NCBI GenBank assembly: GCA_006218065.1
Contig: VBWE01000006.1
Span: 17,043-81,042 of the forward strand
Source: Bacteroidota bacterium
GTDB taxonomy: Bacteria > Bacteroidota > Bacteroidia > Palsa-965
Length of the DNA: 64,000 nucleotides
Direction: 5' to 3'
Under the pieces are notes generated by a model. That model saw nothing but the letters and a program-made list of their open reading frames with translations. It did no database searches and was not told the origin of the DNA. Both the position numbers and the translations under genes were made by a program. Positions within the stretch are counted from its first letter, which is position 1; each line of letters opens with the position of its first letter. Shown piece by piece: positions 1 through 64,000 of this stretch.

Positions 1-50
1 ACACGGGCGATCATCTGCGACAAAAATAATGCACAGGAAACCGGGCAAAT

Positions 51-85
51 AAAAAACCCGCAATCGTTATGAACAATTGCGGGTT
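51..85 (-). terminator. Rho-independent terminator of the coiled-coil lipoprotein gene
   Basis: A perfect 10-bp stem (76-85 pairing with 55-64, 11-nt loop) lies 18 nt past the stop codon of the minus-strand lipoprotein gene. On the minus strand it runs into six U residues (plus-strand A run 51-56). Confidence 0.85.
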
Positions 86-102
86 GCTTTTCAGTTGAAA
101 AA

Positions 103-948
103 TTAGTCGACTACAATCACAAGGTACTTCGATGCGCTCCAGAAATCTTCCGCATTCGTAATGACCAGTTTCTCTACTTTGTTTTCCGGCCCTTCCCATT
201 TGTAGCTGCCGGCGGGATGCGTGGTAACCAGGTGCGGTTTCTTCGCGCCGCCAAGCGAAATTTCATTGTCTTTGCTGATATCCACTTTCGTGAAATAGTT
301 TTTATTGAAATCCGCTTTCAGTTTCTCCGCTTTGCCGATGCCGATGAAACCGCCTTCTTTGGTCAGCACGCCTTGCTTGATGAGTTCCTTCGATGTGCCG
401 AAAGCATACCAGGCCGAATTCAGTTTTTCCGTTTTCTGGTCCGACTGGTCTTCCAGGTTCTGGTAATTCATTGCGATGGTGCTGAGTTCCACGTTCAGTT
501 TTTCAAGCTGATCTTTCAGCGCGGTGATCTCCACGTCTTTTTCGTTGAGTTGTGTTTCGAGGCGCTGGATCATGCGTTTCAACTCTTCGATTTCCTTGTT
601 GGCGCCTTTCAGCTTTTTGCTCATTGACGCGAGCTTCTGCTTGTTCTGCGCCATCAGGTCGTAAATCGCCTGGATATCGGCTTTGATCTGGTCCTGCTGG
701 CTCGACACATCGCCGCTGGCTGCAGCAGCGTTCACCATTTTTTCTTTCTGCTTGATTTCGTCCAGGTTGTCCTGGATATCATTGAACGCTTTCAGGTACG
801 CTTCGATCGTGGAATCCTGTTCGCCCACTTTCGAATTAAGCCCGGAATTCACTTTGTTCAGGCTGTCGACCACAGGGTCGCTTTTAGGCTCGTTGCTGCA
901 GGCAAAGAAAAACGGGGCAAACAGCAGGAGCAGGAGATATTTTTTCAT
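103..948 (-). CDS. Coiled-coil outer-membrane lipoprotein of unknown function
   Basis: 281 residues. A short basic N-terminus and hydrophobic core end in a lipobox with Cys17 (FFAC), followed by SNEPKSD, so the protein is very probably lipid-anchored. Residues about 25-170 are rich in Glu, Lys, Leu and Gln with heptad-like spacing (for example QRLETQLNEKDVEITALKDQ), indicating a long coiled coil. The last ~100 residues form a separate globular region starting near SAWYAFGTSKELIKQG. This organisation (lipid anchor, coiled coil, small C-terminal domain) is common in uncharacterised Bacteroidota envelope proteins; no enzymatic motif is seen. It is monocistronic: a TATCTTTG box lies upstream and a strong terminator downstream. 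Confidence 0.88.
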   Translation of the reverse strand: MKKYLLLLLFAPFFFACSNEPKSDPVVDSLNKVNSGLNSKVGEQDSTIEAYLKAFNDIQDNLDEIKQKEKMVNAAAASGDVSSQQDQIKADIQAIYDLMAQNKQKLASMSKKLKGANKEIEELKRMIQRLETQLNEKDVEITALKDQLEKLNVELSTIAMNYQNLEDQSDQKTEKLNSAWYAFGTSKELIKQGVLTKEGGFIGIGKAEKLKADFNKNYFTKVDISKDNEISLGGAKKPHLVTTHPAGSYKWEGPENKVEKLVITNAEDFWSASKYLVIVVD

Positions 949-970
949 GTTGCGTTTTTGAAATTTGAAC

Positions 971-978
971 CAAAGATA
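971..978 (-). promoter_or_regulatory. Bacteroidota -7 box for the lipoprotein gene
   Basis: The minus strand reads TATCTTTG (TAnnTTTG consensus) 23 nt upstream of the ATG at 948. No clear -33 TTG is visible at the expected distance. Confidence 0.5.
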
Positions 979-1083
979 GCCATTTCAGGGCCTTTTGGAA
1001 TCTAAAAAGTTGTTAATCGATTTTGGATTTGCGGATTTCCGATTTGCGATTTTAGTTGGACGCAGTATGTTTAAAGTAAATTG

Positions 1084-1112
1084 GTTATCCGAAGCTGGCC
1101 ACTTCGGATAAC
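1084..1112. repeat. Intergenic palindrome
   Basis: A perfect 10-bp inverted repeat (1084-1093 and 1103-1112; arm gttatccgaa) encloses 9 nt. It sits in the spacer between two divergent genes, followed by the tandem word aatcgcc (about 1135-1150). It may be a hairpin in the leader of the M23 peptidase gene or a remnant of a dispersed repeat. Confidence 0.6.
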
Positions 1113-1230
1113 GATGATCTCAGGTATGTGCACAAATCGCCAATCGCCAATCGTATTTGGGCTGTTTGGATTTGGAAAACGGCTGTTTAATACTAATTTC
1201 GTATCACCCGAAACCAAACAAACCGATTTC

Positions 1231-2256
1231 TTGAAGACCTTTCTCCCGGCGCGTGTCCTGCATGCGGCATGTATTGTCTTCCTTTTTTGTTTCTCCTTCC
1301 GCACGTATGCGGGCGGCGACAGTCTTGCATTGCCGGGCTTCGATGATAAACGGATCCGCGCCATTGAAGAAACCATCAGCGAGATGAGCGAACCGGAACT
1401 GATTCTCCTGATCGATTCCCTGTTCAACGAGGAGAACATTCCCAAACCGCTGATCGAAAAAATACAGGTCCAGGCGGAATTTATCCGCAGCCTGCAGCCC
1501 AAAAATAAATTCGACGAAGGATTTTCGCTCTACCCGGCCAATCGTTTTTACGGCGTATGGGATACGCGGCATATTTTCCCGTACAGCGACTCGCTTTACA
1601 AAGCGGATACGACGGTTGTGCTCGACCTGTCTGAAATGGTCAGCGGCGCTTTTGTTTTTCCTTTCGAAGGTCCGGTTACGTCGAAATTCGGCTGGCGCGA
1701 TTCGGCCATGCACCGCGGCATTGATATCGACTTAGCCCGCGGCGATACGGTGAAATCGGCATTCGACGGGATGGTGCGTTTTGCAGGCAAGCAGGGCGGG
1801 TATGGCAACGTGATCATCGTGCGGCATTACAACGGGCTGGAAACGGTTTATGCGCACCTGTGGAAGATCAAAGTGAGGCCCGGTGATATCGTGCTTGGCG
1901 GACAAACACTGGGACTGGGAGGAACCACGGGACATTCCACCGGCACGCACCTGCATTTCGAAATGCGTTTCCGCGGAGTAGCGATCAACCCGATGTATTT
2001 TATCGACGCAAAAACAAACCGTCTGCTTGCCGGGCATTTCGAACTGAAACGGACCCGGAACGGTTATGCCGCTTACCCGTACGAAGAAGAGTATTATACC
2101 GTAGTCAAGGGCGATCGCATCGAAGAGATCGCCCGCAGGTACGGTATTACAGTTCGCCGCTTATGGGCTTTAAATGAAATGCAGGGGCGTTACCGGCTCA
2201 AGTCCGGGGAGCGTTTGCGCGTTCGCGAGTTGCCTGCGCAGGTGGCTAAATTCTAG
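1231..2256 (+). CDS. Secreted M23 peptidoglycan endopeptidase with C-terminal LysM
   Basis: I choose the TTG at 1231: it gives MKTFLPARVLHAACIVFLFC, a good signal peptide ending near TYAGG, whereas the open frame back to 1081 runs through palindromic spacer sequence. The product is then 341 residues. The M23 (LytM-type) domain carries the zinc motifs HRGIDIDLARGD (near residue 160) and HLHFEMRFRG (near 239). A LysM domain (YYTVVKGDRIEEIARRYGIT) closes the protein. It should cleave peptide cross-links in periplasmic peptidoglycan and bind glycan through LysM. A paralogue with the same architecture lies at 7593-8795. The TTG start is an inference. Confidence 0.88.
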   Translation: MKTFLPARVLHAACIVFLFCFSFRTYAGGDSLALPGFDDKRIRAIEETISEMSEPELILLIDSLFNEENIPKPLIEKIQVQAEFIRSLQPKNKFDEGFSLYPANRFYGVWDTRHIFPYSDSLYKADTTVVLDLSEMVSGAFVFPFEGPVTSKFGWRDSAMHRGIDIDLARGDTVKSAFDGMVRFAGKQGGYGNVIIVRHYNGLETVYAHLWKIKVRPGDIVLGGQTLGLGGTTGHSTGTHLHFEMRFRGVAINPMYFIDAKTNRLLAGHFELKRTRNGYAAYPYEEEYYTVVKGDRIEEIARRYGITVRRLWALNEMQGRYRLKSGERLRVRELPAQVAKF

Positions 2257-2419
2257 CGGACAGTTGTCCGAGGCATTTTTCAAAAGCCTCTTTCATGCCA
2301 GCGTACTGGGCTTCCCGTCCGTAGTTCTGTAATTCCCGCGACTCGTTGATGGCAGTGTTGGCGTGGTGGATTTGATTATTTAGCCAGGCCAGAAGCTGTT
2401 GTAACTGTTCTGAACTCAT
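2246..2419 (-). CDS. Small 57-residue helical protein with strong Shine-Dalgarno
   Basis: An open frame of 57 codons runs from ATG at 2419 to TAG at 2246-2248. It begins MSSEQLQQLLAWLNNQI and continues with a polar, Gln/Glu-rich helical sequence containing one Cys near the end; no signal peptide or membrane segment is present. AAGGAGG (2428-2434) lies 8 nt before the ATG, a near-ideal Shine-Dalgarno, which is rare in this window and argues that the frame is translated. Its last 11 nt overlap the 3' end of the convergent M23 gene. I do not recognise a family. Function unknown; a cytosolic adaptor or partner protein is only a guess. Confidence 0.7.
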   Translation of the reverse strand: MSSEQLQQLLAWLNNQIHHANTAINESRELQNYGREAQYAGMKEAFEKCLGQLSARI

Positions 2420-2427
2420 GGTGTGTT

Positions 2428-2434
2428 CCTCCTT
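2428..2434 (-). promoter_or_regulatory. Shine-Dalgarno of the 57-residue gene
   Basis: Minus-strand AAGGAGG with an 8-nt spacer to ATG. Most other starts here are preceded by A-rich sequence without such a motif, so this site decides the start and marks the gene as unusual. Confidence 0.7.
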
Positions 2435-2542
2435 AACCGTATTTTACGCAGATGCGGCGTTTCTTGTTTCGCTGGAACCCGCATAAAACGGGGTTTTCGC
2501 CCTGTACGGGTTTTTCCGCGACCAATTCAGCGATTCAGCACT

Positions 2543-2550
2543 TAACTTTG
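2543..2550 (+). promoter_or_regulatory. -7 box directly upstream of the Nudix gene
   Basis: TAACTTTG matches TAnnTTTG and ends only 5 nt before the GTG start, so the transcript may be leaderless. No good -33 element is visible. Confidence 0.5.
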
Positions 2551-2555
2551 CTTTT

Positions 2556-3218
2556 GTGATCGACAGCCTTTCTTTCGATGAGTTCGTTTTGCGGATGAAA
2601 ACCCGCCTGCAGCAGCCGCTTCCCGGCGAAGAGGCGCACCGGCGTATGACTTCACGGCCCATGCGGCAGCGCACGTCGGAATACCTCAGCCTGCGGCCCG
2701 ATTACAAAAAAAGCAGCGTGCTCCTGCTCCTGTTTCCCGGCGAAGAAGGTCCCAAAACCGCGTTGATCGTGCGGCCGGAATACGATGGTGTGCACAGCGG
2801 ACAACTGGCTTTGCCCGGTGGACGTTTCGAAGAAGATAAAGATCAGTCGCTGCTGTTCACCGCCTTGCGTGAAACGGAAGAGGAAATCGGCGTGCGTATT
2901 GATGAAAGCGCTGTACTGGGAAGTCTTTCGCCGCTCTATATACCCGTGAGTAATTTTCTTGTCCAGCCTTTTGTAGCTGCCATCGGGCAGGAGCCACAGT
3001 TTAAACCCGATCAAACGGAAGTGCAGGATGTACTCACTGTTTCACTGGCGCATTTCCTCGACCCGTCAATTAAAATGGAGCGCAGTATCCCGATAAGCAG
3101 CGGCGTAAATATACTCGCACCCTGCTATATGATCGGGCAACGTATTCTCTGGGGAGCAACCGCCATGATGATGAGCGAAGTGGAAGTCCTGCTTTCGGAA
3201 GGGCAAGGAGGAAAATAA
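2556..3218 (+). CDS. Nudix hydrolase, CoA-pyrophosphatase (NudL) type
   Basis: 220 residues from a GTG start. The Nudix box (GX5EX7REUXEEXGU) is intact near residues 88-113: GGRFEEDK followed by RETEEEIGV, providing the metal-binding glutamates. The preceding strand (ALIVRPEYDGVHSGQLALPG) resembles the NudL/CoAse subfamily, which hydrolyses CoA and its derivatives to phosphopantetheine and 3',5'-ADP; the assignment to CoA rather than another nucleotide diphosphate is inference. There is no signal peptide, so it is cytosolic. It appears monocistronic, with a -7 box close to the start and a bidirectional hairpin after the stop. Confidence 0.9.
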   Translation: MIDSLSFDEFVLRMKTRLQQPLPGEEAHRRMTSRPMRQRTSEYLSLRPDYKKSSVLLLLFPGEEGPKTALIVRPEYDGVHSGQLALPGGRFEEDKDQSLLFTALRETEEEIGVRIDESAVLGSLSPLYIPVSNFLVQPFVAAIGQEPQFKPDQTEVQDVLTVSLAHFLDPSIKMERSIPISSGVNILAPCYMIGQRILWGATAMMMSEVEVLLSEGQGGK

Positions 3219-3256
3219 AAAGCCCTGTCGCGAAAAACCGAACAGGGCTTTAAAAA
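3219..3256. terminator. Bidirectional terminator between convergent genes
   Basis: Perfect 10-bp stem aaagccctgt (3219-3228) with 3242-3251, A-rich on the left and followed by TTTAAAAAG on the right. It separates the Nudix gene from the convergent exported-protein gene and can serve both strands. Confidence 0.75.
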
Positions 3257-3270
3257 GTCTTTTCAGAAAA

Positions 3271-4062
3271 TTATCTGCGCTTGACGTTTACAATCAGGTT
3301 GTCGTAGCAGAGGTAGTAAAGTCCTTTGTCAAAAGGAGAAAGATCAGCCTGCGTTCCGAAGCCTTTCAGCACGATATTGCCGTAAGCATCATATACTTCG
3401 TACATGGTTACTGCGGAGAAAAGCATGATGTTCTTTTTCTTCTCGTCTTCGGCGTAAGTGATCGGGCTGATTTGCGAAATGAAAGTGCGCTCGGGTGAAA
3501 GCTTGGCTTCCTTGCTGTAACCTACCTGTTTTACACGGAATTTATTTTCACCGGAATGAGGCGTGGTTTGGAATGAATAGCTGTGTTCACCGGGAGTTCC
3601 TTCGCCCTGCACTTCGCCTACAAATACCCATTTGTTCCAGCGGTATTGTTCGACAATGAAAGGAAGGGAACCGGATTCGTTGCTCGTTTTCCAGTTCAGC
3701 ATTCCGCCGCTGGTGATGGAAATGTCTTCTGTTTTGAAAGTAGGACGGGGCTTGAGGGCGTCCGGGTTGAGTACTTTCGGGCTGCAGCCGTCTTTGTGGT
3801 TGATTTTGATCTCTACTTTGTCACCCGGTTTGAAAGCAAAATTCGACAGGTCGATTTCAAAAGCGCTCGAGGCGATTTCGTCAGTGGTCAGTTGGTCATT
3901 CACACGAACTTCATAGGCGCAGAAACCTACACCGTTGTCGTTCATGGCATTTTGTACGTAAATATTCTTGCTCTGGTATTTGCCTTCGATAAGCAGGGTT
4001 GCTCCTTTAGCTGTGCCGAAGGTACTTAAGACGCAAGCGATGAAAATGGGTACGCGTTTCAT
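3271..4062 (-). CDS. Exported protein of unknown function with possible T9SS-like C-terminus
   Basis: 263 residues. The N-terminus MKRVPIFIACVLSTFGTAKG is a signal peptide with a probable cleavage near AKG/ATLL. The mature part is rich in beta-strand sequence and resembles two immunoglobulin-like or fibronectin-like segments (about 20-105 and 110-195). The C-terminus (TMYEVYDAYGNIVLKGFGTQ ... GLYYLCYDNLIVNVKRR) has the strand pattern and terminal basic residues of T9SS type A sorting domains, although the usual YPNP motif is missing. It is probably secreted or surface-bound; no enzyme motif is seen. A promoter-like box lies about 45 nt upstream and the gene stands alone. Confidence 0.82.
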   Translation of the reverse strand: MKRVPIFIACVLSTFGTAKGATLLIEGKYQSKNIYVQNAMNDNGVGFCAYEVRVNDQLTTDEIASSAFEIDLSNFAFKPGDKVEIKINHKDGCSPKVLNPDALKPRPTFKTEDISITSGGMLNWKTSNESGSLPFIVEQYRWNKWVFVGEVQGEGTPGEHSYSFQTTPHSGENKFRVKQVGYSKEAKLSPERTFISQISPITYAEDEKKKNIMLFSAVTMYEVYDAYGNIVLKGFGTQADLSPFDKGLYYLCYDNLIVNVKRR

Positions 4063-4105
4063 GGCTTAATGGGTTGTAATTTTACTTCTCTCTAAGTTTC
4101 GTCTG

Positions 4106-4137
4106 CAAAAATATACAATTTGTCGCTTACATTCCAA
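4106..4137 (-). promoter_or_regulatory. Promoter of the exported-protein gene
   Basis: The minus strand has TATTTTTG (4106-4113) with a TTG at 4135-4137, 21 nt upstream, close to the Bacteroidota TTG-N19-TAnnTTTG arrangement. Confidence 0.5.
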
Positions 4138-4283
4138 GCTTAAACAGCATTTTTTGCACTTGTTAATATACTTTCAACGCCAAAGATAGGGCCGAAAGTA
4201 TGCCTGTCAAGATGAAAATGGAGCCAATCTTGGGTGTCAAATGGGGGAAATACGGGGCATCTGTATATTCAAAATGTTGATTG

Positions 4284-4478
4284 TCAGATATTTGAACCGA
4301 ACCGAATCATCATCGAAAGTGTAACAATAGAGGCCAGTACGATCAGCAGAATTTTCCAGGCGCCTTTATAATGCTTGTCGTTCGAACTTTTGTCCCGCAG
4401 AAAAGCCCAGGTCATGGCAGCGATAAAAACCACCACGAAAAAAAGGAGAAAAACGACCTGTCCTGTGCTGAAATGCAT
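4284..4478 (-). CDS. Small two-helix membrane protein
   Basis: 64 residues with two predicted transmembrane segments (VVFLLFFVVVFIAAMTWAFL and ILLIVLASIVTLSMMI) separated by a short polar, Lys/Asp/Ser-rich loop (RDKSSNDKHYKG). With both ends hydrophobic it is likely an inner-membrane hairpin. Similar tiny membrane proteins recur in Bacteroidota without assigned function. There is no neighbour in an obvious operon; the preceding 220 nt up to the exported-protein gene are AT-rich and carry no other gene. Confidence 0.75.
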   Translation of the reverse strand: MHFSTGQVVFLLFFVVVFIAAMTWAFLRDKSSNDKHYKGAWKILLIVLASIVTLSMMIRFGSNI

Positions 4479-4564
4479 GGGGCAAAGTTACCGGAAAACC
4501 GGTGAAGAAACTATTCCGGGGAAAGTATTCAGGATCACCGGTAGTAAATTACAAAGCGGCAGGA

Positions 4565-4658
4565 GGCAGTCGGTAGCGGCAGTCTCCGTTTTACAGTAAC
4601 GTCGGCAATATTTACTTACTCCGGGTTTGAACAGTTCCGACTGCCGCTGCCGACTGCC
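4565..4658. repeat. Imperfect 20-bp inverted repeat
   Basis: Arms ggcagtcggtagcggcagtc (4565-4584) and 4639-4658 are complementary at 19 of 20 positions, with a 54-nt spacer. The arms themselves repeat the word gactgcc. The element lies in the spacer before the WG-repeat gene and belongs to the class of long intergenic palindromes seen throughout the window. Confidence 0.65.
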
Positions 4659-4727
4659 GCTTGACCCCCCCCAACGATTCCGACGTAGATGCAGCTTATT
4701 TTGTAACAAGTACGTGGAGGCCCCCGA

Positions 4728-4757
4728 TTGTTATCGGGATTAAACCGACTATTTTTG
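4728..4757 (+). promoter_or_regulatory. Promoter of the WG-repeat gene
   Basis: TTG (4728-4730), 19-nt spacer and TATTTTTG (4750-4757) form an excellent Bacteroidota promoter. The box ends 3 nt before the ATG, predicting a leaderless mRNA. The -33 element lies in a cccgat-N4-atcggg hairpin (4723-4738). Confidence 0.7.
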
Positions 4758-4760
4758 TTC

Positions 4761-6884
4761 ATGCGTAAATCTTCCGCGATCCTGTTTTTCATCCTGTGCT
4801 TTTCCCCGGTATTCGTTTTCGGCGGGAAACTGGAGAAAGGATACGAAGCTTTGCGCATATTCGATTACTTCAGGGCGCGCGCGGTTTTCGAATCCGTTTA
4901 CGACAGGCATCCGCTGGGCGCAGCATACGGGCTGAGCCTGCTGCATTCCCGCAACGACAATCCTTTTTTCTCGCTGACCCGTGCGCATAACCAGGTGCTG
5001 CAGGCTGTTTCTTTCCTGCAGAAAACAGGAAAAAAAGAAAAAGACCGGCTGCACAAACTTGGCGTCAGCGATTCGGCTGTTTACGCGCTCAAGAAACGGA
5101 TTGAAACCGAAGCGTACGAACTTGCGCTTGGCGCGGATGAATTCGAGGACTGGAATCTTTTTATTGCCGAGTACGGTGATGCGCCGCAGCGGAATGCCGC
5201 TGTTGAACGCCGCAACGAAATCGCTTTCCGTAAAACAGGAGAAACGAATACCTGGCAAGCGTACAAAGCGTACTGTGAAGCATACCCGGAATCGAAGCGG
5301 GTGGAAGAGTCGCGGGCGCTTTATGAACAGCTGCTTTATAAAAGCCTGACCGCAGCGAATACGATTCCCGCGTTCGAAAATTTTATTGCGAAGTATTCGC
5401 AGAGTCCGTATTACAGTGCGGCGGAAGACGGGTTGTTCCGCTTAGCCACCGAAGGCCGCAGTGTGGCTGCTTTCCATGCCTTCGTGAAAAAATATCCCGG
5501 CAACCGGAACGTGCCGGTGGCATGGAATTCCATCTACACGCTTTATACGAGCGATTACACGCCGGATAAAATCGCGCAGTTCCATCTCGATTTTCCCGAT
5601 TTCCCGGATAAAGAAACCATAGGCCTCGACATGCGCCTTTCGGTGACGTCTTTTTACCCGGTGCGTGAAAACGGTAAGTCGGGATTCATCGACAGCAGCG
5701 GAACGGTGATGATTCCCTGCGTGTACGAATGGGTGGATGATTTCTCGGAAGGCCTGGCAGCAGCGGGTAAAAACGACAAGGCCGGCTTTATAAGCAAGTC
5801 CGGAAAAATCGTGGTGCCGTTCGAATACGATGAAGTGGAACCGTTCCGGAAAGGATTCGCCATGGTGAAACGCGGTGATTTTTACGGGCTGATCGACAAA
5901 ACCGGTACGCTGATTCTGCCGGTGATGTACGATGAAATTTATGAGTTCTTCGAATCGCGCGCCGTAGTGGTCAAGAAAGGCAAATACGGTTTCGTGGATC
6001 GCAGTGGCGAGGAAGTGATTCCCCCGCAGTTTGAGAAAGCGGGTGATTTCGCGGGCGGACTGGCCTACGTGGTGAAGGACGGGAAGTACGGCTTCATCAG
6101 CCGCGAAGGAAAAATGATTGTCGAACCGAAGTACGACTGGGTGGAAAATTTCCAGTCCGGCGTTTGCCGCGTGAAGCAGGATGCGCTCTTCGGATTGCTC
6201 GGCCGTGACAGTTTGCTGCTTCCCTGCGCGTATGAATATATCGGCGGATTTTCGGAAGGCCTGGCGCTGGCTGCGCGCGGAGGCGCCTGCGGATTTATAA
6301 ACCGGAAAGGACAAACGGTCATTCCGTTCGATTACGAATTCCGGACGCAGCTTACGCAGGACGGCGGATTCCGGAATTCGCGCGCGCGGATGTACCGCAA
6401 ATCGAAATGCGGGTTTATCGATACTGCGGGAAAAATCCTGCTGCCTTTCGATTACGATGATGCGCAATATCCTTCGGCAAACCTCACTGCGGTGAAACGA
6501 AAGGACAAATGGGGCTTTGCCGATGAAAAACTGAAAATGAAAATCGACTACCAGTTCGAGCAGGTTTTTCCTTTTGCCGGCGGACGCGCACGGGTGAAGA
6601 AAGACGGCCTGTACGGATTTATTTCCACTTCCGGTAAATTCACCGTTCCCGCAGAATACGAAGAATCGACCGATGCCGATAAAGGAAGAATCACGGTGAA
6701 GAAAAACGGGAAAGCAGGATTGATTGATCCGGATAATAATGTGATCCTGCCCTGTGTTTACGAAAAGATCGAATTTATTTCCGCGACCACCGTGTACCTC
6801 GAACGCCAGTCGAAATGGGCGTATTTCCATCTCGGGCGATGCGAATTTGTGTGGAAAGAAGAAGGATTTGAAAGCGGGTTTTAA
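4761..6884 (+). CDS. Exported WG-repeat beta-propeller-like protein
   Basis: 707 residues from the ATG at 4761, which gives a clean signal peptide (MRKSSAILFFILCFSPVFVF). Residues about 25-280 are helical and TPR-like. From about 290 to the end there are roughly ten WG-type repeats of 40-50 residues, each with the pattern YGFIDxSGxxVIPxxYDxxxxFxxGLAxVxKxGK, for example KGKYGFVDRSGEEVIPPQFE. Such repeats are thought to form propeller or solenoid surfaces for protein or polysaccharide binding; no catalytic site is visible. It is transcribed alone, and its last 4 nt overlap the convergent toxin remnant. Confidence 0.88.
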   Translation: MRKSSAILFFILCFSPVFVFGGKLEKGYEALRIFDYFRARAVFESVYDRHPLGAAYGLSLLHSRNDNPFFSLTRAHNQVLQAVSFLQKTGKKEKDRLHKLGVSDSAVYALKKRIETEAYELALGADEFEDWNLFIAEYGDAPQRNAAVERRNEIAFRKTGETNTWQAYKAYCEAYPESKRVEESRALYEQLLYKSLTAANTIPAFENFIAKYSQSPYYSAAEDGLFRLATEGRSVAAFHAFVKKYPGNRNVPVAWNSIYTLYTSDYTPDKIAQFHLDFPDFPDKETIGLDMRLSVTSFYPVRENGKSGFIDSSGTVMIPCVYEWVDDFSEGLAAAGKNDKAGFISKSGKIVVPFEYDEVEPFRKGFAMVKRGDFYGLIDKTGTLILPVMYDEIYEFFESRAVVVKKGKYGFVDRSGEEVIPPQFEKAGDFAGGLAYVVKDGKYGFISREGKMIVEPKYDWVENFQSGVCRVKQDALFGLLGRDSLLLPCAYEYIGGFSEGLALAARGGACGFINRKGQTVIPFDYEFRTQLTQDGGFRNSRARMYRKSKCGFIDTAGKILLPFDYDDAQYPSANLTAVKRKDKWGFADEKLKMKIDYQFEQVFPFAGGRARVKKDGLYGFISTSGKFTVPAEYEESTDADKGRITVKKNGKAGLIDPDNNVILPCVYEKIEFISATTVYLERQSKWAYFHLGRCEFVWKEEGFESGF

Positions 6885-7188
6885 TACTCCAAAGGCTCGC
6901 GACTGGTGTGTCTTACCCGGATAATAAGAATCAACTTGCCGGCTATCTGGTAACTTATGCGATAATGGTAAACAGTAAAAAAACGGACGCTTCCATCGTT
7001 TAAATCGCACAGCTGGTCATGCTCGTACATGAATGGGTGCATGGGCAACTGCTTAACACGATCCATAATGGCGTCTCGTACTATCCTCATTCCCTGGGGA
7101 GAGCTTTTTTTAAATAAGCCAGTATTTCTTTGAATTGATGTTCAGCGTCCTTTACTCAAACAACTTTAAGCGCCTTCTTTTTTACCAT
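6881..7188 (-). pseudogene. Broken RelE/ParE-family toxin gene
   Basis: The intact 3' part (ATG at 7090) encodes a RelE/ParE-like C-terminus ending TVYHYRISYQ ... RVRHTSREPLEY. The expected 5' part is still readable: it starts at ATG 7188, overlapping the antitoxin stop, and reads MVKKKALKVV, then TGA (7156-7158) where the family usually has Trp, then VKDAEHQFKEILAYLKK. In the A7 tract (plus-strand T run 7105-7111) the frame shifts by one base before SSPQGMRIVRD. Two lesions, a nonsense change and a 1-nt loss, therefore separate the start from the conserved C-terminus. Either the toxin is dead or the assembly contains two errors. A 69-residue product from 7090 would lack the first helices. 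Confidence 0.75.
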
Positions 7189-7409
7189 TTTGACAGCTCT
7201 TTTTCAAGATCGCTGTGCGAACGATATTTTCCTTCTTTGCCTTGTTCGATCGCCTTTTTTAATTCTTTATTGTACTGCTTTCGGCTGATTCTTTTTCCTA
7301 CCGGAGCATGATCGCCGCGGAGAATGCTATAAACAAGCTCAAGCACCACCTGGTTTTCGGTTGCCTGTAAAGCAAGTTCAATTTCGGATTTCAATGCAGC
7401 TTTTGTCAT
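7182..7409 (-). CDS. Antitoxin of a RelE/ParE-type toxin-antitoxin pair
   Basis: 75 residues, Lys/Glu-rich. The N-terminal half (ALKSEIELALQATENQVVLE) looks like a short helical DNA-binding or dimerisation segment, and the C-terminal half (RKQYNKELKKAIEQGKEGKY) is a charged tail of the kind that wraps a RelE-fold toxin. Its stop codon overlaps the original toxin ATG at 7188 by a few bases, the classic antitoxin-first arrangement. Because the toxin frame is broken, this is now probably an orphan antitoxin. The assignment rests mainly on gene order and the recognisable toxin C-terminus. Confidence 0.75.
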   Translation of the reverse strand: MTKAALKSEIELALQATENQVVLELVYSILRGDHAPVGKRISRKQYNKELKKAIEQGKEGKYRSHSDLEKELSKW

Positions 7410-7471
7410 GAGTACCTTTTTGTATACATAAAGTTACAATAAAGGATAATGCTATGCTTTGCTGAGGATGA

Positions 7472-7565
7472 AATTAATCAATTCGTCAATTTGAAGATTT
7501 GAAAATGCCCGATGCGTTCGCCGGTGTACATTTTCTCAATTTTCAAATTGACGAATTGATTAATT
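7472..7565. repeat. Long inverted repeat, family III copy 1
   Basis: Arms 7472-7507 and 7529-7565 are nearly complementary over 36 bp. The outer 20 bp (aattaatcaattcgtcaatt) are exact; differences lie only in the inner aagatttgaaaatg part. The loop is 21 nt. The inner words recur at 41108-41211. It lies between the antitoxin start and the M23 gene stop. Confidence 0.8.
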
Positions 7566-7592
7566 GGAATGACGAGCAGGATTTGCAGAAAA

Positions 7593-8795
7593 CTACTTCA
7601 CCCGCAACTTGCGACCGATCTGGAGTACGGTGGTCGATTTAATGCCGTTGAGCTGGCAGATTTTGGTAACGGTAGTATGGTATTTCACCGCCAGGGCCGA
7701 AAGCGTATCTCCCTTTTTGATGCTGTGGTAAACGGCTGCACCGGCGGGTTGTTTCTGCGGAGTTTTGGGCGTGGTTTTAGCCGCAGTATTGGCGCTTTTT
7801 ACTTCTTTATCCGTCGGGGTGTTCGTTTCTTTTTTCGGGCTGTCGACGGGTGATTTCCCGGTTACGATTTCCGGTTTACTTACGCCGGCCATAGCGGCTT
7901 TGGCTTCGGGCGTGGCCATTTTGGCGCCGCCGGGCGTGTAATAATACGTGCGGCGTTTCCCTTTTTTCGAACGCGTGGTAACTTTAAACGTCTCGGTCAG
8001 GTATTTGAAATCCGCCTTGGACAGTTCATAATCCGTATGGCGAAGCTGGTGATGCTCAAAGTCGATAAAGGTATTCGGGTTGATCGGCTGGCCTTTGTAA
8101 CGGACTTCGAAATGCAGGTGACTTCCGCGCGACCGGCCCGTATTTCCGCCGAGGCCGAGTACTTCACCAGCCTTGATTTCCTGCCCGGGTTTTACCAGGA
8201 TTTTGGAAAGGTGGGCATAGTAGGTTTCCAGCCCGTTATTATGGCGCACGACCACAACGTAGCCGTAGCTTTTGCTCTTATTGGTAATCCGGACTTTGCC
8301 GTCGAAAACAGAGCTTACGGAATCGCCCGTTTCCAGGTCGATATCCACGCCGAAATGGTACCGGTAACGGCGGAAACCGAAATCGGAAGTCTTATGTCCT
8401 TCAATCGGGTGACTGTAGCCGCAGGTATATGATCCGATCAGTTTCAGGTTCACCGTATCGTTAAAGCTGAGTACGTCGAACTTGTCGGTGTGGATCATCG
8501 TGGTATCCCAGTCTTCGGAGAATACTTCGTCGTTCGTAAGTGCCGCATCCTCAATAGCTTCCAGCGGAGAAACGGGCTTTTTCACCTCGTTCGTATCTAC
8601 GGCATCATCCGGTCCCAGGCGGGGAACTTCGGTGGTATCGGCAGCAGGTTTGATTAACTGGGCAGCGGGGTCGGTCGTATCGGCCGCAACAGTGTCACCA
8701 CGCAATACAAGCGGGGAGTGGCCGCGCGTGGCAAAGAGATTAATGCCCGCGAACAGCGCGAACAAAAGAAGCAGGATGTGTTTTGCTGGCTTCAA
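7593..8795 (-). CDS. Secreted M23 peptidoglycan endopeptidase with C-terminal LysM
   Basis: I favour the TTG at 8795, giving MKPAKHILLLLFALFAGINL as signal peptide and 400 residues; the in-frame ATG at 8849 would add 18 residues before it. The M23 zinc motifs HFGVDIDLETGD and HLHFEVRYKG are intact. A Thr/Pro/Lys-rich linker follows (PVDSPKKETNTPTDKEVKSA), then a LysM domain (YHSIKKGDTLSALAVKYHTT). It is a paralogue of the protein at 1231-2256, with a longer acidic, Asp/Thr-rich segment between signal peptide and catalytic domain. The likely role is periplasmic peptidoglycan remodelling. The shared use of a TTG start is inferred only from signal-peptide fit. Confidence 0.88.
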   Translation of the reverse strand: MKPAKHILLLLFALFAGINLFATRGHSPLVLRGDTVAADTTDPAAQLIKPAADTTEVPRLGPDDAVDTNEVKKPVSPLEAIEDAALTNDEVFSEDWDTTMIHTDKFDVLSFNDTVNLKLIGSYTCGYSHPIEGHKTSDFGFRRYRYHFGVDIDLETGDSVSSVFDGKVRITNKSKSYGYVVVVRHNNGLETYYAHLSKILVKPGQEIKAGEVLGLGGNTGRSRGSHLHFEVRYKGQPINPNTFIDFEHHQLRHTDYELSKADFKYLTETFKVTTRSKKGKRRTYYYTPGGAKMATPEAKAAMAGVSKPEIVTGKSPVDSPKKETNTPTDKEVKSANTAAKTTPKTPQKQPAGAAVYHSIKKGDTLSALAVKYHTTVTKICQLNGIKSTTVLQIGRKLRVK

Positions 8796-8849
8796 ATCGT
8801 ATATGACTACTGTCCATAATTTAGTTTGACTGGGCGCTAAAATAGGCAT

Positions 8850-9136
8850 TTGACTTTATGAACAAAACTTTTTTTAGTCAACATTACCTTATGCAAAACT
8901 TTAGCCGACGGCCATTTGGGGCCTGTTTTTCTGTAAAACCCTTTACTGTAAAGGCTTATAGCCTGTCGATGGCGGCTGTGGCACGTCCCTGCAATGACTG
9001 CTAAAAAATCATAATTCTACCGGGAAAAGGACTTTTTTAGGTTTTGAAGGCCCGGGGAGGACCCGGAATGCACTTTTCAGAGGCTGTTAGGAATTTGTTT
9101 TTCGAGGTTTTTAGGATGGGTTTTTTGCTCAATCGA
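8850..9136. other. Non-coding spacer
   Basis: About 290 nt between the M23 gene and the palindrome at the end of the PorP gene. I see no supported open frame, RNA gene or clear promoter on either strand. The frame covering 9037-9258 on the minus strand only shadows the PorP gene and this spacer. Confidence 0.5.
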
Positions 9137-9170
9137 CCTGTCTGCGCGTAGCCGCTACGGCGGAGGCAGG
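9137..9170. repeat. GC-rich palindrome at the end of the PorP gene
   Basis: A 34-nt imperfect palindrome starting cctgtctgcgcg with a perfect core gtagccgctac (9148-9158). It encodes the last residues (LPPP) and the stop codon of the PorP/SprF protein on the minus strand. It looks like a REP-type element that has replaced the natural 3' end. Confidence 0.55.
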
Positions 9171-10180
9171 GGCGCTTTTTGAGTAAGTAGTTGGATACTA
9201 TAGGAAAGCCCGGTTTCGCAGACGAAGCCGGTTTTCTTGTTAGGGGCCAGGGCGGCAACCCAGAAACGGCCGTTATCGGGCCAGTTTAAGCCGACCGTTA
9301 AACCGGCCGTATTGATACTGGGACTGAAGCCACGAGCTGTAATGCCGATGGAGTATTTATCGAACATGTAGTCCAGGTTGGCGGTGAGGAAGATTTTACT
9401 GTCACCGTTACGATACTGTCTGAAATAATAATGGGCAGCGCTTGGATCGGTTACCTTGTTTTGAAGATAGAGGAAAAGGATCTGCTGATATTTTGCATTA
9501 TGACCCATCAGGTTGATTCGTAATAAACCTGCAGATGCTATCGGAAAAGTATGCTTAATGTGACCGTAAAGCTGAATGTTATTGGGACTTGAGGAAAAGT
9601 ATAAGGAACTCATATCTCCCTGGTTGCTACGGATGTGCTGAATCCCAGGTGTAATTTTGCAGGCAAAACTTATACTGGAAGACCTGTTTTGCCAGAGAAT
9701 TCCGGAATGCAGGCAAAATGTTCCGCGCCGGATGTCGGGCACGGCATCGTGCATATATAAAGTATCCTGCATAGCATCAAGAAATTTGTTGCTGTCGAAA
9801 TGATGCCAGCTCAATCCGAATCGCAGCCCCAGGCGGATTTCCGATTCTTTAATCCTGCAAACCCGGGGTGAGCAAGAGAGATTTAAACGCTGTACTGATT
9901 GAAAAAGTCCTTTGTCGGCTTCATACAATAATCCACCTGCAAGCCAACCTTTCTTCCCTTTCCAGTTCGTCGAAAAAATTCCCGCCTGCCCGTTGAACAG
10001 TTCAGTGCCCGACTGGTTCCTGAAAACCGCCGCCATTTCCCCGCGTTTGGAAAACGGAACAGCCGCCGGGTTGTAATACGCCATCGGCACATTTGCGGAA
10101 ATATAATTCGGATCATCCTGCGCGTGCAGCCGGGTAATCAGCAACAGGAAAAGCAGGAACAAAAGAAGCAGGGCGCGCAT
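9155..10180 (-). CDS. PorP/SprF-family type IX secretion outer-membrane protein
   Basis: 341 residues with signal peptide (MRALLLLFLLFLLLITRLHA, cleavage before QDDP). The mature N-terminus YISANVPMAYYNPAAVPFSK matches the PorP/SprF family hallmark (Q-x-S ... YNPAxAG-like), followed by alternating amphipathic strands of a beta-barrel. Family members bind PorE- or PorK-type partners in the type IX secretion machine or its substrates; which role this paralogue has cannot be read here. The C-terminus (TQKAPLPPP) is unlike a barrel end and is encoded by a palindromic repeat, so the last strand may have been altered. Confidence 0.88.
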   Translation of the reverse strand: MRALLLLFLLFLLLITRLHAQDDPNYISANVPMAYYNPAAVPFSKRGEMAAVFRNQSGTELFNGQAGIFSTNWKGKKGWLAGGLLYEADKGLFQSVQRLNLSCSPRVCRIKESEIRLGLRFGLSWHHFDSNKFLDAMQDTLYMHDAVPDIRRGTFCLHSGILWQNRSSSISFACKITPGIQHIRSNQGDMSSLYFSSSPNNIQLYGHIKHTFPIASAGLLRINLMGHNAKYQQILFLYLQNKVTDPSAAHYYFRQYRNGDSKIFLTANLDYMFDKYSIGITARGFSPSINTAGLTVGLNWPDNGRFWVAALAPNKKTGFVCETGLSYSIQLLTQKAPLPPP

Positions 10181-10326
10181 CGCTTTGGGGTTTCCTCTAT
10201 AATGGCTGTGTGAAAAAAAGATACAATGCGCAAGCCGACCCGGCGGATACTTTTACCAAAAAAGAAAATTTCTTACATCTGAATGAGTCGCGCCGAAATC
10301 GGGTTTCACCGGCTATCCTGTTGAAA

Positions 10327-10334
10327 TAGATTTG
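10327..10334 (+). promoter_or_regulatory. -7 box of the 36-residue membrane peptide gene
   Basis: TAGATTTG fits TAnnTTTG and lies 18 nt before the ATG at 10353; a weak TTTC at 10304-10307 is at about the -33 position. Confidence 0.55.
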
Positions 10335-10352
10335 CTTTAAATCAGTTTCAAC

Positions 10353-10463
10353 ATGAAAGACAAAGAGCCGACCGTACAAAACATCCAGGCTGTTGCACTC
10401 TGGACGACTGTAATCCTCCTTCTACTGTTTCTTCTCGTGGTTGCAGGCGCTGACATGACATAA
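10353..10463 (+). CDS. 36-residue single-helix membrane peptide
   Basis: ATG at 10353 to TAA at 10461-10463. The peptide has a charged N-terminus (MKDKEPTVQNIQAVALWT) and one strongly hydrophobic helix (TVILLLLFLLVVAGA), ending ADMT. The gene has its own TAnnTTTG box upstream and a strong terminator 20 nt downstream, so it is a self-contained transcription unit. No Shine-Dalgarno is present, as usual in Bacteroidota. It could act as a small membrane regulator or subunit, or as a toxin-like peptide; nothing in the sequence decides this. A small non-coding RNA at the same place is the main alternative. Confidence 0.6.
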   Translation: MKDKEPTVQNIQAVALWTTVILLLLFLLVVAGADMT

Positions 10464-10483
10464 ACTGATTTATCATTACGGGA

Positions 10484-10537
10484 AAAGGGAAGACTGCCGG
10501 GTAAAGTTGGTGTGTGCGCAGTCTTCCCTTTATTTTT
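10484..10537 (+). terminator. Strong Rho-independent terminator after the 36-residue gene
   Basis: Perfect 14-bp stem aaagggaagactgc (10484-10497) with 10518-10531, loop 20 nt, followed by ATTTTT. Confidence 0.85.
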
Positions 10538-10556
10538 CAGGTAAGTATCCCTTCTG

Positions 10557-10665
10557 AACAAGGAACGCACAATATCAAACGCTCAACGCTCTCCCGATGG
10601 CTATCGGGATAACAAGGAATTTGTCCGATGTTCCTTGTTTATTGTGCGTTTGGCATTGAGCGTTT
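10557..10665. repeat. Composite inverted-repeat element
   Basis: Nested palindromes between convergent genes: aacgcacaat 10564-10573 with 10641-10650; aaacgctcaa 10577-10586 with 10656-10665; acaaggaa 10612-10619 with 10631-10638; and a small cccgat-N4-atcggg hairpin (10593-10608) also found at 4723-4738. Arms are permuted rather than strictly nested, as if two palindromes had merged. The rest of 10464-10766 carries only the flanking terminators. Confidence 0.6.
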
Positions 10666-10706
10666 TGTTCTGATGGAACAAAGGTTATTTTTTATAGCTC
10701 ATCCAT

Positions 10707-10740
10707 AAAAAAACCGGGACTGGATTTCTCCGGCCCCGGC
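10707..10740 (-). terminator. Terminator of the endonuclease I gene
   Basis: GC-rich hairpin (10715-10725 with 10730-10740, two mismatches) followed on the minus strand by a U7 run (plus A run 10708-10714), 27 nt after the stop. Confidence 0.7.
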
Positions 10741-10766
10741 CAAACAGATAACAACAATTCAAACGG

Positions 10767-12965
10767 TTACTCTACTATTAATTTTTCTGTGAGCAGTACA
10801 TGCTCACTTTCCACGCGTACGAAATACGTTCCTTTAGCCAGCCCGGATGATTCGAGCGTGATGCTGTTCGATCCGCTGCTGACGTTTGCTTTTTGCCGGA
10901 TCACGGCGCGGCCGGTAACATCAAATACGTTGATCGTGATAGCGTCGGCGCTTTGTGTTTTGTAATAGATCGTGCTGTTGCCGTTCGCGGGATTCGGCCA
11001 GAGCGCCATTTCCGCGCCGGCGGGATTGAACTCGCTCATGCCGATGCTGCCGCAGGGGAAACTCGGGTTGCTGATGTACGTCATGTTCGAGAAGTCGATA
11101 TAACAAGCGTACTGCATACTGTCGATAAACGGGTTGCGGTTGCTCTGCAGCGAATCCACGAAATCGTTTTTGGCGATTTCCAGCGCGTCCGGCGGATCCA
11201 TGTAGTGCCATGCTTTCAATACGTTCTGGTCCTGTCCGTAAAGAATGCTGGAACTGATCGGGTTGGGGAATGCCCAGCTCTGACTTACGGTATTGTAGCA
11301 GGTGGCCATGTAGAACAAGGCCCGTGCAGCGTCGCCCTTCTGTTCTTCGCGCGGTTCGAAAACCGTCTGGCCGGAAGCATTGAGACCTAATTTGCAACCC
11401 ATGTACGTATATGATGCGGATACCACTTCACCGAGCGGGTAATTGCTGCGGATTACGTTTGCATCATTGAGGTTGGTGGGGAACAGGTTGTAGTAATCGC
11501 TGTACTCGGGCAGGTTAGTGCTCGGGTTGCTGGGCATCCAACTGTGTGCGTACGTATGCTCGCGGCTGAAAGTAACCCATGCGAAAGGTTCACTGTAAAC
11601 GAGATTTTCTCCCGAATATACGCAGGTGAGCACACGCTGATCGCCCGTTGTATCGCGCGCCCAGAAAAGCGACACCATGCGCGGACCATAATTGCTGTAA
11701 AAATTATCGGTGTGCGGGTTGGTGAGCGTGGTGAGCGAGGGGATGAACGTAGACGCGTTCTGGCTGTTTACCGAATTGTAATAGTTACCGGGCTGCATCG
11801 AACCGGTCGTGCTGACATTTCCTGTGAGCGGTGAAGCGCTTAAATAATTCCGGTACTGACCGGGACCGTTGTAGCTGAATACGGCAAAGTGATATGACGA
11901 CCCGGCCTTGATATAGATCGGTGCGAACGAAGTCATCGATCCGCTGAAAACCACTTTGCTGTTTCCGATCACATCACCGCGCGAATAGTTTGTTCCGTCG
12001 ACCGGTACATCCGTTACCGCCGCTCCGTCGCGGCGAAGTACCACGTATCCTTCGGGCTGCGGGCTGGCAGCGGTAAACGAACCGGTAAAACGATACGATT
12101 TGATTCCGCTGAACTGGAAATTCGTCGCTTGTGCGGTGGGTTCGGTAGCCAGTGTTCCGCCGATTCCGTAAACATTCACCACGTAGGCCGGTTCGTCCGC
12201 ATCATCGCTGTTGATCGTAATTACTGCGCTGCGTGTTCCCGCGAGGGCCGGCGTGAAGTTGATCGTGAGCGTTCCGGAACTTAAAGCGGCAACGGTAGTC
12301 GGTGCAGAAGCCACGCTGAAATCGGCAGCATCCGGGCCGGTGATATTTACCGAAGAAATGTTGAGTGTGTTCGTTGTCCCCTGGTTCTGGATATCGAGGT
12401 TGAAGGGCGTGTTTACACTTACCGGCGACTGCACGTATATGGTGCTTCCGCTCACGATCGTATTACTGCTCTGCAGCATGTTGATTTCCTGCTGCGGGCC
12501 GGCCGGCGGGGCGGCGATGTTCACATCGTCAAGGCCGACGTTGCCGCTTACTTTCTGCGTGTAGAAAAAGCGCACATAACGGCTGGCGCTGTTCGGATTG
12601 TCGGTAAACATGGAGTATGTTGCGCTGGGAAGCGAGGTATCGTCCCAGTGATGCAGCAAAGTCCAGGTGGTTCCGTTCACGGATTCTTCCACGTCAAAAC
12701 TTCCGCCGGCAAAACTGTTCCCGGTAATATAATAGGTGAGTGCGCCGGGAGCTCCTGAAAAGTAAATTTCCATCCAGTCGCCGGTGTTGTCCAGTTTCAG
12801 CGCGGGAGGCGTGTTTCCCGACCCGGTGTAATATGCCGTGCCGCCGGAAGTCCAGCCGTTCGGGAAACTGGTCGTCGTAAAACTCCACGAGGTGGGCAGT
12901 GAAGTCTGTGCCCAGAGGCCGGCTGCGATACAGACCGTGATGAGGGTGAATAGTGTTTTTTTCAT
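10767..12965 (-). CDS. Secreted endonuclease I with SPD-2/ASPM-like domain and T9SS sorting signal
   Basis: 732 residues with a signal peptide (MKKTLFTLITVCIAAGLWAQ). Order: jelly-roll-like domain (about 20-155), an immunoglobulin-like choice-of-anchor-D type domain (NIQNQGTTNTLNISSVNITG region to about 270), a linker, and an endonuclease I domain with the His-Me-finger motif SREHTYAHSWMPS, which supplies the catalytic His. The last ~80 residues are a T9SS type A sorting domain (LWPNPANG ... GLAKGTYFVRVE ... LIVE). It should degrade extracellular DNA or RNA at the cell surface. It is first downstream of the TonB receptor and lamin-tail genes on the same strand, fitting a nucleic-acid scavenging locus. 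Confidence 0.88.
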   Translation of the reverse strand: MKKTLFTLITVCIAAGLWAQTSLPTSWSFTTTSFPNGWTSGGTAYYTGSGNTPPALKLDNTGDWMEIYFSGAPGALTYYITGNSFAGGSFDVEESVNGTTWTLLHHWDDTSLPSATYSMFTDNPNSASRYVRFFYTQKVSGNVGLDDVNIAAPPAGPQQEINMLQSSNTIVSGSTIYVQSPVSVNTPFNLDIQNQGTTNTLNISSVNITGPDAADFSVASAPTTVAALSSGTLTINFTPALAGTRSAVITINSDDADEPAYVVNVYGIGGTLATEPTAQATNFQFSGIKSYRFTGSFTAASPQPEGYVVLRRDGAAVTDVPVDGTNYSRGDVIGNSKVVFSGSMTSFAPIYIKAGSSYHFAVFSYNGPGQYRNYLSASPLTGNVSTTGSMQPGNYYNSVNSQNASTFIPSLTTLTNPHTDNFYSNYGPRMVSLFWARDTTGDQRVLTCVYSGENLVYSEPFAWVTFSREHTYAHSWMPSNPSTNLPEYSDYYNLFPTNLNDANVIRSNYPLGEVVSASYTYMGCKLGLNASGQTVFEPREEQKGDAARALFYMATCYNTVSQSWAFPNPISSSILYGQDQNVLKAWHYMDPPDALEIAKNDFVDSLQSNRNPFIDSMQYACYIDFSNMTYISNPSFPCGSIGMSEFNPAGAEMALWPNPANGNSTIYYKTQSADAITINVFDVTGRAVIRQKANVSSGSNSITLESSGLAKGTYFVRVESEHVLLTEKLIVE

Positions 12966-13001
12966 TCCGCTTCTTGTTTATGGTGTTTGTGTTGTGTCTT
13001 T

Positions 13002-15947
13002 TTAAAAACTGAAACGCAGCCCTGCCGTAAACCGGCGACCTTGTCCCATATATACCAGCGCGGTGGCCGCATCGAATTTTCCGCCGGTCTGTGCATCACT
13101 CACGTATTCCGTTCCGAGTAAGTTAAAGATAGTGCCGTTTACCGACAGTTTGAATTTCCGGTCGCCCGCTTCAAAGGGTTTAAACTCATAACCGGTGAAA
13201 AAATCGATCAGCATATACGAGGGCAATCTCCAGGACTCGCGGTCGCGGTTGTCGTAAAGTACGTTGCCCTGCGCATCGTAATCCACGGCCAGCGAAATCG
13301 GGTCGATATCCGAATAGTACCGCGCGAAATACGTCAGCTGCGATTTCAGATAAAGCCGTTTGTTGGGTTCGTAACGCAGGCCGAGGCTGACCTGTGTTTG
13401 CGCCGCATCGCCGACGTGCACGCCAACCGCACTGAATTCCACGGAATCGACGAGAATTTCATTCTGATCGTAGATGAACACTTCTTTGGCCGACTGGAAG
13501 GTCCAGTTGCCGAGCGACATGGCGCCTTCGATGCTGAAGCGATTTACCGGTCGCCAGTTGAAGTCAAACTCTGCGCCGTAATGCTGCGAAGTCATTCCGT
13601 TCACATTATACGTGAACGGATCTCCTGCAATGATGATGGTAGGTGCGAAAGCCGGCGGTTTGTTGTACCAGTAAGTATAGTAGCCGTTGATGTTGGCCGC
13701 GATTTTTTTGTAACGGAATCCGTATCCGAATTCCACGGCGTACACTTTCTGGTTTTTGATATCGAGGAGTTCTTTGTTGTTATTATCAAATACATTATTG
13801 AATCGCGGGGCCATGTTCATATAGCCTGCGTTGATGAATACGTTCATGTGTTCATCGATATTGAAATTGAAACCGCCTTTAACAGTAAAGCCCGGGAGTT
13901 TTTTCTGATCGGTGCTTGCCGTGCGTGCGTATTCCGAATCCCATGCGTATGCTTTTGCTCCTACCATCGTATAATCCGTCCCGACCGGGTTGTTGATGAA
14001 CGTGGTGTCGCCGCTGGTGGTAACCGTTGCGCCGTTTTGCGCGACCCCGCTTTGGCTGCCGGTGGTATAATAAATTTCGTTGTAGCCGACGATCATCGGG
14101 ATCACTTCGCCGTCTTCGAGCACGATATCGCGCTTGCGGAAATAATCCCTGCGCTGGTAACTGGTTTGCGAACCGGTGAAGGTGAGGAAGGTGCTCCAGC
14201 GGTCGGCCTGGTATTCGGCCTGCGTAAATGCGCCGCCCCAGGTAACATATGCATCATTGTAGTACGTGATTTTATCCCCGCGGCGTTTCATGGCGTAGGA
14301 AAGATTGCCGACACCGTTGGGCTGATTTTTGTCGGAGAAATCAGTGACATAATCGCCGCCGAGCAGATCGTACACGATGCGGTAATGGATGCCTTTATAA
14401 TAACGTGCATCGAGACCGAGCAGGAAATTCAACCGTTTCACCGGCGACCAGTTTGCCGTTACCAGTCCGCCATACCAGCGGTGATCATTCATGGATGAAC
14501 GGATGTAACGCGTCGATTTATGTTCGGTAGTACTATAAAGCAAATCGAAGTTGGCGATGTTCGAGTTGTATGCCGTGGTAAACAGGAGCTGCCCGGTTGT
14601 TGTATCGCGGCCGAGTGATGTATTTGAACCGGTTCCGCCGCCGTATCCGAAAGAAGCATACAGTACGGTGGAGATGTACAGTTTTTCATTTGCGCTCCAG
14701 AAGTGTGAAAAGTTGATTTGCGGCTTGTGGTAAAAATTGACGCGTTCGTTCAGCTTACCGGTTCCGTTCGGCGTGGTGAGTTCGCCCCAGCCCGGGTTGT
14801 ACTGCGGGCCACGGTCGCCCTGGGTGACGGTGGTATATGCGCCGCTGACCATACTGGCATTGGTTACGCTGTCAATGTAGGATTGTGTGGCTTCGCCGGT
14901 GAGGTTGTAAGTACCCGTACCAATTTCTCCATCCAGGTCTTTGGCGATAAGTTCGCGCACAAATCCGCGGTTATAAACTGCGATCGGCATTCTTTCGGTC
15001 CGTTGGCCGTGGTATTGCGGAGCGCCGTTTGCGCCAAGGGTAAGTGTATGTTTGTCAAAACGTTTCTGCACCTTGATAAAATACGACCAGGCGTCGGTCC
15101 ACGTTTCGTCTGCCCAGCCGTTGCCTGTTTTGCGCGATCCGGCCATGGTAAGTCCCCAGCCTTTGCCTACTTTACCGGAGTTGAACCCGAAGCTGGTTTT
15201 GTCGTAGCCGTTGCTGCCCATTTCTTTTTTGATTACGAACCCCTGTTTCTGATCGAGACCTTTGGTGATGATGTTGATTGTTCCGCCGACCGAAGGCAGG
15301 GCCAGTTTCGAAGCGCCGAGTCCGCGCTGCACCTGCATGTTGCGTGTTACATCGCCGAGCCCGTCCCAGTTGCTCCAATATACCCAGCCGTTTTCCATAT
15401 CGTTCACAGGAACGCCGTCAACCATCACGGCGATATTCCGCTGATCGAACCCGCGCAGGTTGATACGCGAGTCGCCGCTGCCGCCGCCTTGTTCCGTGGC
15501 ATACGCGCCGGGCGTGGAATTGATGACCATGGATAAATCGCGCGGACCGAGTTCCTGCTGGAGTTTGATTTCGCCGATATTGGAAAAAGCGACCGGCGTT
15601 TTACGGTCGATCGCGATGTCGGCGCTGATCTCCACTTCATCCAGCGTGATGTTTTCGAGCAGGAAATCGAGCTTTACCGGTTTGCCTGCGATTTTGATTT
15701 TTGCAGAAACAGCCCGGTATCCCACGTAGGAAACGGATATGGTGTAATCGCCGTCGGGTAAGGTGAGCGTATAAACGCCTTCGATACTCGTGGAGGCTAA
15801 ATATTTATTGTCGGCAGTCCGCACGTTGGCACCGATCACCGGTTCGTTAGTCGCTTTGTTACGAACCAGGCCGCTCACCGGCTGCTGCGCAAGGAGCGGG
15901 CAGGCGGCGAACAGGAAAAAACAAAGCAGTGTGATAATTCGGGACAT
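13002..15947 (-). CDS. TonB-dependent outer-membrane receptor with carboxypeptidase-regulatory-like domain
   Basis: 981 residues. Signal peptide (MSRIITLLCFFLFAACPLLA), then a CarboxypepD-regulatory-like beta-sandwich (PVSGLVRNKATNEPVIGANV, about 22-105), a plug domain (about 120-240; INLRGFDQRNIAVMVDGVPV) and a 22-strand-type barrel ending GQGRRFTAGLRFSF with the terminal aromatic. No SusD-like lipoprotein is adjacent, so it is a receptor of the non-SusCD class. The lamin-tail protein upstream and the endonuclease downstream on the same strand suggest uptake of nucleic-acid breakdown products, phosphate or a metal; this is inference from context. Confidence 0.92.
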   Translation of the reverse strand: MSRIITLLCFFLFAACPLLAQQPVSGLVRNKATNEPVIGANVRTADNKYLASTSIEGVYTLTLPDGDYTISVSYVGYRAVSAKIKIAGKPVKLDFLLENITLDEVEISADIAIDRKTPVAFSNIGEIKLQQELGPRDLSMVINSTPGAYATEQGGGSGDSRINLRGFDQRNIAVMVDGVPVNDMENGWVYWSNWDGLGDVTRNMQVQRGLGASKLALPSVGGTINIITKGLDQKQGFVIKKEMGSNGYDKTSFGFNSGKVGKGWGLTMAGSRKTGNGWADETWTDAWSYFIKVQKRFDKHTLTLGANGAPQYHGQRTERMPIAVYNRGFVRELIAKDLDGEIGTGTYNLTGEATQSYIDSVTNASMVSGAYTTVTQGDRGPQYNPGWGELTTPNGTGKLNERVNFYHKPQINFSHFWSANEKLYISTVLYASFGYGGGTGSNTSLGRDTTTGQLLFTTAYNSNIANFDLLYSTTEHKSTRYIRSSMNDHRWYGGLVTANWSPVKRLNFLLGLDARYYKGIHYRIVYDLLGGDYVTDFSDKNQPNGVGNLSYAMKRRGDKITYYNDAYVTWGGAFTQAEYQADRWSTFLTFTGSQTSYQRRDYFRKRDIVLEDGEVIPMIVGYNEIYYTTGSQSGVAQNGATVTTSGDTTFINNPVGTDYTMVGAKAYAWDSEYARTASTDQKKLPGFTVKGGFNFNIDEHMNVFINAGYMNMAPRFNNVFDNNNKELLDIKNQKVYAVEFGYGFRYKKIAANINGYYTYWYNKPPAFAPTIIIAGDPFTYNVNGMTSQHYGAEFDFNWRPVNRFSIEGAMSLGNWTFQSAKEVFIYDQNEILVDSVEFSAVGVHVGDAAQTQVSLGLRYEPNKRLYLKSQLTYFARYYSDIDPISLAVDYDAQGNVLYDNRDRESWRLPSYMLIDFFTGYEFKPFEAGDRKFKLSVNGTIFNLLGTEYVSDAQTGGKFDAATALVYMGQGRRFTAGLRFSF

Positions 15948-16005
15948 CGGAAAACAGGTATCTGCAATAAAAAACTGTAACAGTCATTGCTTACACAATC
16001 TCCCG

Positions 16006-16031
16006 TCAGTTCGAGCGCAGTCGAGAACAGG
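16006..16031. repeat. Short dispersed palindrome
   Basis: gttcgagcgcagtcgagaac is an imperfect palindrome between the TonB receptor and lamin-tail genes. It resembles small REP-like words common in bacterial spacers; only one copy is seen here. Confidence 0.35.
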
Positions 16032-16062
16032 GGACTAAGTACGCTTATTCAGACTGTGCAGA

Positions 16063-16983
16063 TCAGTTAATATTGATCTTGTTCGTCAGCGTTTGTCCGT
16101 TCTCGAATTTTACATTCAGCAGGTAAAGCCCGGCAGGCTGCGTGTTCAGCGAAACCTGTTTGTGCTTACGCATGTCGTTCTTTTCGATCTTCTCGTTGTA
16201 CACGACTTGTCCGAGCAGGTTGACCAGTTCTACCGATGCGATATTTTCAGTAGCATCCAGTTTGAATACACCGCTGGAAGGATTGGGATAGATGCTCATT
16301 TTAAGCGACTGGTTTGTGTTAGCCTGCACGCCCATCGATGCACAGTCGCAGGTATGCGATCCGAGCCCGGTCCAGGTGTTGTTCGGCAGCGAATCCCATT
16401 CGGCTACTACATTGAACGCAGTCGGGTTCGACATTACGCCGGCAGTAACGGTTGCTTTGCGCTGCAGGGTGTGATTATAGGTAAGCCATGTTCCCTGTCC
16501 GCTGGTGTAAGGGAAAACATCTGTCCACGAGGTGCCGGGATCTTCGCCGATCTTGCCGAAAATATCGACCAGCATATACGGTGAAATCTTGATCAGTGCA
16601 AAAGCATCGTTACCGTTCCAGTACAGCGGATCAGGGTATGCGCCGCCGAGCTGGTCAGCCATAGCCTGGAGTGCGGGGCTGCAGGCGGGAGAATTCGGGG
16701 CGGTAGTGGTTTGCCCGTTAACAATTACCCATACATCGTTTGCACCGATAGTGCCGGTCAACTGGAGGCTGTCGGTACCGGCAGTTGAACCGTTCGAATA
16801 ACGGACAACGCGGTAGTTGGACAGGTTGATGGGATTAGCGGTCGGATTGTAGATTTCCGCGCCCTTGTCGTTGCCTGTTCCTTCGACATATTCTGAGATA
16901 AAAAGCTCGCTGCAGGCGGAAGTCTGCGCCTGGGCAAATGCAAAGCTGCCGATCGACAGGATCGTGAGTAAAGATGTTTTCAT
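16063..16983 (-). CDS. Secreted lamin-tail-domain protein with T9SS sorting signal
   Basis: 306 residues. Signal peptide (MKTSLLTILSIGSFAFAQAQ), then a lamin-tail (LTD) fold recognised by ELFISEYVEGTGNDKGAEIY followed by NLSNYRVVRYSNG, about residues 25-210. The C-terminal ~80 residues are a T9SS type A sorting domain (IYPNPSSGVFKLDA ... GLYLLNVKF ... INI). LTD domains in secreted bacterial proteins often accompany nucleases; here the endonuclease I gene is two genes downstream, so a DNA-binding or surface-capture role is plausible. It has a promoter with a leader of about 105 nt. Confidence 0.87.
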   Translation of the reverse strand: MKTSLLTILSIGSFAFAQAQTSACSELFISEYVEGTGNDKGAEIYNPTANPINLSNYRVVRYSNGSTAGTDSLQLTGTIGANDVWVIVNGQTTTAPNSPACSPALQAMADQLGGAYPDPLYWNGNDAFALIKISPYMLVDIFGKIGEDPGTSWTDVFPYTSGQGTWLTYNHTLQRKATVTAGVMSNPTAFNVVAEWDSLPNNTWTGLGSHTCDCASMGVQANTNQSLKMSIYPNPSSGVFKLDATENIASVELVNLLGQVVYNEKIEKNDMRKHKQVSLNTQPAGLYLLNVKFENGQTLTNKININ

Positions 16984-17093
16984 TTTTTAGTGCTGGATGA
17001 AACTTTATTGACTCTGAATCGCAACTGGTTTCGGAGTGTTCCGCGGGAGATGCGGGGCGGAGTCCTGTAGGTGATCAGCAGCGATTTATGCCG

Positions 17094-17124
17094 CAAAAGT
17101 AAACCAAAAAAAGGCTCGGGTCAA
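17094..17124 (-). promoter_or_regulatory. Promoter of the lamin-tail/TonB/endonuclease block
   Basis: Minus-strand TTG (17122-17124), 20-nt spacer, TACTTTTG (17094-17101). The leader to the ATG at 16983 would be about 105 nt, long for this window and possibly regulatory. Confidence 0.65.
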
Positions 17125-17254
17125 GGGATTTTATGAACGGGTGTGGATAACTAACGATTTATTAATGGGGCGTTTACAGGGATGCGGCCAGGCGCTTCGG
17201 GCGAATGGGGAATGATGTGGTTAAATGATTGATAAATAATCCTTGTGGCCTGCT

Positions 17255-17374
17255 TCAGACGACTGCGATAAAACTGAAAAATACGACCGATAAAAGGATG
17301 GTGAGCCAGAATGTTACGACATGGATAAACCGGTAGTCATCCGTACGGAAAAACCGTTGTAGCTTTTGTTTCAT
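17255..17374 (-). CDS. Possible 39-residue membrane peptide
   Basis: ATG 17374 to TGA 17255-17257. The peptide has a basic N-terminus (MKQKLQRFFRTDDYRFIHVV) followed by one hydrophobic helix (TFWLTILLSVVFFSFIAVV). Composition and topology look like a genuine small membrane protein, but there is no Shine-Dalgarno and no TAnnTTTG box close upstream. The other parts of the spacer (16984-17254 and 17375-17749) are AT-rich and hold only the lamin-tail promoter and, near 17704, the promoter of the next gene. Confidence 0.4.
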   Translation of the reverse strand: MKQKLQRFFRTDDYRFIHVVTFWLTILLSVVFFSFIAVV

Positions 17375-17703
17375 TCCCGTATCATGTTGATCTCACGTTC
17401 CAACCGGCATCCATACGGGGGTAAGGATACGGGTTGTATAGCCAGCATGCCGGGAAGAGAGAGGCGGCGATACAAAACTATAGAATAACCAGAATAACCA
17501 GGTAGTGTTTGCCTTGAAAATGACATTACTGCCAAATCCAGGGCTAATTTACGTTGACCGGGCACTAAAGGATTCAATGTTTTCGACGTTTATATTTTAA
17601 ACGTATCTAATTCGATAATTTTCAATGCTTTATTTATTGAACACCTGTTTTTTTTACCGATGAATCCAATTTTCCGGAGCCCGGCTGTGCATGTAAAAAG
17701 CAT
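17375..17703. other. AT-rich non-coding spacer
   Basis: No coding frame with credible composition, terminator or RNA structure was recognised in this stretch. A 68-codon minus-strand frame ending at 17371 has no family resemblance and no start signal. Confidence 0.45.
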
Positions 17704-17711
17704 TACTTTTG
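17704..17711 (+). promoter_or_regulatory. -7 box of the deoxyhypusine-synthase-like gene
   Basis: TACTTTTG (TAnnTTTG) 38 nt upstream of the ATG at 17750; no clear -33 element. Confidence 0.5.
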
Positions 17712-17749
17712 TCCCCCGATATTGATTTAAACACCATTTAATAAAGAAC

Positions 17750-18724
17750 ATGAACCGCGGACCTATTTCTCAGTTTATTGAAAAGCATTACCTGCACTTC
17801 AATGCCGCTGCGCTTGTTGACGCAGCCAAAGGATACGAACAGCACCTGCTCGAAGGCGGGAAAATGATGATCACGCTTGCCGGCGCCATGAGTACGGCCG
17901 AGCTGGGTATTTCACTCGCCGAAATCATCCGCCAGGGCAAAGTGGATATCATCTCCTGCACCGGGGCCAACCTCGAAGAGGATATCATGAACCTGGTGGC
18001 GCATAACCATTATAAACGTGTGCCGAATTACCGCGACCTCAGTCCGAAAGAAGAATGGGCCCTGCTCGAAGACGGTTTCAACCGCGTAACCGATACCTGC
18101 ATTCCCGAAGAAGAAGCATTCCGCCGTATCCAGCAACATATTTTCAAGCAGTGGAAAAATGCGGAAGATGGCGGCGAACGTTTTTTCCCGCATGAGTATA
18201 TGTACAAAATGCTGCTCTCGCGCGAAATGGAACAGTACTACGAAATCGATCCGAAAAATTCGTGGATGCTGGCCGCCGCTGAAAAAAATATCCCGATCAT
18301 CGTTCCCGGCTGGGAAGACAGTACGATGGGAAATATTTTCGCTTCCTATTGCATCAAAGGCGAGCTGAAACCGTCCACGATGAAAAGCGGTATCGAATAC
18401 ATGGTCTGGCTCAGCGACTGGTACCGGAAAAATTCGTCGGGCAAAGGCGTAGGCTTTTTCCAGGTCGGCGGCGGTATTGCCGGCGATTTCCCGATCTGCG
18501 TTGTTCCCATGATGTACCAGGATCTCGAATGGCATGATGTTCCGTTCTGGAGCTATTTCTGCCAGATTTCGGATTCCACCACCAGTTACGGTTCGTATTC
18601 CGGCGCTGTTCCCAACGAAAAAATCACCTGGGGAAAACTCGATATCCATACGCCGAAATTCATCATCGAAAGTGATGCGAGTATTGTAGCGCCGCTGGTT
18701 TTTGCGTGGCTGCTGAAATGGTGA
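17750..18724 (+). CDS. Deoxyhypusine-synthase-family protein
   Basis: 324 residues, cytosolic. The fold is recognised by ITLAGAMSTAELGISLAEII and ISCTGANLEEDIMNLVAH (NAD-binding half), the glycine-rich FFQVGGGIAGDFPIC, and YGSYSGAVPNEKITWGKLD near the C-terminus. Lys296 in TWGK corresponds to the lysine that carries the aminobutyl group in eukaryotic deoxyhypusine synthase. Bacteria have no eIF5A, so the substrate cannot be the classical one; homospermidine formation or another spermidine-dependent aminobutyl transfer are possible. The gene is monocistronic with a terminator after it. Confidence 0.9.
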   Translation: MNRGPISQFIEKHYLHFNAAALVDAAKGYEQHLLEGGKMMITLAGAMSTAELGISLAEIIRQGKVDIISCTGANLEEDIMNLVAHNHYKRVPNYRDLSPKEEWALLEDGFNRVTDTCIPEEEAFRRIQQHIFKQWKNAEDGGERFFPHEYMYKMLLSREMEQYYEIDPKNSWMLAAAEKNIPIIVPGWEDSTMGNIFASYCIKGELKPSTMKSGIEYMVWLSDWYRKNSSGKGVGFFQVGGGIAGDFPICVVPMMYQDLEWHDVPFWSYFCQISDSTTSYGSYSGAVPNEKITWGKLDIHTPKFIIESDASIVAPLVFAWLLKW

Positions 18725-18746
18725 GCTAAAGAGTAAAAGGTTCTCG

Positions 18747-18775
18747 GGGCGATGCGGTGCATCGCCCGTACTTTT
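18747..18775 (+). terminator. Terminator after the deoxyhypusine-synthase-like gene
   Basis: 9-bp stem gggcgatgc (18747-18755) with 18759-18767, 3-nt loop, followed by GTACTTTTT. Confidence 0.7.
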
Positions 18776-18908
18776 TGGAAGCGTCTTTATTCAGCAGCAG
18801 CATCCCTGCGGGTTTATTTTGCCGGCGGCGTATTTTCATCGGTGTGTTTTTTAGAGCAAGCCCGGTTTTAATGGTAATTTTAGCGATCGCAAAAATTTGC
18901 GCTGCGCC

Positions 18909-20327
18909 ATGAATGATTCTCTGTCTGCTTTGCCGCAGGGTAAATCTTCCCCGGTTTTTTTTCTTCGCCTGGCGGGACATGTTTTTTTCCTGCTGCTTTT
19001 TCTTCTGGCCATGGTGTATGCCGTCGAACGTGTTTCCCATGTGGATGCTGCGTGGCAGTTTTGGGAAAGAGTCAACGGCGGAACTTTTGTTTACCCCGAA
19101 AGCCGTTACGGTGTAATCCTGTCCGAACTGCCGCTCTGGCTGGCTGTAAAAGCGGGGCTCCCGTTTAATGCGCTCGTGTATATCAACTCCGGCAGCTACA
19201 TCGTACTGTATTATGGTATTTGGCTGCTCTGCGTGTACCGGTTGAAAAACATGGCGGCGGGGACGGCGGTGCTGTTTGCACTTTGCCTCGGCATCAAACT
19301 CACATTTTTACACACGGTCACCGAATCGCACCAGGCGATTATTTTTTCCGTACTGCTTTTCGCGGTGCTGAATTCGGAGGTGATCAAAAAACGCAGCCTG
19401 CATATCCTGTTCAGTCTTGCCGCCACGATACTGGTTTTACTTACACATCCGTTCGCCCTGTTCACCGCCGGTTTTGCGGCGGCCTGGCAGATGGTGGTTT
19501 CGCGCAAATTCCGTTCACCTGCTCCCTGGCTGGTTTTTGCGCTGGTCGCCGGTTTCAGCCTGTTCCGTTTTCTCACCGCCGGCGAACATTCGTACGACGC
19601 TACGCATTACGATCACCTGAAATCGGTTCCTGCGCTGGAATTATTATCGCAAGGCAGCTACTTCATAAAAATCTTCGGCGGATATTTTGCGCAGTTGTAC
19701 TGGCTGCCCAGCCTCGTTTTTATAATCACCGTCATCCTGATGGTCCGCCGCCGCGACTGGCTGAAACTTTCCGTTTTTTCAGGTGCCCTGTTTTTTTACA
19801 TCATCGTCGCCGCAATTACATTTTATAATGGCGATTCGCTGCAAATGATGGAGCGCGCCTGGCTGCCTCCGTTCTTCATGCTCAGCCTGGCTTTTGCCGG
19901 TCAGCTGGCGGTGCCGGAAATAAAACCGGCGTATGTAATGAAAATTATGCCCGTACTTTTTCTTTTCGGCGGACTCCTGCTGATCAACCAGGGATGTATC
20001 GTTTTCAGGAAAAGAGCGGAGTACTATTATGCCATGATGGAACAGGGCATGAAGCTTGGCGCGGACCAGGTTATTATTCCGGATAAAAAAATGAATACCG
20101 GCCGCATCCAGGCGGCATGGGCCATGGGCACGGAATCGCTGGTGCTTTCCACGTTCCGTTTCGGCAAAAGCATGACGATTATTCCGCAGTCGCAACTGAA
20201 AACACATACGCCCGGATTTTATATGATCAATGATGTGGACAGCATGCATGTGAATATGCTCAATCCGAAATATTTTCAATTGTCAGGCAACGGCTATGTT
20301 TTGCTCACTGAGCCGGTGAAGGAATAA
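18909..20327 (+). CDS. Polytopic membrane protein, glycosyltransferase-C-like
   Basis: 472 residues from the ATG at 18909. About nine to ten hydrophobic helices, starting with VFFLRLAGHVFFLLLFLLAM. The first loop contains HVDAAWQFWERVNGGTFVYP, reminiscent of the acidic first loop of GT-C (ArnT/PMT-like) enzymes that use polyprenyl-phosphate sugars, but I cannot place it in a named family. The C-terminal ~90 residues are soluble (DQVIIPDKKMNTGRIQAAWA). It stands alone between two terminators. A role in sugar transfer to envelope components is only suggested by topology. Confidence 0.8.
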   Translation: MNDSLSALPQGKSSPVFFLRLAGHVFFLLLFLLAMVYAVERVSHVDAAWQFWERVNGGTFVYPESRYGVILSELPLWLAVKAGLPFNALVYINSGSYIVLYYGIWLLCVYRLKNMAAGTAVLFALCLGIKLTFLHTVTESHQAIIFSVLLFAVLNSEVIKKRSLHILFSLAATILVLLTHPFALFTAGFAAAWQMVVSRKFRSPAPWLVFALVAGFSLFRFLTAGEHSYDATHYDHLKSVPALELLSQGSYFIKIFGGYFAQLYWLPSLVFIITVILMVRRRDWLKLSVFSGALFFYIIVAAITFYNGDSLQMMERAWLPPFFMLSLAFAGQLAVPEIKPAYVMKIMPVLFLFGGLLLINQGCIVFRKRAEYYYAMMEQGMKLGADQVIIPDKKMNTGRIQAAWAMGTESLVLSTFRFGKSMTIIPQSQLKTHTPGFYMINDVDSMHVNMLNPKYFQLSGNGYVLLTEPVKE

Positions 20328-20344
20328 TTCCTGGCAGCACTTTG

Positions 20345-20365
20345 CACCGCGGCGCGGTGATTTTT
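20345..20365 (+). terminator. Probable terminator
   Basis: Short GC-rich hairpin caccgc/gcggtg (20345-20350, 20354-20359) followed by ATTTTT, 17 nt after the stop of the membrane-protein gene. Confidence 0.55.
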
Positions 20366-20417
20366 CATGTTTCCCTTTTTTCATATCTTTCATGTGGCAA
20401 ACCAAAACAAAAATCAC

Positions 20418-21086
20418 ATGAAAAAAATTCTACGATTACTCGTACCGGTTCTTTTTTGCTGCTTCGCACAGTATGCGCAGGCGCAAACGAACTGTAGCCC
20501 GTCGCAAGCGGCCGGCCTGTTGGTGACAACCATCGACGACCTGGCCTTCAGCGATCCTTTCGTCGTTAAAACCTGTAACGGCGCTGTTTGTTACGATACG
20601 GTCAACGCTTCGCGGACGCATTACCTGGAACCAGGCGCAACGCTTTACCTGTTTACGTATTCCACTACGCTGGTGTATATGAAAACCGGCTCGACCATCA
20701 CGCTGATCGGTCCGAATGTGAATGCGTACATCTACACGGAAGCGAACACGACGATCAACGGCACGCCGATGGCGCCTCCTTCGCCCTGTGTGAGCATTAC
20801 GTTCCCGGGACCTTCGTGCACTACCGGCATGACGGATGTGAACAACGGTATTCCGTTTTCACTTTTCCCGCAGCCTGCGGCGGATGTTCTGAATATTCAG
20901 CGCGACGAAAATTCACCTGCGGATTACGTGGTGATCGACATCACCGGCAGAATTGTACTTACCGGGACACTAAATGAAAACCTGGAAAGTATCGGGCTCG
21001 CCGGCCTTGCGCCGGGACTGTTTACCATCCAACTCACCAGCAAAGATGGCCGGCGCAGCAGCATGCGGTTCATGCACAGTCGCTGA
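20418..21086 (+). CDS. Secreted protein with T9SS sorting domain, function unknown
   Basis: 222 residues from ATG 20418; the signal peptide MKKILRLLVPVLFCCFAQYA ends before QAQTNCSP. The mature middle part (about 25-140) is Thr/Cys-rich with four or more cysteines and beta-rich sequence (TLYLFTYSTTLVYMKTGSTI), a small secreted domain I do not recognise. The last ~75 residues are a T9SS type A sorting domain (LFPQPAADVLNIQ ... GLAPGLFTIQLTS). The frame extends upstream to 20367, but the ATG at 20418 gives the best signal peptide. A strong terminator follows. Confidence 0.85.
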   Translation: MKKILRLLVPVLFCCFAQYAQAQTNCSPSQAAGLLVTTIDDLAFSDPFVVKTCNGAVCYDTVNASRTHYLEPGATLYLFTYSTTLVYMKTGSTITLIGPNVNAYIYTEANTTINGTPMAPPSPCVSITFPGPSCTTGMTDVNNGIPFSLFPQPAADVLNIQRDENSPADYVVIDITGRIVLTGTLNENLESIGLAGLAPGLFTIQLTSKDGRRSSMRFMHSR

Positions 21087-21106
21087 GTAATTTTTACGAA
21101 CGTATA

Positions 21107-21138
21107 AAAGCGATGTCCGGGAACGGATGTCGCTTTTT
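21107..21138 (+). terminator. Terminator after the T9SS protein gene
   Basis: 13-bp stem (21107-21119 with 21124-21136, two G-U pairs) and a T5 run at 21134-21138. Confidence 0.8.
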
Positions 21139-21177
21139 GTTTTGTGCGGTATTATCCTGATTTCCTAACTTGTCCGC

Positions 21178-21978
21178 ATGTTTGGAAAGCTTTTCGGAAA
21201 AAAGAAAAACACGGTACTTACAACGTTCACTAATGCTGAAACCGGTGAAGTAATCGGTCGCGCGGAAATGCCGCCGGAAAATCTTCCTGCCGACTTCGGC
21301 CGGGAAACCACCTTTTCGATCCAGGGTGGCGAATGGACTGTGGAAAGCGCCGATCCCCTGACCGCGGAAGAATATATCCGCAAGGGTAAACTCACCGTGA
21401 AACTCCGCCGCATCCAGTATGTCAACCCGAACGATATCCTGATGACACTGCCCACCATCTCGAACGAACTGCCACCCGTTTCAGAAAATCCGCCGTTCAA
21501 AAACTTCAGTAGTAATATGCATGAGGATGATTGGAGACAGGAAGAATTCCTCGCCCGCAGTTTACTGGTGGAAGTGGAGGAGGAACTGGATGCTGTGCGC
21601 GATATTTTTGAAAACCACAGCCGGCCGATTGGCGAAAGTTCAATGAACGCATATACAAAACTACATGTCCGCAACCGCGTGCCCGAACCGCTCAGGGGGA
21701 TAAACATCAGCCTGGATGAATTGCGCAGCCTGCTCGGCGATCCTGAAACGGGTTCGCTTACTTTCAGTACGTCAAACGGCAAACCTTACGGATTCGTGTC
21801 GGGCGGATTTGTGTTGAAAATGCCGGAAGACTGTATTGTCTATGGTCTCGTGCGGGATAATCATGTTTCCGTTATCGGGCTCCATGGCGATGATCCGCTG
21901 TCCGAAAGCGTGCGCATGGTACTCTGCGAAAAATTCAGGCTTCTGCATATTGACTGGGTGAGGGCGGAAATGCGCTGA
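21178..21978 (+). CDS. Conserved hypothetical cytosolic protein
   Basis: 266 residues with no signal peptide or membrane helix. N-terminal segment MFGKLFGKKKNTVLTTFTNA, a middle acidic region with many Glu and a C-terminal half (GSLTFSTSNGKPYGFVSGGF) that alternates strands and helices. I do not recognise a family or catalytic motif. It lies 42 nt upstream of the TPR membrane protein on the same strand, but a separate -7 box between them suggests separate transcription. Its own start is preceded by a weak box (TAACTTG near 21169). Confidence 0.8.
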   Translation: MFGKLFGKKKNTVLTTFTNAETGEVIGRAEMPPENLPADFGRETTFSIQGGEWTVESADPLTAEEYIRKGKLTVKLRRIQYVNPNDILMTLPTISNELPPVSENPPFKNFSSNMHEDDWRQEEFLARSLLVEVEEELDAVRDIFENHSRPIGESSMNAYTKLHVRNRVPEPLRGINISLDELRSLLGDPETGSLTFSTSNGKPYGFVSGGFVLKMPEDCIVYGLVRDNHVSVIGLHGDDPLSESVRMVLCEKFRLLHIDWVRAEMR

Positions 21979-21993
21979 TTCTCCGGCAATGAT

Positions 21994-22001
21994 TATTTTT
22001 G
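21994..22001 (+). promoter_or_regulatory. -7 box of the TPR glycosyltransferase-like gene
   Basis: TATTTTTG 19 nt before the ATG at 22021. Confidence 0.5.
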
Positions 22002-22020
22002 ATCGCGACACGAAACAGCA

Positions 22021-24006
22021 ATGGCCAAAGACAAATCCAAAGGAAAACCGAAAGCATCTTCCGGTTCTTCTTTTTTCTCCAGCAACAAATTAGTTTACGG
22101 CCTGGTCTTCGGCCTCGCTTTCCTGCTTTATGCAAATACATTCGGTCACCAGTATGCGCTGGATGATCGCGCGGTTACGTTCGGGAATAAATTCGTGATG
22201 GACGGTTTCGGCGGTTACGATGATATTCTCACTACATTTTACTGGCAGGGTTTCTGGGATGCTAACGCCGGGCTGTACCGCCCGATGTCGCTGCTCGTTT
22301 TTGCCACGGAATGGCAGTTGGCCGGCGACAGTCCCGGATTTTTCCATTTCGTCAACGTCGCTCTTTATGCGCTCACCTGCCTGCTGCTTTTCCGCCTGCT
22401 GCGCAAACTGCTCGGCGAACAAAACCTGCTCACCAGTTTCGTGGCCACGCTTTTGTTCATCGTCCATCCCACGCATACCGAAGTTGTAGCAAACATCAAA
22501 AGCCTCGATGAAATTCTCAGCCTGCTCTTCTTCGTGCTTTCGATGAGCCAGCTGCTGAAATATTCCGAAACAGCGAAACCGGTTAACCTCGCGGGATCGG
22601 CCCTGCTGTTTTTTTGTGCGCTGCTTTCGAAAGAAGGAGCCATACTTTTCTTCCCCGTGATGGGCTTGAGCCTCTGGTATTTTACCAAAACACCCGTAAA
22701 GAAAATCGCCCTCGCGCTCGCCCCGCTGGCCCTTGTGGCCGTGTGCTGGTTCCTGCTTCACCAGTGGGTGATCGATAAAGCATCCGATCCCGCACCGTAC
22801 ACGTACCAGAATAATTCCATGCTCGCGTCTTCCGACTTTATGGAACATAAAGCAACGGCCATCGGTATGTTCGGGCGGTATATTTTAAAAGCGCTGGTTC
22901 CGTACCCGCTGTCGTACGATTATTCGTTCAGCGAAATTCCGAATACCGGTTTCGGCGATATCATCGTACTCGCATCCCTGGCCGCGATTGCAGCACTTTT
23001 GTATTTCGCGATTCGCCAGACCAAAGAAAAAACGATCGTCTCTTTCGGCATCTGGTGGTTCTTCATCACGTTTGCGCTCACCTGCAATATTTTTTACATC
23101 ATCGGCGCCACGATGGCCGACCGTTTCCTTTTTGTGCCTTCGCTGGGACTTTGTCTTGCCGCCGCATGGCTGCTCGCACGCTATACCGGCGGATTGCAGG
23201 CCGGGGGAAAAACGCTGCACCGGAATACGATCAATGTTTCGCTGATCCTGCTGATCCCTTTCGTACTGATCACGCTGAACAGGAACGGCGACTGGTACGA
23301 TGACGCCACGCTTTTCACCGCCGATGTAAATCATACTCCCGGGAGTGCGCGCGTACATTACAATTACGGCACGCTGCTGATGGACAACGGCAACAAAGAG
23401 ACCGACCCGATGAAAAGACAGCAGTTCTTCGCCGAATCGGAAAAAGCGTTGCGTGAAGCCGTGCGCATTGATACATCGTTCGGAACTTACAATGCCTGGG
23501 CGAATCTCGGCGTAGTGTATTACCGTCAGCAGCGGTACCTCGAATCGGCGGAAGCCACGCGGCAGGCCATCAAGCGCAACCCGTACGATAAAACGTATTC
23601 GGATAATCTGCCCGACGCGTACGGCATGGCCGGGCAGTACGACAGCCTGATCGCGTATGCCAAACGCTGCATCCGCGACAGCACGATGACACGGAAAACG
23701 CGGCTTTATCTCGGCGTGGGTTACCTGAATAAAAAAGATACCGCCGCCGCAGTCGCCACCTTCCGCGAAGCCACGGAAAAAGATCCGACGTACGCCGACG
23801 CCTGGGAAAAACTCGGCAACGTTTTGGGCATGAGTAAAAAATACGAAGAGTCCATCAAAGCGATGGAAACCGCGTATAAACTGGATGATAAGAAAATCGA
23901 CGCCCTGCGGATTATCGCTGTTTCATACGAGATGATGGGCGATAAGCAGAAGATGCAGGAATACCTCAACCGTTTTGTGAAAGCCGGCGGGCAGTTGCCG
24001 CGCTGA
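22021..24006 (+). CDS. TMTC/GT-C-like membrane protein with C-terminal TPR repeats
   Basis: 661 residues. After a basic N-terminus the first helix (LVYGLVFGLAFLLYANTFGH) leads to the loop QYALDDRAVTFGNKFV, the DD-containing first loop typical of GT-C mannosyltransferase-like proteins. About ten helices follow to residue ~420, including the LYRPMSLLVFATEW and HPTHTEVVANIKSLDE motifs characteristic of TMTC/DUF1736-type proteins. Residues ~430-661 form TPR units (ARVHYNYGTLLMDNG, AWANLGVVYYRQQRYLESAE, AWEKLGNVLGMSKKYEESIK). A role in protein O-glycosylation at the inner membrane is known for eukaryotic TMTC proteins and inferred here. The stop codon lies in a 17-bp direct repeat. Confidence 0.88.
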   Translation: MAKDKSKGKPKASSGSSFFSSNKLVYGLVFGLAFLLYANTFGHQYALDDRAVTFGNKFVMDGFGGYDDILTTFYWQGFWDANAGLYRPMSLLVFATEWQLAGDSPGFFHFVNVALYALTCLLLFRLLRKLLGEQNLLTSFVATLLFIVHPTHTEVVANIKSLDEILSLLFFVLSMSQLLKYSETAKPVNLAGSALLFFCALLSKEGAILFFPVMGLSLWYFTKTPVKKIALALAPLALVAVCWFLLHQWVIDKASDPAPYTYQNNSMLASSDFMEHKATAIGMFGRYILKALVPYPLSYDYSFSEIPNTGFGDIIVLASLAAIAALLYFAIRQTKEKTIVSFGIWWFFITFALTCNIFYIIGATMADRFLFVPSLGLCLAAAWLLARYTGGLQAGGKTLHRNTINVSLILLIPFVLITLNRNGDWYDDATLFTADVNHTPGSARVHYNYGTLLMDNGNKETDPMKRQQFFAESEKALREAVRIDTSFGTYNAWANLGVVYYRQQRYLESAEATRQAIKRNPYDKTYSDNLPDAYGMAGQYDSLIAYAKRCIRDSTMTRKTRLYLGVGYLNKKDTAAAVATFREATEKDPTYADAWEKLGNVLGMSKKYEESIKAMETAYKLDDKKIDALRIIAVSYEMMGDKQKMQEYLNRFVKAGGQLPR

Positions 24007-24059
24007 ACTACGTACTGTTACAGTTCATGTCTCGGCTGTCGTGCTGAACTACGTACTGT
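24002..24059 (+). repeat. 17-bp direct repeat spanning the gene end
   Basis: gctgaactacgtactgt occurs at 24002-24018 and 24043-24059. The first copy contains the TGA stop of the TPR gene, so a short 3'-end duplication (period 41 nt) has occurred next to the palindromic element. Confidence 0.75.
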
Positions 24060-24076
24060 GAAACGAAGACTTCGTT

Positions 24077-24217
24077 CCAGATATGAGATGTGAGATTTGA
24101 GACCTGAGATATCTGTATTTCCCTAAAGTGTTCTCATACATTTCGCGGTTATTCCCAAAGAAAAAATGTGAGCACTTTAGTGGAATACCTGTCTCAAATC
24201 TCACATCTCATATCTGG
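24077..24217. repeat. Long inverted repeat, family I copy 1
   Basis: Perfect 27-bp arms (24077-24103 and 24191-24217), plus inner arms ctaaagtg (24123-24130 and 24173-24180). The element sits between convergent genes and is flanked by a small aacgaag/cttcgtt hairpin. A second copy at 28750-28905 shares the architecture but differs in both arms in a compensating way. Confidence 0.9.
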
Positions 24218-24247
24218 TAAACAGACGAAGGTTTGGACCAGTAACCG

Positions 24248-25252
24248 CTACAATCCGTTTTTCTTCAAATACGCATTCGTACGGTCAACGGCATTTTTCC
24301 GGATGTCCATGTAAAACAGGTTGACGTCGCTCACGTGGTAATTGGTACCGGTGTGCCAGTACTTCACGGCGTCGAGCGGGCGGGAGAATTTTACCCAGAG
24401 CAGGTTATCGTGGACTTTGGTTTCGCATAAAGCGGTATCAACGTTTTCAAATTCGAATTTTACACCGCCCTGGTGCTTCGCAGAAGGCACTGTTGCCGTA
24501 GCCTGCTTCCACGAAACCGGGTTCACGCAGGCGCAGCCTTTGTAACGCGTGTAGGCGTAAATGGTTTGTTGTCCCCAGTACACCGTATTCCACGAAACGA
24601 AACAGCCGGTTTGTGTAGCGCTGTCGCCGACGGGAATGTTTTTGAAATCGTTTACCGGGATAGAAAAACCGATCGGGTAGGCGGCCACGAGTTGTTTCTG
24701 CAAAGGTTTGCCGTCGAAAAATTCTTTGAGCAGGCGCTGCGTATGTTTCGCGCCCTGGCTGTGGCCGGCGATGATCACGGGGCGGCCTTTGTTCCAGTGT
24801 TCGAGGTAATATTCGAATGCTTTTTTGATGTCGCTGTAGGCGAGGTCGAGGGCGGCTTCGCCTTCGGGACCGCCGCGCGTAAAAGCTTTGAGGTGCGCCT
24901 GCCGGTAGCGCGGGGCGTACACTTTGCCGCAGGCGTTGAACGGTGTGGCCTGGTTTTTTACGCACATCTCGCTTTTCCCGTTCACTTTTTCATCGTCGAG
25001 ACTCGCGTTCCAGGGACCGCCCACGAGGTACACGGTGGGGTGAATGTAAAACACATCCACTTTGGCGTTCGCCTGGTTTTCGGGAATGCTGCAGCCGGGC
25101 GGAATGGTGTCGCCGATGTCGTGGCGGTCGGGCAGGGCGATCCAGAATTTTTGCTGGGTGTAGTCGGGGATGGGGCCGTTGGTTTCTTCTGTTCCTCTTT
25201 GGGTGAAAGATTCGAGCAGGAGAAAACAGAGTAAATAGAAAATGGGTTTCAT
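24248..25252 (-). CDS. Secreted alpha/beta-hydrolase, DUF3089 family
   Basis: 334 residues with signal peptide (MKPIFYLLCFLLLESF). The DUF3089 hallmark is VDVFYIHPTVYLVGGPWNAS (about 65-84) followed by the nucleophile elbow GHSQG with Ser165. Later conserved blocks are AAYPIGFSIPVNDF and the Cys-containing CFVSWNTVYWG, CACVNPVSW. A catalytic His near the C-terminus (WHTGTNYHVSDVNLFYMDIR) is plausible. Substrate unknown; secreted members are presumed esterases or lipases. It is convergent with the TPR gene across the palindromic element. Confidence 0.88.
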   Translation of the reverse strand: MKPIFYLLCFLLLESFTQRGTEETNGPIPDYTQQKFWIALPDRHDIGDTIPPGCSIPENQANAKVDVFYIHPTVYLVGGPWNASLDDEKVNGKSEMCVKNQATPFNACGKVYAPRYRQAHLKAFTRGGPEGEAALDLAYSDIKKAFEYYLEHWNKGRPVIIAGHSQGAKHTQRLLKEFFDGKPLQKQLVAAYPIGFSIPVNDFKNIPVGDSATQTGCFVSWNTVYWGQQTIYAYTRYKGCACVNPVSWKQATATVPSAKHQGGVKFEFENVDTALCETKVHDNLLWVKFSRPLDAVKYWHTGTNYHVSDVNLFYMDIRKNAVDRTNAYLKKNGL

Positions 25253-25476
25253 TGTTATAAATGTAAAGCAAAAATTCTGCCAGCCATCTCGCCGCGCGGC
25301 GTTTAGTCTGCTTTATGCAAAGCGATTCTTGATCACTTGCTCGCGATGACTATACTTCCCTTTTCCCGCTGCAAGCCTTGTATTTACTGATCTCCTCCAT
25401 TTTTTCCCTCCCCCTTGTAACAAATCCATATTTCCCCCCGTCTTACACCCAGAAACGAACCAAAACCAACAAAAAC

Positions 25477-26220
25477 ATGAAATCCGCATTATACTTAATC
25501 GCTGCAAGTACCCTGTTTTTCAGTACCGCCGAAGCCGGCAATTACTGCGACAGCACCAAAACCAAAAAGATCCACATCGGCAACGACGAAGGATTTAAAC
25601 ACTGGCAGGGCCTCGACATCGGCTTCTCCGGCTGGCTCACACGGGATAACAGCATCGACCTGCCCGAAGCCTGGCGGGATATGGAAATCGATAACGCCCG
25701 TTCCTTTGCTTTCGCCTGGAACATGCACCAGCACAATTTCCATCTCTACAAGAATTACATCAATGTCGGTACCGGTCTCGGCCTCGAATGGAACAGCTAC
25801 GCATTCCGTGAAAACATCACGCTGGGTATAAATACCCCGAGGCTCACCGCTACGCTCGATTCCATCAACTACGCCAAAAACAAACTGCGCACCTGTTTCG
25901 TAAACGTGCCCGTGATGCTCGATTTCAATACTTCGGAAGATGAAGACCGCGCCTTTCACCTGAGCGCCGGTGTGAAATTCGGCTACAACGTGTTCCGCAA
26001 CCGCCAGGTACAGAAGTTCTACGAAAACGACGGCGACGACAAAGAGAAACGCGTCATAAAAGACGACTACTACGTGAATCCTTTCCGCTACAGCCTGATG
26101 GCCCGCGTGGGATACGGCGATTACACCCTGTTTGCCGATTACGCCCTGTCGGAAATGTTCCGCAGCGCGAAAGGCCCGCAGGTTACGCCTTTCACAGTCG
26201 GACTGCATATCGCACTTTAG
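25477..26220 (+). CDS. Outer-membrane beta-barrel protein of unknown function
   Basis: 247 residues from ATG 25477, which gives signal peptide MKSALYLIAASTLFFSTAEA. The mature sequence has alternating amphipathic strands with aromatic ends (KHWQGLDIGFSGWLTRD; NVGTGLGLEWNSYAF; YSLMARVGYGDYTLFADYAL) and a C-terminal VTPFTVGLHIAL, consistent with a PorT/OmpA-like small barrel of 8-10 strands. Loops are rich in Asp/Glu/Lys. The single gene is followed by a terminator. No partner gene suggests its role. Confidence 0.83.
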   Translation: MKSALYLIAASTLFFSTAEAGNYCDSTKTKKIHIGNDEGFKHWQGLDIGFSGWLTRDNSIDLPEAWRDMEIDNARSFAFAWNMHQHNFHLYKNYINVGTGLGLEWNSYAFRENITLGINTPRLTATLDSINYAKNKLRTCFVNVPVMLDFNTSEDEDRAFHLSAGVKFGYNVFRNRQVQKFYENDGDDKEKRVIKDDYYVNPFRYSLMARVGYGDYTLFADYALSEMFRSAKGPQVTPFTVGLHIAL

Positions 26221-26242
26221 TTTGATTCTTGCTTCAATGAAG

Positions 26243-26272
26243 AGGGTCGCTCGCAGGAGCGGCCCTTTTTTC
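26243..26272 (+). terminator. Terminator after the barrel-protein gene
   Basis: 9-bp stem gggtcgctc (26244-26252) with 26257-26265 (one G-T opposition), 4-nt loop, then T6. Confidence 0.85.
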
Positions 26273-26312
26273 GTCACTTTTCAACAGGCCGGATTTGCCC
26301 GCGCGAAACACG

Positions 26313-26320
26313 TAAATTTG
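26313..26320 (+). promoter_or_regulatory. -7 box of the helicase gene
   Basis: TAAATTTG, with TTTG at 26294-26297 15 nt upstream (short spacing), 20 nt before GTG 26341. Confidence 0.5.
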
Positions 26321-26340
26321 TGTTCTTATTGATTAAGACT

Positions 26341-28713
26341 GTGAAAGACAATTACCTCGAAGAACTGAATGACGTGCAGCGTGCGGCCGTGGAATGCACC
26401 GAAGGCCCGGTGATGATCGTTGCCGGCGCCGGTTCGGGCAAAACGCGCGTGCTTACGTATCGTGTGGCGCACCTGATCCGCAAGGGCGTCGATCCGTTCA
26501 ATATTCTCTCGCTTACCTTTACCAACAAAGCGGCGCGCCAGATGAAAAACCGCATCGCGGACATCATCGGCACCAGCGAAGCGCGCAACCTGTGGATGGG
26601 TACTTTTCACTCCGTGTTTGCACGCATCCTGCGCACGGAAGCCCTGCGGCTGGGCTACCCGGTTAATTTTACGATTTACGATACCGACGACAGCAAGAGC
26701 CTGATCAAAACTATCCTGAAAGAACAGGGGCTCGATGAAAAAATATACAAACCGGGACTCGTGCTTTCACGTATCTCTGCGGCGAAGAACAACCTGCTTT
26801 CCGCACAGGCATACCTGCAGAACAGCCAGGTGATGGAAGAAGACCGCATGAGCGGGAAACCGAAAATCGGCGTGGTGTATGAACAGTACCAGAAACGCTG
26901 TTTCAAAGCCGGCGCGATGGATTTCGACGACCTGCTTTTTAATACGAATATTCTGCTCCGCGATTATCCCGACCTGCTGAACAAATACCAGGACAAGTTT
27001 CGCTACATCCTCGTGGATGAGTACCAGGATACGAACTTTTCGCAGTACGTGATCGTGAAGCAGCTGGCGGCGCGCTTCCAGAATATCTGCGTGGTGGGTG
27101 ACGATGCGCAGAGTATTTACGCGTTCCGCGGCGCGAATATCCAGAACATCCTGAATTTCGAACGCGACTATCCCGACCTGCAGACGTTCAAGCTCGAGCA
27201 GAATTACCGCAGCACGAAAAACATCGTGGCGGCCGCCAACGCGATCATCGCGAACAACCGCGACCAGATCAAGAAAAACGTATGGACGGATAACGATCAC
27301 GGCCAGCTGCTGCAGCTCATGAAAGCGATGAGCGACAATGAAGAAGGGCAGATCGTGGCGCGCAGCATTTTTGAAACGAAGATGAACGAGCAGGTGCGCA
27401 ACAAGGATTTTGCTATCCTGTACCGCACCAATGCGCAAAGCCGTTCCATGGAAGAAGCCCTGCGCAAGCTCAATATCCCGTATCGCATTTACGGCGGACT
27501 TTCATTTTACCAGCGCAAGGAAGTGAAGGACATGCTGGCCTATTTCCGGCTCTCGCTCAACCCGCACGACGAAGAAGCGCTCAAACGCGCGATCAATTAT
27601 CCTGCGCGCGGCATCGGCGATACCACGCTGGATAAAGTGATCATCGCTGCGCGGGATAATGATGTGAGCATCTGGACCATCCTCGAAGAAATTCAAACCG
27701 GCAACGCCGATTTCGGAATCAACAGCGGAACCCGCCAGCGCATCGGCGATTTCGTAACCATGATCAAAAGCTTCCAGGTCATGATCCCGACGGATGACGC
27801 CTACACGGTCGCCCAGCACATCGCACAACAGTCGGGCCTGACGCGCGAACTGTATTCCGACAAAACGCCCGAAGGCGTGAGCCGCTACGAAAACGTGCAG
27901 GAACTGATGAACGGCCTGAAAGAATTTGCCGACGGCGACGGCGCTCCGGCAATCGAACTGGTGGAAAGCGACCCGGAACTGCAGCGCATCGAAGCGCAGG
28001 TCAAAGCGGGACAGCAGGAAGAAACGCAGGCCGAGACGCAACCGCTCAAAACGCTCAACCAGTTTATGCAGGATATCGCCCTGCTTACCGATGCCGACAG
28101 TAAGGAATCGGACAAGGACCTGGATAAAGTTTCGCTGATGACGATTCACAGTTCGAAGGGACTTGAGTTTCCGTACGTACATATCGTGGGACTGGAAGAG
28201 AATCTTTTTCCTTCGCCGCTTTCACTCAACTCGCGTTCGGACCTGGAAGAGGAGCGCCGTCTTTTTTACGTCGCGCTCACCCGCGCCGAAAAACGCGCCA
28301 CGCTCAGCTACGCTTCCACGCGTTACCGCTGGGGCAACCTGACCAGCTGCGAACCGAGCCGTTTCCTCGAAGAGATCGATACCAGGTATATTGAATACGC
28401 CAACCGCGCGGCGAAAGCATCGGTACACCCGTCGGACGACGAGCCCGTTTTCCAGCGGCGCGAAATCGTAAAAACAGCCACCGTTCCGCCGAAAAAGAAC
28501 CTGGTCAAAGTAAACGCCGCCGCCGGCTCCGGTTACGACAACAGTCACCTGAAAGAACTCGCCGTAGGCATGCAGGTGCAACACGAACGTTTCGGAAACG
28601 GTAAAGTGGTAGCCATGGAAGGCGCTTTTCCCAACAGCAAGGCTACGGTCGCTTTCGAAGGCGTCGGACAAAAACAGTTGCTGCTGAAGTTTGCGAAGTT
28701 GAAGATTGTGTAG
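26341..28713 (+). CDS. UvrD/PcrA-type 3'-5' DNA helicase
   Basis: 790 residues from GTG 26341 (an in-frame GTG at 26320 would add 7 residues but lies on the -7 box). SF1A motifs are complete: Walker A GAGSGKT (29-35), motif Ia LTFTNKAARQMKNRI, motif II VDEYQDTNFSQY, motif III VVGDDAQSIYAFRGA, motif IV LEQNYRS, motif V TIHSSKGLEF and motif VI YVALTRAEKRATLSYAS. The C-terminus (ELAVGMQVQHERFGNGKVVA ... LLLKFAKLKIV) is the Tudor-like domain of PcrA that binds RNA polymerase. It unwinds DNA in nucleotide-excision repair and removes RecA or stalled polymerase. A family I palindrome follows the stop. Confidence 0.95.
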   Translation: MKDNYLEELNDVQRAAVECTEGPVMIVAGAGSGKTRVLTYRVAHLIRKGVDPFNILSLTFTNKAARQMKNRIADIIGTSEARNLWMGTFHSVFARILRTEALRLGYPVNFTIYDTDDSKSLIKTILKEQGLDEKIYKPGLVLSRISAAKNNLLSAQAYLQNSQVMEEDRMSGKPKIGVVYEQYQKRCFKAGAMDFDDLLFNTNILLRDYPDLLNKYQDKFRYILVDEYQDTNFSQYVIVKQLAARFQNICVVGDDAQSIYAFRGANIQNILNFERDYPDLQTFKLEQNYRSTKNIVAAANAIIANNRDQIKKNVWTDNDHGQLLQLMKAMSDNEEGQIVARSIFETKMNEQVRNKDFAILYRTNAQSRSMEEALRKLNIPYRIYGGLSFYQRKEVKDMLAYFRLSLNPHDEEALKRAINYPARGIGDTTLDKVIIAARDNDVSIWTILEEIQTGNADFGINSGTRQRIGDFVTMIKSFQVMIPTDDAYTVAQHIAQQSGLTRELYSDKTPEGVSRYENVQELMNGLKEFADGDGAPAIELVESDPELQRIEAQVKAGQQEETQAETQPLKTLNQFMQDIALLTDADSKESDKDLDKVSLMTIHSSKGLEFPYVHIVGLEENLFPSPLSLNSRSDLEEERRLFYVALTRAEKRATLSYASTRYRWGNLTSCEPSRFLEEIDTRYIEYANRAAKASVHPSDDEPVFQRREIVKTATVPPKKNLVKVNAAAGSGYDNSHLKELAVGMQVQHERFGNGKVVAMEGAFPNSKATVAFEGVGQKQLLLKFAKLKIV

Positions 28714-28749
28714 GCCCGTATAGCCTGTATAAGTCAGCAGTGACTTTTC

Positions 28750-28905
28750 CAGATATGAGACTTGAGATTTGAGACACGTTTTTCCACTAAAGTGATCTCG
28801 GTTTTTTCAATTGTTCTTTTGCGCATTTCAAATCGAATAAAAGGACCTGGATCACTTTAGCTGAAAACCGTTATCTCACGTCTCAAATCTCAAGTCTCAT
28901 ATCTG
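28750..28905. repeat. Long inverted repeat, family I copy 2
   Basis: Perfect 26-bp arms (28750-28775 and 28880-28905) and perfect 11-bp inner arms ctaaagtgatc (28787-28797 and 28850-28860). Same words as copy 1, with coordinated changes in both arms (gacttgag/ctcaagtc here, gatgtgag/ctcacatc in copy 1). Flanked on the right by the aacgaagtcttcgtt hairpin that is on the left of copy 1. Confidence 0.9.
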
Positions 28906-28934
28906 AAACGAAGTCTTCGTTACACAGCAGATAC

Positions 28935-30794
28935 TTACTTCAAAAATTCCACTTCCATATCATCGATATACAGCAGCGAATTATCCTGCTTCATGATATA
29001 GACACTGAAAATATCACCGGGAGTCTGCGGAACGAAAAGGGGCGCGTCGAGCGAAAGCGGAACCCATGTTTTTTCTTTATCGGTTATGTGAACCAGGAAC
29101 GAAGTTGTCCAGCCGTATGTATTCCCGTTGGGCGTGAACTGCTGGATGATGATTTGCGCATCGTTGTCGTTTTCGTCCATCCAGGCTTTCAGTTTAACAC
29201 GCACGCAGGTTCCCGGGATCAGCGAATCGGGCAGAAGCCTGCGCAGCGTATCGGAAAGCGCCGGCGAGTTGTGGAATTTCTTGTCGAGCCGAACGGCGTG
29301 TTTTCCCGACGCGGACTGCTGCCCGGCGACTACGGATTGTGAAAAAATCCATTTGTCCTTGGTCTCGAAATCGTTCGCGTACTCTTTCACAACCGTATTC
29401 ACAGGCGATTTGAACCATACATGCCCGTCGGGCGGATAGATAAATTCGAACTGCTTGCCTGTTTCGAGGAAAACGTGCCAGTATTTTTCCTTCGTGATTT
29501 TATCGTAAGGCAGAATCGCTTTGTACGACTGCCAGGTTTGAACGAGGTTGATATAAATAAGCGGAAGCAGGATAAACACTGTGAGCATGGAAAAATAAAC
29601 CCGTTTGTGATCGCGCAGTTTCTGCAAAAGCAGGCCGAGCAGTATCGCGAAGAGCGGGAAAAATTCGATGAAGGCGCGCATGCCGTAGCTTCCGCCGTAA
29701 AACCACATCCACCAGCAGGAAAGCACGTACGTAAGCACGAGAAAAAAAAGCAGGAAACTGGCCGCCCGGAAAGGTTCGCGACGCAGCGTGAACAAACCGC
29801 CAAGCATTACGAGCAGCACCGGCGTATAAATAAACAGCCCTTTGCGCCAGCTGAAAAGAATATCAAAGAAATGCGGTTCGGCGAAAACCAGTTTTTCATT
29901 CGTATACGAATACACGAACCATTTCCCACACTGGAAATAATACAAAAGAAGCTGGATGAAAAGTACGGCGCAGAAAACAAGCACGGAGAACATGAGCGCG
30001 GTTTTATTTTTCCATAACCCCGGAAAAAGGGTTTTCATGTTTTCCCAGGAACCCGCCAGGAAAGGCAGCGCCAGGATGATCAGCCCGTTCACCGGGCGGA
30101 TCAGGATGATCATGGCGAACAGGAAACTGAAAAGAAGCATGCGTTTGGCTGTGCATGTTTCAATCATCCGGTGCGCAGTGAGCAGGAATGCGCAGATAAA
30201 TCCGAAGGAAAAAACGTGCGACATCGAACTTTCGTTCAGCGTATAATAAAACAGGTTTGTCCCGAAAAAAAGCGTGAGCAGCACGATCGCCTGCGCAGCT
30301 TCCCGGATTTCAAAACGTTTCATCAGTCGCCGCAGGCAACAGAGCCCGAGCATCAGGTAAAACAAAGCCCCGACACTGACTGAGCATTGGTACAGCAGCG
30401 AATAGCCGTCGTGATCATAGTCCAGCCAGTCGCTCAGCCCATAGGCGGGCAGGTAGAACGGGGCCAGCGCCACGGCAACACCCGCGTAGTATTTGTTCAC
30501 ATAAAAACTGTCGACCCTGTTGCACCAGGCGCGCCCGAGGTTCGTGCCGCAGATTCCGCGGTACTTGCAAAGCATTTCTTCCCCGAATTTATACTGCAGG
30601 TCGTGCTGTACAAAAACGGCAGGGAGATAAGCATAGTAACCTTGCCCGTCGCTGTCTACGATACGTTTCCAGTTATTCCCACTCCACGAAACAGTAAAAA
30701 GGTAATTGACCGAAACCAAAAGAATAAACCACCAGGCCGCGGACGACCATGGAATACGCTTGATTTCGATACCTTCTGAGGAAAAACGCGGCAT
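28935..30794 (-). CDS. Large polytopic membrane protein, possible GT-C glycosyltransferase
   Basis: 619 residues. About eleven hydrophobic helices span residues 18-430, beginning WWFILLVSVNYLFTVSW. The first periplasmic loop reads KRIVDSDGQGYYAYLPAVFV, an acidic pattern like the first loop of GT-C enzymes using polyprenol-linked sugars. The C-terminal ~180 residues form a soluble, carbohydrate-binding-like beta-sandwich (WIFSQSVVAGQQSASGKHAV ... LLYIDDMEVEFLK). Thus a membrane glycosyltransferase with a jelly-roll-like tail is the best guess. Monocistronic and convergent with the helicase gene. Confidence 0.82.
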   Translation of the reverse strand: MPRFSSEGIEIKRIPWSSAAWWFILLVSVNYLFTVSWSGNNWKRIVDSDGQGYYAYLPAVFVQHDLQYKFGEEMLCKYRGICGTNLGRAWCNRVDSFYVNKYYAGVAVALAPFYLPAYGLSDWLDYDHDGYSLLYQCSVSVGALFYLMLGLCCLRRLMKRFEIREAAQAIVLLTLFFGTNLFYYTLNESSMSHVFSFGFICAFLLTAHRMIETCTAKRMLLFSFLFAMIILIRPVNGLIILALPFLAGSWENMKTLFPGLWKNKTALMFSVLVFCAVLFIQLLLYYFQCGKWFVYSYTNEKLVFAEPHFFDILFSWRKGLFIYTPVLLVMLGGLFTLRREPFRAASFLLFFLVLTYVLSCWWMWFYGGSYGMRAFIEFFPLFAILLGLLLQKLRDHKRVYFSMLTVFILLPLIYINLVQTWQSYKAILPYDKITKEKYWHVFLETGKQFEFIYPPDGHVWFKSPVNTVVKEYANDFETKDKWIFSQSVVAGQQSASGKHAVRLDKKFHNSPALSDTLRRLLPDSLIPGTCVRVKLKAWMDENDNDAQIIIQQFTPNGNTYGWTTSFLVHITDKEKTWVPLSLDAPLFVPQTPGDIFSVYIMKQDNSLLYIDDMEVEFLK

Positions 30795-31095
30795 ACCTTA
30801 GTTCGCAGTAAATCTACTCAAAAACTTCGGGAGGTTTTTATCGCTTCCGGTCACCGGTGTACCGGTCCTGGAATAGTATTCCTTGTTCTGCGGTGGTAAT
30901 GAAATACAATTTTACGAATATGTACAGCCCTTTGTTTACCGTCATTGATCGCCTAAAAGGGATTCTTCATCGGCTTTATCGCTGCCCGGGTTCAGCACGG
31001 ATATACAATTCAAAGTATAATTCGCCGCGGGTAATTGTTTTTATAAAGCGTTGCAGTAATCGACATTTGATGACACACGCAAACAACGGAATAGT
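30795..31095. other. Non-coding spacer
   Basis: About 300 nt without a supported gene. A weak aaaacttc/gaggtttt hairpin lies near 30821-30838; otherwise I see no promoter of good quality, RNA or repeat. Confidence 0.45.
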
Positions 31096-31296
31096 ATGAA
31101 AAATTATTTTTGCCGGCGGGCGATCCCGGTCGGACTGGGTTTCGTTTTGCTTTCAGGGAGCTGCAGTAACGGGGCGACAGTCAGCCAGATCGGCGCCTCG
31201 AAACCGGAATACCACAGTAAAAAAATAAAGAAACAAGCAAGGCAGATTAAACTGGTTTCGGCCCGGCAAAAGAAAAAAGCATTTCCCGGTTGGTGA
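31096..31296 (+). CDS. Small basic lipoprotein-like peptide
   Basis: 66 residues starting MKNYFCRRAIPVGLGFVLLS and reaching a lipobox-like GSC at Cys23. The remainder is short and very basic (PEYHSKKIKKQARQIKLVSA, ending FPGW). Small, Lys-rich lipoproteins of this layout are common in Bacteroidota. The lipobox is imperfect (S at -1 and G at -2), there is no clear promoter, and no family is recognised, so confidence is moderate. The following 110 nt to the oxidoreductase gene hold nothing obvious. Confidence 0.5.
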   Translation: MKNYFCRRAIPVGLGFVLLSGSCSNGATVSQIGASKPEYHSKKIKKQARQIKLVSARQKKKAFPGW

Positions 31297-31407
31297 AAAG
31301 TGAAGAAGAAAGAACCGGATATCGGTCGGGATATCGTTTTGGCCTGGCGCTGAAGGGTCTGTCGCAGGTCGAAGACGAATCCCGGCCATACTCCGTTTTA
31401 GTACGTA

Positions 31408-32814
31408 TCAGGCCTGGTCGCCGTTGATGGACGTGGCGCGGATATACGCATCGTCGATGTCCCCGAAAATCAGTTCCCAGTTTGCGGCGCAGGTTTTTTC
31501 ATGAACATTCGGACGATCGATAACGAGATTCTTCCACCGCGCAAACTGTTTCGGGTTCTGAAGCATGTCGAGAAAATCGCTGTAACGTTCATAGCTGTTG
31601 AAAAAATCACCGGCCAGCAGGTAGTGGAACATGGCGAAAGCCGTTTCGTAACCGCCGTAGCCCGACTCGGAAGTGGAGCTGAGTGAAGAGAGGTTGAATG
31701 ATTTCGGATCGTAGAAAATCTGGATGAATTTTTCGACCAGGTTATATGCTCCGTCGATTTGTGTTTTCTTTTCCGCCATGACTTTCATACCGGCTTCTTC
31801 GCCTTCTTTAAAAAGTACGTCGAGCGCTTCGGCGAATATCTTCGAACTGTTCATCCCGAGGTAAACCCCGGAAGCGAAAATCGGGTCGAGGAATTTCCCG
31901 GAATCGCCGAGCATGGCGAAATTTTTCCCGTAAGTTTTTTCCGCATAGTAGGAAAAATCGGAAACGATGATCAGCGGCTGGGCCTGCTCGGCATGTTCGA
32001 GAATGTCGCGTGTCAGCGCGCAGGCCTGTATTTCCTGCATATAAAGCGCTTTCTGCCATTCGGCAATCCCGGCTTTGGTCAGTTTCGCTTTTTCCTGTTT
32101 CAGGTATTTGCGGTCGATGATCAGGCCTACACTGATGCGATCTTTACCGACCGGCTGAATGCCGAACCAGCCGCTTTTCTGTTCTTCGAGATAGCAGATC
32201 TGCAGCAGCCCGACGTCGATTCCCTGGCTGTATTTCGCGCCTTTCCAGTGCGTGAGAAAAGCGATCCGGTCAAGGTCTTTGTAGGCGGTTTTATCGCCCA
32301 GCCGCCTGGCAAGAAAAGTATCCTGCCCGCTGGCATCGATCAGGAAACGCGCGGTGAATTGTTTTTCGCCGGAAGCTTTTACTTCCACGATGCCGTCGGG
32401 ACGGTCGAGGTTCACTGCCGTTACATTCGTTTCTTCAAGCACATCCGCACCTTCGCTCTGCGCTTTATCCAGCAGCATTTTATCGAAATCGGCACGGACA
32501 ACGTGAAAGGAGAGATAACTGTCATCGAAAATGACGTTCCGGAAACACCAGGTAGCGCTGCTTGTCCCGTCGTGGTTCGTAAAACGCGCACCCGGTTTGC
32601 GGACAAAACGTCTTTTCATTTCATCCAGCACGCCCAGTTCCTCGAACAGCGGGTAGCAGAACGGGAGTAAAGATTCGCCGACATGCTGCCGTGGAAATTT
32701 TTCGCGCTCGAGAACCAGGACGGAATATCCTTTCCGCCGGAGGTAAATGGCCGAAGAGGATCCCGTAGGACCGCCGCCGATAATGATAAAATCGTAGTCG
32801 TCGTTCTGATTCAT
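31408..32814 (-). CDS. FAD-dependent oxidoreductase, flavin-halogenase-like
   Basis: 468 residues. The FAD site GGGPTGSS (13-20), KFPRQHVGESLLP (39-51) and GDSGKFLDPIFASGVYLGMN are typical of the flavin-dependent halogenase group acting on carrier-bound substrates. Lys73 in RKPGARF sits where PltA/CmlS-type halogenases have their catalytic lysine. The WxWxIP motif is degenerate (W216-F-G-I-Q-P221), while the FxPxSxG spacing ending S228/G230 is kept. So halogenation is possible but not certain; hydroxylation or dehydrogenation are alternatives. It is the last gene of the operon with adenylation enzyme, carrier protein and dehydrogenase; a gap of 47 nt precedes it. Confidence 0.85.
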   Translation of the reverse strand: MNQNDDYDFIIIGGGPTGSSSAIYLRRKGYSVLVLEREKFPRQHVGESLLPFCYPLFEELGVLDEMKRRFVRKPGARFTNHDGTSSATWCFRNVIFDDSYLSFHVVRADFDKMLLDKAQSEGADVLEETNVTAVNLDRPDGIVEVKASGEKQFTARFLIDASGQDTFLARRLGDKTAYKDLDRIAFLTHWKGAKYSQGIDVGLLQICYLEEQKSGWFGIQPVGKDRISVGLIIDRKYLKQEKAKLTKAGIAEWQKALYMQEIQACALTRDILEHAEQAQPLIIVSDFSYYAEKTYGKNFAMLGDSGKFLDPIFASGVYLGMNSSKIFAEALDVLFKEGEEAGMKVMAEKKTQIDGAYNLVEKFIQIFYDPKSFNLSSLSSTSESGYGGYETAFAMFHYLLAGDFFNSYERYSDFLDMLQNPKQFARWKNLVIDRPNVHEKTCAANWELIFGDIDDAYIRATSINGDQA

Positions 32815-32861
32815 AAGCAGGCTAAAATTATGAAATAGAAAAACAGGTTTTATTTTTTCAT

Positions 32862-33989
32862 TTACAGCAAGCCGGCAACTAAACTGCGGAGCACATCGTT
32901 CGTTCCCGAATATGTTGCAGAAGCCATCGCATCCCGCAGGGCCTGTTCGATGCCCGTGCTTTTCATGTAACCGTTTCCGCCGTGAATCAGCATGGCATCC
33001 TGCGCCGTGGCGATGAGCGCTTCGCTGGAATAAATTTTTGCTTTCGCGGCTGCTGCAGCAGGCGCACCTCCGGAATCGATTTTCTGCGCGGCGGAAAACA
33101 CAAGCATCCGGGCGGCTTCAGTCCGCGTAAACATATCCGCGAGGCGAAAACCCACAGCCTGGAATGTGCCGATCTTATTTTCTCCGATCAGCCGGGCATT
33201 CGCATAAGCTGCCGAGATGCTGCACAGGCGCTGCATGGTTCCCACGTGCATGGCCGAAAGTCCCATGCGTTCCCAGTTCATGGAATGATTGAAAATAGCT
33301 GCACCTGCGCCGGGTTTTCCAAGTACCTGCGCATCTTCCACGAAAAGATCATCGAAATACACGTCGGCCATCGGGGAAGAAAGCAGGCCCATTTTTTCAT
33401 GCGGCTCACCGACTTTATACTGATGCCTGTTTTTCTCGAGCAGGAAAGCAGTGATGCCGCCGAAAAATCCTTTTTGCGGATCAGTGGCTGCGTAAACGAT
33501 CAGCAGGTCGGCCAGCGGCGCGTTCGTACAGAAAACTTTCGACCCGTTGAGCCGGTAACCGCCGTCCGTTTTTACCGCCGTGGTTTTCATACCGAAAGCG
33601 TCGGAACCCGAAACGGCTTCCGTCATCGCGTTGGCCAGTATGATTTTCCCCGCAGCGATTCCCGGGATATATTTTTGCCGCTGCTCTTCCGTTGCTGCAT
33701 GAACAAGCGGAACGAGTCCCGCAAAAAGATGCGCACCCAAAGAAAAATTAAAACCGCCGTCCGGCGATCCTTCTCCCAGCGCTTCCATCACTACGGCCGT
33801 TTCGCCTGCGCCCAATCCCGCGCCGCCGTGTCCTGTTCCGGCCATCAATGCGGTCAGTCCCTGCATCGCGCACATGTCCCACACGGCCCTGCTGAAAATA
33901 CCTTCCCGCAAGCCGGCGCATTTTTCTTTTGCAAAAGCGAGGCTGCTCCTGTAAAGTGTTTCTTCCGCTGACGATCGTGAAAAATTCAT
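32862..33989 (-). CDS. Acyl-CoA-dehydrogenase-like flavoprotein, possibly acting on a carrier-bound aminoacyl group
   Basis: 375 residues. FAD-contact motif AMTEAVSGSDAFG (121-133) and the C-terminal YSGTNDVLRSL show the family. The usual catalytic Glu of YEGT is replaced by Ser361; instead Glu240 in NWERM lies where isovaleryl-CoA dehydrogenase has its relocated base, a position also used (from memory) by prolyl-carrier dehydrogenases of the PltE/RedW type. The start overlaps the monooxygenase stop by 4 nt. With a stand-alone adenylation enzyme and carrier in the same operon, oxidation of prolyl-S-carrier to pyrrolyl is a reasonable hypothesis; a normal acyl-CoA substrate is not excluded. 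Confidence 0.88.
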   Translation of the reverse strand: MNFSRSSAEETLYRSSLAFAKEKCAGLREGIFSRAVWDMCAMQGLTALMAGTGHGGAGLGAGETAVVMEALGEGSPDGGFNFSLGAHLFAGLVPLVHAATEEQRQKYIPGIAAGKIILANAMTEAVSGSDAFGMKTTAVKTDGGYRLNGSKVFCTNAPLADLLIVYAATDPQKGFFGGITAFLLEKNRHQYKVGEPHEKMGLLSSPMADVYFDDLFVEDAQVLGKPGAGAAIFNHSMNWERMGLSAMHVGTMQRLCSISAAYANARLIGENKIGTFQAVGFRLADMFTRTEAARMLVFSAAQKIDSGGAPAAAAAKAKIYSSEALIATAQDAMLIHGGNGYMKSTGIEQALRDAMASATYSGTNDVLRSLVAGLL

Positions 33990-35005
33990 GCGCGTTTGGA
34001 TGTATGAAGGGCGTTGTGTATTTTTTTATCCACGAGCGGAATTACTTTTTCTGCAAAAAGACGCATGGACGATTTTACTTTTTCGTGCGGAAGCAAACCG
34101 AAATTCATGAGCAGGAGCACATGTTCAACGCCCATGTCGTGAAGCCGGTTGATTTTTTCCGCCACCGTTTCGGGCGAACCGAAAAGTCCCAGCCCGCTTT
34201 CCTGCACGTCGCCAAAAGTCTGCTGCCGCGCATACAGCCGGGTGCGTACGTATAAATCAAAAGGCGATTCGGCGTCCCGCCGAGCCTGTTCATCCGTTTC
34301 AGCGACGTATGTATGAAAAGCGTAAAGCGCATCGCCGTCCGTATGCCCGCCTTCGCGAAGTCCCTTTTTATAATCGCTCACCAATTGCCCGATCTCCGAA
34401 AAATCAGCAAGCGAAGCATACGGAACGCTGATGAGCTTGTCGCCTTTCCTGCCCACATGGTAAGCGGCTTCACTGCGCAGGATAGCGAGGTAGAGCGGCG
34501 AATTTTGCTGAACCGGCTGCACGTTGAGCAGCACATCTTTGCAGGAGGTGAATTTTCCGTCGAAAGAAAACCGTTCACCCGACCAGGCTTTTTTCAGGAT
34601 GGCGAGATGTTCATCGAAACGTGCGCGTTTTTCTTCAGCATCCAGCTGGTAGCCTTCAAACTCATGTTTGAGATAACCCGAACCCACGCCCATGACCAGC
34701 CGGCCTTTCGAAAGAATATCCAGCATGGCATAATTTTCGGCCACGGTGAGCGGATGATGAAAAGTAAGAATGGAAATGGCCGGTCCGAGCCGTATGTTTT
34801 TGGTTCGCTGCGCCAGGGCCGCCAGGAAAACGGCCGGATCAGGTACTGCGCCGTATTCGTGGAAGTGATGCTCCGCAACAAAAAAACTGTCGTACCCGAG
34901 CGCGTCGGCGAGCACGCCCTGTTCCAGCACTTCTTCGTAAAGTTCCGGAACTGTGCGGCTGTACTGCGGGTGATGGTCCTGTACGGAAAATATGGAATAG
35001 CGCAT
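33986..35005 (-). CDS. Luciferase-like flavin-dependent monooxygenase
   Basis: 339 residues forming a single TIM-barrel LLM-family domain: FFVAEHHFHEYGAVPDPAVF (active-site loop), RLGPAISILTFHHPLTVAEN and LVMGVGSGYLKHEFEGY. The family uses reduced FMN and O2; members inside biosynthetic clusters hydroxylate or cleave carrier-bound intermediates. A separate flavin reductase is not encoded nearby. It sits 7 nt after the adenylation gene and overlaps the dehydrogenase by 4 nt, so it is co-translated with them. The substrate is unknown. Confidence 0.9.
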   Translation of the reverse strand: MRYSIFSVQDHHPQYSRTVPELYEEVLEQGVLADALGYDSFFVAEHHFHEYGAVPDPAVFLAALAQRTKNIRLGPAISILTFHHPLTVAENYAMLDILSKGRLVMGVGSGYLKHEFEGYQLDAEEKRARFDEHLAILKKAWSGERFSFDGKFTSCKDVLLNVQPVQQNSPLYLAILRSEAAYHVGRKGDKLISVPYASLADFSEIGQLVSDYKKGLREGGHTDGDALYAFHTYVAETDEQARRDAESPFDLYVRTRLYARQQTFGDVQESGLGLFGSPETVAEKINRLHDMGVEHVLLLMNFGLLPHEKVKSSMRLFAEKVIPLVDKKIHNALHTSKRA

Positions 35006-35012
35006 CCAGCCT

Positions 35013-36566
35013 CTATTTTACGTCATTTGTTTGATTGCGCAAAGCCTGGTAATCGATTTTGCCGGAAGATGTTTTCGGAAGTTCGTGCAGCATCACCAGC
35101 CTGTCCGGGAGCATATAACCCGGGAGCGTGCGACTGCAATGTTCGCGCAGGGAAGTAATCTCCACGTTTTTCGATGCGGAAACGTACACGATCAGCAAAG
35201 CATAACCGTCCGCATCTTCGCCCGCAGTCACAGCGCATTCCAGCACATCCGGGTGACGCATCAGCGCTGCTTCCACTTCGCCGGGCTCGATCCGGTAACC
35301 GCGTTTTTTGATCATGCGGTCGATGCGGCCTTTGAAAACGATACAGTCTTCCGAAATCCGCCCGCCGCGGTCGCCCGTCCGGTACCAGCGCAGCCCGTTC
35401 TGTTCGACAAAGACTTCCGTATTTTTTTCGGGACGGTTCCAGTAACCGGGAAAAACCTGCGGACCGGAAACGAGGATCTCACCTTCGCCGGAACTGTACA
35501 GAAAATTTCCCTGCTCATCAGCGAGTACGATGCGGAGCGGAAGACAGGCATCACCCAGCGGAAATGCGGCGGGTTCCTGTTCTGCGCCTGCGTGGTCGTT
35601 CACCGCATAATAAAGACAAACGTTCGTTTCGGTCGGTCCGTACAGGTTGTAGTACCAGCGCGGCGCGGCTGCAACTTCGGCGATGCTTTCGTATTTTTTC
35701 CGGTCGAATTTTTCTGCGAGCGCAAGCAAATGTTTCGGCGCAAAAACTTCACCGGCGAAAAGAAAATGATGCAGGGCTGAAAAATCGAATTTCTCCGGTT
35801 TGCCGAAATCGCTGATCGCCCGCCAGGTGCTCGGTGTGGCATAAGCAACATTGATTTTTTTCTCAGCGATGATTTGTGTGAGCATGCGTGCATTCTTCAC
35901 CGATTCGTCGTCGATAAGCAATATTGTTCCGCCGGAAGCAAGCGCCACGTACAGATCAAAAACAGAAAGATCGAAATGAAAAGGCGCGATGGAACTGAAA
36001 CGCGTCCCGGCCCCGGGTTTGAAAATGCCGAGACTCCATTTTATAAAGGAAACCGCATTTTCATGCGTGATGCAAACGCCTTTCGGCTGGCCGGTAGAAC
36101 CTGACGTATAAAGAATGTATGCAAGATCGCCGGGGTGATTTTCGCCGGGAAAAAATGTAATGCTTAGTTTTTCGATCGGCCATTGCGCCTGCATGTTTTG
36201 CTGCTGGCAGGGAATGTCGGACGGAAAAAGAGCGGGATCACAAACCAGCGCGTGCGGATCGAGATCGCGGAGCAGGAAACGGACGCGCTCGGCGGGTGCG
36301 GCGGGATCAATCGGAATGTACGTCGCGCCCGATGCGGAAGCGCCGAGCATCACGGCAACAAGGTCGGTGGATTTCGGCGCGAGCAGGGCTACGCGTGTGC
36401 CGGGGCCGATGCCGGATCGTTTGAAGAAAGCGGAAATTTCACGAACTTTTTCAGCCAGCCCGGCATACGAAATGGCTTCGCCGGAAATAGTTTCCAATGC
36501 AGGATGAGCAGGAAATTTTTCCGCAGCGTAAAAAAATAAATCGTGCAGGCGTTCCCCCGGCGTCAT
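35013..36566 (-). CDS. Stand-alone amino-acid adenylation enzyme
   Basis: 517 residues, one adenylation domain. Core motifs: YTSGSTGQPKG (153-163), FHFDLSVFDLY (196-206, Asp199 for the amino group), YGPTETNVC (309-317), YRTGDRG and the C-terminal lysine in TSSGKIDY. The FHFDLSVFD ... YGPTETNVC pattern is like proline-activating enzymes (PltF, RedM) and also DltA. It should form aminoacyl-AMP and load the adjacent carrier protein, with which it overlaps by 4 nt (ATGA). The amino acid cannot be read with certainty; proline or alanine are the leading candidates. Confidence 0.92.
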   Translation of the reverse strand: MTPGERLHDLFFYAAEKFPAHPALETISGEAISYAGLAEKVREISAFFKRSGIGPGTRVALLAPKSTDLVAVMLGASASGATYIPIDPAAPAERVRFLLRDLDPHALVCDPALFPSDIPCQQQNMQAQWPIEKLSITFFPGENHPGDLAYILYTSGSTGQPKGVCITHENAVSFIKWSLGIFKPGAGTRFSSIAPFHFDLSVFDLYVALASGGTILLIDDESVKNARMLTQIIAEKKINVAYATPSTWRAISDFGKPEKFDFSALHHFLFAGEVFAPKHLLALAEKFDRKKYESIAEVAAAPRWYYNLYGPTETNVCLYYAVNDHAGAEQEPAAFPLGDACLPLRIVLADEQGNFLYSSGEGEILVSGPQVFPGYWNRPEKNTEVFVEQNGLRWYRTGDRGGRISEDCIVFKGRIDRMIKKRGYRIEPGEVEAALMRHPDVLECAVTAGEDADGYALLIVYVSASKNVEITSLREHCSRTLPGYMLPDRLVMLHELPKTSSGKIDYQALRNQTNDVK

Positions 36567-36820
36567 TTCAGTTTCGTTTGCACGAAACCGGCCATGATGC
36601 TGATGCTGTCCAGGTTATCCTGGTCCACTTCGTGCGCTTCGAATTCAATACCGAACGATGTTTCGAGATGGGTAACCAGTTTCAGCGCGACGATAGAATC
36701 CATGATCCGGCTGCTGACTAATTTGCTGTCGTCGTTAATATCGGCTGGAATGTTCCCGCCGAAAATATTTTCAGCAAGAAACTGGCGGATGTTCGCCCTG
36801 ATTTCGTCTTGTGTTGCCAT
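36563..36820 (-). CDS. Peptidyl/acyl carrier protein
   Basis: 85 residues, helical and acidic. Ser42 in SRIMDSIVALKLV is the expected phosphopantetheine attachment site (DSxxxL motif). The N-terminal helix is IRANIRQFLAENIFG. It most likely carries the amino acid activated by the overlapping adenylation gene and presents it to the flavoproteins and, possibly, to the MBOAT enzyme encoded 31 nt upstream. In gene order and size it matches both PltL-type and DltC-type carriers. Confidence 0.92.
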   Translation of the reverse strand: MATQDEIRANIRQFLAENIFGGNIPADINDDSKLVSSRIMDSIVALKLVTHLETSFGIEFEAHEVDQDNLDSISIMAGFVQTKLK

Positions 36821-36851
36821 GTTTCAAATGTAACGAAACAGCAGCGGTTTC

Positions 36852-39368
36852 TCAAAATGGCGGTTTGTTGTTTTGGGAAACACGCTGCAGCGCCACAATC
36901 CGCCCCACCTGCCAGGCAAATTCATTATAAAGCGCATCGCCGATCAATTGATGCCCGGTTGCATTCGGGTGATTGTCGTTCGGCTGAACCTGCAGTTCGT
37001 CTTCGGTATATTTCCCGTAAACGCCGCGGAGTGAAAGCGGTATAAAGCCTGCGGCAGTCGCTCTTTTCTCCAGCTTTTCGAATTCGCCGTCCGGGCCCGG
37101 GCTGTTCAGCGACGGCAGGTAAATCCAGAATTTAAACGACGGGAACGATCGTGCAATATGTCCGAGCGACCACCCGTGAATGGAATCGGTCACGGGCTGC
37201 AGCCTGTTGCGGATCTCGGTGCGGCTCATTTTCTGGTTCACGCCGGTTTTCTCTTTCACCGATTCCAGGTAGCTGAAATACAAGTCGGCGCCGTTTTTCA
37301 CCATGCCGGCCATTACGGCGTTCAGGCGGCGGAGTTCATCGGAATGTGCAAAGCAGAGCAGGATATCGGGATGGAATTTTTTTGCCATGTTGTCGCAAAT
37401 CCACGCATACTGCGGCATGTGATATCCCCCGGCAGAAAAATTCAGTATCTCCACCCGCAAACTGTCGCCCGCACGGATGAGCGAATCGTTCAGTTTTTTC
37501 TCGAGTATGCGCACAAACACTTCTTCGTCGCTCACCCCGCTGCCCATTTCATACGAAGAGCCGAGCACGGCGATGCGAAAAACATTTTTCGGTTTTGCCG
37601 TATCGCATTCCGGGCTGCGCATGCCCCAGCGGTTGGTGGTAAATGTGGAAGCGCCGTTCACAATTTTTACCGACGGGCGCAGTGTGCGTTTACGTATATC
37701 GTTTGCCGGGAGCTCGGCTTTCGAGAACCATTGTCCGCGCCCGTGCACGTTCACATGCTGCTCCCAGGGCGATTCTCCGCGACCATCCACGAGCATTTCA
37801 TAATATCCCTGCTCGGTATTTTCACGATCCTGCTGGTTCAGTTTCTGTTTCGAAACATCGGCGAATACGGCTGCTGCTGCCGGGGGCAGTGCAACGGCTG
37901 CCGTTTTCCAGAAAGGCAAAAGCAGCAGGATCGCTGATGCGGCAGTGAGTATCAACGTTCCCTGCGCCGAAAGCTGCGGCATTTTCTGCCGGTTCACGAC
38001 CAGGTAACGCAGCAGCGCGCCGGCCAGCACAATTCCGGCGAGTATGCTGATGGTGGGCAGTGCGCCTGCGGGTTCGTGTGCAATTTTGCCGAGCAGGAAA
38101 AACCATTCGCTCACCGTAGCGCTGTTCCAGAGCGTCCAGAGAAAACTCATGGCGAAATACATGGCCAGCACACGGAGCATAAAAACAACTGATGCTGCGT
38201 ACGATTTCGATTCCTGTTTTTTCGCCCCGGCTTTTTCTTCCCGTGCAAGCGCAAGGGAGATGAACGTACCGAGCAGCAGCCAGTACAGCATATCGGTGAG
38301 CCGGAAACTGAAATCGCCGCGCAGCCAGAACCATTGCCAGTCGTGCAGAAGCCACGTGATCACGAATGCGATCAGTGTGCTTGCGAATACCGCGTTTTTG
38401 ATCCGCTTGCGCAGCTTGAAATAGATTTCATAATAAAAAACCTTCGTGATAAAATCGCGCCAGTAGATATTGATCTTCCGCCAGATTTCGTGGAAACCGG
38501 TTATGAAAAAAGCATTTTCGAAAACGGGCGGCAGGTTGTAACCGAAATAACCGAGCAGGCCGATCGCAATCCAGAAAATGCCGAGCATGCGGAAGATAAG
38601 CGCGTATCCGCCGAAGATGAAAATGAGCAGTTCGTTCGCCGTTTGCAGGTTCGACGGATTGGGCAGGTGCAGGTAAATCCACCGGTAAGCCAGCAGCTGG
38701 AAAATACCGAGCAGGATGCGGCGCGTGGCCCGGGCGTATATTTTTTCGGCGGAGTCATTATAAATGCTGCGCAGCCAGGTTTTGTAATCCAGGATGGGAA
38801 AAAGCGGGAAAACCAGGTTCACCGGGTTGAAAAAATAGGAGAGTCTTTCCGTCCACGAAGCTTTTTGTTTTTCATGTTTCAGTTCATACATATAAAGTAT
38901 GAACCGGAACATGAGCATCGAACCCAAAACCGGGACGGCTACCAGGATATGCGGCATGTACACGAGCTGCATGCGTACTGCGATCAATGCGCCCGTTATG
39001 GCCAGCGCAATCGCTGCGCGAAACCAGGCACGCAGCGGAAGGTGCGCGCAGGTAAAAAAACACAAGGCGATGGCAATGGTCAGTCCGCCGCTGATCCAGC
39101 CCAGCGCATAAAACAGGCAGGTCCAGCCTGCGATGGTGAACCAGGCCGGGCGGAAATGCGCGGGCAGCCAATAATGAACGAGTATGGCGCCGCAGAAAAA
39201 CGGCAGCAGGATATTCATCCCGTTCGCCGCTTCAATGCCGTATGCAAAAAGCAAGGCGCCGGTAAGGGCCAGCTGGAGAACCAGCAAAAGAAAAACACGC
39301 AGGCTTCGGCCTCCCGTTTCCTGCCCGCTTCGTACCGGCAACCAGTTTTGTTTCATCGGCGACGACAT
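36852..39368 (-). CDS. MBOAT acyltransferase fused to a periplasmic SGNH hydrolase-like domain
   Basis: 838 residues. About twelve helices (20-520) include MBOAT signatures: SYFFNPVNLVFPLFPILDY, HEIWRKINIYWRDF and the invariant His in WLLHDWQWFWLRGD. Residues ~597-838 form an SGNH/GDSL-like domain: VLGSSYEMG (Ser604/605), NFSAGGY, and the D798-N-H800 dyad (NDNHPNATGH). The fusion parallels DltB plus DltD, which move D-alanyl groups from a carrier to an extracellular acceptor, or AlgI plus AlgX/J. Hence it probably exports the carrier-bound acyl group and esterifies a surface glycan or lipid. Its ATG overlaps the sulfotransferase stop by one base (TGATG). Confidence 0.9.
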   Translation of the reverse strand: MSSPMKQNWLPVRSGQETGGRSLRVFLLLVLQLALTGALLFAYGIEAANGMNILLPFFCGAILVHYWLPAHFRPAWFTIAGWTCLFYALGWISGGLTIAIALCFFTCAHLPLRAWFRAAIALAITGALIAVRMQLVYMPHILVAVPVLGSMLMFRFILYMYELKHEKQKASWTERLSYFFNPVNLVFPLFPILDYKTWLRSIYNDSAEKIYARATRRILLGIFQLLAYRWIYLHLPNPSNLQTANELLIFIFGGYALIFRMLGIFWIAIGLLGYFGYNLPPVFENAFFITGFHEIWRKINIYWRDFITKVFYYEIYFKLRKRIKNAVFASTLIAFVITWLLHDWQWFWLRGDFSFRLTDMLYWLLLGTFISLALAREEKAGAKKQESKSYAASVVFMLRVLAMYFAMSFLWTLWNSATVSEWFFLLGKIAHEPAGALPTISILAGIVLAGALLRYLVVNRQKMPQLSAQGTLILTAASAILLLLPFWKTAAVALPPAAAAVFADVSKQKLNQQDRENTEQGYYEMLVDGRGESPWEQHVNVHGRGQWFSKAELPANDIRKRTLRPSVKIVNGASTFTTNRWGMRSPECDTAKPKNVFRIAVLGSSYEMGSGVSDEEVFVRILEKKLNDSLIRAGDSLRVEILNFSAGGYHMPQYAWICDNMAKKFHPDILLCFAHSDELRRLNAVMAGMVKNGADLYFSYLESVKEKTGVNQKMSRTEIRNRLQPVTDSIHGWSLGHIARSFPSFKFWIYLPSLNSPGPDGEFEKLEKRATAAGFIPLSLRGVYGKYTEDELQVQPNDNHPNATGHQLIGDALYNEFAWQVGRIVALQRVSQNNKPPF

Positions 39369-40183
39369 CAGCGTTTCGGTTTGCTCTGCGGGTAAAACAG
39401 GTTGAGCGCTTTTACAACGAAACGGTTTCGCCGGCGGTAACGCGACAAACGTTTTTGAAAATCTTCGCCGGCATCTGCGATTGTTTTTTCCGCCCGCGCG
39501 CTCATTTTATCGAAAAGTATTTGATCGAACGTATTGCACCGGCGGATGGCGGCGAGTTCCTCTTCATCCAGGTCGGATTTGAATTTACGCGACGGCGTAA
39601 CATGCAGTTTGCGGTAATAAGGAAACTTCCACCCGTAACGGTCGCTAAGTTGCAGGACAAATTCATCGAAACGGTGCTGCACACCAACGAGTGGGAAAAA
39701 ACGGTCGATATTTTGTAAAGCCGTCTCCAGGTGCGATGCGTTGATCTGTCCGAAAGGAATCAGCAGGCTCCCAGAAATCATCCGCACCTGGCAATTGTCC
39801 AGCGCAAGCCATTTGCCGTTTTCAGCAAGTTCGCGGAAACTGTTCCTGTTTTCTTTCAGTTCCTTGTGCAGGAAATGATCTTCGTGTGTAAGAATGTCAT
39901 TGTAAGCCGAAAGCACGCGTTCCACGGGCTCGCGGAGCATGGTGAAATATTCGAAAGGACCTTCGCCCATTTTCTGGTGAATACCAAAAGGCATGTGCCC
40001 GCACAGCATATTGATCCGCCGGCGTTCCGTTTCGGTGAGTTCCTGGAAATCCGGGTTGCCCTGCCACATGAAACGTGTTGCACCCAGCTCGTTCTTCCGG
40101 TAATTGGCTTTGATGATACTGGTCATGGAAATGCCGGCCGTTTTCGGAATGTGCATGAAAATGAGGCGGGCTTTGTTCGGCAT
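39368..40183 (-). CDS. Sulfotransferase, Sulfotransfer_2 family (copy B)
   Basis: 271 residues. The 5'-phosphosulfate loop HIPKTAGISM (11-20) and the 3'-phosphate motif LREPVERVLSAYND fit the heparan-2-O-sulfotransferase-like family that uses PAPS. It is a tandem paralogue of the upstream gene, conserved at MLREPVxR, DNCQVRM, FPLVGVQHRFDEFVLQLSDR and YGWKFPYYR. A TATTTTTG box ends 5 nt before its ATG, suggesting a leaderless start of the operon running through the MBOAT, carrier, adenylation and flavoprotein genes. Acceptor probably a polysaccharide or lipid; not known. Confidence 0.88.
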   Translation of the reverse strand: MPNKARLIFMHIPKTAGISMTSIIKANYRKNELGATRFMWQGNPDFQELTETERRRINMLCGHMPFGIHQKMGEGPFEYFTMLREPVERVLSAYNDILTHEDHFLHKELKENRNSFRELAENGKWLALDNCQVRMISGSLLIPFGQINASHLETALQNIDRFFPLVGVQHRFDEFVLQLSDRYGWKFPYYRKLHVTPSRKFKSDLDEEELAAIRRCNTFDQILFDKMSARAEKTIADAGEDFQKRLSRYRRRNRFVVKALNLFYPQSKPKR

Positions 40184-40187
40184 GAGG

Positions 40188-40195
40188 CAAAAATA
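40188..40195 (-). promoter_or_regulatory. -7 box at the head of the sulfotransferase/MBOAT/adenylation operon
   Basis: Minus strand TATTTTTG, 5 nt from the ATG at 40183. No convincing -33 element is present. Confidence 0.5.
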
Positions 40196-40245
40196 CTCGG
40201 TTTAAAATTATGTATTCGTAAACGTGGCTTCCGGCAGTGCGAAGA

Positions 40246-41058
40246 TCACTCCTCCGGCTTTTTGAAGAACGGAATCGCATTCATCGTTTTGGCGAAAATG
40301 GAATTGATACGCCGGTAACGTTTCACTCTTTTTGCAAAAGGCTCGCCCAACCCGGTTAACTGTGCTTCGAAGCGGGTGGAAACATGCGCGATCAGTTTTT
40401 CGTCCAGTTGGTTGCAGCTGCGGATCGCTTCGATGGTCGCGGCGTCCAGTTCATTTTTCTTAACGCGGTTTCCCGACACTTTAAGCCGGCGGTAGTAGGG
40501 AAGTTTCCACCCGTAGCGGTCGCTGAGCAGGAGCACGAATTCATCGAAGCGGTTTTGCAGGCCGGCAAGCGGAAAATACATTTCGAGATTTTTGATCGCC
40601 AGTTCCAGGTGCGTTTCGTTCAGCTCCCCGAAAGGCACCTGCATTTGTCCCGAAAGCATGCGCACCTGGCAATTGTCGAAAGGAAGCGAAACTTTCTGAT
40701 CGATCAGTTCTTTGAGCGTGTATTTTTTCTCCGCCATCTCTTTGGCAAAATGATGGTCAGGGAAACGGAGAATATGATAATACAGCGAAATGATCCGGTC
40801 CACCGGCTCGCGGAGCAAAGTGAAATATTCAAACGACCGGTTACCGATATGCTTATGCAAACCGAACCCCTGGTGCCCCATCAGCAGGCGGATAGATTTT
40901 CGTTTTTCTTCGCTGAGCGCATGAAAATTCGGGTTGCCTTTCCACATTTCACGCGCAAGGAAAATATTCTTCTTCCGGTAATTGAGTTCCAGGATGCCGC
41001 GCATGGACGATCCCGCTGTTTTCGGAATATGCAGGAAAATCAGGCAGTCGGGATGCAT
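40246..41058 (-). CDS. Sulfotransferase, Sulfotransfer_2 family (copy A)
   Basis: 270 residues with FLHIPKTAGSSMRGILELNY (PAPS 5' loop) and LLREPVDRIISLYYHI (3' loop). It is closely similar to the next gene over its whole length, for example FGLHKHIGNRSFEYFTLLRE and DNCQVRMLSG, so the two arose by tandem duplication. Only the central helix (HHFAKEMAEKKYTLKELID) and the C-terminus differ noticeably, which may change acceptor choice. The spacer to the copy B gene is 62 nt. A near-consensus box (TAATTTAG) lies upstream of its start. Confidence 0.88.
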   Translation of the reverse strand: MHPDCLIFLHIPKTAGSSMRGILELNYRKKNIFLAREMWKGNPNFHALSEEKRKSIRLLMGHQGFGLHKHIGNRSFEYFTLLREPVDRIISLYYHILRFPDHHFAKEMAEKKYTLKELIDQKVSLPFDNCQVRMLSGQMQVPFGELNETHLELAIKNLEMYFPLAGLQNRFDEFVLLLSDRYGWKLPYYRRLKVSGNRVKKNELDAATIEAIRSCNQLDEKLIAHVSTRFEAQLTGLGEPFAKRVKRYRRINSIFAKTMNAIPFFKKPEE

Positions 41059-41107
41059 GGGACTAAATTAGGAAAAACGATTTTTACTGATTTGTATTCC
41101 GATTACT

Positions 41108-41211
41108 CAATTTGAAAATTTGAAAATGCCTGCCGCGCTTGCCTGCCCCGGAAAACGCTGATTGGGCAGTATGTGCGAGAGGAATTTTCAAATCGGTCAA
41201 TTTTCAAATTG
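41108..41211. repeat. Inverted repeat, family III copy 2
   Basis: Left part 41108-41126 (caatttgaaaatttgaaaa) is complementary to 41184-41211, which carries a few extra bases (cggtc) in the middle. It shares the words caatttgaa and atttgaaaatg with 7472-7565. It lies in the 170-nt gap between two same-strand sulfotransferase genes. Confidence 0.65.
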
Positions 41212-41229
41212 TTTAATTGGAATACGTAT

Positions 41230-42021
41230 TTACACATACCCGAGTTTTTTCAACAGGTTCCCATACGTACGCATGATGAGTGCGTGATCTTCGTCGTTGA
41301 AATACTGCCGCCAGTTCCCGGATTTTCCTTCGCGGAAAAATTGTTTTTCACTTTTGTCCATGAATGCGCTGCCGTGTTTTTTCTCCTGGTCCTGCAGCGC
41401 GCTGAAATCACAACGCGTTATAATTTCCGCAGCGGGTATTGATAAGGTTATTCCGCAGAAAGCAGCGACCTCGCGGATAATTTCTTCCGGCTTTTCCAGT
41501 AAATCTTCGTAGCGCAGGAAAAGCAATCGTTCCGGGTTTTTTTCAGCGAAGTCAAGTGCATGTTCCACGTGTTCTTTCCAGGAACCGAAATCGTGCAGCG
41601 TATCCGCTTTCGCGATAAAACCCGGGAAACTGCCGGTCCAGGCCTTCAGCGCAACCTGGTAATGGTAATAGGAAACGAGTACGTCCCGGTAATCGCGCAC
41701 GATGTAAATCGTTTTCGGATAATCGTTGTACCAGGCATGATGCGCTTTGACGAACCGCGGGCGGGCCAGCGCATTCACCGCATCACGCGCCGAATACACA
41801 TCGGGAACGATGCTGTCGATATTCCGGAAATTCCATTTTCCCTCCGGGCGCAGCATATTCGCCAGCAAAAAACGCATCCAGGTATTTCCCGATTTCGGGA
41901 ACGAAACGATGAACGTATCATCCGGGTAAACGCGGTCGATCACCAGCCGGAATGCGGCTTCGTCAAACAAGCCGAGCTTGACCAGCAGGGCGCGGAAATA
42001 TTGTTTCGGTGTTCGCGGCAT
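41230..42021 (-). CDS. Sulfotransferase, Sulfotransfer_1 family
   Basis: 263 residues. All three family signatures are present: FIVSFPKSGNTWMRFLLAN (5'-phosphosulfate loop), TIYIVRDYRDVLVSYYHY (3'-phosphate) and FFREGKSGNWRQYFND (C-terminal PAPS clamp, usual RKGxxGDWKNxFT). The likely catalytic base is a His in KAHHAWYNDY. It should transfer sulfate from PAPS to a hydroxyl group of a lipid, sugar or small molecule. It belongs to a different family from its two neighbours, so three or four sulfotransferase types are clustered here. Confidence 0.9.
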   Translation of the reverse strand: MPRTPKQYFRALLVKLGLFDEAAFRLVIDRVYPDDTFIVSFPKSGNTWMRFLLANMLRPEGKWNFRNIDSIVPDVYSARDAVNALARPRFVKAHHAWYNDYPKTIYIVRDYRDVLVSYYHYQVALKAWTGSFPGFIAKADTLHDFGSWKEHVEHALDFAEKNPERLLFLRYEDLLEKPEEIIREVAAFCGITLSIPAAEIITRCDFSALQDQEKKHGSAFMDKSEKQFFREGKSGNWRQYFNDEDHALIMRTYGNLLKKLGYV

Positions 42022-42038
42022 TTAGGAAACAAAAATGC

Positions 42039-42128
42039 AAAAGGCAATTTGCAAAGAGCAAAATAGGAAAAAACGGGGCTCAGTTTCCAAAATGACTATT
42101 TGCATTTGCCCTTTGCGAATTGCCTTTT
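42039..42128. repeat. Inverted repeat at a divergent promoter region
   Basis: Arms 42039-42066 (aaaaggcaatttgcaaagagcaaaatag) and 42096-42128 are complementary apart from two substitutions and a few extra bases (tgc region) in the right arm. It lies between the divergent sulfotransferase and glycosyltransferase-like genes, unlike most elements here. Confidence 0.65.
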
Positions 42129-42173
42129 GATCAAACCGCCTTGCGGAAAATAACGTACTTTGCATTTCCGAAA

Positions 42174-43121
42174 ATGCTCCGCATTGCCCACATCATTAGT
42201 CCCGTAAACGCTGCCGCCGGCACTGAACTTGCGCGCGTGCAGCCCGTTACCTTCGAAACGATGCGCCGGGCGAAAGCGGCTGCAGTGGATGTCGCCGAAG
42301 TCGGTTTGTTCACTGCGCAGCTCCCGGAAGACCGCCCGGCTGTTCCGGAAGGATTCGTTCCCACGCCCGATCTTGCGCGCGCGCTTCCGGATGTGCTTCC
42401 CGCATCCAAACGCCGCCTGCCTTTGCTGGCCGATGTTTTACAGCGCCTGTACGAAGCCACGGATGCGGACATTCTGATATACACCAATGCGGATATCGCG
42501 CTGATGCCGGGTTTTTACCGCATGGTGGCGCAGTATGCCGCGAAAGGATACGATGCGTTCGCGATCAACCGCCGGCGGATTTCGTCACGTTTTAATTCGG
42601 TTGCCCAACTCGACGGGATGTATGCCGAAGCCGGTGAAATGCATCCCGGTTATGATACGCTCGTGTTTCACCGCGCACTCTTCGAAAAATTCCAGCTCGG
42701 GAATGTCGCAGTCGGTTTGCCCTGCGTGGACATGGCATTCCTGCACAACCTCATCGCCTTCTCCAAAAATTTTCGCCTCTTCACCGGCAAGCACCTTACG
42801 TTTCACATCGGCATGGAACTGGTGAAAACCTGGGGAAACAGCGCCGAGTCGGATTTCAACAAAACCGAAGCGCTCGCCGTAGTGAAAAAATTATACCCGC
42901 ATTATAATATCGCCAATTTCCCCGGCGCGAACCTCCCGTTTTTCAGCCGGCATTATAAGTGGCTGATGAACCCGAATTTCCATTACCCCACCATGCTTCG
43001 TCTCGACCGCGCACAAAGCAGCGTTCCCCGCCGCCCGCGAACCAAACAGCCGAAAGAAGAAAACAAAGAGCCGCGTTTTGAAAAACTGGTGAAGAAAATT
43101 GATTTCGGGGATGAGTACTGA
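42174..43121 (+). CDS. Glycosyltransferase-like protein (GT-A type), unclassified
   Basis: 315 residues from the ATG at 42174 (the frame is open to 42120, but that part lies in the repeat). MLRIAHIISPVN starts a Rossmann-like fold; ADILIYTNADIALMPGFYRM is typical of the GT-A nucleotide-sugar/metal segment, with NAD replacing a DxD motif. Later KGYDAFAINRRRISS and HIGMELVKTWGNSAESDFNK resemble substrate-binding loops. The C-terminus is Lys/Arg/Glu-rich (RRPRTKQPKEENKEPRFEKL). It probably takes part in assembly of the surface glycan. The stop TGA lies at the edge of a family II palindrome. Confidence 0.75.
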   Translation: MLRIAHIISPVNAAAGTELARVQPVTFETMRRAKAAAVDVAEVGLFTAQLPEDRPAVPEGFVPTPDLARALPDVLPASKRRLPLLADVLQRLYEATDADILIYTNADIALMPGFYRMVAQYAAKGYDAFAINRRRISSRFNSVAQLDGMYAEAGEMHPGYDTLVFHRALFEKFQLGNVAVGLPCVDMAFLHNLIAFSKNFRLFTGKHLTFHIGMELVKTWGNSAESDFNKTEALAVVKKLYPHYNIANFPGANLPFFSRHYKWLMNPNFHYPTMLRLDRAQSSVPRRPRTKQPKEENKEPRFEKLVKKIDFGDEY

Positions 43122-43131
43122 CCACACCTTT

Positions 43132-43269
43132 GGCCTCACCTCTTTCCTCTCCCAAGGAGAGGATGGTTTTACACCTTAAGCTGACGTTTCTTTTTTGTTT
43201 CTCAAAAAGTAACGTCAGCTGGCGAAGCGCAACACCATCCTCTCCTTGGGAGAGGAAAGAGGTGAGGCC
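43132..43269. repeat. Long inverted repeat, family II copy 1
   Basis: Perfect 35-bp arms (43132-43166 and 43235-43269) with perfect inner arms agctgacgtt (43179-43188) and 43211-43220. It fills the gap between convergent genes and begins 10 nt after a TACTGA gene end. Copy 2 at 45567-45690 has the same layout. Confidence 0.92.
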
Positions 43270-43276
43270 GGACCAC

Positions 43277-44035
43277 CTACCGCTGCCTCGGCTGCAGCAA
43301 TCCCATTTCAAACCCGAGTTTGCAGATCCGCCGGATAATTCCGCGGACTTTTCCCGGTAGTTTGGATACGAAAGCGTGGCGCATTTCAATCTGCTGCAGG
43401 CGAAGAAGGGAATGTACGTTCATGCAGATTTCGCGGCGGCGTTTTTCGAAATGCGGGTGAATAACGTCGGCGATAATAATATAACGCGGCTTATCCGTAT
43501 TGTTCCAGGCGCTGTGGTAATGCGCGTCGCAGAAAAGCAGCCACTTGCCTTCTTCCCAGCCGCGTTTTTCGCCGTTCACTTCCAGCCCGCAGGCCGGGAA
43601 AGGCTCGGGAATACTGATGCCGAGATGGCAGCGGAACATGGCGTTCGAGTCGCCGTAATGCGGGGCGATATTCGTTTGCGGGTCGAGCCAGCTGACCGAT
43701 GCGGAAAGCAGTCCCGGGATTTTTTTCAGGTAAGCTTCCACTTCCGGGGCGGCATCGCAGGATTCGTTCACCCGTTTTCCCCAGAAATAAAACGTCGTGA
43801 TTTTCCACCCGCCCGGTTTCGACGGAAGCGTGCGGAGAAAATACGGCTGCAGGTTGTCGCCGAGCTGGTTCAGGTATTTTTCGAGTGCGATTTTGAAAGG
43901 ACCGAATTCCGCTTCTGACTGCTTCACCCAATCGTAGTCGGCGGGATTAAAGTACGCGGGATATTTGCCCTTGTAAACGCCGCCCATGTAGCTGTACCAG
44001 GGTTTTTCGTCGAGATAATCTTTTTCGCTGCTCAT
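43277..44035 (-). CDS. Aspartyl/asparaginyl beta-hydroxylase-like Fe(II)/2-oxoglutarate enzyme
   Basis: 252 residues. SVSWLDPQTNIAPHYGDSNA and MFRCHLGISIPEP contain the APHxG ... RxHLG signature of the AspH-type family, followed by EEGKWLLFCDAHYHSAWNN with the second histidine and the 2-oxoglutarate site (NNTDKPRYIII). The N-terminal ~110 residues (YKGKYPAYFNPADYDWVKQS) and a basic C-terminal helix extend the domain. It hydroxylates an aspartyl, asparaginyl or similar substrate; related enzymes also work on carrier-bound amino acids. The start overlaps the upstream GNAT stop (ATGA), so they are co-translated. Confidence 0.85.
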   Translation of the reverse strand: MSSEKDYLDEKPWYSYMGGVYKGKYPAYFNPADYDWVKQSEAEFGPFKIALEKYLNQLGDNLQPYFLRTLPSKPGGWKITTFYFWGKRVNESCDAAPEVEAYLKKIPGLLSASVSWLDPQTNIAPHYGDSNAMFRCHLGISIPEPFPACGLEVNGEKRGWEEGKWLLFCDAHYHSAWNNTDKPRYIIIADVIHPHFEKRRREICMNVHSLLRLQQIEMRHAFVSKLPGKVRGIIRRICKLGFEMGLLQPRQR

Positions 44036-44694
44036 ACTTCAGAGGACTTGAATGTTAGTACTAAGTTCTTTTTCTGCGCGGTGGAAAGATTGTCGTATAT
44101 ATTAATAATGTTCCGGTTCCAGGGCAGGTCCGGATCATCAATATTACAAATAAATTGCGGGTCTGTTTTCCGCAAAAGCGTTTCCCGCAGCTTCGCGGTT
44201 TTGGCTTCGTAATGATCCTGCGTCAGCACATAAAGCTGGTTGTAGTTTTCGTCGTGCTCATCCACGATCCGGTAACCGAGCTGCCGGTTGAAAGCGATGG
44301 CTTTGGTATTGTCGCGGAGCACGCGGATGAATGTTTTTTCAAGCCCGAGGATGAACGAAATATCGGTGAGCAGGAACGAGGCCGACAGCGGGATGGTGGT
44401 ATTCCAGTATTCCTGTTCCCAGATGAAAATGCCGCCGTTCCGGGTTTCTTTTTTCTCCCAGTGGATATCCGCGCCGCTGATCAGCCCGATTTTAACGCCT
44501 TCGTGCACGATGATGAAATAATTGTTGCGGACGGTATTGATACCGGCAAACCATTTTTCCTGCATCTCCGGGCTGATCTCTTCGCGGTATTCCATATGCC
44601 GGCGCACATGCTCGGAATTGCGTTTCAGCCTGACCAGTTCGATATCCTCGTGCCGGAGGCGGATCAGCTCGATGCCGTAACCGCGAATAATCAT
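44032..44694 (-). CDS. GNAT-family N-acetyltransferase
   Basis: 220 residues. A GNAT fold of the ribosomal-protein/sugar-acetylating type: IELIRLRHEDIELVRLKRNS at the N-terminus, IIVHEGVKIGLISGADIHWE and the acetyl-CoA region TTIPLSASFLLTDISFILGL followed by KAIAFNRQLGYRIVDE, which resembles the C-terminal N-x-A-x-x-x-Y-x-x-x-G-F motif. It probably N-acetylates an amino sugar of the surface polymer. The C-terminal ~60 residues extend beyond the domain. Four-base overlap with the hydroxylase gene. Confidence 0.85.
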   Translation of the reverse strand: MIIRGYGIELIRLRHEDIELVRLKRNSEHVRRHMEYREEISPEMQEKWFAGINTVRNNYFIIVHEGVKIGLISGADIHWEKKETRNGGIFIWEQEYWNTTIPLSASFLLTDISFILGLEKTFIRVLRDNTKAIAFNRQLGYRIVDEHDENYNQLYVLTQDHYEAKTAKLRETLLRKTDPQFICNIDDPDLPWNRNIINIYDNLSTAQKKNLVLTFKSSEV

Positions 44695-44740
44695 GCAGCC
44701 AAGTTAACGAATCGCGTGCATCTTTTTCGATCTTTGTTAC

Positions 44741-45562
44741 ATGGGCGTTTTCTTCCTGCAGCTCCGGCTGAAAATAAAATCGATCCTGCTCAGGCTTCTC
44801 TATTTTAAGAACGAGCAGGTGCTTTTGCGCGGAGAACTGAAGAATACGCCGGATAAAATCCCGGTCATTTTTTTTACGGTACACAAGGCGGGTTCTTCAC
44901 TGCTTTCCGACCGGCTCACGAAACTGTTCAGCCGCAGCGGCTACGTCACCGCCGATCTCAGCAGCTTTTTCGCCAAGACGAATCCTGCGCAGCGGAAAAA
45001 GTTCTTCGCCGACCTGAGGTGGAAAGAGAAAGTCTTCTCACAGCGCGGCGTATACTACTGCGTTTTCCGGTATCCGTTCGACGTTCCTTTTTTCGATAAG
45101 CATAAAATCATCCTCGTGCTTCGCGACCCGCGTGATATTCTTGTGTCACATTATTTTTCCACACGCTTCAGCCATCCTACGCAGAACATGGATTTCTTCA
45201 GCCTGAAAGAAAAAGCGAACAGTATGACCATTGATGAGTACGTGCTTTTTATCGCTGACGATTTCCGGCAGCGTTACGAAAAATACCTCGGGATGATCGG
45301 CAAAGAGAACGTGCTTTTCCTGCGTTACGAAGACATGATCACCGCGCCGGTTGATTTTGAAGAACGCATCCGCACATTCCTCGGCATGCCCGTCGAAAAA
45401 GGCGAACTGGTCAGGGAAGAAGATTTCCAGCTGGAACAGGAAAATCCACAGGCGCATAAACGCTACGTACAATCCGGCGACCATATCCGCAAACTGAAAC
45501 CGGAAACGATCGAAAAACTGAACGGAATCTTTGGAAAAGTGCTGGTTCCGCTGGGGTACTGA
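44741..45562 (+). CDS. Sulfotransferase-like protein
   Basis: 273 residues. The PAPS loop is FFTVHKAGSSLLSDRLTKLF (HKAGSS instead of PKSGTT), and the 3'-phosphate motif is ILVLRDPRDILVSHYFSTRF. FLRYEDMITAPVDFEERIRT completes the family pattern. The N-terminal ~35 residues are basic and hydrophobic (LRLKIKSILLRLLYF), which may attach it to the membrane. It is the fourth sulfotransferase in 6.2 kb and faces the opposite way from the others. A GATCTTTG box, one change from consensus, lies near 44729-44736. Confidence 0.85.
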   Translation: MGVFFLQLRLKIKSILLRLLYFKNEQVLLRGELKNTPDKIPVIFFTVHKAGSSLLSDRLTKLFSRSGYVTADLSSFFAKTNPAQRKKFFADLRWKEKVFSQRGVYYCVFRYPFDVPFFDKHKIILVLRDPRDILVSHYFSTRFSHPTQNMDFFSLKEKANSMTIDEYVLFIADDFRQRYEKYLGMIGKENVLFLRYEDMITAPVDFEERIRTFLGMPVEKGELVREEDFQLEQENPQAHKRYVQSGDHIRKLKPETIEKLNGIFGKVLVPLGY

Positions 45563-45566
45563 CTAC

Positions 45567-45690
45567 ACCTCTTTCCTCTCCGAAGGAGAGGATGCCGGTT
45601 CAAAACGAAGCTGACGTTTCTTTTTGAGAAACAAAAAGAAACGTCAGCTTAAAGTGTAAAACCATCCTCTCCTTCGGAGAGGAAAGAGGT
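45567..45690. repeat. Long inverted repeat, family II copy 2
   Basis: Perfect 28-bp outer arms (45567-45594 and 45663-45690) and a perfect 19-bp inner stem (45608-45626 and 45632-45650, loop agaaa). Starts 4 nt after TACTGA, the end of the sulfotransferase gene, as in copy 1. Core ctccgaaggag/ctccttcggag here versus ctcccaaggag/ctccttgggag in copy 1: both arms changed together. Confidence 0.92.
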
Positions 45691-45707
45691 GAGGCCGGAC
45701 CACCAAC

Positions 45708-46625
45708 TCAAATCTTCTTCTTGATCGAATACGAAGGCCGCTGGTTCTGGAGCTGGAAAAGCTTGTACATATATTGCCCCACAATGCCCATGCAAAGCAT
45801 CAGGATGCTGGCCGAGAAAAGCGTAGCCACGATCTGCGCGGTAAACCCGTCAACGGTGATCTGGTGCGCAAACTTCCGGTAAATGAAAATGATGCCGAGT
45901 GAAAAAGTAAAGATCGATCCCAGGAGCCCGAGCAGGATCATGAGGCGCAGCGGGACAACGGAATGGTTGACAATAATATTGACGTACATCGCAGCGAGTT
46001 TCCGGAAACTGTAGCCCGATTTTCCTTCTTTGCGCGGATGATGCTCCACATCCACCGAAGCGAAGTAGCCGGTGTACCAGTGAATAATTTCATCCACAAA
46101 AACCCAGTTCTGATGACGGTGCTTTTCCATCTGCTCGATGATGGATTTACGGATCAGCCGGAAAGAACTGCCCTCGCCGCGGTTATCCTGTGCGAGTTTC
46201 GACGTGTTCCGCAGGAAATAACTTCCCGCAACCCGCAAAGCGCCGTGCCTGCGGTGTTTGGGAATTCCGTACACCACGTCGGCATCGGTCTCTTCGAACT
46301 TCGCGATCAGTTTCGGAATCTCCGAAGGCGGATGCTGCATATCGTCGTCCATCGTTATAACGAGATCGCCTTTCGCAAAACTGAATCCGCAGAGCAGCGC
46401 ATTGTGCTGTCCGAAATTCTGGCTTAGCCTGACACCGCTGATCCTGGCAGGATGCTTTGCTTTCAGTTTTTCGATCTCCGCCCAGCTGCCGTCGCGGCTT
46501 CCGTCATCCACAAAAATAACTTCGTACTCCGCCTTTCCTTCCAGTTCATGCATAATGCCGGAAAAAAGAGGATCCAGCATCGGTGCGCTGTTGTAAACGG
46601 GTATGACGATAGAAAGTTTGTGCAT
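45708..46625 (-). CDS. Family 2 glycosyltransferase with two C-terminal helices (GtrB/DPM-like)
   Basis: 305 residues. GT2 motifs: SIVIPVYNSAPMLDPLFSGI, VIFVDDGSRDGSW (DDG) and DDDMQHPPSEIPKLI (DxD metal site); GEGSSFRLIRKSIIEQM is the acceptor loop. Two long hydrophobic helices follow (VPLRLMILLGLLGSIFTFSL and AQIVATLFSASILMLCMGIV). This architecture transfers a sugar from a nucleotide donor to undecaprenyl phosphate at the inner membrane. It fits a surface-polysaccharide locus. Transcribed toward the family II palindrome. Confidence 0.92.
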   Translation of the reverse strand: MHKLSIVIPVYNSAPMLDPLFSGIMHELEGKAEYEVIFVDDGSRDGSWAEIEKLKAKHPARISGVRLSQNFGQHNALLCGFSFAKGDLVITMDDDMQHPPSEIPKLIAKFEETDADVVYGIPKHRRHGALRVAGSYFLRNTSKLAQDNRGEGSSFRLIRKSIIEQMEKHRHQNWVFVDEIIHWYTGYFASVDVEHHPRKEGKSGYSFRKLAAMYVNIIVNHSVVPLRLMILLGLLGSIFTFSLGIIFIYRKFAHQITVDGFTAQIVATLFSASILMLCMGIVGQYMYKLFQLQNQRPSYSIKKKI

Positions 46626-46730
46626 TGCTTGTGCGAATATAGTAAGCCGTTTGCGTCTTCGCCGTAAAGTTTTTTACAATTGCTCTGCGAATGCTCTGTG
46701 TCTCCGCTTCCCTGCGGCAAAGATTCCGGG

Positions 46731-47489
46731 CTATCCTTCCAGCAAAAATCCTCCGTCCAGTGTCAGGTTCACACCCGTAATCCAGCGCGAAGCATCCGAA
46801 AGAAAGAAAATCGCCGCGTTGGCCACATCCTCCGGAAGGCCCGGCCCGAGCGGGTAACGGCTCACGTGCTTATCCATTTCTTCTTTCGACATGTCCTTTT
46901 CGGCCTGTTCGTACATCGGCGTTTGCACCATGCCCGGCGAAAGGCAGTTGCAGCGTATGCCCTGCGGGTAAAGTTCCAGCGCCACCACTTTTACGAAAGT
47001 TTCGAGCGCCGCTTTGCTGCTGCCGTACATGGCTCCGCCTTTGTGCGGATGCTGCCCGGAAATGGAAGACAGAAAAACCAGCGAAGCGTTTTTGCTGATC
47101 TTTTTGTTTTTTACCAGCGCACCCGTCATCAGCACCGGCGCCTCGAAATTGATGTTCAGCGTTTCGTCTATTTTTTTCTGATCGAGAAAACGGATCGGGT
47201 AGGGGTGAACCACTCCCGCGCAATGTACCAGCCCGTCGATGGCCGGGGCCTGTGCAACCAGTGCGTTGCGTCCTTCTTCGGTTAGCAGGTTGGAACTGAT
47301 AAGCTGGTGATTGTCGCCTTCGAGCATGCCCAGCGTTTCCTGCAGCTTTTCCTGGTTTCGTCCGTGCAGCACCAGCCGCGCTCCCATTTTCGAAGCGCTG
47401 ATGGCCACCTGCCGCCCGATTCCCGACGAAGCGCCGGTAACGAGAATGATCCGTTTATCGAGGTGAAAAGGTGTTTGCATAATCTGCAT
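46731..47489 (-). CDS. SDR-family NAD(P)-dependent oxidoreductase
   Basis: 252 residues. Classical SDR: VTGASSGIG (17-25) for cofactor, Ser/Tyr/Lys catalytic residues in LVFLSSISGQHPHKG and MYGSSKAALETF, and NINFEAPVLM. The C-terminus GLPEDVANAAIFFLSDASRW is typical for ketoreductases. Such enzymes often accompany FabH-like/ACP genes in O-antigen clusters; here those lie about 5 kb away, so the link is only suggestive. A nearby start at the ATG three codons in is also possible. Confidence 0.9.
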   Translation of the reverse strand: MQIMQTPFHLDKRIILVTGASSGIGRQVAISASKMGARLVLHGRNQEKLQETLGMLEGDNHQLISSNLLTEEGRNALVAQAPAIDGLVHCAGVVHPYPIRFLDQKKIDETLNINFEAPVLMTGALVKNKKISKNASLVFLSSISGQHPHKGGAMYGSSKAALETFVKVVALELYPQGIRCNCLSPGMVQTPMYEQAEKDMSKEEMDKHVSRYPLGPGLPEDVANAAIFFLSDASRWITGVNLTLDGGFLLEG

Positions 47490-47561
47490 GACAGGTTCAG
47501 AAGGTGAAAATTAGAAAATCCCGGCTTCCGTTTCACACGTCCCTGTTTTTTTACGAGAAAC

Positions 47562-49004
47562 CTAGTTTGTTTCCTTCAGTTCTTTTGCCTTTTTAAGTAC
47601 CCATGCTTTTACAATCATCTCGCCTTTCGATTCAACGTCTTCTATCCATTGTGCAAGATCAATTCTTGCCGTACCCGATTTGATTTTGGCCAGGAGTATG
47701 CTGCTGTCGACGAATGAACGCCATATTTTTTTCTGAAAAACGGATAGTTTGGAATTGTTGCGCAGAAATTTATTGAAACTGTTGCAGGTATTCATCACCT
47801 GGTTCAGGTCGCCCTTCTCGTAATATATTTTAATGAGCATCGCTTTGATATTCATGTTAATCAGCAGGGGCGGATTGCTCACCTGGTTGAGATAGGTAAG
47901 CGCTTCTTTGTGCTTTTTTTCAACTTCCGCAATGGAACCTTTGCAGTAATTAATAATATTTTCCCTGTTTTCTTTCCGCAGGAATGACTCGTTCGCGGAA
48001 ATGTATTTTTTAGCCCATTCGATTTCACTGTTTTTCAGGGCAACGATAATCATATTGATAAAATGGGCGTCTTCCATAAATCCATTCTCCAGGTGCAAGC
48101 CCAGTTCCTGGTACTTTTGAAGTATGCTGAACGTGTCCTTCACATAATTCCTGGAACCTTTCGCGTTATTTGAATAGCAATACACCAGCAGCAGGTCAAA
48201 GCCGGTCAGTATTTCATGCCGGGCCAGTATCCGGGTTGTTTGATTCAGCAGCATATCCTTTAAATCCCCGTAAGCCGCATCATCATTCCGGGTAGCCACC
48301 CGCTGAAATAATTTTAAATAGGAAAACACCCCGGGGGGATTTTCCATGCTTTCGAAAAACTGCAACAATTTATCGGTATTGGCCAAACCGGAATCGGGAT
48401 ATTCCATGGTATATTGAAGTATGGTCATGCGGGTTAATATCCGCATGGCTTCGTACGCATAGAACTCTGTAAGCTGGTTCAGTGTATTTTCAAACAAATT
48501 AGCCCCGACCAGTTTTTCTTTCTTGCTGTCGTTCAGCTTCCACAATTCATCGCTGTTTTCGGCCGAAACAAGAAACCGGTTGAGAAAAAACCATTTGTCC
48601 TGGACTGGATCTTGCCCGGGCGCCAGCATTTTTTTACTGCGTATTTCAAAAAGTACATCCAGGTTACGCGTGTTCAGTTCATGCAATAAAAAAGGATCGG
48701 AAGAAAATCCCTGCTTCTTCATATTTTCAAACGCGAGAAACTGTTCTGCCAGTTCGAGTGTATCCGAAAGAAGCCCGCGGATCTTGACGTCATCGAATTT
48801 GTTCTTTCCGAAAAGCGACTGAAACAGTTTTTTCTTCCCGAGATTTTTTGAATTGAACGAAGGATGATCCTTAGCCATGATCGAAAAAAAGGAAATGATC
48901 GTTTTGTTTTTATTGTGATAGGGTGAGCTTACAAAATCAGCAAGCAGCCGCATCTCCTTTGTGCTGAATGTGCGCAATACATCGGCCAGTTTCGAATTGT
49001 GCAT
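47562..49004 (-). CDS. Large helical protein of unknown function, TPR-like
   Basis: 480 residues without signal peptide. Sequence is strongly helical, Lys/Asn/Leu-rich, with TPR-like pairing in the C-terminal half (GSIAEVEKKHKEALTYLNQV; AMLIKIYYEKGDLNQVMNTC). N-terminal segment LRTFSTKEMRLLADFVSSPY is a distinctive motif of a Bacteroidota-specific family I recognise only as unnamed. More A/T-rich than its neighbours and isolated in its own orientation. It could be a protein-protein scaffold; no enzyme motif is seen. A TATTTTTG box lies 17 nt upstream. Confidence 0.82.
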   Translation of the reverse strand: MHNSKLADVLRTFSTKEMRLLADFVSSPYHNKNKTIISFFSIMAKDHPSFNSKNLGKKKLFQSLFGKNKFDDVKIRGLLSDTLELAEQFLAFENMKKQGFSSDPFLLHELNTRNLDVLFEIRSKKMLAPGQDPVQDKWFFLNRFLVSAENSDELWKLNDSKKEKLVGANLFENTLNQLTEFYAYEAMRILTRMTILQYTMEYPDSGLANTDKLLQFFESMENPPGVFSYLKLFQRVATRNDDAAYGDLKDMLLNQTTRILARHEILTGFDLLLVYCYSNNAKGSRNYVKDTFSILQKYQELGLHLENGFMEDAHFINMIIVALKNSEIEWAKKYISANESFLRKENRENIINYCKGSIAEVEKKHKEALTYLNQVSNPPLLINMNIKAMLIKIYYEKGDLNQVMNTCNSFNKFLRNNSKLSVFQKKIWRSFVDSSILLAKIKSGTARIDLAQWIEDVESKGEMIVKAWVLKKAKELKETN

Positions 49005-49020
49005 AAGCTCTTCTTACGGT

Positions 49021-49028
49021 CAAAAATA
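49021..49028 (-). promoter_or_regulatory. -7 box of the helical-protein gene
   Basis: Minus strand TATTTTTG, 16 nt upstream of the ATG at 49004. No clear -33 element. Confidence 0.45.
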
Positions 49029-49257
49029 GTCTTTAGCTGCAAGCTTACCGAATGAACTGGCTTGTTTTTACCCCACAAATTCAAAAAACAACACTGGTAT
49101 AATTTATTCTGTTTCAGTCAATTATATAGTTTTTATACAAAAAAAGACACAAAACAGGTACACAAATGCAGAATCTATTCCGGCAAACTACGGAACATAA
49201 TGCTTCACCTTTGCGTCTAAGGCAATGGCAATCAAAACAAACCTAAAACACATGACC

Positions 49258-52200
49258 ATGAAACAGTACTTCAGAATTTCCATTGTCGTTATGATGACCA
49301 TGAACAGCTTCGGCATGCATGCACAGCAATGGTTCCAGGCTCCTTACCTGCAGACCAGGCAGGAAGGTGACAGTTATAATTTTTACGAAATCCGCGCGGC
49401 ATTCCATAAATATGAAGCGGAGCAGATAGAGAAGAACAAGTTGATGATGACCGATGAAGCGATTGGCAAAGGAGAAGATGCCGGTAAGGTTCCGGGCAGC
49501 AACCAGTTTCACCGCTGGGAATGGTTCAATGAACAGCGGGTTTTTCCTTCCGGCCAATTTCCTTCCGCCGGGCAGATACTGAGTGAATATGAAAAATTTG
49601 CTCCGTTCCGGGATGCTTCACGCGGCAGATCAAACAGCCCCAATTCCATAAGTACGATTACCGCGAACTGGATAAACCTCGGTGCCGCACAGGTTCCAGG
49701 CGGGAGTTCGGCAGGTACCGGGCGGGTGAACTGTATGGCTTTTATGCCCGGGAATTCAGCTACCATTTTTATCGGTACAGCCTGCGGCGGAGTCTGGAAA
49801 AGCACAAACAGCGGAGCATCCTGGTCGGTACTGAATACCGACCTGCTGCCATCCTTAAGCATCGCCAGCATTGCTATTGATCCCATCAATACAAATAATA
49901 TTTACATCGCTACCGGGGATAATTTTGCCGGCCTTCCCAACTATTTCAAAACCCTGCAGGGCCATTTCAGCGCCGGGGTGTACAAATCAACCGACGGCGG
50001 CCTCAGCTGGAATGTTACCGGGATGAGTTATACGCAGGCGCAGCTGATGTACATCCAGCAAATCATTATTGACCCGGTAACTCCATCCAAACTGCTGCTT
50101 ATTTCAAATACCGGCATCTTCAGATCAACGGATAGTGCGGCAACATGGACAAACGTCAAGCCCGGTAATTTTTACAGTATTGAATTCAACCCGCTCAACC
50201 AGAATGTGGTTTATGCAACCAACGGCCTTGGCTTATGGCGCTCCAATAACAACGGCCTTACCTGGGTATATAAGGGAGGTGGTTATCCTAACACAACAGC
50301 AGCACGGGTTACACTTGGCGTTACGCCGGCAGATACCAATTACATTTATTTATGGGGACCTTCTGCCGGCTTCAAAAAATCGGTAAACGGCGGAAATTCA
50401 TTCACCACGATGTCCAGCCCGGATGCGTTGACCAACCCTTACGGTTATTACGACAGGGCGGTAGCAGTTTCCAATACGAATGCCCTAGGGGTTCATACCG
50501 GCGGTTCCGGATCTGCCAAAACAGGCAATGGCGGATTGAGCTGGGCGCTTGGTTCCGATTATTCGAACTACCTGAATGCAAACTATATCCACCAGGATGT
50601 GAAGCGAATGAAATATGCGCCGGGTAGTGGCAGCACGCTGTATGCATTGACTGACGGCGGTATTTTTGTGACACAGGATGACGGCACAAACTGGACGAAT
50701 ATCAGTCACGGGTTACAAATAGCTGAAATCTATCGTGTAGCCAATAATCCTTTTAATGCCGACACCATTTATTATGGTACGCAGGATTGTGCAAGTATGC
50801 GTTGGGATGGTTCCTCCTCTACCGTTGCCCAGGTTTTCGGAAGCGACGGCATGCAACCCCTGGTGGATTATACCAATCCCCAGAATGTTTTTGTCTGCGC
50901 TCCCTACGGCAATCTTCAGAAATCAACCGACGGCGGAAATACGTTTGCGCTTGCATCACCCGGGCAATGTATGTGGATTGCACCGTATGCCATGAATCCG
51001 CTCAATCCCCAAACCATGTATATCGGGGCCAAACTGGCGGTCAAAAAATCACTCACCGGTGGCGTATTCTTAAGTTGGAACAACATTTCTACCGGCTGGA
51101 TTGACAGTGTTGTAGCCCTGGCTGTCACGAAGGCGGACACGAATTATATTTACGCAGCCAAACTCCGCGCAATAGTAAGATCTTCCGATGCTGGCCTTAC
51201 CTGGGATACCATTACGGGTACTTTACCTGTAAACATCAATATGCTTACCTCCACCGGTATTACGTATATCGCTGTCAGTTCCACCGATCCTCAGCGCGTT
51301 TATGTAACCATGTCCGGTTATGCTTCGGGAAATAAAGTATTCATGTCAACCAATGGAGGCAATACCTGGATCAACTACTCCGGTTCTTTGCCGAATGCCC
51401 CGGTGAATTGTATTACGTATGTTGACGGAAGTAATGATGGTGTTTACATCGGAACGGATTTCGGTGTGTTCTACCGCGATGGCGCTTCTTCCGACTGGAC
51501 ATCCTACAATACGGGTTTGCCCAATGTGATCGTGAACCATCTCGATATTTATTACGCAACTATGAAACTGCGGGCAGGAACTTACGGCAGGGGGCTCTGG
51601 GAATCGGATCTGCCCATGCCCGTCAGTTCATTTACGGCGAGCGCGACCTCGGTTTGTGAAGGAAGTACGATCGCGTTTACCGACCAGTCTTCGGTAGATC
51701 CCTCCACATGGAACTGGTCTTTCCCTGGCGGAAGTCCGGCATCATCAGCGCAGCAAAACCCGTCTGTGATTTTCAGTACTCCCGGAACATACACGATTAC
51801 TTTAACCGTGTCCAATGTAAACGGTACACATACTTCGTCGGCAGTCATTACGGTAAATGCCCTGCCCGCCGTACCAACTATTTCGGCAAACATGAATATC
51901 CTGGCTTCGGGTTCCGCCACGGGAAATCAATGGTATCTCAACTCGGTCATCATCCCCGGCGAAACAAATCAGAATTATACAGTAACACAGAATGGACTTT
52001 ACACCGTCGTAGTTACTGATTCAAATGGCTGTTCATCCACGTCGGCAGCGTATAATTTTCTCTCGACGGGTATTGAAAACATCCCGGGTGAAGAAGGTTT
52101 TGCCCTTGCCCCGAATCCGACCGATGGAAAGTTCAGCATCATCACATCGGGTACTCCTGCCGGAACGGTTAAGATTTTTAATGCCTTCGGACAGCTTGTT

Positions 52201-52317
52201 TATCAATCCGGCGATCTGAAGAAAGAAATTAATCTTACATCCTTCGCGAAAGGTCTTTACTCTGTCGAAGTCAGTTCGGAAGACCGGATATGGAAAAAGA
52301 AAATCGTTCTCCGTTGA
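49258..52317 (+). CDS. Large secreted BNR/VPS10-like propeller protein with PKD domain and T9SS sorting signal
   Basis: 1019 residues from ATG 49258; in-frame ATGs at 49225 and 49252 are alternatives. Signal peptide MKQYFRISIVVMMTMNSFGM before HAQQWF. Residues ~100-770 hold many BNR/sortilin-like repeats, each with a GVWKSTNSGASWSVL or GVYKSTDGGLSWN motif, forming one or two beta-propellers. A PKD domain follows (TSVCEGSTIAFTDQSSVDPS ... WNWSFPGGSP), then an Ig-like segment and a T9SS type A sorting domain (LAPNPTDGKFSI ... GLYSVEVSSE ... KIVLR). Probably a cell-surface glycan-binding or adhesin protein, or a sialidase-like glycoside hydrolase; no catalytic residues are evident. Confidence 0.88.
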   Translation: MKQYFRISIVVMMTMNSFGMHAQQWFQAPYLQTRQEGDSYNFYEIRAAFHKYEAEQIEKNKLMMTDEAIGKGEDAGKVPGSNQFHRWEWFNEQRVFPSGQFPSAGQILSEYEKFAPFRDASRGRSNSPNSISTITANWINLGAAQVPGGSSAGTGRVNCMAFMPGNSATIFIGTACGGVWKSTNSGASWSVLNTDLLPSLSIASIAIDPINTNNIYIATGDNFAGLPNYFKTLQGHFSAGVYKSTDGGLSWNVTGMSYTQAQLMYIQQIIIDPVTPSKLLLISNTGIFRSTDSAATWTNVKPGNFYSIEFNPLNQNVVYATNGLGLWRSNNNGLTWVYKGGGYPNTTAARVTLGVTPADTNYIYLWGPSAGFKKSVNGGNSFTTMSSPDALTNPYGYYDRAVAVSNTNALGVHTGGSGSAKTGNGGLSWALGSDYSNYLNANYIHQDVKRMKYAPGSGSTLYALTDGGIFVTQDDGTNWTNISHGLQIAEIYRVANNPFNADTIYYGTQDCASMRWDGSSSTVAQVFGSDGMQPLVDYTNPQNVFVCAPYGNLQKSTDGGNTFALASPGQCMWIAPYAMNPLNPQTMYIGAKLAVKKSLTGGVFLSWNNISTGWIDSVVALAVTKADTNYIYAAKLRAIVRSSDAGLTWDTITGTLPVNINMLTSTGITYIAVSSTDPQRVYVTMSGYASGNKVFMSTNGGNTWINYSGSLPNAPVNCITYVDGSNDGVYIGTDFGVFYRDGASSDWTSYNTGLPNVIVNHLDIYYATMKLRAGTYGRGLWESDLPMPVSSFTASATSVCEGSTIAFTDQSSVDPSTWNWSFPGGSPASSAQQNPSVIFSTPGTYTITLTVSNVNGTHTSSAVITVNALPAVPTISANMNILASGSATGNQWYLNSVIIPGETNQNYTVTQNGLYTVVVTDSNGCSSTSAAYNFLSTGIENIPGEEGFALAPNPTDGKFSIITSGTPAGTVKIFNAFGQLVYQSGDLKKEINLTSFAKGLYSVEVSSEDRIWKKKIVLR

Positions 52318-52334
52318 TTTGTTCGATGAAACAG

Positions 52335-52393
52335 TTGTGATGCCGGGTGCCGGTTTTCGAAATTATTTGAAAATCGGCATTCGGCGTTCACAA
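52335..52393. repeat. Inverted repeat with G-U pairs between convergent genes
   Basis: Arms ttgtgatgccgggtgccggt (from 52335) and the complementary stretch ending at 52393 pair almost completely when transcribed on the plus strand: three apparent mismatches are all G opposite T. It separates the T9SS gene and the FabH-like gene and probably terminates both. Confidence 0.65.
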
Positions 52394-52401
52394 TTCGAAA
52401 C

Positions 52402-53454
52402 TCACTTATAAATAATCTCGGTACAAACTAAGTTTTCCGTCTCCACGCTCGCTGTTCCCCACGAAAGACCCACGCCGAAACCGGACAAAAGCCAGCGTTT
52501 CTTCCCGCTTACCTGTTCGGGCTTGAGTGTATTGATGGTCAGCGGAATAGAAGCGGAACTGGTATTCCCGAACTGCCCGAGGGAATACGGAACTTTCTCG
52601 GCAGGAATTTTCAGCTTTTTCCGGATCGTTTCGTTCATCAGCAAGTTGGCCTGGTGAAAAACGAAATAGTCGAACGACCCGGTATCTGCCTGGCAATATT
52701 GTATGAGCGCGGAAATATTCGGCGGCGCTTCGCGGACGGAAAAATTAAAAACGTCGAGCCCGTTCAGCCAGAGATTTCCGCGGCTGCGGATAATGCCTTT
52801 ATCGACTTCCGATTCGACATAGGTGTTTTCATCCGGGCGCTGGCGTACTCCGCCGTCCGGCAGGATGATGGCCTGGTAACCCGATCCGTCGCTCTGCAGG
52901 TTGAAATACATCGCCGGTGCGGATGGATCGTATTCCAGCGCAGTCACGGTCCCTGCATCCCCGAAAAGCGGGTAGGTGCTTTTGTCTTTATAATTGAGCG
53001 AAAGAGTCGAAATATCACCGGCCATCAGCAAAGCTTTCCGGAAACCGCCGGTCGCGATCATGGACGATATGGCCGAAAGCCCGTACACATAGCCGCTGCA
53101 GCCCAGCCCGATATCGAATGCTGCGCAGGTTTTCGGAAGACCCAGCCGGTCTTGTAGTATAATAGCCGTGGAAGGCAGGATATAATCCCGCGACTGTGAA
53201 ACAAAAACAAGCAGGTCGATCTCGTCTTTTTTCCAGCCGAGTTTTTTTAACAGCAGTTCCGCAGCATCCAGGCAAAGGTCGGAAGTCGCTACACCTTTAT
53301 CCGCTACATGCCTGCCGTCGATCCCGGTAGTCTTGATCAGCATGCGGCGTTCATCCTCGCTGATCCAGTCATAATCGCGGTTATATTCCTTGCGGGAAGG
53401 CACACAGGATGAGATTCCCGCCATCCGCACATGATGAACCGCGAAGACTGCCAT
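52402..53454 (-). CDS. FabH-like 3-oxoacyl-ACP synthase III (copy 2)
   Basis: 350 residues. Thiolase-fold condensing enzyme with intact triad: Cys119 (GLGCSGYVYGL), His267 (FVFHQAN) and Asn297 (GNTSSAS). The N-terminus FAVHHVRMAGISSCVPSRKE is like FabH paralogues in O-antigen and capsule clusters. It condenses an acyl-CoA with malonyl-ACP or transfers an acyl group using the neighbouring carrier. Its start is only one base from the ACP stop, so the FabH-ACP-FabH block is one operon. Confidence 0.92.
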   Translation of the reverse strand: MAVFAVHHVRMAGISSCVPSRKEYNRDYDWISEDERRMLIKTTGIDGRHVADKGVATSDLCLDAAELLLKKLGWKKDEIDLLVFVSQSRDYILPSTAIILQDRLGLPKTCAAFDIGLGCSGYVYGLSAISSMIATGGFRKALLMAGDISTLSLNYKDKSTYPLFGDAGTVTALEYDPSAPAMYFNLQSDGSGYQAIILPDGGVRQRPDENTYVESEVDKGIIRSRGNLWLNGLDVFNFSVREAPPNISALIQYCQADTGSFDYFVFHQANLLMNETIRKKLKIPAEKVPYSLGQFGNTSSASIPLTINTLKPEQVSGKKRWLLSGFGVGLSWGTASVETENLVCTEIIYK

Positions 53455-53455
53455 T

Positions 53456-53686
53456 TTATATGCGACTTTTTACCACTGAGTATAGGTCATTCACCGTATT
53501 GCAGCTGCGCAGGTCTTCGCCGGTAAGCGTTACATTATAGTCGGTTTCGCAAAGTGCAATGATGATCAGCGCGTGCATCGAACTCCATTCGGGAAGCTGC
53601 CGGTAGCTGGTATCGGGCTTCAGAACTCCTTTCGGCAGTTCTTCGATCTCGTTTTCGATCTTTTGGATAAACTCGTCGATTGACAT
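53456..53686 (-). CDS. Acyl carrier protein
   Basis: 76 residues from ATG 53686; the frame is open farther upstream, but that part overlaps the neighbouring FabH gene in another frame and has no carrier-protein features. Ser36 in LPEWSSMHAL is the expected phosphopantetheine site, with SSM in place of DSL as in O-antigen-type carriers. Helix I is DEFIQKIENEIEELPKG. It probably serves the two flanking FabH-like enzymes as a dedicated carrier distinct from the fatty-acid ACP. Confidence 0.88.
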   Translation of the reverse strand: MSIDEFIQKIENEIEELPKGVLKPDTSYRQLPEWSSMHALIIIALCETDYNVTLTGEDLRSCNTVNDLYSVVKSRI

Positions 53687-53733
53687 ACGTGTATTGTGCT
53701 TGCTACTGTAAAAGTAAGAAATTTCGCCCGCCG

Positions 53734-54741
53734 TCAGGTTTGCATGATGCAGGACGCCCACGAAAGCCCGGTGCCGAACCCGGCTAGCAGCACGCGCATC
53801 CCCGGTTTCAGGCGGCCCTGGAGCTTCGCCTCGTACAGCGCGATCGGGATACTGGAAGCAACCGTATTCCCGAAACGATCCATGCAATGCACGAATTTTT
53901 CTTCGGGAATGTTCATTTTTTTCCGGATCGTTTCATTCAGGTAAACATTCGCCTGGTGGAAAACGAAAAGATCGATATCGGCTGGTTCCAGTCCCGCTTT
54001 GGCAATAACGTCGTTCACCATGGCCGGTACGGTTTTCAGGGTGAAAAGCAGGACGCCGGTTCCGTCCATGTGAAAATTGGCGCGGCTGGTCGTGTTGCCG
54101 TATTCATCCGTGATATCGTCGTAAGAATGTTCGCTGATCGGGTTGCGGGCATGGCCGTCGCGGACGATGATCTTTTCGTGGCCTTTTCCGTCGGTGCCGT
54201 AGCTGAACGGACCGATATCGCGCCCGCCGGTACCGGCTGTAACCAGCGTGGCCGCAGCCCCATCGCCGAAAATGAACCAGGAACTGCGGTCGCGTTCATG
54301 GAAGGTATGGCTGAGCACCGAGGTCGTGATAAACAGTACGTTTTTCGCGCCCATGCTTTCAATCATGCCTTTGGAAATGCCGAGCCCGTAAACGTAGCCG
54401 CTGCAGCCGAGGTTATAATCGAAGGCGCCGCAATGGCGGTTCAGCTTCAACCGTTCCTGCAGCACACAGGCGGTTGTTGGCGTATAATAATCAGGTTCGT
54501 TGATGCAAAGCACCAGGAAATCGATACTTGCGCGGTCGATGCCGTGTTCGCTGAAAAGTTTTTCGGCGGCGGCAAAAGCAAGGTCGGAGGCGGTTTCATC
54601 CTTGCGGGCGATATGCCTTTCGCGCACGCCCACCTTTTCGAGCGCGGTGCCCCGGGCCTCCGGGAAACGGGCGTAATATTCCTCGTTTCCGAGCAGGCGT
54701 TCGGGCAGGTAATAGCTGATGGCGGAAATAACTGCTGGCAT
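53734..54741 (-). CDS. FabH-like 3-oxoacyl-ACP synthase III (copy 1)
   Basis: 335 residues. Triad Cys113 (LGCSGYVYGL), His262 (VFHQAN) and Asn292 (GNTVASS) is intact, and FIFGDGAAATLV is the usual FGDGA loop. It resembles copy 2 most around the active site (HQAN-x3-NETIRKK). Two FabH-like enzymes with one ACP point to a specialised short acyl chain, for example a hydroxyacyl or ketoacyl group for a surface sugar or a small metabolite. First gene of the operon; the ACP follows after 47 nt. Confidence 0.92.
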   Translation of the reverse strand: MPAVISAISYYLPERLLGNEEYYARFPEARGTALEKVGVRERHIARKDETASDLAFAAAEKLFSEHGIDRASIDFLVLCINEPDYYTPTTACVLQERLKLNRHCGAFDYNLGCSGYVYGLGISKGMIESMGAKNVLFITTSVLSHTFHERDRSSWFIFGDGAAATLVTAGTGGRDIGPFSYGTDGKGHEKIIVRDGHARNPISEHSYDDITDEYGNTTSRANFHMDGTGVLLFTLKTVPAMVNDVIAKAGLEPADIDLFVFHQANVYLNETIRKKMNIPEEKFVHCMDRFGNTVASSIPIALYEAKLQGRLKPGMRVLLAGFGTGLSWASCIMQT

Positions 54742-54910
54742 GATCTGCCTGTAAAAATACGCTTTTCGGCAGCTTCACGAACACAGAACTACGATGGTTG
54801 CGGTGAACATGCTGAAACCGGAATCACTTAGTAAAAAATAGCCGACAGTTATACCGGCAGTGCTGCACGGGTTATTGTGCTTCCGCATATTCGCATGAAT
54901 TCCGATTCCC

Positions 54911-55621
54911 ATGAAGCGATTGATTTTCCTGCTGCTTTTTTCTTCCGCAGCGCACGCACAAAACACGGATACGTTATTTCGTAAAAACGAGGAATGTGGA
55001 AAGCTTTACGTGCTGGACAAGCCGGAAAACTGGCGTCCGCATGTGCTGATCGACACCGTGAAATGGGATCCGCACACCAACCTGTATGTGATTGATTCGC
55101 TCAAAAAATCGCGCGTGTATTTCTGCCGTATGGTTGATGAAGCGACCTGCGTGCTGGTACTGTTTAACGGAAAGGAATGGTTACTGCGCGAAGTGGGCCA
55201 GGGCATGGGTTTGTATTCGGATATAAGTCTCGATACAGCCGAGATCGACGGCAGGCCCGGGGCGGAAATCGTGCTTCGCTGGACTTACAGGTGGTCGCAT
55301 ACCTGCGCGATGTATGCCAACGAGGATCAGAAAAAGTACCTCACGATTCTCGACCCGAAATCGTGCGATGTTTTACTCCACATCGCAATCGCATCCGATA
55401 CCCGTTACTCCGACAGCGAAACGCCCAATGATCCGAGCTGGTGCAGCAGGAGATATACAGTCCGCATGGGGCCGGGATGGATTTCCTGCTATCGCCGTCC
55501 CGATCGCGGCAGCGTGGACAGATACACCTTTGCTGCACCCGATTGCGGCTGTACTTTGCCCGAAGGAACCTTCACCTGGCGTGGAAATACCTGGGTCAGG
55601 CTCAAAAACAGGCAGGACTGA
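54911..55621 (+). CDS. Secreted protein of unknown function
   Basis: 236 residues, signal peptide MKRLIFLLLFSSAAHA before QNTD. The mature part is beta-rich with about eight cysteines (CGKLYVL, YFCRMVDEATCVLVLF, HTCAMYAN, KSCDVLLH, WCSRRYTV, SCYRR, CGCTLPEG), which may form disulfides in the periplasm. I recognise no family. It lies alone before the ribosomal operon; the 170 nt upstream hold no clear promoter. Confidence 0.8.
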   Translation: MKRLIFLLLFSSAAHAQNTDTLFRKNEECGKLYVLDKPENWRPHVLIDTVKWDPHTNLYVIDSLKKSRVYFCRMVDEATCVLVLFNGKEWLLREVGQGMGLYSDISLDTAEIDGRPGAEIVLRWTYRWSHTCAMYANEDQKKYLTILDPKSCDVLLHIAIASDTRYSDSETPNDPSWCSRRYTVRMGPGWISCYRRPDRGSVDRYTFAAPDCGCTLPEGTFTWRGNTWVRLKNRQD

Positions 55622-55791
55622 TAAATCCCTTCGGCAGAATCACCGGAACAGGTTGATGACGGGTGTTTTTGGGCTCTTTTTTGGTTAAAACCCACCCCTC
55701 TTTTCATACCCGCTCAAGGTCTTTTTTTTGCTCCTCCCGGCTTCCCCTCCAAACCCTTGTAAAATCAAGAAAAAAATATTTTAACGACCTG

Positions 55792-55820
55792 TTGTTTATA
55801 TTAAATAATTTGTACCTTTG
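55792..55820 (+). promoter_or_regulatory. Promoter of the str-S10 ribosomal operon
   Basis: TTG (55792-55794), 18-nt spacer, TACCTTTG (55813-55820): near-perfect Bacteroidota consensus. The leader to rpsL is about 70 nt and A-rich. Confidence 0.85.
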
Positions 55821-55892
55821 CCGTCCCCAAAAACCGTGGTTTTGGGTAATACCTATTTGATAACAAACTGAGAATCAACTAAAAATAACAAA

Positions 55893-56294
55893 ATGCCGAC
55901 GATTCAGCAGCTCATTCGCAAAGGCCGTTATTCCGCTACCAACCGAAGCAAATCGGCTGCGCTTGACGCATGTCCGCAAAAACGTGGAATCTGCACGCGT
56001 GTTTACACCACTACCCCGAAGAAGCCGAATTCCGCTCTTCGTAAAGTGGCCAAAGTGCGCCTCACGAACAAGCTTGAAGTAATTGCCTACATCCCGGGCG
56101 AAGGACACAACCTGCAGGAACACTCGATCGTCCTGGTTCGCGGTGGTCGTGTAAAAGATCTTCCCGGTGTTCGTTACCACATCGTTCGTGGTGCACTCGA
56201 CACGGCCGGTGTTGAAGGACGTAACCAGCGTCGTTCGAAATACGGAACCAAGAAACCGAAAGCCGGCGCTGCTGCTAAAGCCGCCAAAAAATAA
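55893..56294 (+). CDS. rpsL: 30S ribosomal protein S12
   Basis: 133 residues. Hallmarks [20 protein letters not shown] and [17 protein letters not shown] are intact; the lysine in TPKKPNS, which is altered in many streptomycin-resistant mutants, is the wild-type residue. S12 lies at the decoding centre of the 30S subunit. First gene of the operon, preceded by an A-rich, Shine-Dalgarno-free leader. The C-terminus has the extended Lys/Ala tail usual in Bacteroidota (GAAAKAAKK). Confidence 0.98.
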
Positions 56295-56328
56295 CGGATA
56301 TAAAACATTACGATTACGTAAATAAGTC

Positions 56329-56796
56329 ATGAGAAAGACCAGAGCCAAGAAACGCCCCCTGCTGCCCGATCCGAAATTCGGCGACACCATGGTGACACGT
56401 TTTGTAAACAGCCTGATGTATTCCGGCGGCAAACAGAAAGCATACAAGCTGTTCTACGATGCCATCGAAATCGTTCAGAAACGTACTGAACAGGACGGCC
56501 TCGAAACCTGGAGAAAAGCCCTTACCAATGTGATGCCGAACGTCGAAGTTCGCAGCCGTCGTGTCGGTGGAGCTACCTTCCAGATTCCGCAGGAAATCCG
56601 TGCAGAACGCAAAGTAGCCCTGGGGATCAAATGGCTGGTGGGTTATTCCCGCGACCGCAACGAGAAATCAATGGCCGCTAAACTGGCTGCTGAAATCGTT
56701 GCCGCTGCAAAAGAAGAAGGTTCAGCTTTCAAAAAGAAAGAAGATACGCACCGTATGGCTGAAGCAAACAAAGCGTATTCACATTTCCGTTTCTAA
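56329..56796 (+). CDS. rpsG: 30S ribosomal protein S7
   Basis: 155 residues, the usual bacterial length. RKTRAKKRPLLPDPKFGDTM and SRRVGGATFQIPQEIRAERK identify S7, which nucleates the 3' domain of 16S rRNA and contacts the E site. It lies 34 nt after rpsL and 30 nt before fusA. In many bacteria S7 represses this operon; the sequence does not show whether it does here. Confidence 0.98.
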   Translation: MRKTRAKKRPLLPDPKFGDTMVTRFVNSLMYSGGKQKAYKLFYDAIEIVQKRTEQDGLETWRKALTNVMPNVEVRSRRVGGATFQIPQEIRAERKVALGIKWLVGYSRDRNEKSMAAKLAAEIVAAAKEEGSAFKKKEDTHRMAEANKAYSHFRF

Positions 56797-56826
56797 GCTG
56801 CTATATAATAAAGACAACGAAGAGCT

Positions 56827-58950
56827 ATGAGCGACCTTAAGTATACACGCAATATTGGTATCGCCGCCCACATCGACGCCGGTAAGACTACGACTACCGA
56901 GCGTATCCTGTATTATGCAGGTGTGAACCACAAAATCGGTGAGGTTCATGATGGAGCAGCTACTATGGACTGGATGGTGCAGGAGCAGGAGCGTGGTATC
57001 ACGATCACTTCAGCCGCAACGACTTGTTTCTGGAACTACCGCGGGAACAAATACAAAATGAACATCATCGATACCCCCGGACACGTGGACTTTACCGTCG
57101 AGGTAAACCGTTCGCTGCGTGTACTGGACGGTCTCGTATTCCTTTTCTCTTCGGTTGACGGTGTTGAACCGCAGTCGGAAACCAACTGGCGCCTGGCTAA
57201 CAACTATAACGTTACCCGCCTCGGTTTTGTAAATAAAATGGACCGCGCCGGCGCCGACTTCCTCAACGTAGTGAAGCAGGTGCGCGAAGTTCTGGGCGGC
57301 AACCCGCTGCCCCTCCAGCTCCCCATCGGCGCTGAAGAAAACTTCAAAGGCGTAGTCGACCTGGTAAATAACCGGGGTATCGTTTGGAACGACGCCGACC
57401 AGGGCATGACATTCGAAGAAGTTCCCATCCCGGCCGACATGGTCGAGGATGTGAAAGAGTGGCGCGAAAAGCTGCTCGAATCCATCGCCGAGTTTGATGA
57501 CAAACTGATGGAAAAATATTTTGAAGACCCGAATTCCATCACCGAAACCGAAATCCTTACTGCGCTCCGCAAAGCCTGCGTAGCCAATAAAGTGGTTCCG
57601 ATGTTCTGCGGTTCGGCCTTCAAAAACAAAGGCGTTCAGACCATGCTCGATTACGTGATGGAACTGATGCCTTCGCCGATGGACAAAGAAAGCATTACCG
57701 GCACGAACCCGGATACGGAAGAAGAAGTTACCCGTAAACCCGATGTAAACGAACCCTTCACAGCACTTGCATTCAAAATCGCTACAGATCCCTTCGTTGG
57801 TCGCCTCGCATATTTCCGCGCATATTCCGGCCGCCTCGATTCGGGATCTTATGTTTTAAATACGCGTTCGGGCAACAAAGAACGTATCTCCCGTATCTTC
57901 CAGATGCATGCCAACAAACAGAACCAGATCCCGTTCATCGAAGCGGGTGATATCGGCGCTGCCGTAGGCTTTAAAGACATCAAGACCGGTGATACCCTTT
58001 GCGATGAAAATCACCCGATCGTACTTGAAGCGATGAACTTCCCCGAGCCGGTTATCGGTCTCGCCGTGGAGCCCAAAACACAGGCCGACCTCGATAAGCT
58101 CGGCAGTGCGCTGGCCAAGCTCCAGGAAGAAGATCCCACTTTCCACGTGAAGTCGGATGAAGAAACTGCGCAGACCATCATCAGCGGTATGGGTGAACTT
58201 CACCTCGAAATCATCGTTGACCGCCTGCGTCGTGAATTCAAAGTAGAAATCAACCAGGGCGCTCCCCAGGTAAACTATAAAGAAGCCATCAACGGCAAAA
58301 CCGAACACCGCGAAGTATATAAGAAGCAGACCGGTGGACGCGGTAAGTTCGCGGATATCAAAGTGATCATCTCGCAGGTTGACGCTGATTTTGAAATTAC
58401 CGACAAGAACCAGGGGCTACAGTTCGAGAACGAGATCACCGGCGGTAACATCCCGCGTGAATTCATCCCCGCAGTGGAAAAAGGTTTCAAAGCGGCTATG
58501 GTAAACGGCGTACTTGCCGGCTACCCGCTGCAGACTTTGAAAGTGGAACTCATCGACGGTTCTTTCCACGCGGTCGACTCCGATTCACTTTCGTTTGAAA
58601 TCTGCGCCAAGACTGCATACCGCGAAGCGCTTCCGAAATGTTCGCCCGTGATTCTCGAGCCGATCATGAAAGTGGAAGTGGTTACGCCCGAGCAGAACAT
58701 GGGCGACGTGGTAGGCGATCTTAACCGCCGCCGCGGAATCGTGGAAGGCATGGACGGCCGCGCAGGTTCGCAGGTCATCAAGGCAAAAGTTCCGCTGTCT
58801 GAAATGTTCGGTTACGTAACCCAGTTGCGTACCATTACTTCGGGCCGCGCTTCCTCTACTATGGAATTCTCTCATTATGCCGAAGTGCCGCGCAACATGG
58901 CTGACGAAGTCATCGCAAAAGCCAAAGGCAAAAAAGCTGAAAAAGTATAA
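56827..58950 (+). CDS. fusA: Translation elongation factor G
   Basis: 707 residues with all five domains. GTP-binding motifs: [16 protein letters not shown] (G1), [15 protein letters not shown] (G2), DTPGHVDF (G3) and NKMDRAG (G4). Domain IV ([20 protein letters not shown]) and the C-terminal [20 protein letters not shown] are intact. It drives translocation on the ribosome and recycling. No tuf gene follows; the next gene is rpsJ, so tuf is elsewhere, as is usual in Bacteroidota. Confidence 0.98.
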
Positions 58951-58979
58951 CTACGAATCAATCGCGATAAAACAAGAAT

Positions 58980-59288
58980 ATGAGCCAGAAAATCAGGATC
59001 AAACTGAAATCGTACGACTACAACCTCGTTGACAAGTCGGCCGAGAAGATCGTGAAAACCGTTAAGGCCACGGGCGCCGTTGTCAGCGGACCTATTCCGC
59101 TGCCCACGCACAAGCGCATTTTTACTGTGCTGCGTTCGCCTCACGTAAACAAAAAAGCACGTGAGCAGTTTCAGCTCAGCAGCTACAAGCGCCTGCTGGA
59201 CATCTACAGCTCGACTTCGAAAACGGTTGATGCGTTGATGAAACTCGAACTGCCCAGCGGTGTTGAAGTTGAAATCAAAGTTCCTTAA
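58980..59288 (+). CDS. rpsJ: 30S ribosomal protein S10
   Basis: 102 residues, typical length. [20 protein letters not shown] at the N-terminus and [20 protein letters not shown] in the NusE/S10 loop are conserved. S10 also acts as NusE in antitermination. First gene of the S10 part of the operon, 29 nt after fusA, with no separate promoter visible. Confidence 0.98.
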
Positions 59289-59335
59289 TCGCGCGGCTCA
59301 ATTTAACTCAGTAATCTAAAAACACCGTACATAAA

Positions 59336-59953
59336 ATGTCAGGCTTAATTGGTAAAAAAATCGGAATGACCAGCTTTTTTGGTGCCAATGGTAAGTACGT
59401 ACCATGCACAGTTATCGAAGCAGGTCCTTGCGTTGTTACGCAAGTAAAAACCAAAGAGAAGGACGGCTACGACGCTCTTCAGCTGGCTTTTGACGAAAAG
59501 AAGGAAAAGCATACATCAAGCGCCATGAAAGGCCATTTCAAGAAAGCGAACACCACGCCGAAAAGAAAGATCGCCGAATTCAAGGGCTTCGCAGAACAGA
59601 AAAACCAGGGTGATGTCATCACCGCGGAACTGTTTGCCGAAGGAGAGTTTGTAGATGTAAGCGGAACTTCCAAAGGCAAAGGTTTCCAGGGCGTAATGAA
59701 ACGTCACAACTTCGGCGGGGTAGGTGGTTCAACGCACGGTCAGCACGATCGTCTGCGCGCTCCCGGCTCGCTCGGTAACTCGTCCACCGCAGCCCGCGTA
59801 ATGCCCGGCATGCGCATGGCAGGCCGTACAGGCGGCGACAAAATCAAATCGCAGAACCTGGAAATTCTCAAAATCATGGCCGACAAGAACCTGATCATCG
59901 TGAAGGGTTCGATTGCCGGAGCCAAAGGATCATACGTGTTTATCGAGAAGTAA
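59336..59953 (+). CDS. rplC: 50S ribosomal protein L3
   Basis: 205 residues. Begins [20 protein letters not shown]; the loop [20 protein letters not shown] contains the glutamine that is methylated in many bacteria and reaches the peptidyl-transferase centre. One of the first proteins to bind 23S rRNA. Follows rpsJ by 47 nt and is separated from rplD by two bases. Confidence 0.98.
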
Positions 59954-59955
59954 TC

Positions 59956-60585
59956 ATGGAACTCGCAGTATATAACATCAGTGGCCAGGCCACTTCGAAA
60001 AAAGTGAAACTCAATGCCGATGTATTCGGTATCGAGCCGAACGATCACGCCATCTATCTTGACGTGAAACAATTCCTCGCTGCGCAGCGCCAGGGAACAC
60101 ACAAATCGAAAGAGCGTGCCGAAATTCACCGCACCACCAAGAAGCTTAAACGCCAGAAGGGTACAGGCGGAGCGCGTGCAGGCAGCATGAAATCGCCTTT
60201 GTTCCGCGGCGGCGGACGTGTATTCGGTCCCAAACCCCACGATTACGATCAGAAGCTGAACAAAAAAGTGAAAAAGCTCGCACGCAAGTCGGCCCTCACT
60301 TACAAAGCGAAAGATAACGCGATCATGGTACTCGAGAACTTCAATTTCGAGACCCCGAAAACCAGCAGCTACGCGGAACTTCTGAAGAATCTCCAGATGG
60401 ACAGCAAAAAAACGCTGCTTGTCTTGGCCGACTCCAACAAAAATGTATATTTGTCGTCCCGAAATTTAAGCAAAGCAAAGGTTGTAACTGTTTCAGAATT
60501 AAATACTTACGACATTCTGAACGCCAATAATCTCCTGCTCGTTGAAGGCTCGGTACCGACACTTGAACAGCTTCTGCAGAACTAA
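59956..60585 (+). CDS. rplD: 50S ribosomal protein L4
   Basis: 209 residues. The long exit-tunnel loop is [20 protein letters not shown], followed by [21 protein letters not shown]4 lines the nascent-peptide tunnel; in gamma-proteobacteria it regulates the S10 operon, but no leader structure was recognised here. Starts 2 nt after the rplC stop, so the two are probably translationally coupled. Confidence 0.98.
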
Positions 60586-60605
60586 TTCATAAAAGAACCA
60601 GAGCG

Positions 60606-60899
60606 ATGAGCACGATTCTCGTTAAGCCGATCATCACCGAAAAGGTAACTGCGAACCAGGAAAAACTGGGGCGTTACGGCTTTGTGGTGGCGAAAGATGC
60701 CAACAAGCTGCAGATCAAGCAGGCCGTAGAAAAAATGTACAATGTAACCGTTGAGTCGGTGAACACGATGAACTACGGTGGTAAACTGAAAACACGCATG
60801 ACCCGCGCAGGAATCCTGTCGGGTGTAGCTAACCGTCATAAGAAAGCAATCGTTACCCTGAAAAAAGGTGAAGCGATCGATTTCTATAGCAGTATTTAA
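60606..60899 (+). CDS. rplW: 50S ribosomal protein L23
   Basis: 97 residues. VKPIITEKVTANQEKLGRYG and VESVNTMNYGGKLKTRMTRA match L23. It sits at the tunnel exit and docks trigger factor and SRP. 20 nt after rplD and 21 nt before rplB, in the standard order. Confidence 0.98.
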   Translation: MSTILVKPIITEKVTANQEKLGRYGFVVAKDANKLQIKQAVEKMYNVTVESVNTMNYGGKLKTRMTRAGILSGVANRHKKAIVTLKKGEAIDFYSSI

Positions 60900-60920
60900 T
60901 TATTAAGCACAGCAACTAAA

Positions 60921-61745
60921 ATGGCTATCAAGAAATTCCGTCCGCTTACGCCAGGCCAGCGCTTCAAAGAAGTCGTTTCGAGTGAAGACATCACGTCGTC
61001 GACTCCCGAGAAGAGCCTGCTTGTTCCGATCAAACGGACCGGCGGCCGCAACAGTGCCGGTAAAATGACCATGCGCTATATCGGCGGCGGTCATAAGAGA
61101 ATGTTCCGCATGATTGATTTCAAGCGCGACAAAGAAGGCATTGCAGCAACCGTAAAAACGATTGAATACGATCCGAACCGCACAGCCCGTATCGCACTGC
61201 TGGCTTATGCCGACGGAGAAAAGCGTTACATCATCGCCCCGGCAGGACTGAAAGTCGGCCAGAAGCTGATGAGCGGCAAAAATGCGGCTCCCGAAGTGGG
61301 CAACGCGCTTCCGCTTGCTGAAATTCCGCTGGGTACGATCGTACACAATATTGAAATGCGTCCGGGACAGGGCGCCAAGCTTGCCCGCAGCGCAGGTTCT
61401 TATGCACAGCTTACCGCACGCGACGGACGTTTTGCCGTACTGCGCATGCCTTCGGGCGAGCTCCGCATGATCCTGACAGCCTGCCTGGCAACCATTGGTT
61501 CCGTATCGAATCCCGACCACAACCTGCAGGTTCACGGTAAAGCAGGCCGCACACGCTGGCTCGGCCGTCGTCCCCGCAACCGCGGTGTAGCGATGAACCC
61601 GGTCGATCACCCGATGGGTGGCGGCGAAGGACGCGCTTCAGGCGGACACCCGCGCTCACGCAAAGGCATCAAGTCAAAAGGTCTCAAGACTCGTTATCCG
61701 AAGAAAGCTTCGAACAAGTACATCCTTGAGCGTAAAAAGAAATAA
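60921..61745 (+). CDS. rplB: 50S ribosomal protein L2
   Basis: 274 residues, usual length. [20 protein letters not shown] and the C-terminal [20 protein letters not shown] contain the conserved histidine near the peptidyl-transferase centre. L2 is needed for subunit association. Lies between rplW and rpsS with short spacers. Confidence 0.98.
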
Positions 61746-61767
61746 TCTAAAGGCAGCATAAAAAAGA

Positions 61768-62055
61768 ATGGCACGTTCGCTGAAAAAAGGCCCCTTCGTT
61801 GAGGCCCATCTTGATAAGAAAGTCCAGACCATGAATGCGTCGGGAAAGAAGACTGCAATCAAAACCTGGTCGCGTCGCTCGATGATTTCACCTGATTTTG
61901 TGGGTCATACTTTCGCCGTACACAACGGGAATAAATTCATCCCGGTGTATGTTACCGAAAACATGGTCGGCCATCGCCTCGGTGAATTTGCACCGACCCG
62001 CACATTCCGCGGTCACTCGGGAAATAACAAAGCGGATAAATCTGCCGGTAAGTAA
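61768..62055 (+). CDS. rpsS: 30S ribosomal protein S19
   Basis: 95 residues. [20 protein letters not shown] and [20 protein letters not shown] are diagnostic. S19 pairs with S13 at the head of the small subunit. 22 nt after rplB, 26 nt before rplV. Confidence 0.98.
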
Positions 62056-62081
62056 TTAAACGATAAAATGCTCTGTTCATA

Positions 62082-62480
62082 ATGGAACGCAGAAAGAAAA
62101 GGGTAGCGGATGCACGTAAAGAGGCGATGAAAAACACGTTCATAGCCCGGATGCGCAATGTGCCGACATCACCGCGCAAAATGCGCCTCTGTGCCGACCT
62201 GATCCGCGGCCAGGAAGTATATAAAGCGCTGAACATCCTGCGCTTTACCAACAAAGAAGCTGCAGGCCGCCTGGAGAAACTGCTGCTTTCGGCTATCGCC
62301 AACTATGAGAAAAAATCGGGGAACCGTCCCGACGAAAACGCACTCTTCGTGAAGGCGATCATGGTGGATGAAGCTACCGGGCTCAAGCGTATCCTTCCTG
62401 CACCGCAGGGCCGCGCTTACCGCATGAAGAAACGTTCAAATCACGTAACCATATTTCTCGGCGAGAAAATCGCTGAATAA
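62082..62480 (+). CDS. rplV: 50S ribosomal protein L22
   Basis: 132 residues. MRNVPTSPRKMRLCADLIRG and the tunnel beta-hairpin near ILPAPQGRAYRMKKRSNHVT identify L22, whose loop forms part of the exit-tunnel constriction and a macrolide-resistance site. The N-terminus (MERRKKRVADARKEAMKNTF) is longer than in E. coli. Confidence 0.97.
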   Translation: MERRKKRVADARKEAMKNTFIARMRNVPTSPRKMRLCADLIRGQEVYKALNILRFTNKEAAGRLEKLLLSAIANYEKKSGNRPDENALFVKAIMVDEATGLKRILPAPQGRAYRMKKRSNHVTIFLGEKIAE

Positions 62481-62505
62481 CACAATCTGAAAAAGAAAAA
62501 ACCAA

Positions 62506-63267
62506 ATGGGACAAAAATGTAATCCTATCGGTAACCGCCTCGGCATCGTAAAAGGCTGGGATTCGAACTGGTTCGGTGGCAAAAACTTCGGCGATAAGAT
62601 CGTTGAGGACGAAAAGATCCGTACCTACCTGAAAGCCCGTCTTTCCAAAGGCAGCATCTCGAAGATTGTGATTGAGCGTACCATGAAGCTTGTTACAGTT
62701 ACCATCCATACTGCACGCCCGGGTATCATCATCGGCAAAGGCGGCAAGGAAGTGGACAAGCTGAAAGAGGAAGTTAAAAAGCTTACCAAGAAGGAAATCC
62801 AGCTGAACATCTTTGAAATAAAGCGTCCGGAACTTGACGCGCGCCTCGTGGCCGACAGCATTGCCCGCCAGATCGAAGGCCGTATCTCTTTCCGCCGCGC
62901 CATCAAAATGTCGATCGCTTCTACCATGCGTATGGGCGCCGAAGGCATCCGCGTAAAATGCTCGGGCCGCCTGGCAGGCGCTGAAATCGCCCGCGTGGAA
63001 GGTTACATGGAAGGCCGTGTTCCGCTGCATACCCTGCGTGCCGATATCGACTACGCACTTTCGGAAGCACATACTTCTTACGGCCGTATCGGCGTGAAAG
63101 TATGGATATGCAAAGGCGAACTTTATGGCAAACAGGATCTTTCCCCGAACGCACAAAGCGCTGTCCGCGAAAAACGCACCCCGAACAACCAGGGTGGTGG
63201 CGGTGGCCGCGGAAACCGTCCCCGCAACAAAAGCGGCGCCGGCAAAAAAGGCGGAGACAAACAGTAA
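62506..63267 (+). CDS. rpsC: 30S ribosomal protein S3
   Basis: 253 residues. The KH domain carries [17 protein letters not shown]; the C-terminal half [20 protein letters not shown]-like region is conserved. The last ~35 residues are a low-complexity Gly/Arg/Lys/Asn tail ([20 protein letters not shown]), longer than in E. coli. S3 forms the mRNA entry helicase with S4 and S5. Confidence 0.98.
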
Positions 63268-63313
63268 TAATTAACGAAGTCAGTAATTCACAATTATAGA
63301 GCAGTTCTGAACA

Positions 63314-63742
63314 ATGTTACAGCCGAAACGCACCAAATTCCGGAAGCAGCATAAAATGAAAATGAAGGGGAACGCCAAGCGTGGCGATCAACTCGCTTTC
63401 GGATCATTCGCGATTAAAGCAACGGAAGGTTGCTGGGTTACTGCCAAGCAGATCGAAGCAGCCCGTGTAGCCGTTACCCGTTTCATGAAACGTGAAGGCC
63501 AGATTTGGATCAGGGTATTCCCCGACAAGCCGATCACCCGCAAGCCTGCTGAAGTGCGTATGGGTAAAGGTAAAGGTGCGCCCGAGTACTGGGTGGCCGT
63601 TGTAAAGCCGGGCCGGATCATTTTCGAAGCCGATGGCGTATCGCTTGCTACAGCAAAAGAAGCGCTCCGCCTGGCCGCACAGAAACTCCCGGTAGTAACC
63701 AAGTTTATCGTGCGCCACGACTATACAGAAGAAACTATTTAA
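63314..63742 (+). CDS. rplP: 50S ribosomal protein L16
   Basis: 142 residues. [20 protein letters not shown] and [20 protein letters not shown] followed by [17 protein letters not shown] are characteristic. L16 organises the A-site tRNA region and contacts 5S rRNA. 46 nt after rpsC. Confidence 0.98.
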
Positions 63743-63768
63743 TTCACTTCGATAAAGAAGACGAAGCG

Positions 63769-63969
63769 ATGAAGAACAAAGATATCCAGGCACTGTCGGT
63801 TACAGAACTCCAGGGCCGCATCAGGGAAGAAAAGGAAACACTCGAAAAACTTTCGCTGGGCCACGCTGTGTCGCCTATTGAAAGCCCGGCCAAACTGCGC
63901 ACCACGCGCCGCACGATCGCCCGACTGGTTACTGAACTCCGGAAAAAAGAAAACGCAGCCAAGAACTGA
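63769..63969 (+). CDS. rpmC: 50S ribosomal protein L29
   Basis: 66 residues, full length. Two-helix protein: MKNKDIQALSVTELQGRIRE and KLRTTRRTIARLVTELRKKE. It lies near the tunnel exit next to L23. The expected rpsQ (S17) would begin just beyond the end of the window, about 31 nt after this stop. Confidence 0.96.
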   Translation: MKNKDIQALSVTELQGRIREEKETLEKLSLGHAVSPIESPAKLRTTRRTIARLVTELRKKENAAKN

Positions 63970-64000
63970 TTCGAAAGAAAAACGATTGTCTGTAAGGCAA

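Follow-up and report, generated by a model that had tools for sequence, protein, structure and literature searches.

A genome-restricted family of palindromic repeats placed mostly just behind stop codons in a Bacteroidota bacterium

Two palindromes between converging genes

The stretch of 64,000 nucleotides analyzed here (the window, C6:17043-81042) is part of a 5.26 Mb, 81-contig draft genome of a Bacteroidota bacterium. It carries two long palindromes, each following the end of a forward-strand gene (Table 1). An inverted-repeat search of the window reported five inverted repeats in all, two of which are these palindromes; the arms are 39 nt long and 97% alike in copy 1, and 29 nt long and 100% alike in copy 2. 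The arm motif occurs at four places only in the window, all in the two palindromes, and at none in 100 shuffles. Inside both pairs of arms lies an inner stem around AGCTGACGTT. The preceding gene ends in TACTGA in both cases (stops at 43121 and 45562), GGACCACC and an opposite-strand gene follow the element, and the core differs between the two copies in both arms, CCCAAGG/CCTTGGG versus CCGAAGG/CCTTCGG: in all these points the initial annotation is confirmed.

The outermost bases of copy 2 are asymmetrical, GACTACACC versus GGTGAGGCC. In four copies of the family described below (both window copies, C38, and C78:175256), GGCC is followed by GGACCA or GGACTA, so that this flank probably forms the element's outer end there. 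Clustered around the elements (window 41230-45562) are sulfotransferase-like genes and one for a hydroxylase; 41230-42021 is called sulfotransferase-like by sequence inspection only, and 44741-45562 and 43277-44035 have Pfam matches. The window also holds members of a second, unrelated palindrome family made of GAGAYnT heptamers (24077-24217 and 28747-28908), which has 54 pattern matches in the genome; at 14 of 20 examined loci, the 3' end of a gene is no more than 40 nt away.

Table 1. Positions of the two palindromic elements and the adjoining genes in the window
Feature	Position	Strand	Basis
Full palindromic element, copy 1	43131..43270 (genome C6:60173-60312)	.	covariance-model match, 121.9 bits; inverted repeat
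Left outer arm, copy 1	43132..43170	+	inverted-repeat search
Right outer arm, copy 1	43231..43269	-	inverted-repeat search
Local hairpin CCTCTCCCAAGGAGAGG, left arm of copy 1	43146..43162	.	hairpin pattern; pair counts
Local hairpin CCTCTCCTTGGGAGAGG, right arm of copy 1	43239..43255	.	hairpin pattern; pair counts
Central hairpin, copy 1, AGCTGACGTT stem	43179..43220	.	sequence/fold
GGACCACC flank, copy 1	43270..43277	+	sequence
Full palindromic element, copy 2	45560..45697 (genome C6:62602-62739)	.	covariance-model match, 122.5 bits
Left outer arm, copy 2	45566..45594	+	inverted-repeat search
Right outer arm, copy 2	45663..45691	-	inverted-repeat search
Central hairpin, copy 2	45609..45649	.	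sequence/fold
GGACCACC flank, copy 2	45697..45704	+	sequence
Gene before copy 1, ends TACTGA, no Pfam match	42174..43121	+	longest ORF from 42120
Convergent gene 3' of copy 1, Asp/Asn beta-hydroxylase domain	43277..44035	-	Pfam
Sulfotransferase gene before copy 2, ends TACTGA	44741..45562	+	Pfam
Convergent gene 3' of copy 2, glycosyltransferase-like	45708..46625	-	sequence look only

A family of inverted dimers confined to one genome

A covariance model built from 13 copies and then searched over the whole draft genome identifies 17 full copies of 133-140 bp, scoring 104-152 bits, and both window palindromes belong to this one genome-restricted family. The bare hairpin pattern CCTCnCCnnnGGnGAGG has 38 sites in the genome, made up of the arms of the full copies and nine solitary half-copies. 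The suggestion that the window palindromes represent a copied unit is thus borne out. Full copies are built as inverted dimers, from a C-rich outer arm, a local hairpin (7 bp, CCTCnCC-nnn-GGnGAGG), linker A or B, and a long central hairpin. The ends of the element can be distinguished by their linkers, which read C[TC]GG... (A) and G[CT]RTTAC... (B), and the centers, AAGTGACGTTCC and AGCTGACGTTTC, define two subfamilies.

Paired changes in the arms, noted initially for the window copies, are present and strong in the family. Across the 17 aligned copies, pairing holds in 98% of cells, and both-sided changes are seen in 15 of 50 pairs (66 cells versus 21.7 in shuffles), a signal that is destroyed when the partners are slid. 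Pair counts also support the local hairpins, with four-way changes in which, e.g., both arms go from CTCC/GGAG to CCCC/GGGG. Few one-sided wobble intermediates are seen at the positions of paired change, and arms are more alike within an element than between elements (95.5% versus 86.3%; 0/20000 permutations). Since the paired changes mostly lack one-sided intermediates, arm-to-arm copying at the DNA level fits them; DNA-level events are likewise indicated by the C63 copy, in which a both-arm change breaks both local hairpins, and by the C78:216920 copy, in which one loop is inverted. From these sequences we infer arm-to-arm correction in the DNA, to which selection on RNA may contribute without being required. 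The family is a clean case of paired arm changes arising with few visible one-sided intermediates, and it advises caution: covariation in long palindromes is not proof of a selected RNA structure.

Searched by exact pattern, the full element is found in this genome alone among 395, with 0 of 394 other genomes of the phylum containing it. In relatives, the covariance model returns weak matches only, with an arm core like CCTCACC-n-CCTCTCCnnnGGAGAGG; they occur in 56 of 295 genomes of the class, often as inverted pairs. These Bacteroidota-wide palindromes resemble the window family in arm core, hairpin and inverted pairing but have other linkers and centers and a weaker proximity to stop codons. 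Judging from the shared core, the window family is probably a derived, local form of this widespread palindrome. No description of the Bacteroidota-wide palindrome was found in the literature searched, and a full-text search for the core sequence returned no paper; genome contigs and viral contigs (exact scans) and plasmids (blastn) gave no match, in searches that may leave out near records.

Placement at stop codons and insertion between genes

Genes were predicted from codon usage, by a caller trained on 404 kb of the genome (predictions uncurated). On this basis, the start of a full copy is no more than 15 nt from a stop codon in 13 of 17 cases, versus 7.3% of intergenic points (p~3e-12), and no more than 3 nt in nine, versus 2.0% (p~1e-11); C78:315990, where the neighboring gene is uncertain, was entered as a miss. 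For modules of the Bacteroidota-wide palindrome, a stop is 15 nt or less away in 5 of 25 cases, compared with the 13 of 17 found here. Placement at gene ends, as noted initially, is real, sharp and far beyond chance: the positions are not random. Its particulars do not extend to the family: among the stop contexts listed, TACTGA is found at the two window copies only, with TAA, TAG and TGA elsewhere, and just five full copies lie between convergent genes, 11 being in tandem and one in divergent surroundings. Convergent gaps around the element are not significantly shorter than usual (p=0.12). Copies inside genes had been named as an outcome that would speak against the proposal; 16 of the 17 full copies are intergenic, and the exception, at C24, is read into by an upstream ORF without its own stop, which ends inside the element (L078 1493-3049; genome C24:30765). 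At least five of the nine solitary halves also lie directly behind a stop, with their outer end toward it; at the junctions, TAA is followed by AGCCTCACC (twice) or AGTCTCACC, TAG by AAGGCCTCACC, and TGA by CCTCACC.

Comparison with the same gene pairs in relatives shows the element to be extra DNA at three loci. The RlmL and PfkA genes are 41 bp apart in one relative (G006) and overlap in another (G004); here, a TAG, the element and a short remainder lie between them. A TPR protein gene and a sensor-like gene are separated by 26, 39 and 43 bp in relatives versus 190 bp with the element here, and an S51 peptidase gene and its neighbor by 13 bp in relatives, in a gap that holds a half element here. 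Because these pairs are tight or overlapping in relatives (13-43 bp), the repeat is inserted DNA that follows closely on the stop codon, in line with the mobile or copied unit proposed initially. The compared genomes include none of the same genus, so there is no precise empty site; target duplication is not detectable (mean 1.4 nt versus 1.6 with shuffled partners). Where a Pfam domain extends to the C-terminus of a flanking protein, it is complete (YjdM to 69/69, SPOR to 75/76, LytTR to 97/98), and homologues of the flanking proteins in sister genera stop at about the same residue. The stops in front of the copies are native, and gene truncation by insertion is unsupported, save for the read-through at C24. 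In the relative G002, the end of the same S51 peptidase homologue gene bears a different palindrome, CAATCCCCCCAACAGAATTGTTGGGGGGATTG (L149, downstream).

Nature and possible role of the repeats

We read the window palindromes, with a probability of about 0.6, as genome-restricted, non-autonomous, copied repeats of a BIME/REP-like kind. Such repeats would have been spread by a kind of copying in which hairpin DNA is exposed or used, the enzyme for which may be supplied in trans or now be lost, and their two arms would be held alike by arm-to-arm template switching. Directly behind a stop codon, the stem may act on the mRNA like a REP, by protecting the 3' end or by affecting how translation ends, and not as a canonical terminator. 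Since REPs in other bacteria often lie <20 bp from gene 3' ends (PMC3733652), and those within 15 nt of a stop can affect translation and stall ribosomes (PMC12306157), this is the most economical guess at a function.

Like REPs and BIMEs (PMC2817692, PMC3733652, PMC12306157), the repeats are intergenic palindromes (16 of 17), all inverted dimers, with paired changes and often just behind stops. They are much longer (133-140 bp), have about 17 copies instead of hundreds (17 full and nine half copies, where REPs usually exceed 100), and lack both a GTAG/CGTC tag and a RAYT flanked by copies. They share with MITEs a short, non-autonomous form, terminal inverted repeats and the presence of several copies, but they show no target duplication, the search for a parent insertion sequence found none, and nearly the whole element is palindromic. 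No transposase is associated with the elements, and the draft assembly holds no parent element with a transposase and the same ends: all 38 hairpin sites are accounted for, and none is inverted around a gene. In Rfam, no match exceeds the gathering score; the hairpins have only sub-threshold microRNA matches, and membership in a known RNA family was rejected.

Alternatively, the repeats could be bidirectional transcription terminators, as the initial annotation suggested, copied and kept at gene ends since they end transcripts. This is possible but unsupported, and we consider it unlikely. Placement directly behind stop codons, a very stable fold (about -88 to -112 kcal/mol), a T-rich stretch in each half ~60 nt past the stop, and a C-rich, G-poor arm that by its composition could load Rho would all suit a terminator. 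As with intrinsic (Rho-independent) terminators, a stem-loop follows the stop codon, but no U-tract comes directly after the strong GC hairpin: the terminator search found only a weak TGGTTTTACA tail, and its 25 terminator-like sites in 16 kb are at chance level (23.2 expected). A separate scan scored internal T-runs in some copies, with no GC stem seen directly before them. Some solitary copies come after an ordinary terminator (C25, C78:90890), and other copies lie within tandem pairs that are tight and operon-like in relatives, a setting in which strong termination would have polar effects.

Two accounts of the placement itself differ in whether insertion is guided. On the first, the palindrome would be mobile and truly specific for the ends of translated genes, inserting right at a stop or a few bases away and sometimes supplying the last stop base or bases (TA|G, T|GA), by way of a putative hairpin-processing enzyme; we put this forward tentatively, as rather doubtful. 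Guided insertion at stop codons, if real, would be unusual as a target rule among small bacterial repeats, and it would offer a natural means of adding sequence behind genes while leaving them intact. Purifying selection alone, by which copies land anywhere and survive just behind genes because they do least harm there, strikes us as improbable. It would remove insertions in genes and promoters, and it accommodates REPs elsewhere, which often lie <20 bp from convergent gene 3' ends (PMC3733652); the GAGAYnT family is biased to gene 3' ends as well, so copies could owe their position to tolerance or selection and not to targeting. The presence of 9 of 17 copies within 3 nt of a stop, versus 2.0% of intergenic points, is, however, sharper than avoidance of harm predicts. 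Overall, the family reads best as mobile, and a terminator role is unproven.

That the family consists of classical GTAG/CGTC REPs mobilized by a RAYT transposase is very improbable: the inverted-dimer architecture, the intergenic 3'-end position and two Y1_Tnp genes in this genome fit, but the copy number is low, the hairpin ends in the 17-copy alignment bear neither GT(A/G)G nor CGTC (the latter is present only inside the central stem), and no cognate module flanks any of 32 Y1_Tnp loci (two own and 30 in relatives). One Y1_Tnp (RAYT-like) gene, in C76, adjoins a GTAGGGGCGATGC/GCATCGCCCCTAC palindrome that looks like a GTAG-type REP (L032 ~1980-2015). In C61, tandem small hairpins, each followed by ATTGGTTCGG, lie directly behind a TGA stop (L094 ~3000-3150).
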